DNA from: Stutzerimonas stutzeri
GTDB taxonomy: Bacteria; Pseudomonadota; Gammaproteobacteria; Pseudomonadales; Pseudomonadaceae
Assembly (NCBI RefSeq): GCF_024448985.1
Contig: NZ_JAMOII010000004.1
Coordinates: forward strand, 186,001-250,000
Direction: 5' to 3'
Length of the DNA: 64,000 nt
Part shown: positions 1 to 64,000 of the stretch, one piece after another
Numbering within the stretch: position 1 is the first letter of the stretch
Layout: each line of letters starts with the position of its first letter
The notes under the pieces: generated by a model
Databases searched by the model: none
The model's input: the letters and a program-made list of their open reading frames with translations, nothing else
What the model was told of the DNA's origin: nothing
Position numbers and translations under genes: made by a program

Positions 1-329
1 GTGGGATTGGGCGCGGTGCCGGCACCCGACTCGGTGCCCATGCCGCTGCCGTTGTCGGCCGGGGCGGTGTTCATCCCATCCGAATTACCCGTTCCGGTGG
101 TAATGCCGGTTCCAGTGCCGGTTTCCGCACCTGCGCCCGTACCGGTTCCGGTAGTACCCGCCCCTGCACCCGTCCCAGCGCCAGTGCCGGTCGCCGGCGG
201 TGTAGTGGCCGGTGCCGCAGGCTGCTCGGTTGCAGGCGGCGGGGTTTGTTCGCGTTCACGATCCTCATCCGGGCCGCAGCCGACCAGCAGCAGACCTAGG
301 ATAGGGGCAGACAAGTAAGCAAGACGCAT
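1..329 (-). CDS. Gly/Thr-rich lipoprotein, truncated by window edge
   Basis: The reading frame begins with ATG at 329, runs leftward without a stop and leaves the window after 109 codons. A GGAGGG ribosome site lies about 7 nt upstream. The N-terminus is a lipoprotein signal: positive residue, hydrophobic core, then LLLVGC with Cys18 as the predicted lipidated residue. After an acidic stretch the protein becomes low complexity, dominated by Thr, Gly, Ala and Pro in short TGTG/GAGAG repeats. This looks like a flexible linker of an envelope lipoprotein. No enzymatic domain is visible and the C-terminus is missing, so no function is assigned. Confidence 0.7.
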   Translation of the reverse strand, partial: MRLAYLSAPILGLLLVGCGPDEDREREQTPPPATEQPAAPATTPPATGTGAGTGAGAGTTGTGTGAGAETGTGTGITTGTGNSDGMNTAPADNGSGMGTESGAGTAPNP

Positions 330-649
330 GGATAACCCTCCAGAAAGATGAAAGCCGACTAACAAGCCGGAGATAGGACAAATCAATCCTTCTGAAATTG
401 ACCTTTCACAAGGGGGAGAGTGCCCACGCTACGCCACAGACCGGGTGTCAACCGCTCAACGGTATCGGTCATGCCATGCAAATCCAGCGCGCTGGCGCAT
501 AAAACGGAGGCTCTGATCGATCCCAGCCGATGCTCTGCGGCCGGCCGGACTCGCTATCGAGCCGATACGTCAACCGGCGCGACAGTTGCCTGCGCGCCGG
601 TTGGCTGTGAACAATGTGCCGAGGCGTTGCGCCCCCGGTACGAAATGCA
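330..649. other. Intergenic gap without recognisable gene
   Basis: About 320 bases separate the two minus-strand genes. Open frames here are short and carry no recognisable domain or ribosome site. I see no convincing terminator or promoter apart from the ribosome site of the lipoprotein gene. Confidence 0.5.
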
Positions 650-1123
650 TCAAGCCGCTTTGCTTGAAACGAATTCCTTCTTTAGGCGGTCTCTGAGTTC
701 GCTCATTTGCTCACCCATCTCTTCCAGCCTGGCCTCGTCGAACAGCTCGCGCGCCTGGGGAAACATTTCCGATTCCTCTTCCTCAATGTGATGCTCGAGC
801 AACTCCTTGCACACTTTGGCGCGGCCGGAAAACTCGACGCTCCCCGGATCGGTCACCTTGAGATCAGGCAGCACGAGGGAATCCACCGCACGATGCTCCT
901 CCTTGGCCTCGTAATACATTTTCAGCTCTTCCTTACCACCCGCCTCCTTATAGGCCGGGTAGAGAATCTGCTCTTCGAGCTGGGTATGAATGGTTACTTC
1001 CATCTCTAGTTTTTGCAGCAGATCGGCACGAGTCTTGACGGCGCGCTCCGTGCTCTCAGTCAGGCGCGTCAGGATGTCCTTCACTCGTTCGTGATCTTCG
1101 ATCAACAGGTCAATGGCATTCAT
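650..1123 (-). CDS. Hemerythrin HHE-domain protein
   Basis: This 157-residue protein is an all-helical hemerythrin-like cation-binding protein. The HHE pattern is visible: His11 in DHERV, His46 and Glu50 in the second helix, His77 in EEHRAV, and His111/His112 with Glu116 in the last helix. These residues would bind a di-iron centre in the hemerythrin fold. Members are cytosolic and are linked to oxygen, NO or redox stress, but the ligand cannot be read from sequence. ATG is preceded by GAGGAAG at good spacing. The gene stands alone between unrelated small genes. The family call is firm; the physiological role is unknown. Confidence 0.85.
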   Translation of the reverse strand: MNAIDLLIEDHERVKDILTRLTESTERAVKTRADLLQKLEMEVTIHTQLEEQILYPAYKEAGGKEELKMYYEAKEEHRAVDSLVLPDLKVTDPGSVEFSGRAKVCKELLEHHIEEEESEMFPQARELFDEARLEEMGEQMSELRDRLKKEFVSSKAA

Positions 1124-1249
1124 GTGGGCTTCCTCATCACTTCATCGGCTTGCTGCACCCGGACTCTTCTGGCCCGGTAGTTCGCCTGCGCCAGGTCGCG
1201 CAGTGCTCATCGATCAGTGGGCCCCGCAGCACAGGGCCCAACGATCGGT

Positions 1250-1528
1250 TCAGGCATAGTCGTAGGTCGGCAGCCCTGTGCGGCTCTGACTTTGCAAACG
1301 GGCGATGGCAGGCGACATGCCAGCCTCCAGCGCCAGATCGCGGCGGATCGAGCTGATGACCCATTCCAGCTGAATATTAGTCTGGGTCTGACCCTTGGAA
1401 AGGGCGCGCTTGATGATGTCCCGATCATCATTACGCAGCGTCAATAAAAGCCCCCCATCCGGACGAGGGGTGGTGAGTACTTCGAACTCGGGAAACGCGG
1501 CAGAGAGAGTTTTTTCAGCGGCGATCAT
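1250..1528 (-). CDS. DUF3509-like small cytosolic protein
   Basis: A 92-residue soluble protein with no signal peptide or membrane segment. The sequence resembles the short Pseudomonas-restricted DUF3509 family: an N-terminal half with a PDGGLLLTLRN segment and a C-terminal half with a WVISSIRRDLALEAG segment. The function of that family is not known to me. The ATG has a GGAGT-like site about 11 nt upstream. A strong 24-bp dyad (1636-1659) lies about 110 bp upstream and may belong to its control region. Confidence 0.6.
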   Translation of the reverse strand: MIAAEKTLSAAFPEFEVLTTPRPDGGLLLTLRNDDRDIIKRALSKGQTQTNIQLEWVISSIRRDLALEAGMSPAIARLQSQSRTGLPTYDYA

Positions 1529-1635
1529 TATTGTGTACTCCGGTTATGGTCCAGCTTCCTTAACTAGAGCAGCGTTCGTGCCAACCCGAGAGATCAACGA
1601 AACCCGCTAAATTCAGTGACTTGCGTCACATAATA

Positions 1636-1659
1636 GCGTTTTGTATGCATGCAAAACGC
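1636..1659. promoter_or_regulatory. 24-bp near-perfect palindrome
   Basis: The arms GCGTTTTG (1636-1643) and CAAAACGC (1652-1659) are perfect inverted repeats, and the 8-nt centre is itself symmetric except for one pair. It sits between the end of the methyltransferase gene and the start of the DUF3509 gene, both on the minus strand. No T-run follows it, so an operator is more likely than an intrinsic terminator. The binding protein is unknown. Confidence 0.45.
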
Positions 1660-1730
1660 ATGAAACCAAGCTTCACGACATGCATTCTGCTTTGCAGATG
1701 AACAACCTCCGCCTGCCGCTGTCTGCCACG

Positions 1731-2351
1731 TCAGCCCTTGCGCCAGACGCTGGCAAGCCATGGCTGCCGTTCACGTGGCAAGCCCGCTGGCCGGTAATAA
1801 TGCTCAAGTTCGGTAAAGCCGGCCGACTGCAGTAATGCACGCCAGGTTGGCCAGTCATACCGGGTGCCGTAACGCGCACCGCTCCAGCCCTCCTGATTGT
1901 TGCCGCGCGGATTGGAGCTGAACAGCACGCCACCGCCGCGAAGCGCAGCATGCAACTTCAGCAGAACCGCGCCGATTTCACGGCTGGGAAGATGAAACAG
2001 CACCGCATTGGCAAATATGCCGTCGAACGCTTCGGCGGGCAGGTCCAGCTGCAGGAAGTCCTGGTGCAGCACCTCGCAACCGCTGTCGGCCCGCGCCATG
2101 GACACGAAGGGTTCGGCGCCATCCAGCCCGACGGCGATATGGCCGAGGGATGTGAATGTCTTGAGGTCTCGCCCGGGGCCACAACCCAGGTCGAGAATGC
2201 GAAAAGGCGGTTCGCCGCGGATGTTTCGCAACAATGCTTCGATATTCTGGCTGACATCATGGTCGCGTGTGCCCTCGCGAAACGCCTCGGCATTGGCGCG
2301 ATAGTCATCCAGCGTGCGTTCAGCGACGGTACGGGGATCTTCATTGGTCAT
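1731..2351 (-). CDS. Class I SAM-dependent methyltransferase
   Basis: The 206-residue protein carries the Rossmann-like methyltransferase fold. Motif I is ILDLGCGPGRDL, followed by the acidic end of the second strand in VGLDGAEPF and motif IV near FDGIFANAVLFHLP. The substrate cannot be deduced; relatives are often annotated as generic methyltransferase domain 11 or 25 proteins acting on small molecules. I start it at ATG 2351 (MTNEDP); a TTG twelve bases upstream is possible but has no better ribosome site. No operon partner is evident. Confidence 0.8.
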   Translation of the reverse strand: MTNEDPRTVAERTLDDYRANAEAFREGTRDHDVSQNIEALLRNIRGEPPFRILDLGCGPGRDLKTFTSLGHIAVGLDGAEPFVSMARADSGCEVLHQDFLQLDLPAEAFDGIFANAVLFHLPSREIGAVLLKLHAALRGGGVLFSSNPRGNNQEGWSGARYGTRYDWPTWRALLQSAGFTELEHYYRPAGLPRERQPWLASVWRKG

Positions 2352-2586
2352 GGTGGATTCCAAAAGTTACTGACTTGAGCCATGGTCTTCTGATAGAGGT
2401 TCGTACCATAGTCCAGTACCCTGCTGGGCAGGCACCGACGGGGCACTCGATCGGATCAGCCGATTGCAGCGCACTCATGAACTTGGGAAGCGCCGTCGTG
2501 CTCCAAGTGCTCGTCCCGCGCCGGAACCATCACTGGCCTGACACACAGTACGTTCACAAGCTATTGCACAAGAATCGAGAATCCCG

Positions 2587-2964
2587 ATGAGCCAAGCACC
2601 CGCCAAAGTTGTCCTGCTCGTTGAGGACGAACCCCACATTCTCGGCCTGTTGTCTGACTATCTAGCAGGGGAAGGCTACAAGGTTCTGGAGGCGGCGGAT
2701 TCAGCCCGAGCTTTCGAAATTTTGGCAACCAAGCCGCGACTGGACCTGCTGGTAACCGATTTCAGACTGCCCGGTGGTGTTTCAGGCGTGATGATCGCGG
2801 AGCCGGCAATCAAGTTGCGGCCCGATCTGAAAGTCATCTTCATCAGCGGTTATCCGATCGAGATCCACGAATCCGGAAGCCCCATCGCCCGCTCCGCTCC
2901 GATCATCGCAAAGCCCTTCTCGCTCGATAATCTGCACAGCCAGATTCAGCAACTATTGGACTAA
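2587..2964 (+). CDS. Orphan response-regulator receiver domain
   Basis: A 125-residue stand-alone CheY-like receiver. Key positions are present: acidic pair Glu13-Asp14, phospho-acceptor Asp58 in VTDFRLP, Ser87 in the FISGYP switch and Lys109-Pro110 in IIAKPF. There is no output domain and no sensor kinase next to it. Receivers of this form often act as phosphate relays or are paired with hybrid kinases elsewhere in the genome. Only a weak ribosome site is seen before the ATG. The family is certain, the partner unknown. Confidence 0.85.
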   Translation: MSQAPAKVVLLVEDEPHILGLLSDYLAGEGYKVLEAADSARAFEILATKPRLDLLVTDFRLPGGVSGVMIAEPAIKLRPDLKVIFISGYPIEIHESGSPIARSAPIIAKPFSLDNLHSQIQQLLD

Positions 2965-3128
2965 GAGTTCTCATCTAACGCTCAGCGTAGCCGGTGTCTG
3001 AGCCGTATCTCAAAGACCAAGTGCGCCTGGTAATACCGCAGGCAAAAGCTTCGCTCCGAGGGCGGGCCTCCCGCAAAAGCCCATAAGAGGCGCGCCCCGC
3101 GACAATTGCCCCGGCCGGCACAACGCTT

Positions 3129-3163
3129 AAAAAACAAAACCCCGCCAAGGGGGGGGGGTTGTT
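3129..3163 (-). terminator. Rho-independent terminator with G10 tract
   Basis: Read on the minus strand downstream of fba, a run of ten C (G10 on the plus strand, 3149-3158), TTGG, and CGGGGTT can form a GC hairpin followed by TTGTTTTTT. It is placed about 45 bp after the fba stop. The homopolymer gives several alternative pairing registers. Confidence 0.6.
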
Positions 3164-3209
3164 ATTTCGAGCCCACTTCAAGCGGGCCCTTGTTCAGTCG
3201 TCAGCCGAC

Positions 3210-4274
3210 TCAGTTGACCTTGGGGTCCAGCTCGCCGGAGGCATAACGCTGGAACATGCCTTCCAGGGAGATCGGCTTGATCTTGCTGGCATTGCCGGCG
3301 GTGCCGAAGGCTTCATAGCGGGCGATGCAGATGTCACGCATGGCTGTAACGGTCTTGGCCAGGTATTTGCGCGGATCGAACTCGGCGGGGTTCTTCGCCA
3401 TGAACTCGCGGATCGCGCCAGTGGAGGCCAAGCGCAGGTCGGTGTCGATGTTGACCTTGCGTACGCCGTACTTGATGCCCTCGACGATTTCCTCGACCGG
3501 CACGCCGTAGGTTTCCTTGATGTCGCCACCGTACTCGTTGATGATTTTCAGCCACTCCTGCGGGACCGAGGAGGAGCCGTGCATCACCAGGTGCGTATCG
3601 GGAATGCGCTGGTGGATTTCCTTGATGCGCTGGATCGACAGGGTGTCGCCGGTCGGCGGCTTGGTGAACTTGTAGGCGCCGTGGCTGGTGCCGATGGCGA
3701 TGGCCAGGGCGTCCACCTTGGTCTTCTTCACGAAGTCGGCGGCTTCTTCCGGATCGGTCAGCAGCTGGCTGTGATCCAGCGTGCCTTCGGCGCCGACACC
3801 GTCTTCTTCACCAGCCATGCCAGTTTCCAGGCTACCCAGGCAGCCCAGTTCGCCTTCCACCGAGACGCCGCAGGCGTGGGAGAAAGCGACCGTTTGCTGG
3901 GTGACGCGCACGTTGTATTCATAATCGGACGGCGTCTTGCCATCTTCACGCAGCGAGCCGTCCATCATCACCGAGGAAAAGCCCAGCTGGATCGAACGCT
4001 GGCAGATATCCGGGCTGGTGCCATGGTCCTGGTGCATGCACACCGGGATATGCGGGAATTCTTCGATTGCCGCCAGAATCAAGTGGCGCAGGAAGGGGGC
4101 GCCGGCGTATTTGCGGGCGCCGGCAGAGGCTTGGACGATCACCGGGGAGTCGGTCTTGTCGGCCGCTTCCATGATGGCTCGCATCTGCTCAAGGTTGTTC
4201 ACGTTGAAGGCCGGCACGCCGTAGCCGAACTCGGCGGCGTGGTCGAGCATCTGGCGCATGCTGATGAGTGCCAT
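3210..4274 (-). CDS. fba: Fructose-1,6-bisphosphate aldolase, class II
   Basis: A 354-residue class II, zinc-dependent aldolase of the Calvin-cycle subtype. It interconverts fructose 1,6-bisphosphate with glyceraldehyde 3-phosphate and dihydroxyacetone phosphate in the cytosol. Visible signatures are the zinc-binding region [10 protein letters not shown] near residues 80-90, the VEGELGCLG segment, the IGTSHG phosphate-binding region and NIDTDLRLA near the C-terminal third. ATG follows AGGAAA. In P. aeruginosa the orthologue (fda, PA0555) also lies downstream of pgk with two small genes between, as here. In Pseudomonas, which lacks 6-phosphofructokinase, it serves mainly gluconeogenesis. Confidence 0.97.
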
Positions 4275-4458
4275 GTTTTCCTTTCTCCCGGTTTGGGTCG
4301 TTTATTCGTGTAAAAGCCTGCCGCAGGGGCTGGCGCTGTTCAAGCACCGCGCGGTAAGGCGCGGCATTGTAGTGGCGGACGGCTCAAAAACCATCAGTTC
4401 TGGCGAAACGCCGCAAATCGCTCCATGCCGACCCGCTGCGTAGGGGCGTCTCGGCATC

Positions 4459-4791
4459 TCAAATGGTGATCAGCGAAGCGCTGCAGCCATGGGCCAGCAG
4501 CTTGTCGTCGGCGGTCCGAAAGACCAACGCCTGGTTGCCTTTGTCGTGGAAAGCCACCACACCGTCGCTATAGAAAGCACCATGAGTGGCAGGTTCCTTG
4601 CGCAGCCGGTGAACCTGCTCGCTATCACCGATCTTCAGCTCCACCGTTTGGCGACTGTCATCGGCGTAGCGCCAGGCGATGTTCTGTTGGCTCTGGCATT
4701 TCCAGCGAACGAAGGGTGCGTCGGGGCCGGATTGCCAGTGACCGCAACCGCTGAGCAGCAGTGCGGCAAACGGGATGTACAGGCCTTTCAT
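4459..4791 (-). CDS. MliC-like lysozyme-inhibitor lipoprotein
   Basis: A 110-residue lipoprotein. The signal ends in LLLSGC with Cys16 as the lipidation site. The mature part matches the small beta-barrel MliC fold: WKCQS near the start, a VELKIG strand, then ATHGAFYSDGVVAFHDKGNQALVF, the region that in MliC contacts C-type lysozyme (written there as SGxKYS). The match is recognisable but not perfect, so inhibition of lysozyme is inferred. A GGAG site precedes ATG. The upstream small lipoprotein gene ends 27 bp away, suggesting co-transcription. Confidence 0.65.
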   Translation of the reverse strand: MKGLYIPFAALLLSGCGHWQSGPDAPFVRWKCQSQQNIAWRYADDSRQTVELKIGDSEQVHRLRKEPATHGAFYSDGVVAFHDKGNQALVFRTADDKLLAHGCSASLITI

Positions 4792-4818
4792 CGCTTCTCC
4801 TTGCTTGGCTGCGTCGGC

Positions 4819-5013
4819 TCAGGGGCAATCCTGAACGTCCGCAGCGGTTCCAGCGGTTGGATCGCCGGTGCTTTGCATCTGCACCCGTTGATCATTCTGT
4901 GCAGTGGGGCTTTCGATTGGTGGCGGGTCGATCACTTCGCAAAGCGAATCCGGCGCGCCACCGGCACAACCGGCCAGGCCAAGACAGCAAACAGCTAGAG
5001 CGGCATAACGCAT
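4819..5013 (-). CDS. Small 64-residue lipoprotein
   Basis: The ATG at 5013 is preceded by GGAGA at good spacing and begins a lipoprotein signal ending LGLAGC (Cys16). The mature part is about 48 residues, rich in Asp, Pro, Ser and Thr, with two further cysteines (SLCEV and the penultimate region). No domain is recognised. It sits between pgk and the MliC-like gene, in the same place as a small unassigned gene of other Pseudomonas genomes. A longer in-frame extension exists upstream but lacks coding character. Confidence 0.65.
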   Translation of the reverse strand: MRYAALAVCCLGLAGCAGGAPDSLCEVIDPPPIESPTAQNDQRVQMQSTGDPTAGTAADVQDCP

Positions 5014-5104
5014 GGTAAGTCTCCATTCCGTGCTCAGACAAAACAGAGACCTCACCAAACCCCAGGGGTTGCCTTGACGCTTCGCTTGTTGTGCTGGTCT
5101 ACCG

Positions 5105-6268
5105 TTACTGCGCCGCGCGCTGCTCGAGCATTTCCACCGCAGGAAGCACCTTGCCCTCGACGAATTCGAGGAAGGCGCCGCCACCGGTGGAAATGTAGGA
5201 AATCTTCTCGCTCACACCATACTTGTCGATGGCCGCCAGGGTGTCACCGCCGCCGGCAATGGAGAACGCCGGGCTTTCGGCAATCGCCTGCGCCAGCACC
5301 TTGGTGCCGTTGCCGAACTGATCGAACTCGAACACGCCGACCGGACCGTTCCAGAGGATGGTTTTCGAGGATTTGAGTAGCTCGGCGAAGTTGGTAGCAG
5401 TCTGCGGGCCGATGTCGAGAATCATGTCGTCGTCGGCCACCTCGGCGATGGACTTGACCGTCGCTTCGGCATCCTCGGCGAAGGCCTTGGCCACCACCAC
5501 GTCCACCGGCAGCGGCACACTGACCTTGGCCGCGATGGCCTTGGCGGTGTCGACCAGATCGGCCTCATACAGCGACTTGCCCACCGGGAAGCCGGCAGCG
5601 GCGAGGAACGTATTGGCGATGCCGCCGCCGACAATCAGCTGATCGCAGACCTGACTCAGACTGTTCAGCACGTCCAGTTTGGTCGATACCTTGGAACCGG
5701 CGACGATCGCGGCCATCGGCTTGGCCGGGCTCTTCAGCGCCTTGCCCAGCGCATCCAGCTCGGCGGCCAGCAGCGGGCCGGCACAGGCGACTTGGGCGAA
5801 CTTGGCCACGCCATGGGTCGAACCCTGGGCGCGGTGGGCGGTGCCGAAGGCGTCCATGACGAAGACGTCGCACAGCGCGGCATATTTCTGCGCCAGCTCG
5901 TCGGTGTTCTTCTTCTCGCCCTTGTTGAAGCGCACGTTCTCCAGCAGCACCAGCTCACCGGCTTTCACCTCGACGCCGTCGAGATAGTCGCGGACCAGCG
6001 GGACGTCGCGGTTCAGCGCCTTGGAGAGATAGTCGGCCACAGGCTTGAGGCTGTCTTCCTCGCTGAACACGCCCTCTTCCGGACGGCCCAGGTGCGAGCA
6101 GACCAGCACCGCCGCGCCTTTTTCCAGCGCCAGCTTGATGGTCGGCAGCGCAGCTAGGATGCGCGCATCGCTCTTTACCGTGCCATCCTTCACCGGCACG
6201 TTGAGATCCTCGCGAATCAGCACGCGCTTACCCTGGAGGTCGAGGTCGGTCATCTTCAAAACGGTCAT
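5105..6268 (-). CDS. pgk: Phosphoglycerate kinase
   Basis: A 387-residue full-length phosphoglycerate kinase, catalysing 1,3-bisphosphoglycerate + ADP to 3-phosphoglycerate + ATP, reversibly. Features include [15 protein letters not shown] at the N-terminus, the CSHLGRP substrate loop, the [11 protein letters not shown] segment, and the C-terminal GGGDTLAAI nucleotide-binding glycine-rich loop. I use ATG 6268 (MTVLKM), which has an AAGGAAG site; an ATG seven codons upstream is less likely. It follows epd by 49 bp on the same strand, so epd-pgk is probably one transcript. Confidence 0.97.
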
Positions 6269-6317
6269 CTGATCTTCCTTAAAATTCATGAACGGCGAGT
6301 CTTCAAGCAGTGCGGCT

Positions 6318-7361
6318 TCAGGCGCGATGAGCGACCTGCAGATAATGTTCGGCCACTTCGAGCATGCGATTGGCGAACCCCCACTCGTTGTCGAACCAGG
6401 CCAGCAGATTCACCAGCCGCGGCCCGGACGCCCGCGTCAGGCTGCCATCGACGATCGCCGAATGCGGAACGTGGTTGAAATCGCAGCTGGCGTGGGGCAG
6501 CTCGGTGTACGCCAGCAATCCCTTCAGCGGACCGGATTCAGCGGCTTCGCGCAGCACCCGGTTGATCGCCTCGGCATTGGTATCGCGTGATGTTTGCAGG
6601 GTGATATCCAGGCAGGACACGTTCACCGTCGGCACGCGCACGGCTTTGGCCTGAATCCGCCCCGAGAGTTCCGGCAGTAACCGTTCGATTCCCTTGGCCA
6701 ATCCGGTGGAGACCGGAATCACCGACTGGAAGGCCGAACGGGTGCGGCGCAGGTCTTCGTGATGATAGGCGTCGATCACCGGCTGATCGTTCATCGCCGA
6801 GTGAATGGTGGTGATGGAGGCGTACTCGATGCCCACCGCGTCGTTGAGCAGTTTCAGCAACGGCACGCCGCAGTTGGTGGTGCAGGAAGCATTGGACACC
6901 AGCGTCTCGGCACCGCTGAGCTGTTCATGGTTGATGCCCATCACCACGGTGGCGTCGACATCGGCAGCGCTGGCCATCGGCTGGGAGAACAGCACGCACG
7001 GCGCACCGGCATCGAGGAAACGCGCGCCAGCGGCACGGGTGTTGTAGGCGCCCGAGCATTCCAGCACCAGATCCACGTCCAGCGCACGCCAGTCGATGGC
7101 TTCAGGTGTGGACTCGCGCAGCACCTTCACGCAATCGCCATTGATGTGCAGGCAATCGCCCTCCACGCTCACCTCGCCGGGAAAGCGTCCGTGGGTGGAG
7201 TCGAAGCGGGTCAGGTACTCCAGGCTGGGCATATCGGCCAGATCGTTGAGCGCGACGATCTGGAAATCGAATGCGGCATCGCGCTCGTAGAACGCACGTA
7301 GCACGCAGCGGCCGATGCGGCCGTAGCCGTTCAACGCAACACGATAGGCTCGATTGGGCAT
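6318..7361 (-). CDS. epd: Erythrose-4-phosphate dehydrogenase
   Basis: A 347-residue GapA-like dehydrogenase. It oxidises erythrose 4-phosphate to 4-phosphoerythronate, the first step of deoxyxylulose-5-phosphate-dependent pyridoxal phosphate synthesis. The NAD fold starts with [11 protein letters not shown], the catalytic cysteine is Cys160 in SNASCTTNC, and the C-terminal [12 protein letters not shown] is typical. Context between tkt and pgk matches epd rather than gap. The frame stays open 14 codons further upstream, but that part is translated heptamer repeat, so ATG 7361 is chosen. Its ribosome site is weak (AAGG very close to ATG). Confidence 0.93.
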
Positions 7362-7367
7362 AGCCTT

Positions 7368-7450
7368 GGAAGCTGGAAGCTGGAAGCTGGAAGCTGGAAG
7401 CAAGAGCAGGTATGCCTTTACTTCCAGCTTCCAGCTTCAGGCTTCCGGCT
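7368..7450. repeat. Heptamer inverted-repeat array (tkt/epd)
   Basis: Five tandem copies of GGAAGCT-type heptamers fill 7368-7402. Four heptamers of the complementary CCAGCTT type fill 7424-7451. A spacer of about 20 nt separates them, so the whole can fold into a long hairpin. It abuts the tkt stop codon and ends 6 bp before the epd ATG. It may act as an attenuator or terminator between tkt and epd. Related arrays occur at five other places in this window. Confidence 0.8.
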
Positions 7451-9448
7451 TTAGTCCTCCAACAATTCTTCAGCGACCGCGAGAATGTTATCGACCGTAA
7501 AACCGAATTCCTCGAACAGTTGGCCGGCCGGAGCCGATTCGCCGTAAGTGGTCATACCGATGATCTGCCCTTCGAGGCCGACGTACTTGTACCAGTAGTC
7601 CGCATGCGCCGCTTCGATGGCGATGCGCGCGCCAACTTCCACCGGCAACACCTGCTGCTTGTAGGCAGCATCCTGGGCGTCGAACACGCTGGTGCAGGGC
7701 ATGGAAACCACGCGTACCTGACGACCCTGCGCAGCCAGCTTGTCGGCAGCTTCCACCGCCAGACTCACTTCCGAACCGGTGGCGATCAGGATCAGCTCCG
7801 GCTCGCCCGCACAGTTCTTCAGGATGTAGCCACCGCGGGCGATGGCCGTCTCGGTCTCGTTGTCACGCACATGGAACGGCAGGTTCTGGCGCGAGAAGAT
7901 CAGCGCGCTCGGGCCGTCCTTGCGCTCGACGGCATGCTTCCAGGCCACCGCCGATTCGACGGTATCGGCCGGACGCCAGGTGTCCAGGTTCGGCGTGGTG
8001 CGCAGGCTGGTCAGCTGCTCGATCGGCTGATGGGTCGGGCCGTCTTCGCCGAGGCCGATGGAGTCGTGGGTGAAGACGTAGATCACCCGCTGCTTCATCA
8101 GCGCCGACATGCGCACCGCGTTGCGCGCGTACTCCATGAACATCAAGAAGGTCGCGCCGTAGGGGATCAAGCCGCCGTGCAGGGCGACGCCGTTCATGAT
8201 CGCGGCCATGCCGAACTCGCGCACGCCGTAGTACATGTAGTTGCCCGAGGCGTCTTCGGCGACCACCGGTTTGCAGCCCTTCCACAGGGTCAGGTTGGAG
8301 CCGGCCAGGTCTGCCGAACCGCCGAGCAGTTCCGGCAGCAGCGGGCCGAAGGCGTTCAGGCAGTTCTGGCTGGCCTTGCGGCTGGCGATGGTCTCGCCCT
8401 TGGTGGCGACTTCACGGATGAACTCGCTGGCCTTCTCGGCGAAGTCAGCGGGCAGTTCGCCGGCCATGCGCCGCTTGAATTCAGCAGCCAGCGCCGGGAA
8501 TTCGGTTTCGTAGGCGGCGAAGCGCTTGTTCCATTCGTTTTCGGCGTCGGCGCCCTTCTGCTTGGCATCCCACTCGGCGTAGATCTCGGCGGGAATTTCG
8601 AACGGGCCATGCTTCCAGCCCAGCGCCTCGCGGGTCAGCGCGATCTCGGCATCGCCAAGCGCGGCGCCGTGGGATTCTTCCTTGCCCTGCTTGTTGGGCG
8701 AACCGAAGCCGATGATGGTCTTGCAGCAGATAAGGGTCGGACGGTCGCTCTTACGTGCAGTCTCGATGGCCATCTGGATTTCGTCGGCGTCGTGGCCGTC
8801 GACATTGCGGATCACCTGCCAGCCATAGGCCTCGAAGCGACGCGGGGTGTCGTCGGTGAACCAGCCATGCACTTCGCCATCGATGGAGATGCCGTTGTCG
8901 TCATAGAAGGCGGTGAGCTTGTTCAGCCCCAGGGTGCCGGCCAGCGAGCAGACTTCGTGGGAAATGCCTTCCATCAGGCAGCCATCGCCGAGGAACACGT
9001 AGGTGTTGTGGTCGACGATCTCATGGCCGGGCTGGTTGAACTGCGCCGCCATGACCTTCTCCGCCAGGGCGAAGCCCACGGCGTTGGCCAAGCCCTGACC
9101 CAGCGGGCCGGTGGTGGTCTCGACGCCAGCGGTGTAGCCGAATTCGGGATGACCAGGCGTCTTGCTGTGCAGCTGGCGGAAGTTCTTCAGGTCATCGATG
9201 GACAGGTCGTAGCCGGTCAGGTGCAGTAGCGAATAGATCAGCATCGAACCGTGGCCGTTGGACAGCACGAAGCGGTCACGATCGGCCCACAAAGGGTTGG
9301 TCGGGCTGTGTTTCAGGTGGTCACGCCAGAGCACTTCGGCGATGTCCGCCATGCCCATTGGGGCACCGGGATGGCCGCTGTTGGCTTTCTGCACGGCATC
9401 CATGCTGAGTGCACGAATGGCATTGGCTCGCTCACGACGGCTGGGCAT
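7451..9448 (-). CDS. tkt: Transketolase
   Basis: A 665-residue thiamine-diphosphate-dependent transketolase of the non-oxidative pentose phosphate pathway. Visible motifs: [18 protein letters not shown] at the N-terminus, the ThDP/Mg motif [18 protein letters not shown], the [14 protein letters not shown] segment and the transketolase signature around [22 protein letters not shown] 9448 is preceded by GGAG at 8 nt. The longer open frame upstream has no homology. Together with epd and pgk it links pentose phosphates, erythrose 4-phosphate and lower glycolysis. Confidence 0.97.
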
Positions 9449-9552
9449 CGCTGAATCTCCTGCGGGGGTAATACGTGAAAAAGGCCGCCATTTTCCCCTT
9501 TCATGAGATGGGGGGCAATGACTGATACAGCCTGGCGATCCACTGCCCGGTT

Positions 9553-10473
9553 CTAGTCGAGCAGACTGACACCGCAACTACCGGCATTCGGCAGATGCTG
9601 CAGCAGGTAATCCTTCATTCGCGTGAGCGTTTCCGGGGTTTCGCCGGTTGCCGGCCAGACCAGGTAGTAACTATCGCCGGAGCGCACGGCCTGCTCGAAC
9701 GGCAGCGCCAACGTGCCCTTGTGCAGCTCCGCACCGACCAGGGCGAGATCGCCGATGGAGACGCCATGCCCCTGCGCCGCGGCGGAGATGCCCAGTTCCA
9801 GCGTGTCGAACAGCTTGCCCTGCTGCCACGCGATCACATCGATCAACCCGACCCGCTGCAACCAGCGCCGCCAGTCGCGGCAGTCGCGCGAGGGATGGAT
9901 CAACTCGGCCGACGCCAGCTGGGACGCGGTCCAGCATCCGTCACCGAGGATGTCCGGTGAACACACGGGCACCAGCCATTCATCGAACAGCTTCACGCGG
10001 TTCCAGTCAGCCGGGAAACCGCCGTGTCCGAGCAGAATCGCGCAATCGAACGGCTCGTTATGAAAATCCACCGCATCCAGGTCCATCCAGGCGCTGGTGA
10101 GCTGTACCTGATTCTGCGGATGGGCTAACTGGAACGTTTCCAGCGCGCCCAGCAACCAGCGCATGGTGAGCGTCGAGGGCGCCTTCAGCCTGAGCGCGTT
10201 CTGCTGTCGATTGACCGCGATGCAGGCGTTTTCGATGGTGCGAAAGCCCACCTTGAGCTCCTGCGCCAGCATCCGCCCCGTGTCGGTCAGCGCCAGCTTG
10301 GAGCCGCGCCGATCGAAGAGCTGACAACCGAGATTCTCTTCGAGTGCCTTCACGTGCCGGCTGACCGCGCTCTGCGTGATGCACAGGCTTTCAGCCGCCT
10401 GGGTGAACGAGCCGAATCGCGCCGCCACTTCGAAAGCTCGCAGCGCATACAGGGGAGGCATCCGCGCTGTCAT
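9553..10473 (-). CDS. LysR-family regulator (GcvA-like)
   Basis: A regulator of about 306 residues with an N-terminal winged helix-turn-helix ([21 protein letters not shown], then [18 protein letters not shown]) and a LysR substrate-binding domain. It resembles the GcvA group that often controls amino-acid genes. I use ATG 10473, which has GGAG upstream; ATG 10491 lacks a ribosome site. It diverges from the hydroxylase-exporter operon across about 165 bp holding a perfect dyad (10489-10505). Control of that operon in response to an amino acid is inference from arrangement. Confidence 0.88.
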
Positions 10474-10488
10474 GCCGCCCCGCTCCGG

Positions 10489-10505
10489 CATGAGTAAAAC
10501 TCATG
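10489..10505. promoter_or_regulatory. 17-bp perfect dyad, candidate LysR operator
   Basis: CATGAGT (10489-10495) and ACTCATG (10499-10505) are exact inverted repeats around AAA. It lies in the divergent intergenic region immediately upstream of the chosen LysR start. Autoregulatory LysR sites commonly sit here. It has no TTG-N11-CAA-like core beyond the dyad, so assignment is tentative. Confidence 0.4.
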
Positions 10506-10637
10506 GCATCCGGCCCTTTTTTCCATTTTTCAACCCTCCGAACCCCACCAATACTGCGCCAGCAGCCGAGCCAACAGCGCGATGGCATCGACTCACAAGC
10601 GTGGCGTATGCCGTAGAAAACTGCAGGGAAGAATGAC

Positions 10638-11534
10638 ATGTCCAATCGCAACTTTGACCTACTTTTGTCTGCCGCCATCAGTAACGGGGGACTGGGCCAG
10701 GAGCAGATTGCGCAGATCCTCGATTTCAAGATGTTCGGTAATCCGAAGGGTTTTCTACGGCTGCAAGGCATGGAGATAGGCGATATCCCGCCGACACCTC
10801 AATCCCGCGCCGACGTGTGCAAGCCGGATGAGCGCAGCGAAAAGCTGCTGCTGCAAGCCACCGCCCTGCTGGGTGACCCGATCGGCTACGTGCAGGAGTC
10901 CGGCGGCTGCATCGTCAATAACCTCTTCCCTCAGCCGACACAATCGCGCGCCGCCAGCTCGGACAGCTTCGATACCGAACTCGACCTGCATACCGAAAAC
11001 GCCTTCCATGCAATCCAGCCGGACTATCTCTTGCTGCTCTGTCTGCGTCAGGATCCAGAGGCGCAAGCCATTACCTACATCGCTTCGGTCGATCGCATTC
11101 TCGAGCACCTGAGCTACGAACAGCAGGCGTTCTTTCTCAACGAGCCCTACAACTTCTTTTCCGATTACGGCCCAACCGAGAAGAACCAACGCATCGACAT
11201 CAACAAACATCAGACCGTGCTGTACGGCGACCCCGATGCGCCTTTCTTTCGCTTCGATCCGCAGTTCATGGTGGCCTGCAGCGACCGCGCGCAGCACTCA
11301 CTCGATGCGTTGCGCCGCATCGCCTGGAATATCGTCGAGCCGGTAAGACTGGCTCGCGGCGACCTGTTGATCATCGACAATCGCCGCACCGCGCACGCGC
11401 GCAGCCCCTTTCCTGCCCGCTTCGATGGCAGCGACCGCTGGATGCAGCGCACCTTCGCCAGCTGCAACCTGGCTTTCTACACCGAAAAACTGGGTCGGCA
11501 ATCGCGCATCTTCGAACTGGTGACTGAGCTATGA
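10638..11534 (+). CDS. Fe(II)/2-oxoglutarate amino-acid hydroxylase
   Basis: A 298-residue member of the clavaminate-synthase-like branch of TauD/2OG oxygenases, the group containing VioC, OrfP, AsnO and GntD, which hydroxylate free amino acids such as arginine or asparagine. Iron ligands are visible as His118 and Glu120 in LHTENAFHAIQPDY, and His253 in NRRTAHARSPF. The downstream RFDGSDRWMQR holds candidate 2-oxoglutarate-binding arginines (Arg267/Arg271). LCLRQDPEA is also typical of the family. It overlaps the LysE gene by ATGA. The substrate is unknown; a basic or polar L-amino acid is my inference. A GGGAAG-like site precedes ATG. Confidence 0.8.
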   Translation: MSNRNFDLLLSAAISNGGLGQEQIAQILDFKMFGNPKGFLRLQGMEIGDIPPTPQSRADVCKPDERSEKLLLQATALLGDPIGYVQESGGCIVNNLFPQPTQSRAASSDSFDTELDLHTENAFHAIQPDYLLLLCLRQDPEAQAITYIASVDRILEHLSYEQQAFFLNEPYNFFSDYGPTEKNQRIDINKHQTVLYGDPDAPFFRFDPQFMVACSDRAQHSLDALRRIAWNIVEPVRLARGDLLIIDNRRTAHARSPFPARFDGSDRWMQRTFASCNLAFYTEKLGRQSRIFELVTEL

Positions 11535-12133
11535 GCGCCACATACCTGGCCTTTGCCGCCGCGGTCACCTTGCTGATCGCGTCCCCAGGACCTGTGGTCG
11601 CGCTGGTCATCGCCGATGCGCGGCGCAGCTGGCCGGCCTGGACCATTCTCGGCGGCGTGCTCTCCGCACAGCTACTGTTGATCGCGGCACTGGTGCTGAT
11701 CTACCTGGCGCTCGATCTGAAGCCGGTCATTCTCGAATGGGGCCAGGTGCTCGGGGGCCTCTATCTGATCTGGCTCGGCGCGGATGGCCTGTGTGGCGGC
11801 GATGACGAAAAACCGAAGCCGACACGACCACACGCACATTACTTCTGGCGTGCAATGGCGGTAGGACTGTCGAACCCCAAGGACATCCTGTTCTTTCTCG
11901 CGTTTCTGCCGGGGTTCATTCTTCCCGCGCAGCCCTTCGCGCCACAGGCGGTGGCACTGATCGCCATTTGGGCGCTGGTCGATGTGTCCATCCTGATCGC
12001 CTACAGCCTGGTATCGCGCCGCCTGGCCAGCCACGAACGCCTGCAACGAGCACTCTACCTGCTCCCGAGTGTCTTCCTGCTCGGCCTCGGGCTGGTGTCC
12101 TGCGCAATGGGTATCAACAGCCTGGTGAATTGA
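11531..12133 (+). CDS. LysE/RhtB-family amino-acid exporter
   Basis: A 200-residue inner-membrane protein with about five to six hydrophobic helices. The N-terminus carries the family signature LLIASPGPVVALVIADARR; GLSNPKDILFFLAFLPGFI is the typical central motif. LysE/RhtB proteins export amino acids or derivatives. The start codon overlaps the hydroxylase stop (ATGA), so the two are translationally coupled. Export of the hydroxylated amino acid, or of its precursor, is the simplest reading but is inferred. Confidence 0.87.
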   Translation: MSATYLAFAAAVTLLIASPGPVVALVIADARRSWPAWTILGGVLSAQLLLIAALVLIYLALDLKPVILEWGQVLGGLYLIWLGADGLCGGDDEKPKPTRPHAHYFWRAMAVGLSNPKDILFFLAFLPGFILPAQPFAPQAVALIAIWALVDVSILIAYSLVSRRLASHERLQRALYLLPSVFLLGLGLVSCAMGINSLVN

Positions 12134-12147
12134 AACCCGGCCGGTCC

Positions 12148-12169
12148 AATATCAAAACTTTTTGATATT
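12148..12169. promoter_or_regulatory. 22-bp perfect palindrome, candidate SahR operator
   Basis: AATATCAAAA (12148-12157) and TTTTGATATT (12160-12169) are exact inverted repeats around a 2-nt spacer. The site lies 42 bp upstream of the ArsR-methyltransferase gene and just before a candidate promoter. AT-rich palindromes of this size are typical ArsR-family operators. SahR-type regulators control methyl-cycle genes in Proteobacteria, and metK follows directly. Confidence 0.65.
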
Positions 12170-12173
12170 GCCA

Positions 12174-12202
12174 TTGCTGGACGAAAAACGACCGACTAGA
12201 CT
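12174..12202 (+). promoter_or_regulatory. Candidate sigma-70 promoter for sahR-metK
   Basis: TTGCTG (12174-12179) and TAGACT (12197-12202) are separated by 17 bp. The predicted start point is only a few bases before the ATG at 12212, and no ribosome site is visible there. The mRNA could therefore be leaderless. The call rests on the two hexamers alone. Confidence 0.35.
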
Positions 12203-12211
12203 GCGCGACTT

Positions 12212-13213
12212 ATGAGCCTGCGCATTCCCCGGATTTCCTTCGACGACAATGATCAGCTCGCCGCCCTGTGCAAGGCCGGCGGCGATTCGCTGCGTCTGAA
12301 TGTATTGCGGGCGCTGGCCAACGATTCGTTCGGCGTACTCGAGTTGGCGCAGATCTTCGCCACCGGCCAGTCCGGCATTAGCCACCATCTAAAGGTGCTG
12401 GCCCAGGCTGGCCTCCTGGCGACACGACGCGAAGGCAACGCCATTTTCTATCGTCGCAGCCTGCCCCAGGGCGAATCCCTCGGCGGCAAGCTGCATGCAG
12501 CCCTGCTGGAGGAAGTCGATCAACTGATATTGCCAATCGACGTCGAGGCTCGGATCAGCGCGGTGCATGCTCAGCGCAGCGCCGCCAGCGAGGACTTTTT
12601 CGCGCGCATGGCGGGTAGTTTCCAGTCACGCCAGGATTTGATCGCCGGGCTGCCGCAGTACCGCGATAGCGTAGTGGCGCTGCTCGATGCACTGAATTTC
12701 GCACCGACTGCGACGGCGCTGGAAATCGGCCCCGGCGATGGCAGCTTTCTACCGGAGCTCGCCGCTCGCTTCGCGCAGGTAGTCGCTGTCGACAACAGTC
12801 CGGCGATGCTCGAGCTGGCACGCACACGCTGCAAAGAAGAGGCGCTAGACAACGTCGAATTGAAACTCGCAGATGCTTTACAGGACGAATGCCCATCGGC
12901 CGACTGCGTCGTTTTGAACATGGTTCTGCATCACCTGGCCGCGCCGGGTGATGCGCTCAAGCAACTGGCGCGACTGGTGAACCCGGGCGGTAGCCTGCTG
13001 CTCACCGAGTTGTGCAGCCACAACCAGAGTTGGGCCAGGGAGGCCTGCGGCGATCTGTGGTTGGGTTTCGAACAGGACGATCTGGCCCGTTGGGCCGATG
13101 CCGCGGGGCTCACGCCCGGCGAGAGCCTCTACATTGGCTTGAAGAACGGTTTTCAGATCCAGGCCCGGTACTTTTCCCGGCCCGCCACTGACAGCCGACT
13201 CACCCACCGGTAA
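12212..13213 (+). CDS. sahR: SahR-type ArsR regulator fused to methyltransferase
   Basis: A 333-residue two-domain protein. Residues about 15-85 form an ArsR-type winged helix (FGVLELAQIF, then TGQSGISHHLKVLAQAGLLATRREGN). Residues about 140-310 form a class I SAM/SAH-binding methyltransferase fold with ALEIGPGDGSFLPELA and a VVLNMVLHHLA motif. This architecture matches SahR, a proteobacterial repressor of methionine-cycle genes that responds to S-adenosylhomocysteine; the P. aeruginosa orthologue is PA0547 next to metK. It ends 14 bp before metK, so it is probably co-transcribed and autoregulated through the upstream palindrome. Whether the methyltransferase domain is catalytic is unknown. 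Confidence 0.82.
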   Translation: MSLRIPRISFDDNDQLAALCKAGGDSLRLNVLRALANDSFGVLELAQIFATGQSGISHHLKVLAQAGLLATRREGNAIFYRRSLPQGESLGGKLHAALLEEVDQLILPIDVEARISAVHAQRSAASEDFFARMAGSFQSRQDLIAGLPQYRDSVVALLDALNFAPTATALEIGPGDGSFLPELAARFAQVVAVDNSPAMLELARTRCKEEALDNVELKLADALQDECPSADCVVLNMVLHHLAAPGDALKQLARLVNPGGSLLLTELCSHNQSWAREACGDLWLGFEQDDLARWADAAGLTPGESLYIGLKNGFQIQARYFSRPATDSRLTHR

Positions 13214-13227
13214 TTAGGAACCGATAG

Positions 13228-14418
13228 ATGAGCGAATATTCGATTTTCACCTCCGAGTCCGTGTCCGAAGGGCACCCGGACAAGATCGCCGACCAGATCT
13301 CCGATGCGGTGCTGGACGCCATCATCGCCGAGGACAAACACGCCCGTGTGGCCTGTGAAACCCTGGTCAAGACCGGCGTCGCAATCGTCGCCGGCGAAGT
13401 CACTACCAGCGCCTGGGTCGATCTGGAGCAACTGGTGCGCGACGTCATCATCGACATCGGCTACAACAGCTCGGAAGTCGGCTTCGACGGCGCCACCTGC
13501 GGCATCATCAATATCATCGGCAAGCAGTCCGTGGACATCGCCCAGGGCGTCGACCGCAGCAAGCCTGAAGACCAGGGCGCCGGCGACCAGGGCCTGATGT
13601 TCGGCTACGCCAGCAACGAAACCGATGTGCTGATGCCGGCCCCGATCCGCTTCTCCCATGCGCTGGTAGAGCGCCAGGCCGAAGCGCGTAAGAACGGCCT
13701 GCTGCCGTGGCTGCGCCCAGACGCCAAGAGCCAGGTCACCTGCCGCTACGAAGGCGGCAAGGTGGTCGGTATCGACGCCATCGTGCTTTCGACCCAGCAC
13801 AACCCAGAGGTCAAGCATTCCGACCTCAAGGAAGCGGTGATGGAGTTGATCGTCAAGCACGTCATCCCGGCCGAATTGCTGCACAAGGACACGCAGTTCC
13901 ACATCAACCCGACTGGCCAGTTCATCATCGGCGGCCCGGTAGGTGATTGCGGCCTGACCGGACGCAAGATCATCGTCGACACCTACGGCGGCATGGCCCG
14001 TCACGGCGGCGGTGCCTTCTCCGGCAAGGACCCGTCCAAGGTCGACCGCTCGGCTGCCTACGCTGGCCGTTACGTAGCGAAGAACATCGTCGCTGCCGGC
14101 CTGGCCGAGCGTTGCGAAATCCAGGTGTCCTATGCCATCGGCGTCGCGCAGCCGACTTCGATCTCGATCAATACCTTCGGCACTGGCAAGCTCAGCGATG
14201 AGCGGATCGTCGCCCTGGTGCGCGAGCATTTCGATCTGCGACCGTACGCGATCACCACCATGCTCGACCTGCTGCATCCGATGTACAAAGCCACCGCGGC
14301 CTACGGCCACTTCGGTCGCGATCCTTATGAAATGACGGTCGGTGGCGACACCTTCACCGCCTTCACGTGGGAAAAGACCGACAAGGCCGACGCACTGCGC
14401 GCGGCTGCCGGGCTGTAA
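13228..14418 (+). CDS. metK: S-adenosylmethionine synthetase
   Basis: A 396-residue methionine adenosyltransferase, making SAM from methionine and ATP. Motifs include [18 protein letters not shown] at the N-terminus, [12 protein letters not shown], and the phosphate-binding loop [19 protein letters not shown]. Length is normal. AGGAA lies 8 nt before ATG. It is the second gene of a predicted sahR-metK operon and is followed by a strong terminator. Confidence 0.98.
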
Positions 14419-14448
14419 AAACGCAGCGGCAAGCTTTAAGCGTCAAAG

Positions 14449-14488
14449 AAAGCCCCGCCAGCTCTGTGCTGTGCGGGGCTTTTCTTTT
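14449..14488 (+). terminator. metK terminator
   Basis: AAAGCCCCGC (14449-14458) pairs perfectly with GCGGGGCTTT (14473-14482), followed by TTCTTTT. It starts about 30 bp after the metK stop. Confidence 0.85.
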
Positions 14489-14614
14489 CGCTGCGCAAGT
14501 TCTGGCGCAGCCGGGCATAGGCTGCGAACCAGCCCATAAAAAACGGCGCGTCGTTTGCGCTCGCTATTGCCTTGCGGCAAGGTGCCGGCTCGCATACCGA
14601 TAAGGAGATTGGTC

Positions 14615-16531
14615 ATGTCCGGCAAACCGGCCGCCCGCCTGGGCGATCCCACTGCCTGTCCGAAGACTGGGCACGGTAATAACCCCATCGCCAGCGGTTC
14701 ACCCGACGTACTCTTCGACAGCTTGCCCGCCGCCCGCCTGGATGACGCCACCGGCTGTGGCAGTGCACTGTCGGGCAACCTCATCCCCAACGTGCTAATC
14801 AACGGCAAACCGGCCGCCACGCTGGGCAGCGTTGGTGTTCATGGCGACGTGATAGTTGGCGGCTCCGGCACGGTCATCATCGGCAATACCTCAGTCTCGG
14901 CACCCTTTACGCCGCCCGCGCCTATGAACCTTCAGCCCGCGGCGCAAACCCAGGTCTTCGATACGACCACATCGCTGCGCTCACCGTATCCGCCACAACC
15001 GACTCCCAGCCAGGCCCGAACTTCGCAGGCGGACCTTGGCCGCGATGCTCCGCAAGGCCTGGAAGAAGAGGAGGAAGAGGAAGAACTCGACAGCCGCCAG
15101 GCCGTCACCCTGCGCATTGGCGTGTTCTTCGACGGCACCGGCAACAATGCCGGCAATAGTGCTATTGGCGCGCAATGCCGCGCTCCGGCGCTCGGGTTCG
15201 GCGAGCAGGAGGCCCAGGCCATGGTCCAGCACTGCGAAGCGCATCACCTGGCCCCGGAGAGTAGCTATGCGAACGATGTGAGCAATATTTGGCGGTTGTA
15301 CAACCTCTACCAAGAGGACTCTAAAGCGAAAGAAGTCGCAGGTACGCTCACTGCCTACAAACCAATTTATGTTACCGGTATCGGTACGACCACTGGCAAG
15401 CCGGACAACTTGCTTCCCGGCCAGGCCTTCGGCCGCGGCGCGACGGGCGTGCGGGCTAAGGTCGACGAAAGCATGGCCTTGCTGGAAAAAGCGCTGGTCA
15501 GCTTCAGGGACGAAAACCCCGAAAGCACACTGGGCCGGCTGGAGCTGGATATCTTCGGTTTCAGCCGCGGCGCGGCGGCGGCCCGGCATTTCGCCAACCA
15601 GATCCTCCTGCGCGAACAGGGGCCGTTGGGCAAGTTGCGCCGTACGGGCAAGCTCGGCCTAGCCTCCGGCTTCGACTGGCGGGACGACGTCGGAATCAAC
15701 TTCATCGGCCTATTCGATACCGTGGCCGCCATCGGCGGCTGGGAAGACTGGGGCGATCCCGCCGATGACATCAATGGCGGGATCGATCTCTACCTGGCGC
15801 CCGAGGCGGCCCGCCAAGTGGTGCACCTGGTCGCCCGCGACGAATACCGGCGCAACTTCGCCCTCAACCAGGTCTCTCCACCGCACCGGGAAATCGTCCT
15901 GCCCGGCGCCCATTCGGACCTGGGCGGCGGCTACCAGCCGCTGGACAGCGAGCGGCTCTACCCGATACGCCCGCGCAGCAACTGGGTCAGCCGGGCGACC
16001 AGCCCATATGGCACTCTTGCCTACCAACAGGCGCAACGCGACACCGAATACGCCCGTCAGACCGACCTGCTCGATCCACAGGACCGTACCGCGCGGCTGG
16101 AAACAGACCTCTGGGAACACTTCCCACTGCTCAGCGGCGGGCGTGGAGACCAGATGAAATACGTACTGGCGGCACCCTATCTGGAACGCCGGGTTTATGG
16201 GCATCTTTCGCGGGTGTATCTGCGGGTCATGCATACGCTGGCGGTGGAGGCCAATGTGCCTTTCAAAACTGTTCCCGTCACGGAGGATTTGAGCCTGCCG
16301 ACCGAATTGATGTCCATCAACGACAAACTGCTGGCCTGGGCCAGAAGCGGCAGCGGTGCACTGGATATGGAAGAGGAACGCCTGCTGCGCCAGCGCTACG
16401 TCCATCTGTCGGCCAACTGGAATGCCGTCGCCGGACGGGGCGGCAGCGTACTTGATGTGGTCTTCGTCAATGCCCCGGCCGAGAGCGGGCGGATACGCCA
16501 TACCGACAGACCCCGGGAGAAAAAGCGATGA
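14615..16531 (+). CDS. PAAR-DUF2235 type VI effector (Tle1-like lipase)
   Basis: A 638-residue fusion. Residues about 1-95 form a PAAR domain (KPAARLGDPTACPKTG at the start, repeated PAARLDDATGCGS and KPAATLGS turns), which caps the type VI spike. A Pro/Gln linker and an acidic run (about 150-157) follow. The rest is DUF2235, the alpha/beta hydrolase of Tle1-type phospholipases: GVFFDGTGNN (169-178), nucleophile elbow GFSRG with Ser317, and GAHSDLGGGY with His433/Asp435 near the expected active site. AAGGAG precedes ATG 14615. The next gene overlaps by ATGA and is a likely immunity lipoprotein. No type VI structural genes are in the window, so this is an orphan effector island. Phospholipase activity is inferred from family. 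Confidence 0.87.
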   Translation: MSGKPAARLGDPTACPKTGHGNNPIASGSPDVLFDSLPAARLDDATGCGSALSGNLIPNVLINGKPAATLGSVGVHGDVIVGGSGTVIIGNTSVSAPFTPPAPMNLQPAAQTQVFDTTTSLRSPYPPQPTPSQARTSQADLGRDAPQGLEEEEEEEELDSRQAVTLRIGVFFDGTGNNAGNSAIGAQCRAPALGFGEQEAQAMVQHCEAHHLAPESSYANDVSNIWRLYNLYQEDSKAKEVAGTLTAYKPIYVTGIGTTTGKPDNLLPGQAFGRGATGVRAKVDESMALLEKALVSFRDENPESTLGRLELDIFGFSRGAAAARHFANQILLREQGPLGKLRRTGKLGLASGFDWRDDVGINFIGLFDTVAAIGGWEDWGDPADDINGGIDLYLAPEAARQVVHLVARDEYRRNFALNQVSPPHREIVLPGAHSDLGGGYQPLDSERLYPIRPRSNWVSRATSPYGTLAYQQAQRDTEYARQTDLLDPQDRTARLETDLWEHFPLLSGGRGDQMKYVLAAPYLERRVYGHLSRVYLRVMHTLAVEANVPFKTVPVTEDLSLPTELMSINDKLLAWARSGSGALDMEEERLLRQRYVHLSANWNAVAGRGGSVLDVVFVNAPAESGRIRHTDRPREKKR

Positions 16532-17163
16532 GAGCGCCGCTGCTTGCCCTGTTCCTCCTGCTGCTCGGCGGCTGCGCCGGCGCCGAGAGAAACCCCGGCA
16601 GCCTGCCTTACAAATACTGGCGCCTGGGCTTCCTCGCTCCGGACCACATGGAGGTTTGGGTGGAAACCGCCGATGTGGAAGACATACACGGCAATATCTT
16701 CTACCGGGTGGGTGAAGGTACCGTATCGGTACATCTGCCTACCGATGGAACAGGTAATGCCGTCGGCTGGAGAAAGACCTGGGGGAAGGGCCGCCACGTC
16801 AACGACGCCGACCTGCCCCGGCGCATCTACGTGCGCTGGCAATCCCTCGCCGAGCCCCAGACCTATCGGGTTATCCTGGAGATTCCCGAACGCGCACGAC
16901 AACTGATGAGCGAGCGCCTCGACCCGCCCTGCCCTGCCAGCGAATACCGTGAAGCCCTCGCCTTGGGCCTCGCACCTGGCGGCGTGGTCAGGGTCTGGGC
17001 CATGAGCACCTGCGGTGGGCCCATCGAAGTCCTGCGTGCACAGGCGGAAATCGAACCCAAGGGGCCCTCCCAAGGCAAGACCGACGGTCACTACGCCTTG
17101 CCGTTAGAGCCCGAATCTAGAGCCTATATCGAAAAGCATGGCATCCCTTATGGCTCCTGGTAA
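16528..17163 (+). CDS. DUF2931-like lipoprotein, candidate immunity protein
   Basis: A 211-residue lipoprotein; the signal ends LLLGGC with Cys16 lipidated. The mature part resembles DUF2931 proteins, which often follow PAAR-lipase effectors: WRLGFLAPDHMEVWVETADV near the N-terminus, and PRRIYVRWQSLAEPQTYRVILEIP in the middle. Periplasmic anchoring fits neutralising a lipase delivered to the periplasm by sister cells. It is translationally coupled to the effector (ATGA overlap) and ends before a bidirectional terminator, making a closed two-gene unit. The immunity role is inferred from position and localisation. Confidence 0.7.
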   Translation: MRAPLLALFLLLLGGCAGAERNPGSLPYKYWRLGFLAPDHMEVWVETADVEDIHGNIFYRVGEGTVSVHLPTDGTGNAVGWRKTWGKGRHVNDADLPRRIYVRWQSLAEPQTYRVILEIPERARQLMSERLDPPCPASEYREALALGLAPGGVVRVWAMSTCGGPIEVLRAQAEIEPKGPSQGKTDGHYALPLEPESRAYIEKHGIPYGSW

Positions 17164-17180
17164 TACACCCCGGCGCAATG

Positions 17181-17223
17181 AAAAAAGCCCCGCCGGCAAT
17201 GCCGGACGGGGCTTCCTTCTTTT
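17181..17223. terminator. Bidirectional terminator
   Basis: AAAAAAGCCCCG and CGGGGCTT flank an inner CCGGC/GCCGG stem, giving a long GC hairpin with an A-run on one side and a TTCCTTCTTTT run on the other. It separates the convergent immunity and DUF2780 genes. Confidence 0.85.
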
Positions 17224-17236
17224 CCGAGAACGCGAA

Positions 17237-17806
17237 TCAAGCGCCGCCAACACCCCAGATGCTGCCTAGGCTCTGTAACAGCGAGCCGCCAACCCCTTGG
17301 CCGCCCAAATACTGCAGCAGAATCGGCGCGAACTGGCTAACCATGCCGGCGTCCATGCCCAGCGCGGAGAAGGCCTGATTGACGTCGCCCAGACTCTGCA
17401 CGTTGTCCACTACGGCGGCCGTCTGCGCATTGACGCTGGTATCCGACTGGCCCAGCAGACCGGTCAGCGCACCCAGTTGGCTGAGCTGATCCAGACCGCT
17501 GTCGCCGGTGAGTTTATCGATCCCCGGCACGGATTTGGCCAGCTGGGCGTAATCGTTGCTGCTCAATTGCTGTTTCGCCAATTGCAGCAGCGCACCGCTG
17601 CCACCGAGCGCCTGGGTGGGCGTGACGTCCAGCCCGTCGAGCTGACCGATCAGATTAAGCGCCTGCCCCTGCGACGAGTTCTGCGTGGCGTCGTTACCGG
17701 TAATGCCCGAAACCGCACGCGCGGCCTCGCCGAGGTTGAAGGCGGTAGCCGAGCCGGTTGCCAGACTGAGAGCGGCCAGAACGGCGAGAGAAGAAACGAG
17801 TTTCAT
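17237..17806 (-). CDS. Exported DUF2780 protein
   Basis: A 189-residue secreted protein. The first 22 or so residues are a typical signal peptide ending SATA-F. The rest is rich in Gln, Ser, Gly and Leu with repeating amphipathic helices (ALNLIGQLDGLDVTPTQA, SQLGALTGLLGQSD, DVNQAFSALGMDAGMVSQF), characteristic of DUF2780. No catalytic residues are apparent and the function is unknown. ATG 17806 with GAGG upstream is preferred over an earlier frame start. It lies 64 bp downstream of the ABC exporter genes on the same strand. Confidence 0.75.
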   Translation of the reverse strand: MKLVSSLAVLAALSLATGSATAFNLGEAARAVSGITGNDATQNSSQGQALNLIGQLDGLDVTPTQALGGSGALLQLAKQQLSSNDYAQLAKSVPGIDKLTGDSGLDQLSQLGALTGLLGQSDTSVNAQTAAVVDNVQSLGDVNQAFSALGMDAGMVSQFAPILLQYLGGQGVGGSLLQSLGSIWGVGGA

Positions 17807-17870
17807 GTTTGCCTCGAAAAGAAGGGTGCATCGCATGTTACCGGCGATGCGGGTCGGAAAGCGTTGTGCC

Positions 17871-18628
17871 TCAGTTCTTCAGCCGGTAACCCGTCCGGAA
17901 GATCCACCACACGGCCAGCAAGCAGGCAACGAGGAAGCCGAAGATCATTGCGAGGCTGATACCGACACCGATGTCCGAAACACCGTAGAAGCTCCAGCGG
18001 AAACCGCTGATCAGGTAGACCACCGGATTGAACAGGGTGATCTTCTGCCACAGCGGCGGCAGCATTTCGATCGAATAGAAGCTGCCGCCGAGAAAGGCCA
18101 ACGGCATGACGATCAGCGACGGCACGATCTGCAGCTTTTCCCAGCCGTCAGCCCAGATGCCGATGATGAAGCCGAACAGACAGAAGGTCACCGCCGTGAG
18201 TACTAGGAATAGCGCCATCATCAGCGGATGCTGGATCTGATAATCGACGAACAGCCGCGCGGTGACCAGAATCACCAAGCCAAGAATGATGGACTTGGTC
18301 GCCGCCGCGCCGACGTAGCCGATGACGATTTCTAGATAGGAAACCGGCGCCGACAGCACCTCATAGATGGTCCCGGAATAGCGCGGCATATAGATGCCAA
18401 ACGAGGCGTTGGAAACACTCTCCGTCAACAGCGCCATCATGATCAGGCCGGGAATGATGAAAGCACCGTACGGGATACCGTGCATAGCCTCCATCCGCGA
18501 ACCAATGGCCGAGCCGAACACCACGAAGTACAGCGAAGTGGAGATGACCGGCGTGGCGATGCTCTGCAGCAACGTACGCCAGGTGCGTGCCAGCTCGAAC
18601 AGGTAAATGGCGCGAATTGCATGGAAGT

Positions 18629-18632
<4 letters not shown>
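17871..18632 (-). CDS. yadH: ABC-2 type exporter permease (YadH-like)
   Basis: A 253-residue inner-membrane protein with six hydrophobic segments. It has the ABC-2 permease features [24 protein letters not shown] in the first half, and [21 protein letters not shown] with [13 protein letters not shown] in the second. This matches YadH/NodJ-type permeases that work with YadG ATPases. The substrate is unknown. Its start overlaps the stop of the ATPase gene by four bases, so the subunits are translationally coupled. Confidence 0.9.
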
Positions 18633-21580
<2,948 letters not shown>

Positions 21581-21635
21581 CGGCACTTAGCCGGCTCGAC
21601 TCAGTCAGAAGATCAACAATAAGAAAGGAGTCCCC

Positions 21636-22013
21636 ATGTTCCGGCGAAGCATTTTATCGCTGCTGCTCTTCGGCCTTTGCGCCACTCAAACACCCATTGC
21701 CGCACCACAACCTGCGGAAGCCTGCCGTGACGAGCGCAAAATCCTTGGCGAGCAGATTCAAGATGCCCGTCTGAAGGGCGAGGACGGCCATCGCCGGGCA
21801 CTCGAAGAACGGGTAAATATCCTTAATGAACGCTGCCGCGGCCTGGTCCCGATCCAACCCAACCATGCCGAGGTGGAGCGGGCGACTCGACTGGCCAGCG
21901 AGCGGGAAGCGCAGCTGCGCGAAGCGCTCGGAACGGGTGATGCGCAGATGATCGAAGTGCACAAGCGACGCCTGGATCAGGCTCGGGAAAAGCTCGAAGC
22001 GGCCAAGCGCTGA
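21636..22013 (+). CDS. Exported DUF1090-family protein
   Basis: A 125-residue protein with a signal peptide of about 22 residues, then a small charged coiled-coil-like protein. The pair of cysteines (ACRDERKILGEQI and LNERCRGL) and the pattern of a helix pair match DUF1090 (YqjC-like) periplasmic proteins of unknown function. The last 50 residues are a highly charged helix. AAGGAG precedes ATG. Confidence 0.75.
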   Translation: MFRRSILSLLLFGLCATQTPIAAPQPAEACRDERKILGEQIQDARLKGEDGHRRALEERVNILNERCRGLVPIQPNHAEVERATRLASEREAQLREALGTGDAQMIEVHKRRLDQAREKLEAAKR

Positions 22014-22043
22014 AGGCAAAAGAGGCCAGATCCAAGGTCCGTA

Positions 22044-22490
22044 TCAATAGGCACGAAACTCTTTGTGGCAAGCCTCGCAGGCATCCTCCACTCGCTGGAA
22101 AGTCGGCGCGACGCTCTCGGCCGTCACCGGCTTCTGAGCCGTCACGGCGACCAGCGCGGCAGTATGCGCTTCCAGTTCGCGGGCCAGCTGATTGAAACGC
22201 TCTTGCTTGTGCCAGACGTCCTCGCGAGCGTCGCTCTGCTCTTCCTTGACCTCCGGATAATGCTGCCAGGGTTGCCGCGACAGCTCGTCCAGCTCTATCG
22301 CGCCGCTGGCAAAGCTCTGCGAATCGAACGGCAGCCGGCCTCGCAGCATGCCGCCAAGGTCTTCCTTGGTATCCAGCATCTGCTGATAGATGGCCTTGCG
22401 CTTGCCGAGTGGCGAGTCGGGATCGATGCGATCACAGCCGGCCAATGCGAAAACGGCGACCAGCAAAACACTCAACGGGATCAGCTTCAC
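22044..22490 (-). CDS. Cytochrome c-prime-like lipoprotein
   Basis: A 148-residue lipoprotein with signal ending FALAGC (Cys18). The C-terminus holds a single haem-binding motif CEACHKEF, located at the end of the protein as in class II cytochromes c (c-prime fold, four-helix bundle). The preceding segments are consistent with four amphipathic helices. Cytochromes of this group bind NO or transfer electrons in the periplasm; which applies here is not shown. The start is GTG at 22490 with a weak GAGTGG site. Confidence 0.78.
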   Translation of the reverse strand: MKLIPLSVLLVAVFALAGCDRIDPDSPLGKRKAIYQQMLDTKEDLGGMLRGRLPFDSQSFASGAIELDELSRQPWQHYPEVKEEQSDAREDVWHKQERFNQLARELEAHTAALVAVTAQKPVTAESVAPTFQRVEDACEACHKEFRAY

Positions 22491-22557
22491 GGTTCAACCA
22501 CTCGAAACACGACGGCTGGCGATTATCCCCGCAAGCGGCAGTTTCACCAAACGTCCG

Positions 22558-22992
22558 CTACTGCGACCATTCACCGCCCGCGCTTTCACAGTCAATCTTG
22601 GCCTGAGCGCGATCAGTCGATTCGTAGTTATACGTCACGATGCGCGCCTCTTCAGGCAAGGTCGTTGGCGCTGGCGAGCCGTCCGCCTGCGTACCAGTGG
22701 CGCGTTCGTTGGCCAGCGTCTCCGGCGTGATCGCTGCGGTGCATATCCCGAAATGGCCAGACGGGCAGCTGTCGCGGATTTCACGCCGTGAATTCTTCAC
22801 CGCCTCGGTGTCACTGCAAACCCAATCAATGGCTTCAACATCCACTCCCTGAAATTCGAAGCACTTTTCGGTGACCACCGGCGGCGGTACGGCGCCCGAG
22901 GTTTCAGCTTTGACATAACAGGAATTGGCTGCCACCGGCAGGCTCAACGCAGCGATAGATGCAAGCAGAACAGAACGGAACAAGAGGTTCAT
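22558..22992 (-). CDS. Cys-rich exported protein of unknown function
   Basis: A 144-residue protein with a clear signal peptide (MNLLFRSVLLASIAALSLPVAA) and ATG 22992 preceded by GGAG. The mature part has six cysteines (NSCYV, EKCFE, WVCSD, DSCPS, GICTA, IDCES) that could form three disulfides in the periplasm. No known domain is recognised. It diverges from the ahcY leader. Confidence 0.65.
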   Translation of the reverse strand: MNLLFRSVLLASIAALSLPVAANSCYVKAETSGAVPPPVVTEKCFEFQGVDVEAIDWVCSDTEAVKNSRREIRDSCPSGHFGICTAAITPETLANERATGTQADGSPAPTTLPEEARIVTYNYESTDRAQAKIDCESAGGEWSQ

Positions 22993-23159
22993 GTTGGCAG
23001 CTCCTGTAGATCGTCGCCCGGCGAGGCTCACCGAACCTTTAGGTTTGACCGCCGGGGTTCTGTTGGAGTTCGGCAAACGGACGGCTCATCGGCGCTCACG
23101 CCATGCATCGAATCGCGCTACGGCGCCAAGAATCCCCGCCAGCATGCGCTGCACCGGGC

Positions 23160-23188
23160 TTGGGAATACTCGCGGTCGCGGCTATAAT
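23160..23188 (+). promoter_or_regulatory. Sigma-70 promoter for ahcY leader
   Basis: TTGGGA (23160-23165), a 17-bp spacer and a perfect TATAAT (23183-23188). Transcription would start near 23195, giving a leader of about 210 nt that contains the whole predicted riboswitch. Confidence 0.7.
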
Positions 23189-23235
23189 CGTCGGGTTTCA
23201 CACGGTCGACACTGTTCGACCGTGCCCGCCACCTG

Positions 23236-23375
23236 TCCGAGGGGCGCTGCAGCAGGTTTTTGAAACTTGTTGGACTTGCAAGCGACGCTGTTTACCTGGC
23301 GCGCCGCAGCAGATCCAATCAGGCATCACCTGTCAGGCTCGGATGGGGCGTTAACCATACGCATCAACGGCGCCC
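23236..23375 (+). ncRNA. S-adenosylhomocysteine (SAH) riboswitch
   Basis: The leader of ahcY matches the SAH riboswitch consensus. P1 is TCCGAG (23236-23241) with CTCGGA (23338-23343). The conserved core GGGGCGCTGC (23241-23250) follows P1, and CAGGCTCG (23334-23341) closes it. P4 is CGTT (23349-23352) with AACG (23366-23369). The pseudoknot strand GCGCCC (23370-23375) complements GGGCGC (23242-23247). P2 is closed by CAGGT/ACCTG and is much longer than usual (about 85 nt). SAH binding in this class raises expression of ahcY, whose product removes SAH. Confidence 0.85.
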
Positions 23376-23405
23376 ATTCGCACAAAACGAATGGAGAACT
23401 CTTCA

Positions 23406-24815
23406 ATGAGCGCTGTCATGACGCCTGCCGGTTTCACTGATTTCAAGGTCGCCGACATTTCCCTGGCTGACTGGGGTCGCCGCGAGATCATCATCGCCGA
23501 ATCGGAAATGCCCGCACTGATGGGCCTGCGCCGTAAATACGCCGGCGAGCAGCCACTCAAAGGTGCGAAGATCCTCGGCTGCATCCATATGACCATCCAG
23601 ACCGCCGTGCTGATCGAGACGCTAACCGCCCTCGGCGCCGAAGTACGCTGGTCCAGCTGTAACATCTTCTCGACTCAGGATCAGGCCGCTGCAGCCATCG
23701 CCGCCGCCGGCACCCCGGTGTTCGCCTGGAAAGGCGAGACCGAAGAAGAATACGAATGGTGCATCGAGCAGACCATCCTCAAGGATGGCCAGCCGTGGGA
23801 CGCCAACATGATCCTCGACGATGGCGGCGATCTCACCCAGATCCTGCATGACAAGTACCCACAGGTACTCGAGCGCGTCCACGGCGTGACCGAAGAAACC
23901 ACCACGGGCGTGCATCGCCTGCAGGACATGCTGAAGAAAGGCACCCTGAAGATCCCGGCGATCAACGTCAACGACTCGGTCACCAAGAGCAAGAACGACA
24001 ACAAGTACGGCTGCCGCCACAGCCTCAACGACGCTATCAAGCGCGCCACAGACCACCTTCTCTCCGGCAAGCAGGCGCTGGTCATTGGCTACGGCGACGT
24101 GGGCAAGGGCTCGGCACAGTCGCTGCGCCAGGAAGGCATGATCGTCAAGGTCTCCGAAGTCGACCCGATCTGCGCCATGCAGGCCTGCATGGACGGTTTC
24201 GAACTGGTCTCTCCGTACAAAGACGGGCTCAACGACGGCACCGACGCCAGCATCGATACCGCGCTGCTGGGCAAGATCGACCTGATCGTCACCACCACTG
24301 GCAACGCCAATGTCTGTGATGCGGGCATGCTCAAGGCTCTGAAGAAGCGTGCCGTAGTCTGCAACATCGGTCACTTCGACAACGAGATCGACACCGCCTT
24401 CATGCGCAAGAACTGGGCCTGGGAAGAGGTCAAGCCGCAGGTGCACAAGATCCACCGCACCGGCACTGGCAGCTTCGATGCGCAGAATGATGACTACCTT
24501 ATCCTGCTCGCCGAAGGCCGCCTGGTGAACCTGGGCAACGCCACCGGCCACCCAAGCCGCATCATGGACGGTTCCTTTGCCAACCAGGTGCTGGCGCAGA
24601 TCCACCTGTTCAATGAGAAGTTCGCCGATCTGCCGGTCGTGGAAAAGACCAAGAACGTCACCGTCATGGTCCTGCCGAAGAAGCTCGACGAGGAAGTCGC
24701 CGCCGAAATGGTCCGTGGCTTCGGCGGGGTGATCACCCAGCTGACGCCGAAACAGGCCGAGTACATCGGCGTCGAGGTTGAAGGGCCGTTCAAGCCGGAC
24801 AGCTATCGGTATTAA
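23406..24815 (+). CDS. ahcY: Adenosylhomocysteinase (SAH hydrolase)
   Basis: A 469-residue NAD-dependent S-adenosylhomocysteine hydrolase. It splits SAH into adenosine and homocysteine, relieving inhibition of methyltransferases. Motifs: [15 protein letters not shown] near the N-terminus, the NAD loop [15 protein letters not shown], the [13 protein letters not shown] active-site segment, and the C-terminal PDSYRY. ATG 23406 is chosen because GGAG (23393-23396) serves it and overlaps the earlier ATG at 23391. It is under the SAH riboswitch and precedes metF, separated by a heptamer hairpin array. Confidence 0.98.
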
Positions 24816-24816
24816 T

Positions 24817-24906
24817 AGCTGGAAGCTGGAAAGCTGGAAGCCAGAAGCAGTCGGGGAATTCCCGCTGCTTTGGCTTCCAGCTTCAAGCTTCAAGCTTCAA
24901 GCTTGG
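24817..24906. repeat. Heptamer inverted-repeat array (ahcY/metF)
   Basis: Tandem AGCTGGA-type units (24817-24840) and, after about 30 nt, tandem AGCTTCA-type units in inverted orientation (24871-24904) can pair into a long hairpin. The array fills the ahcY-metF gap and ends ten bases before the metF ATG, where no good ribosome site is otherwise visible. Confidence 0.75.
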
Positions 24907-24915
24907 TAAAAATAA

Positions 24916-25767
24916 ATGACTTCTCTGAATCGCCCTTCGATTAGCTTCGAGTTCTTCCCCACCAAGACCGATGCCGGGCACGAAAAACTGCTGGCCACCG
25001 CACGCCGGCTGGCCGAATACAAGCCGGACTTCTTCTCCTGCACCTATGGCGCTGGCGGCTCAACCCGCGATCGCACGCTGAATACCGTGTTGCAGCTCGA
25101 CGGCGAGGTGAAGGTTCCGACCGCGCCGCACCTGTCCTGCGTGGGCGACAGCCAGCAGGAGCTACGCGAGCTGCTGAATCTCTACAAGGACGCCGGCATC
25201 AAGCGTATCGTCGCGCTACGGGGCGACCTGCCGTCCGGCATGGGCATGGCCAGCGGCGAGCTGCGCTATGCCAACGAACTGGTGGAATTCATTCGCGCCG
25301 AGACGGGCGATCACTTCCATATCGAAATCGCCGCTTATCCGGAAATGCATCCGCAGGCGCGCAATTTCGAGGACGATCTGGCCAACTTCGTACGCAAGGC
25401 CCAGGCTGGCGCCAGCAGCGCTATCACTCAGTACTTCTTCAACGCCGACTGCTACTTCTATTTCGTCGAGCGGGTGCGCAAGCTGGGTGTGGAAACGCCG
25501 ATCGTGCCGGGCATCATGCCGATCACCAACTACAGCAAACTGGCGCGCTTCTCCGACGCCTGCGGCGCGGAAATCCCGCGCTGGGTGCGTAAGCAGCTGG
25601 AGTCCTATGGTGACGACATGCCCAGCATCCAGGCCTTCGGCGAGCAGGTCATCAGCGAGATGTCCGAGAAGCTGCTCGCTGGCGGCGCGCCGGGTCTGCA
25701 CTTCTACACGCTGAACCAGGCCGAGCCGAGCCTGGCGATCTGGGACAACCTCGGGCTGTCCCGCTGA
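24916..25767 (+). CDS. metF: Methylenetetrahydrofolate reductase
   Basis: A 283-residue FAD-dependent reductase that makes 5-methyltetrahydrofolate for methionine synthesis. Typical segments: ISFEFFPTKTD at the start, SCTYGAGGSTRDRT, RIVALRGDLP, IEIAAYPEMHP and ITQYFFNADCY. The gene follows ahcY on the same strand, as in other Pseudomonas genomes, so recycling of homocysteine is grouped with SAH removal. The ribosome site is weak, with only GG about nine bases before ATG. A hairpin follows the stop. Confidence 0.97.
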   Translation: MTSLNRPSISFEFFPTKTDAGHEKLLATARRLAEYKPDFFSCTYGAGGSTRDRTLNTVLQLDGEVKVPTAPHLSCVGDSQQELRELLNLYKDAGIKRIVALRGDLPSGMGMASGELRYANELVEFIRAETGDHFHIEIAAYPEMHPQARNFEDDLANFVRKAQAGASSAITQYFFNADCYFYFVERVRKLGVETPIVPGIMPITNYSKLARFSDACGAEIPRWVRKQLESYGDDMPSIQAFGEQVISEMSEKLLAGGAPGLHFYTLNQAEPSLAIWDNLGLSR

Positions 25768-25775
25768 TCACTTTG

Positions 25776-25802
25776 CCAGCTCCCTGCGAAACAGGGAGCT
25801 GG
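25776..25802 (+). terminator. Hairpin after metF
   Basis: CCAGCTCCCTG and CAGGGAGCTGG form a perfect 11-bp stem around CGAAA, nine bases after the metF stop. No T-run follows, so it may be a weak terminator or an RNA-stabilising stem. Confidence 0.55.
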
Positions 25803-25856
25803 CCAATGAACCTGCGAACTGCCACACTGTCCCACCAATGCGGCGTTAACAAGCTC

Positions 25857-25865
25857 TGTTATACT
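25857..25865 (+). promoter_or_regulatory. Extended -10 promoter for rhlE
   Basis: TG-N-TATACT is an extended -10 element; no good -35 is seen. It would give an untranslated leader of about 130 nt before rhlE. Confidence 0.4.
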
Positions 25866-26003
25866 CCGCGTTTCCGCCAGGCTTACGTCCGGATGTCGGC
25901 ATTCTCCCAAATGCGACAGGACCGGACGGGATCGCACGCCAGTCGCGATTCGGGCCAGGCATGACCATCCCGGGGCTTCGCCCTCTACAAGACAGGATTA
26001 CTC

Positions 26004-27815
26004 ATGTCCTTTGCTTCCCTCGGTCTCTCCGAGGCTTTAGCCGGTGCCGTCGAGGCCGCTGGCTATACCCAGCCTACACCAGTGCAACAGCGGGCCATTC
26101 CCGCCGTGTTGCAACGACGCGACCTAATGGTCGCCGCACAGACAGGCACCGGTAAGACCGGTGGGTTCGCCCTTCCTGTACTCGAATTGCTGTTCCCCGG
26201 CGGTCATCCAGACCGGGAACACCGCCACGGCCCGCGCCAGCCTCGCGTGCTGGTGCTGACACCCACCCGCGAACTCGCCGCGCAAGTACACGACAGCTTC
26301 AAGGTCTACGCCCGCGATCTGCCGCTGAAAAGCGCAGTGATCTTCGGTGGCGTCGGCATGAATCCGCAGGTCCAGGCCATCGCCAAGGGCCTCGACGTGC
26401 TCGTGGCTTGTCCGGGTCGCCTGCTCGATCTGGCCAACCAGAAGGCCGTTGATCTCGGCCACGTGGAAATACTCGTCCTCGATGAAGCCGACCGCATGCT
26501 CGACATGGGCTTCATCCATGACGTCAAGAAGGTGCTGGCCAAGCTGCCCGCCAAGCGGCAGAACCTGCTGTTCTCGGCGACCTTCTCCAAGGACATCACC
26601 GACCTGGCCGGCAAGCTGCTGCACGAGCCGGAGCGCATCGAGGTCACGCCGCCGAACACCACGGTCGAGCGCATCGAGCAACGCGTGTTCCGCATCGCCT
26701 CCAGCCACAAGCGCGCGTTGCTTGCGCACCTGATCACTCAGGGCGCCTGGGAACAGGTGCTGGTATTCACCCGTACCAAGCATGGCGCCAACCGCCTAGC
26801 CGAATACCTCGACAAGCACGGCTTGCCGGCCGTCGCGATTCACGGCAACAAGAGCCAGAACGCTCGGACCAAGGCGCTGGCCGACTTCAAAGCCAATCAG
26901 GTAAGAATCCTGGTCGCCACCGATATCGCCGCACGCGGCCTGGATATCGATCAACTGCCGCACGTGGTCAACTTCGAGTTGCCCAACGTCGAAGAAGACT
27001 ACGTTCACCGCATCGGTCGTACCGGCCGGGCCGGTCGCAGCGGTGAGGCCATCTCGCTGGTCGCGCCGGACGAAGAAAAGCTGCTCAAAGGCATCGAGCG
27101 GATGACCAAGCAGAGGATTCCGGATGGCGATCTGATGGGTTTCGATGCCAGCACCATCGAGGCGGAAAAACCCGAAGTGCGCGAAGCACGCCAACCGCGC
27201 CCAGCACGCAACAGCGAGCGCAAGCCGCGTGCAGCCAAGGCGGCCGAAACCAATGCCGAACCAAAAGAGCGTGAGCGCAACCGCCGCAGCCGGAACAAAC
27301 CGCGCAACGCCAATGCCAGCCAAGGCTCAACGACTGCGGGAGCCGCCGCGGCACCGGTCAGTTGTCCTCCACGTCTGCCCAGTGACCGAGATCCAGAAGT
27401 GTTTCTCGATGACGATCTGGACAACTTTGGCAATCGCGTCGATTACGTCAGCCCTTACCAGAACAAGCAGGGCCGTGGCCGTCGCCCGGGCACTCCCGCG
27501 CAACCCGGTGGCGGCCAACCCCGCGCTGCGGCAGGTCCGCGCGGCGGTGGTACGGACTCGTCAGGCGCCGCCGGCAAAGGCAAACGGAAGCCGGGCCAAC
27601 CCCGCGACGGTCAACCACGACGCAAGAACGAAGGACGTCGGATCGACAACGATAGCCGCGCCCGTCAGGATGTTGCAGCCAAGCCGAAGGAGAAGCAGCC
27701 AGTGATCATCCATAAGGAATCGAAACTCGATCGATTGCCAAGCGTGGAGCAACTGGATCAGCTTCCGACAAAGCCTCGCGGCGAGAAGCCAGCATTGCTG
27801 ACCCGCAACCGCTGA
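26004..27815 (+). CDS. rhlE: DEAD-box RNA helicase RhlE
   Basis: A 603-residue DEAD-box helicase. Core motifs in order: Q motif [14 protein letters not shown], motif [13 protein letters not shown], Ia [39 protein letters not shown] and [13 protein letters not shown]. The core ends near residue 380. The remaining 220 residues are low complexity, very basic and Pro/Gly/Asn-rich, a typical RNA-binding tail that is long for the family. Members unwind RNA in ribosome assembly or decay, especially in the cold. A strong terminator follows. Confidence 0.95.
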
Positions 27816-27828
27816 TTCGAGACGCTAA

Positions 27829-27864
27829 ACAAGAACGCCGCCCCAAAGGGCGGCGTTCTTGTTT
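27829..27864. terminator. rhlE / oprM bidirectional terminator
   Basis: AAGAACGCCGCCC (27831-27843) and GGGCGGCGTTCTT (27848-27860) form a perfect 13-bp stem with CAAA loop, followed by GTTTG. It lies between convergent genes. Confidence 0.9.
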
Positions 27865-27911
27865 GTGCAACCGTGAACATGTGCGGCGAGCACTGCCGCC
27901 CGGCGAAGCAA

Positions 27912-29339
27912 TCAGCCTTCGCCGGGAATCGGCTCGGCTTGCATGTCCCAGCCGCCACCCAATGCCTTGAACAGATTGACCTCGCTGATCATCTGCGCCA
28001 GACGATCAGCAATGTACTGCTGCTGCACGTCGAACAGCTGGCGCTGAGCGTCGAGCAAGGTCAGGTAGCTATCCACGCCGGTGCGGTAACGTCGTTCGGC
28101 CAGGCGGAAATAATCTTCACTAGTGTCCAGCAAGTCACGCTGAGCCTGGACCTGACGGGTATAGGTCGCCTGGGCGGCCAAGCCGTCGGACACCTCACGA
28201 AATGCGGTCTGGATGGCCGTCTCGTACTGTGCAACCTGGATGTTACGGCTGATTTGCGCGTAATCGAGATTGGCGCGCAGCTGCCCGGCATTGAAGATGG
28301 GCACGCTGATGCTCGGCGAGAACGTCCAATAACTGGAACCACCATCAAACAAGCCGGATAGCTCGCTGCTCGCCGTACCCGCCGCGCCGGTCAGGCTGAT
28401 CCGCGGAAAAAAAGCCGCTCGGGCAGCGCCAATATTCGCGTTTGCTGCCCTGAGCTGACGCTCGGCCTGAATAATGTCGGGACGCTTGTGGAGCAGGTCG
28501 GAAGGCAGGCCGATTGGCAGCACCGCCAGTTGCTCGCGCTCCAGATCGCCGGCAGCCGGAAGGCCGGCGGGGATGTTCTGACCGAGAAGCAGGGTCAACG
28601 CGTTACGGTCCTGAGCGACCTGGCGGGTGTACTGTTCGATGCGTACCCGCGCCGAATCCACGGCACTGCGGGCCTGGCTGAGCTCGAGCGCCGAAGCGAC
28701 GCCCACATCGAAGCTGTGCTGCGTCAATCCAAGGCTCTGCTCGTAGGTCTTCAGCGTGTCGCGGCTGACCTGAAGCAGGGCCTGATCAGCCTGCAGGGTC
28801 AACCAGGCGTTGGCAACGCTGGCGATCAGGCTGATCTGCGTGCTGCGCTGTGCCGCTTCGGTCGCGAAGTATTCCTGCAGCGCCTGCTCGCGCAGGCTGT
28901 CGAGACGGCCAAACAGATCCAGCTCCCAGGAGACGCCGAACGTGGCGCTGTATTGACTGCTAATGCCGCTCTGCCCGGTCTGGTTGAGATCGCCAGGTGT
29001 ACGGGTGCGACTGCCGCTACCGTCGGCACTTACCAGCGGCAGCAGATCGGCGCGCTGGATGCGATACAACGCGCGATAGGCGTCGACGTTAAGTGCCGCA
29101 ACCCGTAGATCACGGTTATTTTCCAGCGCCACTTCGATCAGCTGGCGCAACGCGGGATCGCGGAAAAACGCTGTCCAGCCCAGATTGATCTGCTCCTGGG
29201 TCGCAGCAGATGTGCCCTCATAGGCCTGGCCTTCCGGCCAGCTGGCCGCCGTGGGCGCATCAGGGCGCTGGTATTCGGGAATCAACGAGCATCCGCTAAG
29301 CGCAGCCAGCAGTGCCAAAGTCAGTACCGACTTGTTCAT
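27912..29339 (-). CDS. oprM: Outer-membrane efflux channel OprM/TtgC
   Basis: A 475-residue TolC-family outer-membrane lipoprotein of an RND pump. The signal ends [10 protein letters not shown] with Cys17 lipidated, followed by [12 protein letters not shown]. Two outer-membrane-factor repeats are visible, including [14 protein letters not shown] and the [26 protein letters not shown] region, written in part. It overlaps mexB by ATGA, so it is translated with the pump. In the P. stutzeri group the same operon has been described as TbtABM and in P. putida as TtgABC. Confidence 0.95.
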
Positions 29340-32300
29340 TGCGCATCTCCCTTCGGTTCTTCAGTGGCGTTTTTTTTACGCTCACCCAGTGAAGACACCA
29401 GAACATAGAACAGCGGCACCCAGAAAATGACCAGCAACGTCGCCGTCACCATGCCACCGATGACGCCCGTACCGATAGCGTGCGAGCTGCCAGCGCCTGC
29501 ACCGCTCGCCATCGCCAGCGGTACCACGCCGAGGGTGAAGGCCAGCGAGGTCATGACGATCGGACGCAAGCGCATGCGGCACGCCTGGACCGCCGCATCG
29601 AAGCGGCTCATGCCTTGTTCGTGCAGATCTTTGGCGAACTCGACGATCAGAATCGCGTTCTTCGCGGTCAGACCGATGGTCGTCAGCAGACCTACCTGGA
29701 AGAACACGTCATTGGACAAGCCGCGGCCCAGGGTAGCAAGCAGTGCACCGATGACACCCAGCGGCACCACCAGCATTACCGCGAATGGAATCGACCAGCT
29801 TTCATAGAGCGCCGCCAGACAGAGGAATACCACCAGCAAGGACAACGCATAGAGCGCCGGCGCCTGATCGCCGGACAGACGTTCCTCATAGGACAGTCCC
29901 GTCCAGGACACACCTACGCCTGACGGTAGCTGCTGCGCGAGTCGCTCGACCTCGGCCATCGCATCACCCGTACTGTAACCCGGAGCCGCTTCACCGAGGA
30001 TTTCCATCGCCGAAACGCCGTTGTAGCGCGACAGCTTGGGCGAGCCATAAACCCATTTGCCACTGCCGAACGCGCTGAACGGAACCATTTCGCCTTGATC
30101 GTTGCGCACGAACCACTTGTCGAAATCTTCCGGCCCCATGCGCGAAGGCGCCGCGCCCTGCATGTAAACCTTCTTTACTCGCCCCCGATCGATGAAGTCG
30201 TTGACGTAGCTCGACCCCCAGCCAATCGACAGCGCACTGTTAATCTGGTCTAGCGAGACGCCCAACGTCCGTGCCTTCTCGTCATCGATCAGCAGCTGAT
30301 ATTGAGGTTCGTCGTTCAGGCCGTTCGGGCGCACCCCTTGCAGCACTGAGCTCTGCGCAGCCAGGCCCAAGAACTGGTTGCGCGCGCCCATCAGGGCTTC
30401 ATGGCCGAGGCCGGCACGATCTTGTAGATAGAAGTTGAAGCCGGTTGCGTTGCCCAGCTCCATGACCGCAGGTGGCGCAAATGCGAACACCTGCGCATCG
30501 CGGTATATGGCGAAATGCTCCTGGGCGCGCTGCGCCAGAGCGAAGACACTATCTTCTGCATCCGGACGCTCGTCCCAGGGTTTCAGACCGATGAACGCCA
30601 GCGCTGAATTCTGGCCACGACCGGCGAAGTTGAAGCCAGTAACGGTAAACACCGAATTGACCACGTCGCTTTCTTCTTTGAGTAGATACTCACGCATCGC
30701 ATCCACGGTCTTTTGGGTACGCTCGGCAGTCGAGCCCACGGGCGTCTGAACCTGCGCAAACAATACGCCTTGATCCTCATCCGGTAAAAACGAGCTGGGC
30801 AGACGACTGAACAGCACCGCCAACCCCGCAACGACAACGAGATAAATGATGATGAAGGGAATCTTGCGCTTCAGCACAGCAACGACACCCTTCTCGTAGC
30901 GGTTCACGCCACGATCGAAGGTGCGGTTGAACCAGCCGAAGAAACCGCGTTTCTCGTGGTGGTGGCCTTTCTCGATCGGCTTAAGCATGGTCGCGCAAAG
31001 CGCCGGGGTAAATATCAGCGCTACCAGCACGGATAAGGTCATCGCCGAGGCGATGGTAATCGAGAACTGTCGGTAGATGACGCCAGTAGAGCCGCCGAAA
31101 AAGGCCATCGGCAGGAACACGGCGGATAGAACCAGGCCGATGCCGATCAGCGCGCCTTGGATCTGCCCCATGGATTTACGTGTCGCCTCCAGCGGCGAGA
31201 GCCCCTCTTCGGCCATTACACGTTCAACGTTCTCCACCACGACGATGGCATCGTCCACCAACAGGCCGATCGCCAGGACCATTGCGAACATGGTCAGGGT
31301 ATTGACACTGAAGCCGAACACCGCCAACAAGCCGAAAGTACCCAGCAACACTACCGGCACCGCCAGCGTCGGAATCAGCGTCGCGCGGAAATTCTGCAGA
31401 AAGAGGTACATCACCAGAAACACCAGTACGATGGCCTCGAACAGGGTATGCACCACGTTAGTAATGGATGTCGAGACCACTGGGGACGTGTCGTACGGAT
31501 AGACGATCTCCATCCCCGCCGGGAAGAACGGCTGCAAGTCACTGATGGTCTGGCGCACCGCTCTGGCGGTATCCAGTGCGTTGGCCCCGGTCGCCAGTTT
31601 GATGCCAATGCCGGCAGCAGGCATGCCGTTGTAGAGCGCGGTGATTGCAGAACGCTCGGCGCCCAGTTCAACCCTGGCGACATCCTTCAGACGCACCTGG
31701 GAGCCGTCGCCGTTGACCTTCAATAGAATTTCGCGGAACTGCTCGGGCGTCTGCAGCCGCGTCTTGCCGATAATCGTGGCACTCAGCTGCTGCCCTGGAA
31801 CCGCTGGCAGCCCACCGAACTGACCAGCGGAGACCTGCACGTTCTGGGTGCGGATTGCATTGGCCACATCAGTCGGCGTGAGCTGAAAGTTGTTCAGCTT
31901 GGCCGGCTCCAGCCAGATGCGCATCGCGTACTGCGAGCCGAACACCTGGAAATCGCCTACCCCATTGGTACGCGACAGGGGGTCCTGAATGTTGGAGACG
32001 ATATAGTCGGCCAAGTCGCTCTGGTTCATGCTGCCGTCCGCCGAGACGACGCCAACCACCATCAGGAAGTTTCGAACGGCCTTGGTTACGCGGATGCCCT
32101 GTTGCTGCACTTCCTGCGGCAGCAGGGGCGTGGCGAGCTGCAGTTTGTTTTGCACCTGAACCTGGGCGATGTCCGGATCGGTGCCCTGGTTGAAGGTAAT
32201 GGTAATCGTCATGCTGCCGTCGGAGTTACTCTCCGAGGAGATGTAACGCAGACCGTCGATACCATTCATCTGCTGCTCGATGACCTGCACAACGGTGTCC

Positions 32301-32473
32301 TGGACCGTCTGTGCCGAGGCGCCGGGATAGCTCACGGAAATGCCGACCGCAGGTGGAGCAATACTGGGGTACTGGTTGACCGGAAGACCCAGGATCGCCA
32401 GTCCCCCGGCGAGCATGATCACGAGGGCAATTACCCAGGCGAAGATGGGACGATCGATAAAGAATCTGGACAT
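29336..32473 (-). CDS. mexB: RND multidrug efflux transporter MexB/TtgB
   Basis: A 1045-residue HAE1-family inner-membrane transporter with the usual twelve transmembrane helices and two large periplasmic loops. Recognisable regions: [17 protein letters not shown] at the start, [17 protein letters not shown] with the paired aspartates of the proton relay in TM4, and [17 protein letters not shown] in TM10. It exports antibiotics and solvents by proton antiport. mexA lies 24 bp upstream and oprM overlaps downstream, so this is a complete tripartite operon. Confidence 0.97.
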
Positions 32474-32497
32474 TAGGTGGTAATCCTTGGCTCAGCC

Positions 32498-33625
32498 TTA
32501 CTGGGCTTGTGGCTGGGCAGACGCAACGTTTGAAGCCGGCACGGCCTTGACTTCAATACCAGGCTGAATGAACTGCAGCCCCTCGGTAATCAGGCGATCT
32601 CCGGCATTCAACCCTTCATTGATCAGCCAGCGATTACCAACGGTACGAGAAGCCAAGACCTGGCGGAGCTCGACCTTGTTGTCCGCGTTGACGACCAGTG
32701 CCGTCGCATTGCCATTAGGCGTACGGGTAATGCCCTGTTGCGGCGCTAGGATGGCTTCGCTTTTCACGCCGGCGACCAGTTGCGCATGGACGAACATGCC
32801 GGGCAGCAACACTTTGTCGGGGTTTGGGAAAACGGCGCGAAGCACTACGGAACCGGTGCCGGCATCCACGGATACTTCAGAGAACTCGAGCTTGCCTTCG
32901 TGGCTGTACTCGGTGCCGTCTTCCAGCGTTAGCGTCACCTTGGCAGCGTTCTCACCAGCTTTTTCCAGGCGGCCTTCCGCCAGATCGCGGCGCAGATTGA
33001 GCAGCTCTCGCGCTGGCTGGGTCACATCGACATAAATTGGATCCAGTTGCTGGATGATCGCCATCTCCTGGGCCTGGCCATTATTCACCAGCGCACCCTC
33101 GGTAACAGCCGAGCGGCCTATGCGTCCCGAAATCGGCGCCAGCACCTTTGTATAGCGGAGATTGATGCGCGCCTGCTCCAGATTGGCTTCGGCTTGCAGG
33201 CTGGTCGCCCGCGCCTCGTCGTAAGCCTGCTTGCTCACCGCCTGCTCTTCGACTAACAACGCATAGCGATCGGATAGCGACTTGGCAGAGGCCAGGCTGG
33301 CCTGGGCACTCTTGAATACAGCCTGATAAACCGAATCATCGATTTGGTAAAGCTGCTGCCCGGCCTTGACGTCACGGCCCTCGGTGAACAGGCGCTTCTG
33401 AATGATCCCATCTACCTGAGGTCGAACTTCAGCAATGCGATAGGGTTGAGCACGGCCGGGAAGTTCGGTAGTCAATGCAAAAGACTCGGCCTCGAGCGTC
33501 ACCACTCCGACTTGGGGCGTCTCCTGCGCGGCAGGTGCCGCTGCCTGTTCGTCCTGGCAGCCTACGAGCAGTGTTGCCACGGCAAAAAGAGAGATCAGTG
33601 CAGCGCTGGCCGACTTGATGGGCAT
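32498..33625 (-). CDS. mexA: RND efflux periplasmic adaptor MexA/TtgA
   Basis: A 375-residue membrane-fusion lipoprotein. The signal ends ATLLVGC with Cys23 lipidated. The barrel-sandwich halves are visible at RPQVDGIIQKRLFTEG and at LRYTKVLAPISGRIGRS, flanking an alpha-helical hairpin. It bridges MexB and OprM. ATG 33625 has GAGG upstream; the longer open frame is not conserved. A promoter overlapped by a TtgR-like operator lies about 75 bp upstream. Confidence 0.95.
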   Translation of the reverse strand: MPIKSASAALISLFAVATLLVGCQDEQAAAPAAQETPQVGVVTLEAESFALTTELPGRAQPYRIAEVRPQVDGIIQKRLFTEGRDVKAGQQLYQIDDSVYQAVFKSAQASLASAKSLSDRYALLVEEQAVSKQAYDEARATSLQAEANLEQARINLRYTKVLAPISGRIGRSAVTEGALVNNGQAQEMAIIQQLDPIYVDVTQPARELLNLRRDLAEGRLEKAGENAAKVTLTLEDGTEYSHEGKLEFSEVSVDAGTGSVVLRAVFPNPDKVLLPGMFVHAQLVAGVKSEAILAPQQGITRTPNGNATALVVNADNKVELRQVLASRTVGNRWLINEGLNAGDRLITEGLQFIQPGIEVKAVPASNVASAQPQAQ

Positions 33626-33700
33626 TGGGAACCTCGTTGAACAGGCAAACCAGGGAAGCGGGCGCCCCTGGGCCAGATAATGATGGCAGAATGCGGCGAA

Positions 33701-33730
33701 TATACTTACATGCACGAGTGTTTGTAAATA
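33701..33730 (-). promoter_or_regulatory. mexA promoter with TtgR-like operator
   Basis: On the minus strand TTTACA (33723-33728) and GTATAT lie 17 bp apart and could be -35/-10 elements. The same stretch is a dyad: TTACA (33706-33710) mirrors TGTAA (33723-33727). The minus-strand pattern TATTTACAAACA-N7-ATGTAAGTATATTC closely resembles the operator bound by the TetR-family repressor TtgR in P. putida ttgABC, as I remember it. No tetR- or marR-type gene is adjacent. Confidence 0.6.
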
Positions 33731-33813
33731 GCCGATAGTGCTTTAGCTCCGGCTACAGTAGCCCGTACAAGCCACCTGCAACCTGTCTCTAGCCGCCCCG
33801 CCCACTGGCCTAA

Positions 33814-33846
33814 AAGCAAAACGCCGGCTTGCGCCGGCGTGTTTTT
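33814..33846. terminator. yceI terminator, bidirectional
   Basis: ACGCCGGC (33821-33828) and GCCGGCGT (33833-33840) form a perfect stem with TTGC loop. A T-rich tract flanks both sides (GTTTTT on plus, TTTGCTTTTA on minus). Confidence 0.85.
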
Positions 33847-33858
33847 ACACGTGTTCTA

Positions 33859-34434
33859 TTACTGACGAACACCTTCGACCGAGATGATCAGATCCACGGT
33901 CTGCGATGCCGGACCCAGGTCCATCTTGATGTCGAAATCTTTCAGTTTCAAGGTCGTGGTACCTTCGAAACCGGCGCGATAGCCGCCCCATGGATCCTTG
34001 CCTTCACCAATGAACTTGGCCGCGATCACGACCGGCTTGGTCACACCATTAAGGGTCAGGTCGCCCGTGATATCAGCAGTACCTTCGCCGGTCGACTTCA
34101 CCGCAGTGGACTCGAAGGTCGCGGTCGGGTGCTCGGAAACACTGAGAAAGTCTTCGCTGCGCAGGTGCTTGTCGCGCTCGGCATGGTTCGAGTCGACACT
34201 GGCGGTCTGCAAAGTCACCTCGACCTTGCTGGCTTCCGGCTGGGCGGCATCGAAGCTGAAGCTGCCCTCGAAATCCTTGAAGGTGCCCCACAGCCAGCTG
34301 TAGCCAAGGTGGCTGATTTTGAAATTGACGAAGGCATGCTGGCCCTTCTTATCGATCACATAGTCGGCGGCCATCGCCTGACCAGCGAAAAGCATCGAAC
34401 CCAGAGCAAGTGCAGCAAAGGTTTTCTTGAGCAT
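33859..34434 (-). CDS. yceI: Periplasmic YceI-family lipocalin-like protein
   Basis: A 191-residue exported protein with signal peptide ending GQAMAAD. The mature part is the YceI beta-barrel that binds polyisoprenoid chains: [22 protein letters not shown] at the start, [22 protein letters not shown] and [16 protein letters not shown] further on. GGAGG precedes ATG. The cytochrome b561 gene lies 20 bp upstream on the same strand, a common pairing that suggests an envelope quinone or isoprenoid redox role, not proven. Confidence 0.92.
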
Positions 34435-34454
34435 AGGAATCCTCCATTGAGTGA

Positions 34455-35009
34455 TTAGTCATCGGCGCGGCCGAACATCCTTTTCAGAGTCGGATCGCGA
34501 TCGATGAAGTGGTGCTTGAGTGCAGCCAGGGCGTGCAGACCGGCAAAGATCAGCAGGCCCCAGGCCAGATATTCATGAACCAGGCCGGCGATATCCTCCT
34601 GTTTCGGAATCGAAGTGAACAGCGCCGGCACTTCGAACCAACCGAACACCCCTATTGGTCGCCCATCGGCAGTGGAAATCAGGTAACCGGAGATCATCAG
34701 GACGAACAAACCGATATAGAGGACGCCATGTCCCACCTTCGTTGCAAGACGCGTCATACGGCCATGGCTCTGCAACGGAGCGGGGCCGTCGCTGACGAAT
34801 CGCCAGATGACCCGAACCACCATCAGAGCAAGCAGCAATAGTCCGACACTTTTGTGAATATCCGGAGCCGTGCGGTACCAGCTGCTGTAATAGGTCAGCC
34901 CGACCATCCAGTAACCCAACGCGAACAATCCAACCATCGCAATCGCAACCAGCCAATGCAGCAGGATGCTAACGAGGCCATAGTTGGTGGATGAGTTTCG
35001 CCATTGCAT
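34455..35009 (-). CDS. Cytochrome b561 (YodB/CybB-like)
   Basis: A 184-residue membrane protein with four hydrophobic helices. Candidate haem-ligand histidines are in [32 protein letters not shown] and [13 protein letters not shown]. The fold matches the prokaryotic cytochrome b561 family that moves electrons from quinol. ATG 35009 with GGAG is preferred over a long non-conserved N-terminal extension. It is the first gene of a pair with yceI. Confidence 0.9.
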
Positions 35010-35178
35010 CGACGGGTCTCCGGAATTGGGGTGAGACAAGCCTAACGAGTAACCGATCGAATTAGAGCGTATTTTTTCGTTGCAAAATATCGAACGGGTT
35101 GATGTTTCCGTCCGCCTTCCCCTAAAGCCGGTATTAGTTCTGCTAGGCTGCGCCGTCTCACCTGTACGAGGAACGATG

Positions 35179-36585
35179 ATGAGCCTGAACGACAGCTGGA
35201 TGCAGCGCGACCTTGCCGTCCTCTGGCACCCCTGCACCCAGATGAAGGATCACGAACAGCTACCCGTGATTCCGATCCGGCGCGGCGATGGCGTCTGGCT
35301 GGAAGATTTCGACGGCAAGCGCTACCTCGACGCGGTCAGCTCCTGGTGGGTCAACGTGTTCGGCCACGCCAACCAGCGCATCAATCAGCGGATCAAGGAT
35401 CAACTCGACCAGTTGGAGCACGTGATGCTCGCCGGGTTCAGCCATCAACCGGTGGTCGAACTGTCCGAGCGCCTGGTACAGATTACGCCGCCTGGTCTCG
35501 ATCGAGTGTTCTACACGGACAACGGCTCGACCGGTATCGAGGTTGCGCTCAAGATGAGCTTCCATTATTGGCGCAACAGTGGCCAGCCGAACAAGCAGCG
35601 TTTCGTCACCCTGACCAACAGTTACCACGGCGAAACCGTCGCGGCGATGTCCGTGGGCGACGTCGCGCTGTTCACCGACACTTACAAGCCGCTGCTGCTG
35701 GACACCTTCAAGGTGCCGAGCCCCGACTGCTACCTGCGCCCCGACGGCATGAGCTGGGAAGAACATTCGCGCAACATGTTCGCGCACATGGGGCAGACCC
35801 TGGCCGATCATCACCGTGAAATCGCGGCGGTGATTGTCGAGCCGCTGATCCAGGGCGCAGGCGGCATGCGCATGTACCATCCGGTCTATCTGCAGCTGCT
35901 GCGCGAAGCCTGCGATCGCTACGATGTGCACCTGATCCACGATGAGATCGCCGTCGGCTTCGGACGCACCGGAACCATGTTCGCCTGCGAACAGGCCGGC
36001 ATCACGCCTGACTTCTTATGCCTGTCCAAGGCGCTTACCGGCGGCTACCTGCCGATGGCCGCCGTGCTGACCACCGACAAGCTGTATCAGGCGTTCTACG
36101 ACGATTACTCGACGCTGCGCGCCTTCCTCCATTCGCATACGTACACCGGCAATCCACTGGCTTGCGCCGCGGCGCTGGCGACACTGGATATTTTCGAGCA
36201 GGACCGGGTGATAGAAGCGAACAAAACACTGGCGGCGCGGATGACAACGGCCACCGCGCACCTGGCTGATCATCCGCAGGTTGCTGAAGTCAGACAGACC
36301 GGCATGGCCGTCGCTATCGAGATGGTCGCCGACAAAGCCAGCAAGACGCCCTATCCGTGGCAGGAGCGGCGCGGTCTCAAGGTTTACCAGCACGCCCTGC
36401 AGCGCGGCGCCCTGCTGCGCCCACTCGGTAGCGTCGTGTACTTCCTACCGCCCTACACGATCACTGAAGAGCAGATCGACTTCCTCGCCGAAGTCGCCAC
36501 CGAGGGCATAGACATAGCCTCTCGGGCCTCGGTCAGTGTGGCCGTGGCGCCCGGCGCTCCTGCAAACTTTCACGATCCGGGCTGA
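35179..36585 (+). CDS. bioA: Adenosylmethionine-8-amino-7-oxononanoate transaminase
   Basis: A 468-residue PLP-dependent class III aminotransferase of biotin synthesis. It converts 8-amino-7-oxononanoate to 7,8-diaminononanoate with SAM as amino donor. Motifs: LWHPCTQMKDHE at the N-terminus, YTDNGSTGIEVALKMSFHYW, the DEIAVGFGRTG cofactor segment, and Lys284 in CLSKALTGGYLPM binding PLP. Two ATGs are adjacent (35176 and 35179); the second has better spacing to GAGGA. The gene diverges from cytochrome b561 and is separated from rsmE by a hairpin repeat. Confidence 0.96.
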   Translation: MSLNDSWMQRDLAVLWHPCTQMKDHEQLPVIPIRRGDGVWLEDFDGKRYLDAVSSWWVNVFGHANQRINQRIKDQLDQLEHVMLAGFSHQPVVELSERLVQITPPGLDRVFYTDNGSTGIEVALKMSFHYWRNSGQPNKQRFVTLTNSYHGETVAAMSVGDVALFTDTYKPLLLDTFKVPSPDCYLRPDGMSWEEHSRNMFAHMGQTLADHHREIAAVIVEPLIQGAGGMRMYHPVYLQLLREACDRYDVHLIHDEIAVGFGRTGTMFACEQAGITPDFLCLSKALTGGYLPMAAVLTTDKLYQAFYDDYSTLRAFLHSHTYTGNPLACAAALATLDIFEQDRVIEANKTLAARMTTATAHLADHPQVAEVRQTGMAVAIEMVADKASKTPYPWQERRGLKVYQHALQRGALLRPLGSVVYFLPPYTITEEQIDFLAEVATEGIDIASRASVSVAVAPGAPANFHDPG

Positions 36586-36594
36586 TAGCAGCGT

Positions 36595-36671
36595 CAAGCG
36601 GCAAGTTTCAGACAAGCACTGCGGGCCAGGCCACCGATGCTTTAAACTTGGCACTTCCAACTTGCCGCTTG
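36595..36671. repeat. Inverted repeat bioA/rsmE (heptamer family)
   Basis: CAAGCGGCAAGTT (36595-36607) and AACTTGCCGCTTG (36659-36671) are perfect 13-bp inverted repeats about 51 nt apart. The arms contain the CAAGC/GCTTG core of the heptamer arrays seen elsewhere. The element ends 11 bases before the rsmE ATG. Confidence 0.75.
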
Positions 36672-36682
36672 CAGCTGCTCTT

Positions 36683-37399
36683 ATGCGCCTATCCCGCTTC
36701 TTTATCGACGCCCCGCTCTCCCTCGGCCAGCACGAACTGCCCGAGGCCCAGGCCCATTACATTGGGCGGGTGCTGCGCCTCGCGCCCGGCGCTGCCGTGC
36801 AGCTGTTCGACGGCAGCGGTCAGGAATACCAGGGCGAACTGGTCGAAGTGGGCAAAAAGCAGGTGCGTGTGGAGCTGCATGAACAGCGTGCCGGCCTTCC
36901 CGAATCGCTCTTGCGGATCCATCTTGGCCAAGGCCTGTCGCGTGGCGAGCGGATGGACTGGTCGATTCAAAAGGCCGTCGAACTGGGCGTCGCGGAAATC
37001 ACCCCTGTTGTCAGCGAACGCTGTGAAGTGCGGCTGAAGGATGAGCGGGCCGACAAGCGTCTGGCTCACTGGCGCCAGATTGCCATCAGCGCTTGCGAGC
37101 AGTGTGGACGCTCGGTCATTCCGGTAATCCATCCACCCGCGCCACTTGCACAATGGCTCGCCGTGGAGGCCGAGCTAAAGCTGGTCCTGCATCCTGTCGC
37201 CGAACCACTGGCAAGCCATGAACAGCCAGGCTCTCTGGCATTTCTGATCGGCCCTGAGGGAGGACTGAGCGATACGGAAGTAGAGCAGGCGCGCGCCGCC
37301 GGGTTCCATCCTGCCCGTCTCGGCCCTCGCGTGCTGCGCACCGAAACAGCACCGGTCGTCGCCCTGAGTGTAGCGCAGCAGTTGTGGGGGGACTTTTAA
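36683..37399 (+). CDS. rsmE: 16S rRNA m3U1498 methyltransferase RsmE
   Basis: A 238-residue SPOUT-class methyltransferase. It has an N-terminal PUA-like region (HYIGRVLRLAPGAAVQLFDG) and a C-terminal knot with LGVAEITPVVSERCEV, ACEQCGRSVIPVI, LIGPEGGLSD and LGPRVLRTETAP. It methylates U1498 of 16S rRNA. ATG 36683 fits family length; no good ribosome site is visible, because the hairpin repeat lies directly upstream. Context between bioA and the chp cluster matches P. aeruginosa. Confidence 0.95.
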   Translation: MRLSRFFIDAPLSLGQHELPEAQAHYIGRVLRLAPGAAVQLFDGSGQEYQGELVEVGKKQVRVELHEQRAGLPESLLRIHLGQGLSRGERMDWSIQKAVELGVAEITPVVSERCEVRLKDERADKRLAHWRQIAISACEQCGRSVIPVIHPPAPLAQWLAVEAELKLVLHPVAEPLASHEQPGSLAFLIGPEGGLSDTEVEQARAAGFHPARLGPRVLRTETAPVVALSVAQQLWGDF

Positions 37400-37465
37400 G
37401 CTGCAGCTGCAAGCTGTTCAGCACCCGCTCTACTTGAAGCTCACGGCTTGAAGCTTGCCACTGCC
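37400..37465. repeat. Heptamer-type repeat between rsmE and chpC
   Basis: GCTGCAGCTGCAAGCTG near the rsmE stop and TTGAAGC...GGCTTGAAGCTTGCC further on carry the same CAAGC/GCTTGAA units as the other arrays and can pair imperfectly. It separates two convergent genes and may serve as their terminator. Confidence 0.55.
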
Positions 37466-37477
37466 TCTTCTAACGCG

Positions 37478-37948
37478 TCAGACCAACCCTGAGTCGGCCA
37501 GCTTCTGCTCCAGCGCGACTAGATCCGGAATTCTCGCCTGTACGTCGCCGAGGTTCACCACGTCCAGCTCCAGCGGAGCCGGCACGATGTCCGAACGCGC
37601 CAGGCTCGGGTCAACCTTGACCGAGCGAGGTATGCCCTGCACCAGCAACGCAATGAATTTCACATGATCGCGTCCGCCCACTGCGTTGAGTATCGCCACC
37701 CGAGCCCGCACTCCCGTTTCCGGTTGACCATCGGACGCCGCCTCGAACGATAGTAGCGGCAGAGTCAAATCTCGCCACGACACCTGTCCAAGAAACCAGG
37801 CCGGGGCGTCCTGGGCTGGCTGCGGTGCGCGATAGGGGATCAGCTCGGCAACGGCGACGTTGGGTAACAGTAGCGTCCGGTCGGCCAGTGGCACCAAAAG
37901 ACCGGTGATGCTGGCGGGCGTATCCTGAGCGATAGCGGATTGACTCAT
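37478..37948 (-). CDS. chpC: CheW-like adaptor ChpC
   Basis: A 156-residue CheW-domain protein, the second adaptor of the Chp chemosensory system. The beta-barrel pattern is visible: LVPLADRTLLLPNVAVAELI at the start, WFLGQVSWRDLTLPLLSFE in the centre and VKFIALLVQGIPRSVKVD later. It is the last gene of the pilGHIJK-chpABC operon, 12 bp after chpB. The chpD and chpE genes that follow in P. aeruginosa are not present. Confidence 0.9.
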   Translation of the reverse strand: MSQSAIAQDTPASITGLLVPLADRTLLLPNVAVAELIPYRAPQPAQDAPAWFLGQVSWRDLTLPLLSFEAASDGQPETGVRARVAILNAVGGRDHVKFIALLVQGIPRSVKVDPSLARSDIVPAPLELDVVNLGDVQARIPDLVALEQKLADSGLV

Positions 37949-37959
37949 AAATTATCCAT

Positions 37960-38997
37960 TTACAAAGCCGCAACGGGCCGGCGAGCCTGCTGCAAAAAAT
38001 GATCGATCAGCGCTTGGGCCAGTTCGCGCGGGTCGCCGCTGAATGAGCTGTAGCCGCCTTCGCGAAGGCTGTCCGGCATGCTGGAGCAAACGCAGGAATC
38101 GGCACGCTGGGTCCATACACGACCACCCTGACGTAGCACATAGGCCGCTGCGGCGTTGCCATCGCTGCCCATGCCGCTAAAAGCGATGACGCCACAACGG
38201 CTGCTGAACTGCTGCGCCAGATTGAGCATCATCTGATCGATCGAGGGACTGTAGGGCTCAGGCCAACTACGGCCACTGAGCAGCATGGCGCCATCCCTGT
38301 CGAAACCCATTTCCTGACCGATGGGTGCTACCACGACTTCGCCGCAGCGAATCGAGTCGCGCTGCCGGCTCTGGTTGACGCTCCATTGGCTGTGCCGTCC
38401 GACTACTTGCGACAGTGCCGATTCGAAACTGGCTTCGATGTGCTGGGCGTAGACGAAACCAACGGGCAAGCCTGCCGGTAGCGCATCGAGAAAGGCCTTT
38501 ACCGCCTCAGGCCCACCTAACGAAGCCGCCAACAACCAGACCTCATGGGCCGGCTGGCCCACTACCGAAACGGCATTTGCCAAAGCCGCGGGTAATTCCA
38601 GGCACGCTGGGCGCTCCGCATCCCCGCGCAGCCCTTCAAGACGAGGGCCGACGACCCTCGACGGATCACCGACAAGCCGCTTCAGCTTGCCGAACAAGCG
38701 CCGCTCCCAACGGGGATAGTGCTCGGAATGACGCTCTGGCGCATGGCCTTCGCCGAACAGTACTGGACAACTGTCCCGCTCCAGCAGGGCGTTGACCAGA
38801 GGCGAATCTTCCGTTTGCGCCAGATCGACCAGCCACAAATCAGCTTCCACCGCCGCCAGGTCTGCATCTTCCAGCCGTGCCGGATCGCTGTTCAGCACCA
38901 CGTGGTAACCGTTCGCACTCAAGGCTTGCTGCAGCACATGGCGCTGCAACGAGGTATCGGCGATCACGCCGATGCGTGCCGCGGTAACGTCACTCAT
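37960..38997 (-). CDS. chpB: Chemotaxis methylesterase ChpB
   Basis: A 345-residue CheB-type protein expected to demethylate PilJ. The C-terminal methylesterase domain shows the serine hydrolase features AASLGGPEAVKAFLDALP (catalytic Ser), YAQHIEASFE (catalytic His) and GVIAFSGMGSDGNAA (catalytic Asp). The N-terminal receiver-like domain is degenerate: WLVDLAQTED stands where a phospho-acceptor region would be. It overlaps chpA by eight bases. Confidence 0.92.
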   Translation of the reverse strand: MSDVTAARIGVIADTSLQRHVLQQALSANGYHVVLNSDPARLEDADLAAVEADLWLVDLAQTEDSPLVNALLERDSCPVLFGEGHAPERHSEHYPRWERRLFGKLKRLVGDPSRVVGPRLEGLRGDAERPACLELPAALANAVSVVGQPAHEVWLLAASLGGPEAVKAFLDALPAGLPVGFVYAQHIEASFESALSQVVGRHSQWSVNQSRQRDSIRCGEVVVAPIGQEMGFDRDGAMLLSGRSWPEPYSPSIDQMMLNLAQQFSSRCGVIAFSGMGSDGNAAAAYVLRQGGRVWTQRADSCVCSSMPDSLREGGYSSFSGDPRELAQALIDHFLQQARRPVAAL

Positions 38998-41900
38998 GAC
39001 GCGTAACCAGTTGCTGGATGGCCTCGAGTAGCAGGGATTCCTGATACGGCTTGCCCAGATACTCGTTTACACCGATGCCCATTGCTCGATCCCTGTGCTT
39101 TTCACCGGTTCGCGAGGTAATCATGATGATCGGCAGATCCTTCAGCTGCTCATCGTGGCGAACCAGGGTCGCTACTTCGAAACCGTCCATCCGTGGCATT
39201 TCGATGTCCAGGAGCATGATGTCCGGCTTGCGTTCCTGCAGCTGGGTGATCGCATCGACACCATCCTTGGCAGTCATGACGTTCATGCCGTTGCGCTCGA
39301 GCAAGCGGCTGGTGACCTTACGCACGGTAACCGAGTCGTCGACGACCATGACCAGGGTAGGCCGATCAACTTCGGGCTCGACCGGCTCTTCATTGCCCAG
39401 CAACCGAAGCGGTTGTTGCTGCGTGAGCAGATGCGCATGCAACACACGGATGGTCGCGAGCAGGTCGAGAATCACCACCACGCGACCATCACCCAGAATG
39501 GTCGCGCCGGAGATACCCGGAACCGTGGCGAATTGCGGGCCAAGACTCTTCACCACGATCTCGCGGGAGCCGGCGAGGCTATCGACCTGCACCGCCACGC
39601 TGTGCTCGTTCGAGCGCACCAGGATCACCGGGAGAGGCAGGCTCTGGCCAACCAGCTTGGGTCGCTGTCCGTTATTCAGCAGCTCGCCGAGATAGCGCAG
39701 CTCGTATGTCTGACCTGCATACTCGAAGCGCGAGGCGCCCGGCTGGTAGTAGGCTTCCAGCTCGTATGGCGACACCCGCACGATGCCTTCGATCGTATTC
39801 AGCGGAATCGCATAAAGGTCTTCGCCGGAATACACCATCAGCGCCCGGTTGACCGATACGGTAAATGGCAGGCGGATCAGAAAGCGCGTGCCACTGCCGA
39901 GCGTCGACTCGATGCTCATGGAGCCGCCGAGCTGTTTGACTTCCGAGTGCACCACGTCCATGCCAACACCGCGGCCGGATATCTGCGTTACCTGTTCGGC
40001 AGTGGAGAACCCTGCCTCGAGGATGAACTGCAGGATCTCATGGTCCGACAGATCATTACCGGGCACCATCAGCCCCCGCTCCAACGCCTTGCGTCGCACG
40101 GCTTCTAAATTAATACCCGCGCCATCGTCGCTCAGCGCAAGAACGATGTCGCCGCCTTCGCGCGTCAGATCCAGGCGGATGTTGCCCTGTTCGGGCTTGC
40201 CTGCGGCCACACGCTTAGCCGCGGTTTCGATACCGTGATCCACGGCGTTACGCAGCATGTGCTCCAGCGGCGCGACGATCCGCTCGAGAACGCTGCGGTC
40301 CATCTCGCCCGTTGCGTTACCGACGTGGAACTCGACCTGCTTGCCCAGCTCACCGGCAACCTGCCGGACGATCCGCCGCAAGCGCGGTACCAGCCGGTCG
40401 AAGGGCACCATGCGCGTGCGCATGAGTCCTTCCTGGAGTTCCGTGTTGACCCGTGCCTGCTGCAGCAGCAAGGTTTCGGCGTCGCGATTACGCGCGGCGA
40501 GGGTTTCTTTCAGGTCCAGCAAGTCGGAAGCCGACTCGAACAAGGCGCGGGAAAGCTGCTGGAGCTGCGAGTGACGGTCCATTTCCAGCGGATCGAAATC
40601 GTCGTAGCCCGCGCGCTCTGCCTCGGCCTGATAGCGGCTGAGAATCTGTGCCTGGGTTTCGGTATCCAACCGCCGCAGCTGGTCGCGAACTCGCTCGATG
40701 GTGGCTTCCATTTCGCTCAGCGTGAAACCGACGTCACTGACTTGCTGCTCGACCCGACCGCGGAAAATCGATGTTTCGCCGGCCAGGTTGACCAGCCCTT
40801 CGAGAAGCTCGGCCGGTACTTTGACCAGTTCCTGCGGCGCACGACGTGATGCGGCATCCAGCGCCGCCTGTTCGGCCTTGCGGACGAACGGCAGTACCTT
40901 GGCTGGTGTATTGGTTGTCGGCGCCTGCACGCTGGCGGCGACGATCGGTGTTTCGAGCACGATAACCGGGGACTGCGGCTGATCTTCAACGCCTTCCGGC
41001 ATTTGCTCAGTGAAAACGACTTCAGGCTCGCTCGACAACCGCGAACGCATCGATTCGACTTCCTTGAGCAAGCCGTCATAGCCGGCCTGTACATCAAGAA
41101 ACAAGCTGTCCGTCCAGGACTCGCCCTGCAGCTGAGCCTCACCTAGCCTGTGCTCTAGGTCGTGCGCCATATCACCCAGGCGACCTTGAGCCGCCAGCCG
41201 CGCGCCCCCCTTCAGAGTGTGTAGAACGCGCATCATGTCGGCCAAGGGCGCTACGCCATCACGCGTGGCTTCCCAGCGTCCCAGCGCGGACTCCATCTCT
41301 TCCAGCAGCTCATCGGCTTCTTCGACGAAGATATCCAGAATCTCGGCTTCGGCGGCGTCCTGAGCCGAGGTCAAGGCGACACTGCTGGGCATGCTCAATT
41401 GCTCTTCCGGGTTCGCCCGGAAGCGCCGGATCGTTTCGATCAGATCCAACCCGCTCGGCAGTTCGCGATAGGCGCGCACCGCATCGAGCATCGCCGCCAA
41501 CCGGTCGTGGCAGCTCTGCAGCAAAGTGAACAGGGACGGACTTGCCCGGTAACTACCGGCGCACAGCCCCTCGTATAAATACTCCAGCTCATGCGCCAGA
41601 TCACCGATCTCACGGATGTCCGCCATTCGCGCACCACCTTTGAGGGTGTGCAAATCTCGTTGTAGCGCTTCGACCTCGTACGTATTGTCGACGTCCTCCA
41701 TCCAGCGCTGTAGCGATGCTCCGGCGCGTTCGATGATGTCGAAGCCTTCCTCCAGGAAGATCTCCGCCAGCTCAGGGTCACGCTCTTCCCAACCCTCTGC
41801 TGCTGTCTTGGCGGGCTCCGCCATCTCTGTCGGCACCTTCTCCTCGACAGTCTCGAACTGCTCGGGGTCCAGCTCATTGGCCGCGTGTTGCAACGCGTCC

Positions 41901-44900
41901 TCGCTTGCAATTTCGGGTTCGAGAGCGAAGGCTTCGTTCGATGGGACTTCGGTTTCAACCTGACCGATATCGATGCCGGCCGTCGCATCGGTTGGATCCG
42001 CCAGCTCACCGGCCGCAAGCCGGAAGTCGTTCTCGGGGAGTTCCGACAGCTGCGCATCATCACCCGCGACTACCGATTCCTCGCGCGTGAAAGCACCATT
42101 TTCGAACGTCGGCGTAACGCCTTGCCGATAGGCTCGAATACTCTCGATTAGCTCCGCAGCGGTGTCCATCGGCTTGCGTGCTTGCAGTTGTTCCAATTGC
42201 ACTGCCAGATGATCGTGACTGCGCTGCAGCAGCGCGGCAAGGCCGTCCTCATACACGTAGCGACCATCCGAAAGCCCTTCATAAAGGGTTTCAAGCTCAT
42301 GGGCCAAGTCGCCGATCGGTCGGATTTCGGCCATCCGCGCGCCACCCTTGAGGGTGTGCAGATCTCGCAATAGAGCAGATAGTGCCAATTGGTTAGTGGG
42401 GGTACCCAGCCAGCGCTCCAGCGCACCACCGGCACTTTCGAGCAGGTCGACCGCCTCATCGAGGAAGATGTCGACCATTTCCTCGTTCAGGTCGTCCTGA
42501 ACCAAGGATGTGTCGAGAGGCCAGGCTTCGGCTTCGGCTTCGGAAATATCCTCGGCAGCGTCCTCGATAGCGGAGGCCGAAACAGCGGCTTCCGTCTGCA
42601 GGTCCTCAGCAGGGATTTCGTATGTTTGTGGGTCGATCGCCTCGGCGAGCAATTCTTCGAGACGGGCGACCAGTTCAGGCTGACCGGTAACCTGGAGACC
42701 GGCGGCAACCTGATCCATCATGCCAACCAGCGCCTCGTGGGCCTGCTCGACGTCATCGAAGAAGCGCCCGCTGATCGCGAGACGACCATCTTGCACAACG
42801 GCATACAGATTCAGCAGCACCTGGCATAACGCATCGATCTGCGGCAAGTCGGCCATTTGCGCACCACGGCCGAGCGTCGTCAGCTCTTCGAGCAGCGCAG
42901 TCAACTCTTGGCGCTCGGCAGGATGCTCGCGCCAGCGATGCAACAGGTCTTCGGCATCCAGCAGGATGTTCATGCCTTCCGAGAGAAAGAGCGAGATCAT
43001 GCCCGGATCCCGCGGCTCGCCCTGATCGGTGTCACCACGCTCGCTGGCAGCGTCCAGCCGAGCCTGATGCTGCGCATGGACCCGGATGATGAATTCACTG
43101 GCCCCATCGATGGGCGCCAGCGGGTCGCGCTCGAGGTTCTCCAGTCCATGACGCAACAGCTGCTCCGCAGCGTGCAGCAATTCCGCCTCGGCCAGATCCA
43201 TTGGAATCAGGTTGGCCTTGAATTCCTTGACCATTTTTTCCAGTGGAGTGGCGATCTCCGCCACCGGCAGGATCCCAGCCATGTGCGCGCTACCCTTGAG
43301 GGTATGCAACGCTCGCTGCAAGGCGTCGGTGACCGGCTGAGGCAGGCGTTGCGCACAGTCGGCGAGGAAGTCGACCAGCGTACCGAGATGGGCTTCAGCC
43401 TCGTTACGAAAGATCTCCAGCAACTGCGGATCGAGCATTTCTTTAGCTGCAGATTCCGGAGCCGGTGACTCATCGAGCGCTACGCCACCCTGCGGACCAG
43501 GGTCGATCGGCTGCCCCTTAGCGAGCGCGTGGGCGTCGGCCGCTAACCGATCGACATCGTCACGCTGACGCTGTGCCTTCGCTGCAAATTCTTCGACCAG
43601 CGCCGGCATCAGCGCGACCACGTCGGCCACAAGTTTCTTCACGGGCTCACTGGCGTCGATGCTTCGGTCGAGAACGCGATTGAGCAGATTTTCCACCGAC
43701 CAGGCGAGCTCGCCGATGATCAGTGCACGCACCATGCGTCCACTGCCTTTGAGAGTATGGAAGGCTCGCCGCACTTCACCGAGCGCGTCCTTGTCGGCGG
43801 TATCGGCGCACCAGCGTGGCAGGCACTCGCCGATGGTTTCGAGCACTTCGGCCGCCTCCTCGATGAAGACTTCGAGCAGGTCTTCATCGACCGGCTCTTC
43901 ACCCTCAGGCGGTGGCAGCAAGCTTGGCGGAACGTTCTGTGCCGGAGGATTGATCGAGACGACCGGCGCAGCCATGACGTCTTCCATGCTCAGCGCCGGT
44001 TCGACAGTCGTCGGCTGCTCCATCAGCTCAGGCAGGATCACCTCTGGGATGTCGAGCTCTGCCATTTCGGCTTCGCTCCACTCCACCCCATAGCCGAGCG
44101 AGTCTTCGGTCTGCTCGTCGACCGGAATGTTATCGGCAATGTTTTCCGACGCGGACTCCAGCTCGTAGGGCTCGCCCGTCAGGTCGGCGAATTCAGGCTC
44201 GGCTAGAGCCTCGGCAGAGGCTGCTCCTTCTTCGCCACTCCAATCGACGGCCGGCCAGGTAACGTCTGACAATTGCCCATCAGTCGATGCCTGTATCAGG
44301 GCATCGCCCTGACCCGACGGTTCATCTGCCAGCACATCCACCGCAGGTTCGGGCATCAGTATTTCGATATCATCCAGAGGATCGGACAAATCGAGGTCCG
44401 CTTCACGACAGGATTCGTCGCCGGCATCCGGTATTGATTGCTCTCGCAGCGGATAGCCCAGCGTCTGCAGGCTCTCTTCGGCCACGTCGAGAATGAGATC
44501 ACCTTGCGAGCCGCGATCCTCGCTAAGGCGCTCAAGGTAATATTCAACGCTGGTTATGGCATCGGCAAGCGTATCCAGACTCTGCCAATCGGGGATCGCC
44601 TGTGGCTCGAGCAATTGCTCCTGAATATAACTATTGCAGGCATCAAGCAAAGCAGCGGCCCGTGCAAGCGGGACCATTGCAAGCCCGCCTCGTGACTGGG
44701 TCAGCAGCTCCGGCACGCGAGCCAGGTGCTGATGATTCCACTGAGACGCGATGAACTCGATGATCGCATCCTTGGCCTGCTCGAGGCCCGTGCGCGCTTC
44801 GCGGATGACCAGTTGGTGGATCTGCGCGACATCCGTTGTCGGCAGATGACTCTCTTCTCGCCGTTCCTCGGGCGTGCCACCGACCATGCCAGACAGTGTC

Positions 44901-46126
44901 GCCTCGACGTACAGCAGCGCCCCCGCGACATCCATCAGCGCCGCATCGTCAGGCTGCCGCTGCCCTTGCATCAAGCTTTCGATCACCCCGATCTGATCGA
45001 GAATGATCCGGCGTGGCTGACCGAACCCCAACACCGCAAGCGTGTCCGCAATCTGCTTGAGCGGCGACTGCAGCGCGCCAAGCTCGGTCACGCCCATGCG
45101 ATCGCTGCGCACGAACAGATCCAGGCTGTCTTTTACCCGCACCAGTTCTTCGCACAGCGCCGCTACAACCGAACGCATGGCGCCGCGATCCGGCCCTGAC
45201 AGCTGTGCACGCTCTTCATCGACGACGGTGCTGTCGGGCAGTGCATCGTCCAGGCTGTACTCGGCTTTCAAGGCATGGATGCGCGGGGACTGGGTTGGCG
45301 CCTTGGCTATATAGAAAAGTAGATTTTTGGTCAGCTCGTCAGGTGCAGCCTGGTTGATACCATCGGCGCCTTGCGCGACAAGCCGCTTGAGTTCCTTGTC
45401 GACTTGGCGCAGCAGGTTCCGGACCGTGGTGCCGTTGGCGACCGCGCCACTGGCCATCCCCTCGACCACACCCGATGCGACCCGCCACAACGCGCCTAGC
45501 GGTGCATCCTTGCAGAGCATTTCCAGGCGCGCGAACACCCGCGCCATATATCCCAGATTGGTAGGCAGGTCTTGGTTACGGATAACGCCGACCAATGCAA
45601 CTTGCAGCATCTGCCGCAGCTTACGAAGCAGTCCTGGTAGATCAGCGGTTTGCCGCTGGGCCAGAAACTCATCTGCGAGCGCCGGTGCTCGGACAGTCAT
45701 ATTCGGCGAGAACAGACTGGTCTCCGACAACAACTTCTCGCCGCGTGCGGCACGCAGGTCGTTGAGCAACGGAAGCACGACCATCGGCAAGTCACGACGG
45801 GCGCTCTGAATACGGTCGAGGTACACCGGCATCTGCAGAATGGCCTGCATCAGCACTTCTAGCGCTTCGGTCTGGCTGGCGACACGCTCATCCAGCAAGG
45901 CACTTGCAAGCTGCTCCATCTCTTCGGCAAGCAGCGCAGCACCGTAGAACTCGACCATTTGCAAGGTGCCGTGCACCTGATGCACATAGGTCAGGCAGAA
46001 GCGCATCCGTGTCGAGTCCTGTGGGTTTTCGACGAACGCTTCCAAGGCCTGCCGCGCCTGTTTCAGCGTTTCGGCAATTTCGCCCTTCACCCACTCCAGG
46101 GCGACATAATCGTGCCGATCACCCAT
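38990..46126 (-). CDS. chpA: Hybrid chemotaxis kinase ChpA with eight phosphosites
   Basis: A 2378-residue CheA-like hybrid kinase for twitching motility and surface sensing. Six Hpt-type histidines are seen: His52 (HQVHGTLQM), His790, His941, His1257, His1493 and His1636 (all HTLKG). A serine variant, Ser478 (QSRGGLAM), and a threonine variant, Thr1083 (TLGRGAQM), complete the eight-site array of P. aeruginosa ChpA. The kinase core has HMLRNAVDHGIE (N box), DDGAGIN and SGRGVGMDVV, then a CheW-like domain and a C-terminal receiver with Asp2307. The long linkers are acidic. ATG 46126 has GGAG five bases upstream; an ATG seven codons earlier overlaps pilK and is less likely. Confidence 0.96.
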   Translation of the reverse strand: MGDRHDYVALEWVKGEIAETLKQARQALEAFVENPQDSTRMRFCLTYVHQVHGTLQMVEFYGAALLAEEMEQLASALLDERVASQTEALEVLMQAILQMPVYLDRIQSARRDLPMVVLPLLNDLRAARGEKLLSETSLFSPNMTVRAPALADEFLAQRQTADLPGLLRKLRQMLQVALVGVIRNQDLPTNLGYMARVFARLEMLCKDAPLGALWRVASGVVEGMASGAVANGTTVRNLLRQVDKELKRLVAQGADGINQAAPDELTKNLLFYIAKAPTQSPRIHALKAEYSLDDALPDSTVVDEERAQLSGPDRGAMRSVVAALCEELVRVKDSLDLFVRSDRMGVTELGALQSPLKQIADTLAVLGFGQPRRIILDQIGVIESLMQGQRQPDDAALMDVAGALLYVEATLSGMVGGTPEERREESHLPTTDVAQIHQLVIREARTGLEQAKDAIIEFIASQWNHQHLARVPELLTQSRGGLAMVPLARAAALLDACNSYIQEQLLEPQAIPDWQSLDTLADAITSVEYYLERLSEDRGSQGDLILDVAEESLQTLGYPLREQSIPDAGDESCREADLDLSDPLDDIEILMPEPAVDVLADEPSGQGDALIQASTDGQLSDVTWPAVDWSGEEGAASAEALAEPEFADLTGEPYELESASENIADNIPVDEQTEDSLGYGVEWSEAEMAELDIPEVILPELMEQPTTVEPALSMEDVMAAPVVSINPPAQNVPPSLLPPPEGEEPVDEDLLEVFIEEAAEVLETIGECLPRWCADTADKDALGEVRRAFHTLKGSGRMVRALIIGELAWSVENLLNRVLDRSIDASEPVKKLVADVVALMPALVEEFAAKAQRQRDDVDRLAADAHALAKGQPIDPGPQGGVALDESPAPESAAKEMLDPQLLEIFRNEAEAHLGTLVDFLADCAQRLPQPVTDALQRALHTLKGSAHMAGILPVAEIATPLEKMVKEFKANLIPMDLAEAELLHAAEQLLRHGLENLERDPLAPIDGASEFIIRVHAQHQARLDAASERGDTDQGEPRDPGMISLFLSEGMNILLDAEDLLHRWREHPAERQELTALLEELTTLGRGAQMADLPQIDALCQVLLNLYAVVQDGRLAISGRFFDDVEQAHEALVGMMDQVAAGLQVTGQPELVARLEELLAEAIDPQTYEIPAEDLQTEAAVSASAIEDAAEDISEAEAEAWPLDTSLVQDDLNEEMVDIFLDEAVDLLESAGGALERWLGTPTNQLALSALLRDLHTLKGGARMAEIRPIGDLAHELETLYEGLSDGRYVYEDGLAALLQRSHDHLAVQLEQLQARKPMDTAAELIESIRAYRQGVTPTFENGAFTREESVVAGDDAQLSELPENDFRLAAGELADPTDATAGIDIGQVETEVPSNEAFALEPEIASEDALQHAANELDPEQFETVEEKVPTEMAEPAKTAAEGWEERDPELAEIFLEEGFDIIERAGASLQRWMEDVDNTYEVEALQRDLHTLKGGARMADIREIGDLAHELEYLYEGLCAGSYRASPSLFTLLQSCHDRLAAMLDAVRAYRELPSGLDLIETIRRFRANPEEQLSMPSSVALTSAQDAAEAEILDIFVEEADELLEEMESALGRWEATRDGVAPLADMMRVLHTLKGGARLAAQGRLGDMAHDLEHRLGEAQLQGESWTDSLFLDVQAGYDGLLKEVESMRSRLSSEPEVVFTEQMPEGVEDQPQSPVIVLETPIVAASVQAPTTNTPAKVLPFVRKAEQAALDAASRRAPQELVKVPAELLEGLVNLAGETSIFRGRVEQQVSDVGFTLSEMEATIERVRDQLRRLDTETQAQILSRYQAEAERAGYDDFDPLEMDRHSQLQQLSRALFESASDLLDLKETLAARNRDAETLLLQQARVNTELQEGLMRTRMVPFDRLVPRLRRIVRQVAGELGKQVEFHVGNATGEMDRSVLERIVAPLEHMLRNAVDHGIETAAKRVAAGKPEQGNIRLDLTREGGDIVLALSDDGAGINLEAVRRKALERGLMVPGNDLSDHEILQFILEAGFSTAEQVTQISGRGVGMDVVHSEVKQLGGSMSIESTLGSGTRFLIRLPFTVSVNRALMVYSGEDLYAIPLNTIEGIVRVSPYELEAYYQPGASRFEYAGQTYELRYLGELLNNGQRPKLVGQSLPLPVILVRSNEHSVAVQVDSLAGSREIVVKSLGPQFATVPGISGATILGDGRVVVILDLLATIRVLHAHLLTQQQPLRLLGNEEPVEPEVDRPTLVMVVDDSVTVRKVTSRLLERNGMNVMTAKDGVDAITQLQERKPDIMLLDIEMPRMDGFEVATLVRHDEQLKDLPIIMITSRTGEKHRDRAMGIGVNEYLGKPYQESLLLEAIQQLVTRHE

Positions 46127-46137
46127 AGCGACTCCGC

Positions 46138-47004
46138 TCATAAACATTTCCGGGTAAAAGCCAAAACCTGACTATCAGCCACCGGCACCAGCTCCGGGTG
46201 CTGCCAGCCGACTACCTCTCCCGCACCAATGACCAGCAACCCTCCCGGCGCCAGGCGTTCAGCCAGACGATTGAGGATTTCGCGGCGGCGCCAGCGACGG
46301 AAGTAAATCAACAGGTTCTGACAAAAGATGACGTCCATATTGGACATGGGCGCGCCGGCCAGCTCCAGCACGTTAAGCCTGGCGAAGCACACACGTGCCG
46401 CCAAGCTGGGTAACACTTGAAAACGATCATCCGGCAGCAACTGGAAATAGCGTTCTCGCAGGTCCGAAGCCAGGTGTTCAAGTCGACGATGACTGTAGAA
46501 GCCATCCCGCGACCGTGCCAAGGCGCTGAGACTGATATCGGTGCCGATCACGCCGTATTGCGCCTCGTCGCCGCTGCGTGTCAGCGCCTCGGCAGCACAG
46601 ATCGCCAACGAGTAAGTTTCCTCACCGCTCGCACAACCGACGCTCCATAACGACCAGGGCTGCGCATCGTTGCGCACGTCGCAGCGTTGCTGCATGTAGC
46701 GCGAAAGCAGCGCAAACGAAGGCGGGTGGCGAAAGAAGCGGGTTTCCTGCACCGTCAGGCGGTCCATCAGGGACGACCACTCCACCGCGCCCCGTGGCCC
46801 ATCGGTAACCTGACGATAGTAGCTGGCGTAATCAGCCACACCGACTTCGCGCATACGGCTGCTCAGGTTCGCTTGCAGGAAAGCTCGTCGTTGCTCCGTG
46901 ACCACCATGCCGGAGCGTTCTTCGAGCAACGCCTGCCAATCATGGAACTCCGCTGACGACATATCGGCCAAGGGTCTCAGTGACCAGTCAACGCTTGGCT
47001 GCAT
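46138..47004 (-). CDS. pilK: Chemoreceptor methyltransferase PilK
   Basis: A CheR-family protein of 288 residues that would methylate PilJ glutamates using SAM. Recognisable: LTVQETRFFRHPPSF, WSVGCASGEETYSLAI (SAM-binding motif I) and MDVIFCQNLLIYF. I choose ATG 47004, which has GAGGGG six bases upstream; an ATG at 47022 would add six residues but lacks a ribosome site. It lies between pilJ and chpA in the same order as in P. aeruginosa. Confidence 0.93.
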   Translation of the reverse strand: MQPSVDWSLRPLADMSSAEFHDWQALLEERSGMVVTEQRRAFLQANLSSRMREVGVADYASYYRQVTDGPRGAVEWSSLMDRLTVQETRFFRHPPSFALLSRYMQQRCDVRNDAQPWSLWSVGCASGEETYSLAICAAEALTRSGDEAQYGVIGTDISLSALARSRDGFYSHRRLEHLASDLRERYFQLLPDDRFQVLPSLAARVCFARLNVLELAGAPMSNMDVIFCQNLLIYFRRWRRREILNRLAERLAPGGLLVIGAGEVVGWQHPELVPVADSQVLAFTRKCL

Positions 47005-47063
47005 GCCCTGCCCCTCACTCATGAACGTTCACGGCTGCCGTCATCCGGCTGCCGTGTTCTCAA

Positions 47064-49112
47064 TCAGGCCTGTTCCTGCGTTTCCGGCAAGGTAAAGCCG
47101 GAAACCGAATGCCGCATTTCGTTGGCCATCTTCGCGAGATTACCAATGCTCTTCGCGGTCGCGGTGGTGCCCGACGAGGTTTGCGAGGTGATTTCCTGGA
47201 TGACGTTCATGGTGTTGGAAATATGACCGGCCGAAGACGCCTGCTGGCGAGCGGCATTGGAAATATTCTGGATGAGTGCCGCGAGGCTCCTCGATACCTT
47301 CTCGATCTCCTCGAGCGCGACACCCGCGTCCTGTGCCAGACGAGCGCCTCGTACCACTTCGGAGGTGGTCTGCTCCATGGAGATAACGGCTTCGTTGGTG
47401 TCGGTCTGAATGGTCTTGACCAGCGCTTCGATCTGCTTGGTTGCAGCGGAAGAACGCTCAGCAAGACGCTGTACTTCGTCCGCAACCACCGCGAAGCCTC
47501 GGCCCGCGTCGCCGGCCATGGATGCCTGGATGGCTGCGTTCAGTGCGAGGATGTTGGTCTGGTCGGCAATGTCGTTAATCAGACTTACGATGTCACCGAT
47601 CTCCTGGGAGGACTCACCGAGACGCTTGATCCGCTTGGAGGTGTCCTGAATCTGTTCACGGATGTTATCCATGCCGGTAATGGTGTTGTGAACGACCTCG
47701 TTACCCTTGTTGGCAATGGCTACCGAGCGTTCCGCTACCGCGGACGACTCGGCGGCGTTAGCAGATACCTGGTCAATCGAGACAGCCATTTCGTTGATGG
47801 CCGCCGAGGCCCCGGCGATCTCCTGAGCCTGGTGCTCGGACGCCTCGGCTAGATGCATCGCGGTCGCCTGCGTCTCCTGCGCCGCACCCGATACCTGAAC
47901 GGCAGTCTGGTTAATTGTCTCGACCAGATCACGCAGCTGGTCGATGGAGTAGTTGATCGAGTCGGCGATGGCGCCGGTAAAGTCTTCGGTAACCGTAGCG
48001 GCCACTGTAAGGTCACCGTCAGCCAAGTCGCCGATTTCATCGAGCAGACGCAGAATCGCCGTCTGGTTACGCTCGTTCTTTTCCGCTGTCTCAGTCAGAC
48101 GACGACGCGTTTCCTGCACCATGACCAGACCGATCAGCAGAATCGACGCAAGGGCCAGCGCACCGAGAACATAACCAGCGAGGGTATTGACGTAACGGGC
48201 GTCGGCACGCGCCTGTAGGCCCTGGGTCAGCACGGAAGTCTTTTCAAGCAGCGTTTGCGATACCTCGAAAATGCTGTTCGACGATTCGCGCACCTGGAAC
48301 AGTTCAGGTGAGGTTTCGAGGATCTCGTCCACCGAGCCGGAAACGAACTGGAACAGTTCGGAAATCGCGGCCAGACGATCCAGCGCTTCGACATCGTTAA
48401 CGCGGGTGATGCCCATGGCTTCATTGCCTTCGAGCATCGCCGTGAGTACACGACCGAACAGGCTGGCATCACGGCCGAACATGTCGGCGGCCTGAACCGA
48501 GTCCTGGTCACCAGACAGCACCTTGTTCACCGAACCCAGAATACGTTCCGCAAGCAGCGACTGGCGCTGAGCAACCGAAACCTGAGCCGCCGGCGCACCA
48601 CTCTCGAGAAGGATATCGACGACCTCTTCGTACTCAACCTGCAGCTGCGGGATGGTTTCGGCGAGGGTCGCGGCGACCTGATGCAGCGACAGTACGGTTT
48701 GTTCGCTGGCGAGGATCGCGTCGGTGTTCTGCCGCAACGTATCCCAGTCCTGCTGTACCGTGGCCACTTCTGCCTGGAGCGACTGCGGAACGGCGGGTAG
48801 GCCGATACGGTCGTCACCTTCGGACAGATAACCCCAGCGCTGGCTGAAGTCGTTTCGTGCGTCTTTCAGCGAGGCGAACGCGTCCGGCGTACCGGCGGCC
48901 GCTTCCACCGCGTTCTTCGCGATGCGCTGGGACAGAACTCGCAGCTCACCTGCGTGTCCTATGTATTCGTTGTCATAGTCGGCCTGGGTATTGATGTACG
49001 CGAAGTTCACGAACAACAGCACCATCGACACGATCAGAAGGATAAACAGCCCGGCGATCAACGTATTGCTACGCACCCCTGCCAGCAATGCTTTTGCGTT
49101 CATTTTTTTCAT
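47064..49112 (-). CDS. pilJ: Type IV pilus chemoreceptor PilJ
   Basis: A 682-residue methyl-accepting chemoreceptor. A first membrane helix lies near residues 15-40 and a second near 306-330 ([19 protein letters not shown]). The periplasmic part between them has two PilJ-type helical sensor repeats. A HAMP-like stretch follows, then the long signalling hairpin with tip region [18 protein letters not shown]. It senses pilus or surface signals and feeds PilI/ChpC-ChpA. A second ATG three codons inside is possible. Confidence 0.95.
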
Positions 49113-49191
49113 TTTTTCCGGCCCCCGCCTGGACCACCCGTACGTTTCCTTCCAAGAACCAAAAGGCCGGCATCAGCCGACCCCACCTAAA

Positions 49192-49728
49192 TCAATACGC
49201 CACGTCCAGAAATGTCTGATGCGCGGCAAGCGCGTGCGGACTGAAGACCAGCCAGGGCTGCTCACGCTGAAAGACACCATGAATGAAGGGCTGAATCGAC
49301 GCCTCGACCGGTGGCAACTGCTCGGAGAAGGCATCTACCGGGAAATATTGCATGCCGAACACTTCATCGACCGTAAGTCCCGCAAACACCTCCCGGTGAT
49401 CGACCACCAGCACGCGCCGCTGCTTGCGCAGCGCCGACAATTCCAGGCCGAAATAGCCGCACAGATCCATGATCGGCAATAGCCTACCGCGCACGTTCGC
49501 CACGCCTTTGACCCAGGCTTTCACACCGGGTAGCAAGGTATAGCGTGGTTCATGGAGTATTTCGCCGACCTCCCCCATCGGAGCAACGAACAGTCGCCCC
49601 CCCATCCGAAAACCGATACCAGCCCAAGTCTGAATAGCCTCCTGCTGCGAAGGCAGTCCGGCGGCCATCGTGCGGCAACGAGCATCAATCTCCAGGAGTC
49701 GCTGAAACGGCGTAGGCGTATCCGACAT
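49192..49728 (-). CDS. pilI: CheW-like adaptor PilI
   Basis: A 178-residue CheW-domain adaptor joining PilJ to ChpA. The strongly conserved stretch GIGFRMGGRLFVAPMGEVGEI is followed by VKGVANVRGRLLPIMDL and the C-terminal PFIHGVFQREQPWLVF. I use ATG 49728 (MSDTPTP), which agrees with the family start; an ATG four codons upstream and a TTG further out are less likely. Confidence 0.94.
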   Translation of the reverse strand: MSDTPTPFQRLLEIDARCRTMAAGLPSQQEAIQTWAGIGFRMGGRLFVAPMGEVGEILHEPRYTLLPGVKAWVKGVANVRGRLLPIMDLCGYFGLELSALRKQRRVLVVDHREVFAGLTVDEVFGMQYFPVDAFSEQLPPVEASIQPFIHGVFQREQPWLVFSPHALAAHQTFLDVAY

Positions 49729-49766
49729 TGCTGGCAACATCCCTTGTTCGATTTGCAAGCCGCCGA

Positions 49767-50132
49767 TTAACCGGCGAGTACCGCGTTCAGGGTCTTCAGC
49801 AGTGTCGCTTCATCTACCGGCTTGGTCAGGTAATCCTTGGCGCCTTGACGCTTTCCCCAGACCTTATCGGTTTCCTGATCCTTGGTCGTCACAATGATCA
49901 CCGGAATGTGACTGGTTTCAGCATCTTTGGTCAGTTGGCGAGTAGCCTGAAAGCCATTCAGGCCAGGCATGACGATGTCCATCAGGACCGCATCGGGTTT
50001 TTCCTGACGCGCGAGTGCTACGCCATCGGCACCGTTTTCGGCTTTCAGAACGACATGACCATGCTTTTCCAGCATGGCCGTCAACTTGTACATCTCGGTC
50101 GGCGAGTCATCAACAATCAGAACGCGAGCCAT
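49767..50132 (-). CDS. pilH: Twitching response regulator PilH
   Basis: A 121-residue single-domain CheY-like regulator. Asp8/Asp9 (VDDS), phospho-acceptor Asp52 in VLMDIVMPG, Thr in VTTKD and the Lys-Pro of YLTKPVD are present. In P. aeruginosa PilH opposes PilG and affects pilus retraction by PilT. GGAGA precedes ATG 50132. The wider open frame upstream is the pilG-pilH spacer and is not coding. Confidence 0.94.
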   Translation of the reverse strand: MARVLIVDDSPTEMYKLTAMLEKHGHVVLKAENGADGVALARQEKPDAVLMDIVMPGLNGFQATRQLTKDAETSHIPVIIVTTKDQETDKVWGKRQGAKDYLTKPVDEATLLKTLNAVLAG

Positions 50133-50175
50133 GATTTCTCCACGGAAAGGCTTCAGCGGCACACAGGGCCGAACT

Positions 50176-50583
50176 TCAGGATACTTGCTCTGTCGGCGCA
50201 AAATCAGGCACGTGAGCCTTGATAGCACCGAGCAACTCTTCTTTGCTGAAAGGCTTGGTGAGGTATTGATCCGACCCCACAATCCGCCCTTTGGCCTTGT
50301 CGAACAGGCCATCTTTGGACGACAGCATGATTACCGGCGTGGACTTGAACGAACTGTTGTTCTTGATCAGCGCGCAAGTCTGATAACCATCAAGCCGAGG
50401 CATCATGATATCGACGAAAATGATGCGCGGGCGGCTATCCGCTATCTTGGCGAGCGCATCGAAGCCATCCACCGCCGTGATCACATCACAACCAACCTTC
50501 TTCAGCAGCGTTTCGGCGGTCCGACGAATCGTTTTCGAATCGTCGATCACCATGACCTTCAAGCCCTCGGAGTGCTGTTCCAT
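50176..50583 (-). CDS. pilG: Twitching response regulator PilG
   Basis: A 135-residue CheY-like regulator and first gene of the Chp operon. The acidic pair is in MVIDDSKTIRR, the phospho-acceptor Asp is in IIFVDIMMPRLDG, and the switch Lys is in YLTKPFSKEEL. It promotes pilus extension and raises cAMP signalling in P. aeruginosa. The 5' region is shared with the divergent gshB gene. Confidence 0.95.
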   Translation of the reverse strand: MEQHSEGLKVMVIDDSKTIRRTAETLLKKVGCDVITAVDGFDALAKIADSRPRIIFVDIMMPRLDGYQTCALIKNNSSFKSTPVIMLSSKDGLFDKAKGRIVGSDQYLTKPFSKEELLGAIKAHVPDFAPTEQVS

Positions 50584-50818
50584 TTCGCCCTACCATCGCC
50601 TCGGTGAGTCGTAGTTTATCGTTATGTCAGTGCGCTAGAGGACCTGCCATCGATGGGCTGCACCCAATCGCCGGACCTTTTTAGCACACTCCTCAAATGC
50701 AAGCCATCCGCCACCGTAGCAGCGGGATTTTCCTTGACCCAACGCACATCCACCGCCAATCTGCGTCGACATTTCAGCCTCGGCAGCCCTGCTCTGCCCC
50801 CTCGTTGGAGATCATCAC

Positions 50819-51769
50819 ATGACTGTTCGCGTCGGGATCATCATGGACCCAATCGCGCAGATCGCATTCAAGAAGGACAGCTCCCTGGCCATGCTGCTGG
50901 CAGCCCAGGCTCGCAGCTGGACGATCTACTATATGGAGCAGCGCGACCTGTACCAGCTCGGCGGCGAAGCACGCGCCCGTATGCGCCCGCTCGAGGTCTT
51001 CAACGACCCCCAGCACTGGTACGAAACTGGCGAGGAGCTTGACAGCCCTCTGGCCGAGCTCGACGTCATCCTGATGCGCAAGGACCCGCCTTTCAACAGC
51101 GAATACATATACGCGACCTATTTGCTGGAACTCGCCGAACAAGCCGGCACGCTGGTAGTAAACCGACCGCAGAGCCTGCGCGATTGCAACGAGAAGTTCT
51201 TTGCGACCCAATTTCCGCAGTGCACACCGCCAACGCTTGTCAGCCGACGGTCCGACATTCTGCGGGAGTTCGCCCGCGAGCAGCGTGACATCATTCTCAA
51301 ACCACTGGATGAAATGGGCGGCGCCTCGATTTTCCGCCACCGCGAAGGGGACCCCAACCTTTCAGTGATCCTCGAAGTACTGACTGAACACGGCAACCGC
51401 CAGATCATGGCACAACGCTACATCCCGGCCATCAAGGATGGCGACAAGCGAATTCTGATGATCGATGGCGAACCGGTGCCCTACTGCCTGGCGCGCATTC
51501 CGGCAGCCGGCGAAACCCGTGGCAACCTTGCCGCTGGCGGGCGCGGCGTCGCACAACCGCTATCCGACCGCGACCGAGAGATCGCAGCCATCGTCGGGCC
51601 GGAGCTGCGCAAGCGCGGGCTGCTGTTCGTCGGGCTGGACGTGATCGGTGACTTCCTTACTGAAATCAACATCACCAGCCCAACCTGCATTCGCGAGATC
51701 GACAATGCGTTCGACACGCGCATCGGGGAACGTCTGATGGATGCGATCGCCGGAAAGCTGAAGCGCTAA
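50819..51769 (+). CDS. gshB: Glutathione synthetase
   Basis: A 316-residue ATP-grasp ligase joining gamma-glutamylcysteine and glycine. Typical segments: RVGIIMDPIAQIAFKKDSS at the N-terminus, LMRKDPPFNSEYIY, NRPQSLRDCNEKFF, ILKPLDEMGGASIFR, and AGETRGNLAAGGRGVA near the C-terminus. TTGGAG precedes ATG. The 235-bp gap to pilG contains both divergent promoters, though I cannot fix them. Confidence 0.97.
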   Translation: MTVRVGIIMDPIAQIAFKKDSSLAMLLAAQARSWTIYYMEQRDLYQLGGEARARMRPLEVFNDPQHWYETGEELDSPLAELDVILMRKDPPFNSEYIYATYLLELAEQAGTLVVNRPQSLRDCNEKFFATQFPQCTPPTLVSRRSDILREFAREQRDIILKPLDEMGGASIFRHREGDPNLSVILEVLTEHGNRQIMAQRYIPAIKDGDKRILMIDGEPVPYCLARIPAAGETRGNLAAGGRGVAQPLSDRDREIAAIVGPELRKRGLLFVGLDVIGDFLTEINITSPTCIREIDNAFDTRIGERLMDAIAGKLKR

Positions 51770-51771
51770 AA

Positions 51772-51903
51772 GCTAAAAGCTGGAAGCTGGAAGCTGGAAG
51801 CTGGAACTGCCAGCTCTTTGTCTCCCAGCTTCAAGCTTCTAATCGCTTTTCTATGACCGAGCTATCAGCTTTGAGTTTGAAGCTTGCGGCCTCAAGCTCA
51901 AAG
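51772..51903. repeat. Heptamer repeat cluster gshB/tonB
   Basis: Three exact GGAAGCT heptamers (51782-51802) with flanking partial copies are followed by inverted CAGCTTCAAGCTTCT units. A second hairpin, CTTTGAG...GCTTG with CAAGC...CTCAAAG (51869-51903), follows. Together they occupy nearly all of the gap before tonB. Confidence 0.75.
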
Positions 51904-51941
51904 TCGGCAGACTGCGCGCACCTCTAGCCGACCGAATTTAG

Positions 51942-52841
51942 ATGAACGCCGCTACACGCCAATCCCTCCCTGCCAACACCGGCGTCCGTCCGGCGGATCG
52001 TCTCGGCTTCACGATATTTCTCGCGGCCGCACTGCACGCGGCCTTGATCCTTGGACTTGGCTTTTCCCTGAGCGAACCGAAGCAGATCAGCAAGTCGCTG
52101 GAAATCACTCTTTCCACCTTCAAAAGCGAAGAAAAGCCCAAGGACGCGGACTTCCTGGCTCAAGATAACCAGCAGGGAAGCGGCACCCTGGAACACAAGG
52201 CATCTCCGAAAACCACCGAGCAGGCACCGTTCCAGGACAACGAGGTGCGCAAGGTCACGCCGGCCGCCTCGCCGCCACCAAGCAACCGGAGCGAGGCTCC
52301 GGAAAAGACCGCCGTAGCAACGCGCGCGCCGCAGAAGGACAAGACCCCGACTAAGCCGCAGAAGGACAAGCCGCAACCGCAGACGCAGCCGGCTCCGGTC
52401 TTCGACAGTTCGCAATTGAGCGCCGAAATCGCCAGCCTCGAGGCAGAGCTCGCCCAGCAGGTGGAGCAATATGCCAAACGGCCTCGTGTCAGCCGTCAAA
52501 ACAGCGCGGCCACCATGCGTGACATCAGCGCCTGGTATCGCGATGAATGGCGCAAAAAAGTCGAGCGCATCGGCAATCTCAACTACCCCGACGAAGCTCG
52601 CCGTCAAAGGATCTACGGCAGTTTGCGCATGCTGGTGGTGATTGACCGCAACGGCACCGTGCAGGAGCTTCGCGTGCTTGAGTCGTCGGGGCAGGCGGTG
52701 CTCGACGAGGCCGCAATGCGCATCGTCAGGCTCGCCGCACCGTTTGCGCCCTTCTCGGGGGAGCTCGCGCAGAAATTCGATCAGGTGGAAATCATCAGAA
52801 CCTGGCGTTTCGAGCGCGGCGACCGCCTCTCGAGCCAATAA
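51942..52841 (+). CDS. tonB: Energy transducer TonB-family protein
   Basis: A 299-residue TonB-like protein. One N-terminal membrane helix (FTIFLAAALHAALILGLGFSL) anchors it. A periplasmic spacer rich in Lys, Pro and Gln (KTPTKPQKDKPQPQTQPAP) follows, and a C-terminal TonB domain of about 90 residues (YPDEARRQRIYGSLRMLVVI, written in part). It would transmit proton-motive force to outer-membrane receptors. ExbB/ExbD are not adjacent. The P. aeruginosa gene at this place (tonB3, PA0406) affects twitching and pilus assembly, consistent with the pil genes nearby. Confidence 0.9.
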   Translation: MNAATRQSLPANTGVRPADRLGFTIFLAAALHAALILGLGFSLSEPKQISKSLEITLSTFKSEEKPKDADFLAQDNQQGSGTLEHKASPKTTEQAPFQDNEVRKVTPAASPPPSNRSEAPEKTAVATRAPQKDKTPTKPQKDKPQPQTQPAPVFDSSQLSAEIASLEAELAQQVEQYAKRPRVSRQNSAATMRDISAWYRDEWRKKVERIGNLNYPDEARRQRIYGSLRMLVVIDRNGTVQELRVLESSGQAVLDEAAMRIVRLAAPFAPFSGELAQKFDQVEIIRTWRFERGDRLSSQ

Positions 52842-52897
52842 GTCGCAAGCGAACAGCGGTAGCGACTGGTCCCGAACGGCTACCAGACTTCGCTTTA

Positions 52898-52955
52898 TCT
52901 GAAGCTCGCCGCTTGAAGCTTATCGCTGCTTTTTGAAGCTTGAAGCCGCCGCGTC
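52898..52955. repeat. Heptamer repeat units tonB/yqgE
   Basis: TGAAGCTCGCCGCTTGAAGCTT and TTTTGAAGCTTGAAGCCGCC, read in pieces, carry GCTTGAA heptamers in direct repeat, ending 21 bases before the yqgE ATG. Confidence 0.6.
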
Positions 52956-52975
52956 GAAGCCCGAAACTAGCCCGC

Positions 52976-53545
52976 ATGAAAAACGCCACGACGTCCTATC
53001 TCAAGCATCATTTCCTGATTGCCATGCCGCACATGGTGGACCCCAATTTTGCCCAGACATTGATTTATCTGGTGGAGCACAATCGAGAAGGCGCGATGGG
53101 CCTCATCATCAATCGCCCAAGCGGACTCAACCTGCTCGACATACTGGAACAATTGCGCCCGGATGGCCCCGTCGATCCCGCGAGCCAGCAGGTAACGATC
53201 TTCTCAGGCGGGCCGGTACAAACTGATAGAGGATTCGTGCTGCATCCGGCCGACGCTCAGTTTCAAGCCACGCTCGGCCTCGGTCAGCTAGGGGTCACCA
53301 CCTCTCAGGACGTGCTCTTTTCCATCGCCGACGGTCACGGCCCCAAACAGCATTTCATCGCCCTCGGCTACGCGGGTTGGGAGCCAGGCCAGCTGGAGGC
53401 TGAGCTGCTCGACAACGCCTGGCTGAGCTGCCCAGCACAACCTCACATTCTCTTCGACTTGCCTTACGAACAGCGCCTGAATGCAGCCGCCGCATCGCTG
53501 GGCGTCGACCTCGGCCTGCTTAGCACACAGGTGGGCCACGCATGA
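52976..53545 (+). CDS. yqgE: UPF0301/AlgH-family protein YqgE
   Basis: A 189-residue member of the UPF0301 (DUF179) family, called algH in P. aeruginosa. Visible signatures are [36 protein letters not shown] and the [15 protein letters not shown] segment. Its molecular role is not established. ATG 52976 has no good ribosome site, and repeats lie just upstream. It overlaps ruvX by ATGA, forming a yqgE-ruvX pair as in many gammaproteobacteria. Confidence 0.92.
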
Positions 53546-53970
53546 GCACCCTGCGTCTGTTGCTGGGTTTCGATTACGGTACCAAACAGATCGGCGTCGC
53601 GGTCGGCCAAGCCGTCACTGGCCAAGCGCGCGAACTCTGCGTGCTCAAGGCGCAGAACGGCGTGCCCGACTGGTCGCAGATCGAGGCGTTGCTGCACGAG
53701 TGGCAGCCGGACGCGCTGGTGGTGGGCCTACCGCTGAACATGGATGGCAGCCCCAGCGAAATGAGCCATCGCGCGGAAAAGTTCGCCCGACGCCTCAATG
53801 GCCGCTTCAATCTGCCAGTGCACACCCACGACGAGCGCCTGACGACTTACGAAGCCAAAGGCGAACGCCTGCGCAACGGACAGCAAGGCGGCTATCGCGA
53901 GCGCCCTGTCGACGCCCTGGCCGCGGCGCTTTTGCTAGAAGGCTGGCTGGCCGCGCAGCAAACCGCCTGA
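53542..53970 (+). CDS. ruvX: Pre-16S rRNA nuclease YqgF/RuvX
   Basis: A 142-residue RNase H-fold protein that completes the 5' end of 16S rRNA. Motifs: [16 protein letters not shown] with the first catalytic Asp, [20 protein letters not shown] with an acidic residue, and [14 protein letters not shown] with the last Asp. It is translationally coupled to yqgE and precedes pyrR by 20 bp. Confidence 0.95.
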
Positions 53971-53990
53971 GCCGCCATCAAGGAGAACCC

Positions 53991-54503
53991 ATGACATTGC
54001 CGAACCCCGATCAGCTACTGCCCGAAATGGCCGCAGCGCTGGATCGACACCTCACCAGGCACGGCATAACCGAGCCCAATTTCATCGGCATCCACACTGG
54101 CGGCGTCTGGGTTGCTCAGGCGCTTCTGAACCTGCGCGGCCAGCAGGAAGCGCTCGGCGTGTTGGACGTCTCTTTTTATCGCGACGATTTCACACAGAAC
54201 GGGCTACATCCGCAGGTTCGCCCATCGGCGCTGCCATTCGAGATCGAAGGCCAGCACTTGGTGCTAATCGATGATGTGCTGATGAGCGGCCGCACCATTC
54301 GAGCCGCGCTCAACGAGCTGTTCGACTACGGCCGGCCCGCCAGCGTCAGCCTGGTTTGTCTGCTGGATCTCGACGCCCGCGAATTGCCTATCCGGCCAGA
54401 TGTGGTCGGCGCGACGCTACTCTTGCCGCCCGAGCAACGGATCAAGCTGGTCGGCCCTTCGCCGCTCGCTCTTGAGCTACAGACCCTCGTTTCCGCCCAA
54501 TGA
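53991..54503 (+). CDS. pyrR: PyrR bifunctional regulator/uracil phosphoribosyltransferase
   Basis: A 170-residue phosphoribosyltransferase-fold protein. The PRPP-binding loop is [19 protein letters not shown], and [11 protein letters not shown] is the typical PyrR flexible-loop region. In Pseudomonas PyrR contributes to control of pyr genes and may have uracil phosphoribosyltransferase activity. AAGGAG precedes ATG. Its stop overlaps the pyrB start, so it leads a pyrR-pyrB-pyrC' operon. Confidence 0.93.
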
Positions 54504-55528
54504 GATATTCGATGACGCCTCTCGACGCCAAGCGCCCGCTACAGCTGAACGATAACGGTCAACTGCGCCACTTTTTGTCGCTGGACGGCCTACCACGTGA
54601 ACTGCTGACTGAAATACTCGACACGGCTGATTCCTTCCTCGAAGTCGGCGCCAGGGCAGTCAAGAAGGTTCCGCTGCTGCGTGGCAAGACCGTCTGCAAC
54701 GTATTCTTCGAAAACTCCACGCGCACGCGCACCACCTTCGAATTGGCGGCCAAACGCCTGTCCGCGGACGTGATCACGCTGAACGTCTCTACCTCGTCGA
54801 CCAGCAAGGGTGAAACCCTCACCGACACCCTGCGTAATCTCGAAGCCATGGCAGCTGACATGTTTGTTGTGCGCCATGCGGATTCAGGCGCGGCGCACTT
54901 CATTGCCGAGCACGTCTGCCCGGATGTTGCGGTCATCAACGGCGGTGACGGGCGCCACGCGCACCCGACTCAGGGCATGCTCGACATGCTGACCATCCGT
55001 CGACATAAGGGCGATTTCGGAAAACTCTCCGTGGCGATCGTCGGGGACATCCTGCATTCCCGCGTGGCCCGCTCGAACATGTTGGCATTGAAGACCCTGG
55101 GCTGCCCGGACATCCGCGTCATCGGCCCGAAAACCCTGCTGCCGGTGGGGCTGGAGCAATATGGGGTCAGTGTTCACCACGACATGAACGAAGGGCTGCG
55201 CGACGTCGACGTAGTGATCATGCTGCGCCTACAGCGCGAGCGCATGCAGGGCGGGCTGCTGCCCAGCGAGGGCGAGTTCTACCGGCTCTACGGCCTTACC
55301 ACGCAACGCATGGCGCTGGCCAAACCGGACGCCATCGTCATGCATCCGGGCCCGATCAATCGCGGCGTGGAAATCGAATCGGCGGTAGCCGACGGCGCCC
55401 AGTCGGTGATTCTCAACCAGGTGACCTACGGCATCGCTATCCGCATGGCGGTGCTGTCCATGGCGATGAGCGGCCAGACCGCGCAACGTCAGCTCGAAAC
55501 CGAATACGCTGCCGAGGAGCAGAACTGA
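54500..55528 (+). CDS. pyrB: Aspartate carbamoyltransferase catalytic chain
   Basis: A 342-residue aspartate transcarbamoylase, making N-carbamoylaspartate for pyrimidine synthesis. Carbamoyl-phosphate site [19 protein letters not shown] is clear, and [17 protein letters not shown] plus [12 protein letters not shown] complete the site. The ATG at 54500 overlaps pyrR (ATGA); an internal ATG at 54512 would give 338 residues and better matches family starts. In Pseudomonas, PyrB forms a dodecamer with the inactive dihydroorotase-like PyrC'. Confidence 0.96.
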
Positions 55529-56799
55529 TGCCAACCCAGATCCTCGGTGCCCGGCTGATCGATCCTGCCAGCGGCCGCGATGAAATAACCGATATTTACT
55601 GCGCAGACGGCAAGATCGCCGCTATCGGCCAAGCGCCGACAGGTTTCGAAGCCGCGCACACGATCGATGCCCAGGGACTGGTAGCCGCTCCCGGGCTCGT
55701 CGACCTGTCCGTCGCCCTGCGCGAGCCGGGCTACAGCCGCAAAGGCAGCATTGCCAGCGAGACACTCGCGGCCACTGCCGGCGGCATTACCAGCCTGTGC
55801 TGCCCCCCCGCGACCAAACCGGTCCTGGACACCGCCGCGGTGGCCGAGCTGATCCTCGATCGGGCGCGCGAATCCGGCCACGCCAAGGTCTTTCCGATTG
55901 GCGCCCTGACCCGCAACCTGGCCGGCGAACAGCTGTCGGAGCTGGTCGCACTGCGTGATGCGGGCTGCGTAGCCTTCGGCAACGGACTGACCAACTTCAC
56001 CAGCAATCGCAACCTCAGCCGCGCGCTGGAGTATGCGGCGACCTTCGACCTCACCGTGATCATTCACTCCCAGGACAGCGACCTGGCCGAAGGCGGATTG
56101 GCGCACGAAGGCCCCAGCGCAGCATTCCTCGGTCTCGCTGGCATTCCGGAAACGGCCGAAACCATTGCGCTGGCTCGCAACCTGCTGCTGGTGGAGCAGT
56201 CCGGTGTACGTGCCCACTTCAGCCAACTCACCACCGCCCGCGGCGTACAGATGATCGCCGATGCTCAGGCGCGCGGCCTGCCAGTCACGGCCGATGTAGC
56301 AATGTATCAGCTGATCCTGACCGACGAAGCGCTGCATGGTTTTTCCAGCCTGTACCACGTGCAGCCGCCATTGCGCAGCAGAGCTGACCGTGACGGCCTG
56401 CGCGAAGCGGTCAGGTCCGGCGTGATCTCAGCCATTTCCAGCCATCACCAACCCCATGAGATAGATGCCAAGCAGGCGCCGTTCGGCGAAACCGAGCCCG
56501 GCATCAGCAGTGCGGACATTCTTCTGCCGCTGGCGCTGACATTGGTGGAAGACGGCCTGCTGGACCTGCCGACTCTGCTTGCCCGCCTGAGCCACGGGCC
56601 GGCTAGCGCTCTGCGGCTACCCGCTGGACGCCTGGCTGCCGGCGAGGCAGCGGACCTAGTGCTGTTCGATCCGCACAGCTCGACCCTCGCGGGCGAGGCC
56701 TGGTATTCGAAAGGCCGCAACTGCCCCTTCATCGGCCATTGCCTGCCGGGGGCGGTGCGGTACACCCTCGTCGATGGCCGGGTCAGCTTTCAGGTTTGA
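55528..56799 (+). CDS. pyrC': Non-catalytic dihydroorotase-like subunit PyrC'
   Basis: A 423-residue amidohydrolase-fold protein. Where active dihydroorotases have a zinc-binding HxH in DxHxHLREPG, this protein has [12 protein letters not shown], so both histidines are missing. Other features of the fold remain, such as [12 protein letters not shown] and ISSHHQPHE. It matches the inactive Pseudomonas PyrC', which is needed to assemble PyrB into a stable enzyme. It overlaps pyrB by one base (TGATG). An active dihydroorotase must be encoded elsewhere. Confidence 0.9.
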
Positions 56800-56808
56800 A
56801 GCCCGAAT

Positions 56809-56838
56809 CGGAGGCTCGATTTTTTTGTCGAGCCTCCG
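56809..56838. terminator. Hairpin between pyrC' and TM2 gene
   Basis: GAGGCTCGA (56811-56819) and TCGAGCCTC (56828-56836), extended by two more pairs, form an 11-bp stem. Unusually the T-run (seven T) is in the loop, not after the stem. It separates convergent genes and probably stops both. Confidence 0.6.
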
Positions 56839-56844
56839 GCGCGC

Positions 56845-57243
56845 TTATCGATTCTTTTCTACGTTACGCACCGAGACCTGATCATTCAGCGTCCAGAAAT
56901 CGTAGAGCACGCCGAGGAAGAACAATCCGCCCGTGCACAGGTAGATGATCCCCGTGATCCATTTGCCCTGATACATCCGGTGCACACCGAATATGCCGAG
57001 GAAGGTCAGCAGGATCCAGGCAATGGTGTAATCGATCGGTCCTGGCTGGAAGCGCATGTCGGCCTCGCGGTCCATCGATGGGATCAGGAACAGGTCGATG
57101 ATCCAACCGATGAAGAACAGGCCGAGCGTGAAGAACCAGATGGTGCCGGTCACCGGCTTGCCGTAATAGAAGCGGTGGGAACCGAGAAAACCGAATATCC
57201 ACAGGAGATAGCCGATCAGGGTGCTATGAGTGTTCTGCCGCAT
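56845..57243 (-). CDS. TM2-domain membrane protein
   Basis: A 132-residue membrane protein with two tandem TM2 units. The first is LIGYLLWIFGFLGSHRFYYG with IIDLFLIP, the second TIAWILLTFLGIFGVHRMYQG with GVLYDFWTLNDQVS. Each unit has two helices joined by a short polar loop with a GxHRFY/GVHRMY motif. Function is unknown. GAGG precedes ATG. It diverges from the LexA-box radical-SAM operon; whether the LexA site also touches its promoter is unclear. Confidence 0.88.
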   Translation of the reverse strand: MRQNTHSTLIGYLLWIFGFLGSHRFYYGKPVTGTIWFFTLGLFFIGWIIDLFLIPSMDREADMRFQPGPIDYTIAWILLTFLGIFGVHRMYQGKWITGIIYLCTGGLFFLGVLYDFWTLNDQVSVRNVEKNR

Positions 57244-57367
57244 CTGAGCCTCGCTGTCTGTTTAGCAGGCCGTTGAAAGCACCTGCGTTGGCATTGCATG
57301 TCGAGCTTATCCGATTCGCTTCATTCGAACCTTCTGCCGAGCGGAGGTTGCCGGATGAAGCGGCCGT

Positions 57368-57391
57368 GATACTGTATACACGAACAGTATC
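57368..57391. promoter_or_regulatory. Perfect LexA (SOS) box
   Basis: CTGT (57372-57375), eight bases, ACAG (57384-57387) is an exact match to the gammaproteobacterial LexA consensus CTGT-N8-ACAG. The symmetry extends to GATACTGT and ACAGTATC. It lies 16 bp before the radical-SAM ATG, where bound LexA would block transcription. Confidence 0.85.
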
Positions 57392-57406
57392 TCGACGCTT
57401 CTTACC

Positions 57407-58618
57407 ATGCAATTGATCGACAAACTCAGCGTTCTGGCCGACGCCGCGAAATACGACGTGTCATGCGCCAGCAGCGGCGCGCCAAAGCGCAGCTCGAAAG
57501 GCCGCAGCGGGCTTGGCGCCACTGATGGCATGGGCATCTGCCACAGCTTCACACCCGACGGCCGTTGCGTGGCGTTATTGAAGATCCTTCTGACCAACTT
57601 CTGTCTATACGACTGCCAGTACTGCGTAAATCGGCGTTCCAGTGACGTACCACGTGCGCGTTTCACGCCAGAAGAGGTAGTGACGCTGACGCTCGATTTC
57701 TACCGGCGCAACTGCGTCAGCGGCCTGTTTCTAAGCTCCGGCATCATCCGCTCGGCCGACTACACCATGGAACAGCTCAATCGAGTGGCTAAGCTGCTAC
57801 GCGAGGAGCATGAGTTCCGCGGCTATATCCACCTGAAGACCATCCCGGACGCCGACCCGCTGCTCATCGCCGAGGCCGGCCGCTACGCCGATCGCCTCAG
57901 CGTCAATATCGAATTGCCCACCGAGACCAGCCTGATCCGCCTGGCACCGGAAAAGCAGGTAGTGACGATCAAACAGGCCATGCATTCGATTCATCAAGGA
58001 GAGACCGAAGCCCAGACGGAGAAAGGTTCGCCGCGTTTCGCTCCAGCCGGGCAAAGCACACAGATGATCGTCGGCGCCGACGCAACTGACGACAGCACCA
58101 TTCTGCATACCGCACAGTCGCTATATGGCGACTTTCGCCTGCGTCGCGTCTATTACTCGGCGTTCAGCCCGATTCCGCACAGCCCCAAGACCGTGCCGTT
58201 CGAAGCGCCGCCACTGTTACGTGAGCATCGGTTGTATCAGGCCGACTTCCTCATGCGCGGTTATGGCTTCCGCGCCGGCGAGCTACTCGCCGGTCCGGGC
58301 AATCTCCCGCTGGATATCGACCCCAAGCTTGCCTGGGCGCTGTCCAACCGCGAGCACTTTCCGGTCGACCTGAACCGTGCCGAGCCGTCGTTGATCGCAC
58401 GTATCCCCGGGATCGGAATACTCAGCGCCAAACGCCTGGTCGCCCTGCGACGGCAAAAACGCATCCGGTTCGAAGACCTGACGCGGCTGCGCTGCTCGCT
58501 GGAAAAGGCCAAACCCTTCGTCATAACCCATGACTACCGCCCGCCGCTGGCCTACCGCGAGTCAGCAGCCCTGCGCCAGCAACTCAGCGAAGGCCCTCAG
58601 CAGATGGCGCTGTGGTGA
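57407..58618 (+). CDS. Radical SAM protein, putative DNA repair/modification
   Basis: A 403-residue radical SAM protein of the group often annotated as putative DNA modification/repair radical SAM protein (TIGR03916-like), which occurs with UDG-linked/DUF4130 proteins. The iron-sulfur cysteines are Cys66, Cys70 and Cys73 in CLYDCQYC. Near residues 330-360 a helix-hairpin-helix (ARIPGIGILSAKRLVALRR) suggests DNA contact. Its stop overlaps the start of the DUF4130 gene (TGATG). A perfect LexA box is in the promoter, which supports a DNA-damage role. The reaction is unknown. Confidence 0.88.
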   Translation: MQLIDKLSVLADAAKYDVSCASSGAPKRSSKGRSGLGATDGMGICHSFTPDGRCVALLKILLTNFCLYDCQYCVNRRSSDVPRARFTPEEVVTLTLDFYRRNCVSGLFLSSGIIRSADYTMEQLNRVAKLLREEHEFRGYIHLKTIPDADPLLIAEAGRYADRLSVNIELPTETSLIRLAPEKQVVTIKQAMHSIHQGETEAQTEKGSPRFAPAGQSTQMIVGADATDDSTILHTAQSLYGDFRLRRVYYSAFSPIPHSPKTVPFEAPPLLREHRLYQADFLMRGYGFRAGELLAGPGNLPLDIDPKLAWALSNREHFPVDLNRAEPSLIARIPGIGILSAKRLVALRRQKRIRFEDLTRLRCSLEKAKPFVITHDYRPPLAYRESAALRQQLSEGPQQMALW

Positions 58619-59445
58619 TGCGCCAGGTGCGCTTCGACGGCAGCTTCGATGGTTGGCGCGCCGCTGCCCGCGCCCTGCTTGGTGCGGGCGTAGCCCCTCA
58701 TGACGCCGAATGGCTGAGCGGCGACGCTCCAGGCAGTCTGTTCGAATTTTGCGACGCTTCCCCCGAGTCGACCGAGCCGTCACTGCCCATCCGTATTCCG
58801 CGGCAGCTGTTGGACGAGCTGGAAAGCGCAGCCCGATTTCGCAGCGACGACCGCTGGAGCCTCCTGTATCGCATTCTCTGGCGGGTCGCCAAGGGCGATC
58901 AGACAGCCAGGCTCGCCGGCGATATAGATGGCAGCGAACTGCATGCTCGAATCAAGGCGGTACGTCGCGAGGCCCATCATATGCACGCTTTTCTCCGCTT
59001 CAGCCCGCTGAGCAGGGTAAACGCCCCGGACTATGTGGCCTGGTTCGAGCCGGCACACGACATCCTGCTCAGTGCGGCGCCACACTTCGCCGAGCGCATG
59101 GGCCTGCATTCGTGGCTGATCGCGACGCCGGATGATGCGGTGTTATGGGATGGCCGGAACATGCACTACGCCAGCCCCTGTCCGCCCCACTGGCGGCAGC
59201 TGGCGCAAGATGTACAGGATGCCGGCGCCGAGCTGTGGAAGACCTATTACGAAAGCACCTTCAATCCGGCGCGGCTGAATCAGGTGGTGATGCAGAGCAA
59301 TTTGCCGGTGCGCTTCTGGAAGAACCTACCGGAGGGGCCGCTGATTCCGCAATTGATGAGCCGCGCCCGAGCCGGTGCGCAGCGTGACGGTCAGGCCGAG
59401 CGCGTTGCCAGCCAGCCGGGCAAGCGTATCGGCCCGCGAAACTAG
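58618..59445 (+). CDS. DUF4130 DNA-metabolism partner (no UDG domain)
   Basis: A 275-residue protein of the DUF4130/TIGR03915-like family, annotated as probable DNA metabolism protein. The characteristic part is LLYRILWRVAKGD, RREAHHMHAFLRFSPLSR, WFEPAHDILLSAAPHFAERM, WLIATPDDAVLWDG and WKTYYESTFNPARLNQ. In other bacteria this domain can be fused to a uracil-DNA glycosylase domain; here the protein ends after DUF4130. It is translationally coupled to the radical SAM gene. The start is ATG 58618; the frame is open two GTG codons earlier. Function is inferred only from the partnership. Confidence 0.85.
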   Translation: MRQVRFDGSFDGWRAAARALLGAGVAPHDAEWLSGDAPGSLFEFCDASPESTEPSLPIRIPRQLLDELESAARFRSDDRWSLLYRILWRVAKGDQTARLAGDIDGSELHARIKAVRREAHHMHAFLRFSPLSRVNAPDYVAWFEPAHDILLSAAPHFAERMGLHSWLIATPDDAVLWDGRNMHYASPCPPHWRQLAQDVQDAGAELWKTYYESTFNPARLNQVVMQSNLPVRFWKNLPEGPLIPQLMSRARAGAQRDGQAERVASQPGKRIGPRN

Positions 59446-59581
59446 CTGCGTTCCCAACGCATCGTTAGAAAAGCCTCGGTTGCGAGCCCAGTCAGACTGC
59501 TCGCTTAGAACAACTGAACTCCGCGTCTTCGGCTGCTTCTACCCCGTCTTGCCTGCCTCGCTTACGTTTTCGCAGCGATTT

Positions 59582-60727
59582 CTAGCGAAAGCTGCGCCCC
59601 GGATCGTCGTCGCTGACCTCCAACGTCAATCCATGGGATACGCTGCTCAGGTGTTCACCATCGGTTTCCGAGCCCAGCTTGATCATCAGGCGCAGGTCGT
59701 TGGACGAGTCGGCGTGCAGCAAAGCGTCTTCATAGGTGATCTCGCCTTGCACATAGAGGTTGTAAAGCGCCTGATCGAAGGTCTGCATGCCCAGATCGGT
59801 GGAGCGCTTCATCAGGCCCTTGAGCTCGTGTACCTCGCCCTTGCGGATCAGATCGGCGGCCAGCGGGGTGTTGATCAGCACTTCGATGACCGCGCGGCGC
59901 CCCTTGCCATCGGGCGTCGGGATCAATTGCTGAGCGACGATGGCTTTCAGGTTCAGCGACAGATCCATCCAGACTTGCTGCTGACGGTCGGCGGGGAAGA
60001 AGTTGATGATCCGGTCCAACGCCTGGTTGGCGTTGTTAGCGTGCAGCGTGGCCAGGCAGAGATGTCCGGTTTCGGCGAAGGCGACGGCATAATCCATGGT
60101 CTCGCGGGTCCGTACCTCACCGATGAGGATCACGTCGGGCGCCTGTCGCAGGGTGTTCTTCAATGCTACACCGAAAGAATCGGTATCGATGCCGACTTCA
60201 CGCTGGGTGACGATGCAGCTCTGATGTTGGTGGATGAATTCGATCGGGTCTTCGATGGAAATGATGTGGCCGCTGGAGTTCTTGTTGCGGTAGCCGATCA
60301 TCGCCGCCAGCGAAGTGGACTTACCGGTGCCGGTGGCGCCGACGAAGAGCACGAGGCCGCGCTTGGTCATGGCCAGCTTCTTCAATACTTCCGGCAGCTT
60401 CAGATCTTCGAGCGTCGGGATATTCGTCTCGATGCGGCGCAGCACCATCCCCGCCAGGTTGCGCTGATAGAAGGCACTGACGCGGAAACGACCGATGCCC
60501 CGCGCACTGATGGCGAAATTGCATTCATGATTTTCGGCGAACTCGCGGCGCTGCTGCTCGTTCATGACCGCATGCACGGTTTCGCGAGTCATCTCAGGCG
60601 ACATCGGCGTCTTGTTCACAGGCATGATCTTGCCGTTGACCTTCATCGAAGGCGGCACACCAGCGGTAATGAACAGATCGGAGCCGCCCTTTTCCACCAT
60701 CAGGCGCAACAGTTTCTCGAATTCCAT
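59582..60727 (-). CDS. pilU: Type IV pilus retraction ATPase PilU
   Basis: A 381-residue GspE/PilT-family ATPase that assists PilT in retraction. Walker A is VGATGTGKSTSLA, the Asp box is IISIEDPIEF, Walker B is PDVILIGEVR and the His box is AETGHLCLATLHANNA. The C-terminus has the PilU extension after EITYEDALLHADS. ATG 60727 (MEFEKLL) has GAG upstream and matches the family length of about 382. It follows pilT by 80 bp. Confidence 0.96.
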   Translation of the reverse strand: MEFEKLLRLMVEKGGSDLFITAGVPPSMKVNGKIMPVNKTPMSPEMTRETVHAVMNEQQRREFAENHECNFAISARGIGRFRVSAFYQRNLAGMVLRRIETNIPTLEDLKLPEVLKKLAMTKRGLVLFVGATGTGKSTSLAAMIGYRNKNSSGHIISIEDPIEFIHQHQSCIVTQREVGIDTDSFGVALKNTLRQAPDVILIGEVRTRETMDYAVAFAETGHLCLATLHANNANQALDRIINFFPADRQQQVWMDLSLNLKAIVAQQLIPTPDGKGRRAVIEVLINTPLAADLIRKGEVHELKGLMKRSTDLGMQTFDQALYNLYVQGEITYEDALLHADSSNDLRLMIKLGSETDGEHLSSVSHGLTLEVSDDDPGRSFR

Positions 60728-60807
60728 TGTCGTTCTCGTATTCGTCGGGCGAAACCGCATTGAAGCAATTCGGCGGTCGGCGTTTATGGCCGAACCGCCT
60801 ATGAAGA

Positions 60808-61842
60808 TTAGAAGTTTTCCGGCTGCTTGGCCTTTTCCTTGGCGCTGTCACGCGAGATCAGCCCTTTTGCCAGCAGCCCCTTGAGGCAGGAGTCGAGCGT
60901 CTGCATACCCAGCGAACCGCCGGTCTGGATCGAGGAATACATCTGCGCCACCTTGTCCTCACGAATCAGGTTCCGGATCGCCGGCGTGCCGATCATGATT
61001 TCGTGGGCGGCCACCCGACCGCCACCGACCTTCTTCAGCAGCGTCTGGGAAATCACCGCCTGCAGCGACTCGGAAAGCATCGAGCGGACCATCGATTTCT
61101 CTTCCGCCGGGAACACGTCAACTACGCGGTCGATGGTCTTGGCCGCCGAGGTGGTGTGCAGGGTACCGAACACCAGATGCCCGGTTTCCGCGGCGGTCAA
61201 TGCCAGGCGGATGGTTTCCAGGTCGCGCATTTCACCGACCAGGATGATGTCCGGGTCTTCCCGCAGCGCCGAGCGTAGCGCCTCGGAGAAGCCGAGCGTG
61301 TCGCGATGCACTTCGCGCTGGTTGACCAGACACTTCTTCGATTCGTGAACGAATTCGATCGGGTCTTCGATAGTGAGAATGTGGTGATATTTGGTGTTAT
61401 TCAGGTAATCGAGCATCGCCGCCAGAGTGGTCGACTTCCCCGAACCGGTCGGCCCGGTGACCAGCACCAGTCCGCGCGGCACATCGGTAATCTTGCGGAA
61501 GACCTCGCCCATGCCGAGATCCTCCATGGTCAACACCTTGGAGGGAATGGTCCGAAATACCGCGCCGGCGCCCCGGTTCTGGTTGAAGGCGTTGACCCGG
61601 AAGCGTGCCACGCCTGGCACTTCGAACGAGAAGTCGGTCTCGAGGAATTCCTCGAAATCCTTGCGCTGCTTGTCGTTCATGATGTCGTAGATCAGCGCGT
61701 GTACCTGCTTGTGGTCCATCGCGGGCAGATTGATGCGGCGCACGTCTCCGTCGACGCGGATCATCGGCGGCAAGCCGGACGAAAGGTGCAAATCCGACGC
61801 ACCCTGCTTGGCACTGAAGGCCAGCAGCTCTGTGATATCCAT
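60808..61842 (-). CDS. pilT: Type IV pilus retraction ATPase PilT
   Basis: A 344-residue hexameric retraction motor. N-terminal PAS-like domain (MDITELLAFSAKQGASDLHLS), then Walker A TGPTGSGKSTTLA, Asp box LTIEDPIEF, Walker B PDIILVGEMRD, His box AETGHLVFGTLHTTSA and the AIRNLIRE motif needed for retraction. ATG 61842 follows GGGGAG. It is transcribed with pilU and powers twitching together with the Chp system in this window. Confidence 0.98.
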   Translation of the reverse strand: MDITELLAFSAKQGASDLHLSSGLPPMIRVDGDVRRINLPAMDHKQVHALIYDIMNDKQRKDFEEFLETDFSFEVPGVARFRVNAFNQNRGAGAVFRTIPSKVLTMEDLGMGEVFRKITDVPRGLVLVTGPTGSGKSTTLAAMLDYLNNTKYHHILTIEDPIEFVHESKKCLVNQREVHRDTLGFSEALRSALREDPDIILVGEMRDLETIRLALTAAETGHLVFGTLHTTSAAKTIDRVVDVFPAEEKSMVRSMLSESLQAVISQTLLKKVGGGRVAAHEIMIGTPAIRNLIREDKVAQMYSSIQTGGSLGMQTLDSCLKGLLAKGLISRDSAKEKAKQPENF

Positions 61843-61908
61843 GGGACTCCCCAATTACAAGCAAGCAGGTAGAATGCCGCGCAGACCCTAAGGTGGCAGG
61901 CGCAGGTA

Positions 61909-62622
61909 ATGTCCACGATAGCGAACAATATTGCAAAGGTCGCAACGCGCATCCGTGAGGCGGCGCAAGCTGTAGCGCGCGATCCCGACGAGGTGCGTCT
62001 GTTGGCAGTGAGCAAGACGCAATCGGCCGAGGCCATCCGCCAGGCGTGCGACGCCGGGCTGCGCGATTTTGGCGAAAACTACCTGCAGGAAGCCTTGCAG
62101 AAACAGGCCGAGCTAGCCGAGCTTCCTCTCACCTGGCACTTCATTGGTCCGATTCAATCGAACAAGACCAAGCAGATCGCCGAACACTTCGACTGGATCC
62201 ACTCGGTGGATCGGCTGAAAATCGCGCAGCGTCTCTCCGACCAGCGCCCCGAGTCGCTGCCGCCCCTGAACATCTGCCTGCAAGTTAACGTCAGCGGCGA
62301 AGCCAGCAAGTCCGGCTGCGAACCGCAGGCCGTGTCGGAGCTGGCCCACGCCATTGCCGCCCTGCCTCGTCTGCGTTTGCGCGGACTGATGGCCATCCCC
62401 GAGCCGACTGAAGACCCGGCCGAGCAACGCGCCGCTTTCGCCCGCCTGCGTCAGTTGCAGAACGAACTCGACCTCGGTCTCGACACCTTCTCCATGGGCA
62501 TGAGCCATGACATGGAGGCTGCCATCGCCGAAGGCGCCACCTGGGTCCGCATCGGCACCGCCCTGTTCGGCGCCCGCGCTTATCCGTCGCAGACAGCTAC
62601 GGATGCCCCTCCGCATGAATAA
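61909..62622 (+). CDS. yggS: PLP homeostasis protein YggS
   Basis: A 237-residue PLP-binding protein with an alanine-racemase-like barrel (COG0325). The Lys that binds PLP is in LLAVSKTQSAEAIRQA, followed by FGENYLQEA, WHFIGPIQSNKTKQIAEHF and the C-terminal MGMSHDMEAAIAEGATWVRIGTALFG. It keeps free PLP and amino-acid pools balanced. It diverges from pilT and is followed 12 bp later by proC. Confidence 0.95.
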   Translation: MSTIANNIAKVATRIREAAQAVARDPDEVRLLAVSKTQSAEAIRQACDAGLRDFGENYLQEALQKQAELAELPLTWHFIGPIQSNKTKQIAEHFDWIHSVDRLKIAQRLSDQRPESLPPLNICLQVNVSGEASKSGCEPQAVSELAHAIAALPRLRLRGLMAIPEPTEDPAEQRAAFARLRQLQNELDLGLDTFSMGMSHDMEAAIAEGATWVRIGTALFGARAYPSQTATDAPPHE

Positions 62623-62634
62623 AGGAACCCACGC

Positions 62635-63462
62635 ATGAGCACACCCCGTATCGCCTTCATCGGCGCCGGCAACATGGCCGCCAGCCTGATCGGCGGACTG
62701 CGTGCCCAGGGCATTCCAGCCGCATCCATTTGCGCCAGCGACCCCGGCGCCGACAAACGTGACGAGTTGAACGCGACCCACGGCGTCGAGACTTTTGCCG
62801 ATAACGGTCAGGCGCTGGCTGGAGCCGATGTCATCGTGCTCGCCGTCAAGCCGCAGGTGATGCAGGCTGTCTGTCGCGACTTGGCCTCGCACCTGCATTC
62901 GAACCAGCTAATCGTGTCGATTGCCGCCGGCATCAATTGCGCAAGCCTGCAAACATGGCTCGGCGAGCAAACACCACGGGCCATCGTGCGCTGCATGCCG
63001 AATACGCCGTCGCTGCTGCGTCAGGGCGTTAGCGGCCTTTATGCCAACGCGCAGGTCAACGATGCACAACGGCAACAGGCCGAGCAGTTATTGTCGGCGG
63101 TGGGTCTGGCACTCTGGCTGGATAAGGAAGAACTGATCGACGCCGTGACCGCGGTTTCCGGCAGCGGCCCGGCCTATTTCTTTTTGCTGATCGAAGCCAT
63201 GACCGCCGCTGGTGAAGAGCTGGGCCTACCTCGCGCCACGGCGGCTCAGCTGACCATGCACACCGCACTCGGCGCCGCGCGGATGGCCTGCGAAAGCGAC
63301 GTCGAAGCGGCTGAATTGCGGCGCAGGGTCACTTCACCGAACGGAACCACCGAAGCGGCGATCCAAGCATTTCAGGCGAGCGGCTTCGAGACCCTGGTAC
63401 AACAGGCGATGAACGCAGCCGCACGACGCTCGGCCGAGCTCGCCGAACAACTGGGCAAATAA
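62635..63462 (+). CDS. proC: Pyrroline-5-carboxylate reductase
   Basis: A 275-residue NAD(P)H-dependent reductase, last step of proline synthesis. The Rossmann motif is IAFIGAGNMAASLIGG. Other signatures are VRCMPNTPSLLRQGVSGL, VSGSGPAYFFLLIEAM and VTSPNGTTEAAIQAF at the C-terminus. AGGA precedes ATG. It forms part of yggS-proC-yggT. Confidence 0.97.
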   Translation: MSTPRIAFIGAGNMAASLIGGLRAQGIPAASICASDPGADKRDELNATHGVETFADNGQALAGADVIVLAVKPQVMQAVCRDLASHLHSNQLIVSIAAGINCASLQTWLGEQTPRAIVRCMPNTPSLLRQGVSGLYANAQVNDAQRQQAEQLLSAVGLALWLDKEELIDAVTAVSGSGPAYFFLLIEAMTAAGEELGLPRATAAQLTMHTALGAARMACESDVEAAELRRRVTSPNGTTEAAIQAFQASGFETLVQQAMNAAARRSAELAEQLGK

Positions 63463-63471
63463 GGAGCCTTC

Positions 63472-64000
63472 ATGTCGCAACTCTCGCAAGCCCTGATCCT
63501 GATCGTCCAGACGCTCGGCAGCCTTTACCTGCTGATCGTTCTGTTGCGCTTCATTTTGCAGTTGGTCCGAGCTGATTTCTACAATCCACTGAGCCAGTTC
63601 ATCGTGCGCGCTACGCACCCGCTGCTGAAGCCTTTACGCCGGGTGATCCCCAGCGTCGGCGGGCTCGACCTATCCTCGCTGGTGCTGGCCATCGTGGTTC
63701 AAGTTCTGCTGATGGCCGCAGTCCTGATGCTGGCCTACGGCACTATCGGTAACCCGCTGCAGCTGCTGGTTTGGGCGATCATTGGCGTCACCGGACTGTT
63801 TCTCAACATATTCTTCTACGCCATGATCATCAGCGTGATCCTGTCCTGGGTAGCGCCCGGCAGCCACAACCCCGGCGCGCAACTGGTCAGCCAGATCGTC
63901 GAACCGGCGCTCGCCCCCTTCCGCCGCCTGCTGCCCAACCTCGGCGGCTTGGATATTTCGCCAATTTTCGCGTTTCTCGCGATTAAGCTGATCGACATGC
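63472..64000 (+). CDS. yggT: YggT-family membrane protein, cut by window edge
   Basis: 176 codons are visible, and the frame is still open at the window end. AAGGAG precedes ATG. The protein has two YGGT domains, each with two hydrophobic helices: LYLLIVLLRFILQLVRADFYNPLSQF with RVIPSVGGLDLSSLVLAIVV, and FFYAMIISVILSWVAPGSHNP with RLLPNLGGLDISPIFAFL. The family is an inner-membrane protein linked to osmotic shock or division site integrity in some bacteria. It is ten bases after proC and probably in the same operon. Confidence 0.93.
   Translation, partial: MSQLSQALILIVQTLGSLYLLIVLLRFILQLVRADFYNPLSQFIVRATHPLLKPLRRVIPSVGGLDLSSLVLAIVVQVLLMAAVLMLAYGTIGNPLQLLVWAIIGVTGLFLNIFFYAMIISVILSWVAPGSHNPGAQLVSQIVEPALAPFRRLLPNLGGLDISPIFAFLAIKLIDM

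Follow-up and report, generated by a model that had tools for sequence, protein, structure and literature searches.

The radical SAM protein described here falls into TIGR03916 (rSAM_link_UDG), a radical SAM/helix-hairpin-helix (HhH) family that we take to be COG4277, and its gene lies next to a gene of family TIGR03915/DUF4130. In the available part of PMC3765255, DUF4130 is predicted to be an enzyme related to mutagenesis, with links to radical SAM proteins resembling SplB and to uracil DNA glycosylases. SOS control of a two-gene COG1573-COG4277 operon was inferred for Bacteroidetes by comparative genomics in PMC8565304, whose available text also cites such control for Verrucomicrobia and Alphaproteobacteria and names GTTC-N7-GTTC as the LexA motif of Alphaproteobacteria. 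With these prior inferences in three other groups, SOS control of the family is known in outline, and the preliminary description of our locus, which had treated the control of the family as unknown, has to be corrected on this point. According to the accessible sections of PMC6595937, the SOS box in most Betaproteobacteria is CTGT-N8-ACAG; boxes of this kind are also mentioned there, without data or gene names, for Acidovorax citrulli, upstream of "DNA modification/repair proteins" and of "radical SAM proteins"; the latter share with our locus the box before a radical SAM gene and are perhaps the same gene. An Acinetobacter protein of the same name is upregulated upon desiccation according to an excerpt of PMC13130816. 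Our literature search returned no report of SOS control for Pseudomonadaceae or for a form lacking uracil-DNA glycosylase (UDG), and no paper combining UdgX, uracil and radical SAM.

The window analysed here, the whole stretch of 64,000 nucleotides of Stutzerimonas stutzeri DNA, contains a locus that, similar to the COG1573-COG4277 operon, encodes an HhH protein (putative in our case) and a partner under LexA control, which in our case is predicted. It differs in that the partner in the published operon is described as a uracil-DNA glycosylase and the LexA motifs are others (PMC8565304, available text), whereas the window has a gamma-type box and a partner without glycosylase. We consider it likely that the pair is induced in the SOS response and comprises a DNA-binding radical SAM enzyme that processes lesions in DNA, together with an obligate partner.

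The radical SAM gene and its DUF4130 partner

As initially described, the first gene (57407..58618, + strand) encodes a radical SAM protein with a CX3CX2C motif. Its 403-aa product matched TIGR03916 over residues 4-397 with 534.9 bits (cut-off 343.5; NCBIfam profiles), and the motif, formed by C66, C70 and C73, was present in 68/68 sequences. The Pfam Radical_SAM profile scored marginally under its cut-off (29.2 vs 29.5 bits), the AF2 model had a mean pLDDT of 87.6, and the closest named relatives were from Pseudomonas, at 89% protein identity. The putative HhH at about residues 319-359 was matched by Pfam HHH_3 slightly below the cut-off (26.1 vs 27 bits), and matches of the ComEA/RuvA profiles had E values of 0.007 and higher.

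The second gene (58612..59445, + strand), which starts either at a GTG at 58612 or at an ATG at 58618, encodes a short form of the DUF4130 partner that lacks the UdgX domain; it scored 204.2 bits against TIGR03915 (cut-off 112.25) and 126.2 bits against Pfam DUF4130 (PF13566; cut-off 27), and its AF2 model had a mean pLDDT of 91.8. Both proteins lie far above the curated cut-offs of their families, and the adjacent, same-strand genes overlap as had been claimed, the stop codon of the first (TGA, 58616-58618) and the ATG at 58618 sharing one base. Among 167 loci, including two copies of the locus in the window, 164 had a same-strand DUF4130 gene downstream and the other three lay at a contig edge; the gene was also present in 20/20 additional loci. 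Gaps between the two genes reached about 1 kb. As no sampled copy with sufficient flanking sequence lacked DUF4130, we regard it as an obligate partner. The neighbours of the operon in the window are presumably pyrB/pyrC-like and pilU/pilT-like genes, and a small divergent ORF lies nearby.

We confirmed that the partner carries no UDG domain detectable with the NCBIfam and Pfam profiles, while a search for a separate UDG-family protein, proposed in the preliminary description, returned no TIGR03914 match in the genome at E <= 0.001. The link to a glycosylase, which had been called usual, is frequent and changeable at the same time. Among 182 loci (own copies omitted; genome G444 entering twice, through L052 and L215), 103 partners were long, 77 short and 2 cut, and the extra domain of the six long partners scanned matched TIGR03914 (UdgX family uracil-DNA binding protein), over the cut-off in five, suggesting from the profile match that the variable domain is UdgX-like. 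Similar to UdgX, a cross-linking uracil-DNA glycosylase (PMC10359453 and PMC10776899, available parts), long partners contained GEQPG (99/103) and the R-loop pattern [KR][RK][RK][IL]H that PMC10359453 gives for UdgX (64/103); unlike it, the R-loop was missing in all nine Pseudomonadaceae-type long partners sampled, and the window has no such domain. On a quick tree of 120 radical SAM proteins, built after merging near-identical rows and including the protein of the window, presence of the domain changed at least 14 times, seven of these changes being forced by well-supported branches. A domain of this type has therefore been gained or lost repeatedly, which makes its absence here ordinary variation, and its coming and going while the radical SAM protein and DUF4130 persist indicates that these two form a core independent of the glycosylase domain. 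Within the genus (56 genomes), a strong TIGR03914 match was present in five genomes (three over the cut-off), each adjoining the operon by coordinates; 45 had weak matches only (about 25-36 bits), and no match was present in six, one of which is the genome of the window. In one locus (L047, genome G148), the UdgX domain of a long-form partner had neither GEQPG nor the R-loop and did not reach the cut-off of TIGR03914, as might be expected of a domain that decays on its way to being lost.

These data bear on the explanation that the pair is an accessory of uracil base excision repair, handling wrong nucleotides from SOS polymerases. The fusion in 103/182 loci agrees with it, as does the base-excision role proposed for the COG1573-COG4277 operon in the available text of PMC8565304. 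However, with at least 14 switches of the glycosylase domain (seven forced) around a constant radical SAM-DUF4130 core, and with a genome of its own that has no TIGR03914 match, we consider this explanation rather unlikely.

A LexA-type box and its conservation

The LexA-type box upstream of the pair (57368..57391, no strand assigned) reads GATACTGT-ATACACGA-ACAGTATC, its symmetric arms GATACTGT and ACAGTATC being perfect 8-bp inverted repeats that flank 8 nt, and includes the core CTGT-N8-ACAG (57372..57387, no strand assigned; CTGTATACACGAACAG). The box had been called perfect, which is true of the arms but not of the core, where 4/16 positions deviate from the palindrome consensus, and the gap between box and ATG at 57407 is 15 nt instead of 16 bp. 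With 11 perfect inverted repeats of 8-bp arms and 8-nt loops in the window, the symmetry by itself is nothing special. ATACTGT-N8-ACAGTAT with at most two mismatches occurred once in the window vs 0.04 expected, and at least once in 4/100 shuffles; among the 26 CTG-N10-CAG sites of the window the box ranked best, with 12/16 consensus positions vs nine for the next. No sigma-70-like promoter was found. Likewise, no clear Shine-Dalgarno sequence was found at the radical SAM start (57392-57406 and relatives), the longest match being 0-3 nt in 56/61 close relatives, and the DUF4130 starts used as a comparison set gave the same picture (0-3 nt in 57/60). The leader of the radical SAM gene may possibly be very short.

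Genome-wide, CTGT-N8-ACAG was present at 35 sites vs 14 for the reversed control. Besides the window's own, 17 sites were examined, six of which precede lexA, recA, imuA, a divergent SRAP/umuD-like pair (SRAP being the name we assume), topB and a PA0069-family radical SAM gene, while one lies before a phage-type repressor, one before an unconfirmed ORF (L197) and nine before no SOS gene. Core scores at the sites before lexA, recA, imuA, the SRAP/umuD-like pair and topB were 12-16 of 16, compared to 12 for the box of the window; a site without SOS gene (L183, contig C1:321796, CTGTCTCTATAGACAG), next to what are presumably nadB- and sigma-factor-like ORFs, scored 13/16. With such non-SOS sites in the genome, one of them outscoring the box, the match alone is only suggestive and it is conservation that bears the argument.

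Several of these sites deserve a separate mention. The site between the divergent SRAP-like and UmuD-like genes (L001, contig C10:45316) is a perfect palindrome, CTGTATATATATACAG, and the one at the topoisomerase III gene topB (L187, contig C3:36489; CTGTATGGATGTACAG) lies 59 nt upstream. The second radical SAM gene (L195, 1541-2635, contig C12; PA0069 family, NF033668) has the LexA-type box CTGTATGTATGAACAG directly upstream, and a LexA-like site, CTGTACAGACAAACAG, was located 12 nt upstream of an RstR-like repressor gene (L198, contig C34) whose product, at 73.6 bits, fell short of the cut-off (80).

A box was scored as conserved when CTG-N10-CAG with at least 11/16 consensus positions lay at most 130 nt upstream. 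This was the case in 47/47 loci of the genus (TIGR03916 over cut-off, from 56 genomes) and in 62/64 loci of a sample from the rest of the family (over cut-off; three matches below it omitted), i.e. in 109/111 loci, which bears out the conservation across Pseudomonadaceae orthologues that the preliminary description had proposed to look for. The full CTGT-N8-ACAG was present in 42/47 and 50/64 loci, respectively. The two family loci without a box come from genomes with LexA matches only below the cut-off (G067, G094), as does a further box-less locus (G555); G000, G162 and G171 have both a LexA over the cut-off and the box. TIGR03916 itself was matched in 94/198 genomes of the family sample (91 over cut-off) and in 84/398 of the phylum sample.

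In a wider set of 163 distinct upstream regions (two duplicates, two own copies and loci with a match of <300 aa omitted), the gamma motif was present in 68 and the alpha LexA motif GTTC-N7-GTTC (or its complement) in 77, both in none and neither in 18, while equal-length control windows from the same loci contained the gamma motif in 0/2937 and the alpha motif in 19/4117, which indicates that boxes of LexA type were retained at the operon as the LexA motif itself changed. The 18 motif-less regions comprised three from genomes without a LexA over the cut-off, three from Lysobacteraceae and 12 others, with near-matches in some and nothing in some. Among 20 further gamma/beta loci, six of which repeat, or share genomes with, loci already counted, the gamma motif was found in 16 and was missing in L201-L203 and L212.

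Alternatively, the box could be a palindrome that arose by chance or could be bound by a different regulator, an explanation for which the 11 inverted repeats of the window and the higher score of L183 could be cited. The match to the LexA consensus, its conservation and its replacement by the alpha LexA motif elsewhere leave this explanation hardly any probability. LexA control of the operon is predicted with high confidence, and membership of the pair in the LexA regulon, as first proposed, appears likely from the identical motif before recA, lexA and imuA and from the 109/111 family loci. The statement that the box gives direct support for a role in DNA damage was overstated, as this support rests on sequence.

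Possible enzyme function and mechanism

Beyond the CX3CX2C motif, three cysteines (C20, C45 and C54) were invariant in 68/68 sequences and in four further contigs, which makes a second Fe-S cluster on these residues possible. In the fold comparison of the model, lipoyl synthase and HydE led among the best 50 matches listed, with 11-17% identity in the rows listed, and RlmN and MiaB were likewise among the listed matches. To our knowledge, neither lipoyl synthase nor HydE acts on DNA. Lipoyl synthase (LipA/LIAS) further differs in its cysteines, as the CX4CX5C spacing of LipA is not present in the radical SAM protein, whose extra cysteines are C20, C45 and C54.

An enzyme acting on RNA or protein (MiaB-, RlmN- or LipA-like) and induced by damage only incidentally would be in line with the listed folds and with the three extra cysteines, which are reminiscent of auxiliary-cluster enzymes, but is quite improbable given the putative HhH motif, the uracil-DNA-binding type of domain to which the partner can be fused and the control motifs that the operon shares with recA and uvrA. 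We think that the radical SAM protein probably acts on DNA. Such an action could consist of a spore-photoproduct-lyase-like reversal or modification of damaged thymine with DUF4130 as helper, which is compatible with LexA control and the putative DNA-binding motif; however, no SplB family was among the five NCBIfam matches, and the best 50 fold matches listed in either comparison, with lipoyl synthase and HydE at the top, did not include SplB. We consider this explanation a minor possibility. SplB and the PA0069-family protein share with our protein the radical SAM domain and the link to DNA damage, the PA0069-family gene of the same genome having its own LexA-type box, and differ in belonging to NCBIfam families other than TIGR03916.

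In our preferred reading, LexA would occupy the box directly before the first gene of a two-gene SOS operon, and DNA damage would release the operon through RecA-driven LexA cleavage. Overlapping translation would then yield both proteins jointly. The radical SAM protein may contact damaged DNA via its putative C-terminal HhH, and a 5'-deoxyadenosyl radical would alter the damaged nucleotide, possibly aided by a second cluster on C20/C45/C54, with DUF4130 as the obligate partner that holds or passes on the DNA strand. Where present, the fused UdgX-like domain may capture uracil or abasic products in the same protein, a step that in the present genome would be missing or performed by other enzymes. 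The predicted control switch is kept across several bacterial groups, which makes the pair a good candidate for an uncharacterised DNA repair enzyme, and its control logic predicts damage phenotypes, so that a damage-controlled radical SAM enzyme becomes directly testable. Because the form without UDG sets the core pair apart from uracil repair, the pair can be studied on its own terms, and the invariant C20, C45 and C54 pose a defined question for biochemistry.

The Lysobacteraceae palindrome and single loci

Loci of Xanthomonas, Stenotrophomonas and Pseudoxanthomonas had neither the gamma nor the alpha motif and instead carried GTCTCA-N5-TGAGAC near the start, with one mismatch in L202 (loci listed for the palindrome: L121, L154, L158, L201-L203 and L316-L364). 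This palindrome occurred three times each in the genomes G573 and G857, and 46 times in 26 of 40 Lysobacteraceae genomes, compared to 0 for the reversed control. Across 49 palindrome loci (the 46 from the 40-genome set plus three of G857; tblastn, site at most 400 nt upstream), the gene downstream was a TIGR03817-like DEAH helicase at 14 loci, TIGR03916 at nine, uvrA at two and recA at two, the remaining 22 being unplaced by this search. Eight of those 22 were scanned: MraZ, DnaB and Cas9 scored over their cut-offs, RmuC and two helicases, whose ORFs are cut, stayed below theirs, and two had no match; part of the palindrome's neighbours may be due to chance. By its sequence neighbours, GTCTCA-N5-TGAGAC may mark a candidate DNA-damage regulon with recA and uvrA among its members.

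A further explanation combines several of these observations: the radical SAM enzyme would act on DNA, carry a LipA-like auxiliary cluster on the three invariant N-terminal cysteines and work alongside a catalytically inactive RecJ/Cdc45-like (DHH-fold) partner that holds the strand, in a widespread SOS repair independent of base excision repair, moved in Lysobacteraceae to the GTCTCA-N5-TGAGAC regulon. A RecJ-like fold of DUF4130 is a weak possibility, and no consecutive D-H-H metal motif was found among the columns with >60% D/H/E in 94 sequences. We regard this combination as decidedly unlikely; if true, SOS control of the repair chemistry would have been retained while LexA's own motif changed. 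The SOS-induced, lesion-processing enzyme with its obligate partner remains the reading we prefer.

Two single loci were also observed. A gut contig (L314, MT835514.1) has a LexA-like box, CAAACAAATGTTCG, near the radical SAM start (upstream of 3501), a single case whose motif we take to be a Gram-positive-like LexA box. In a record titled Acinetobacter phage MD-2021a (L315, CAKLQH020000003.1), glyS and glyQ adjoin the pair, and the sequence resembles a bacterial chromosome.
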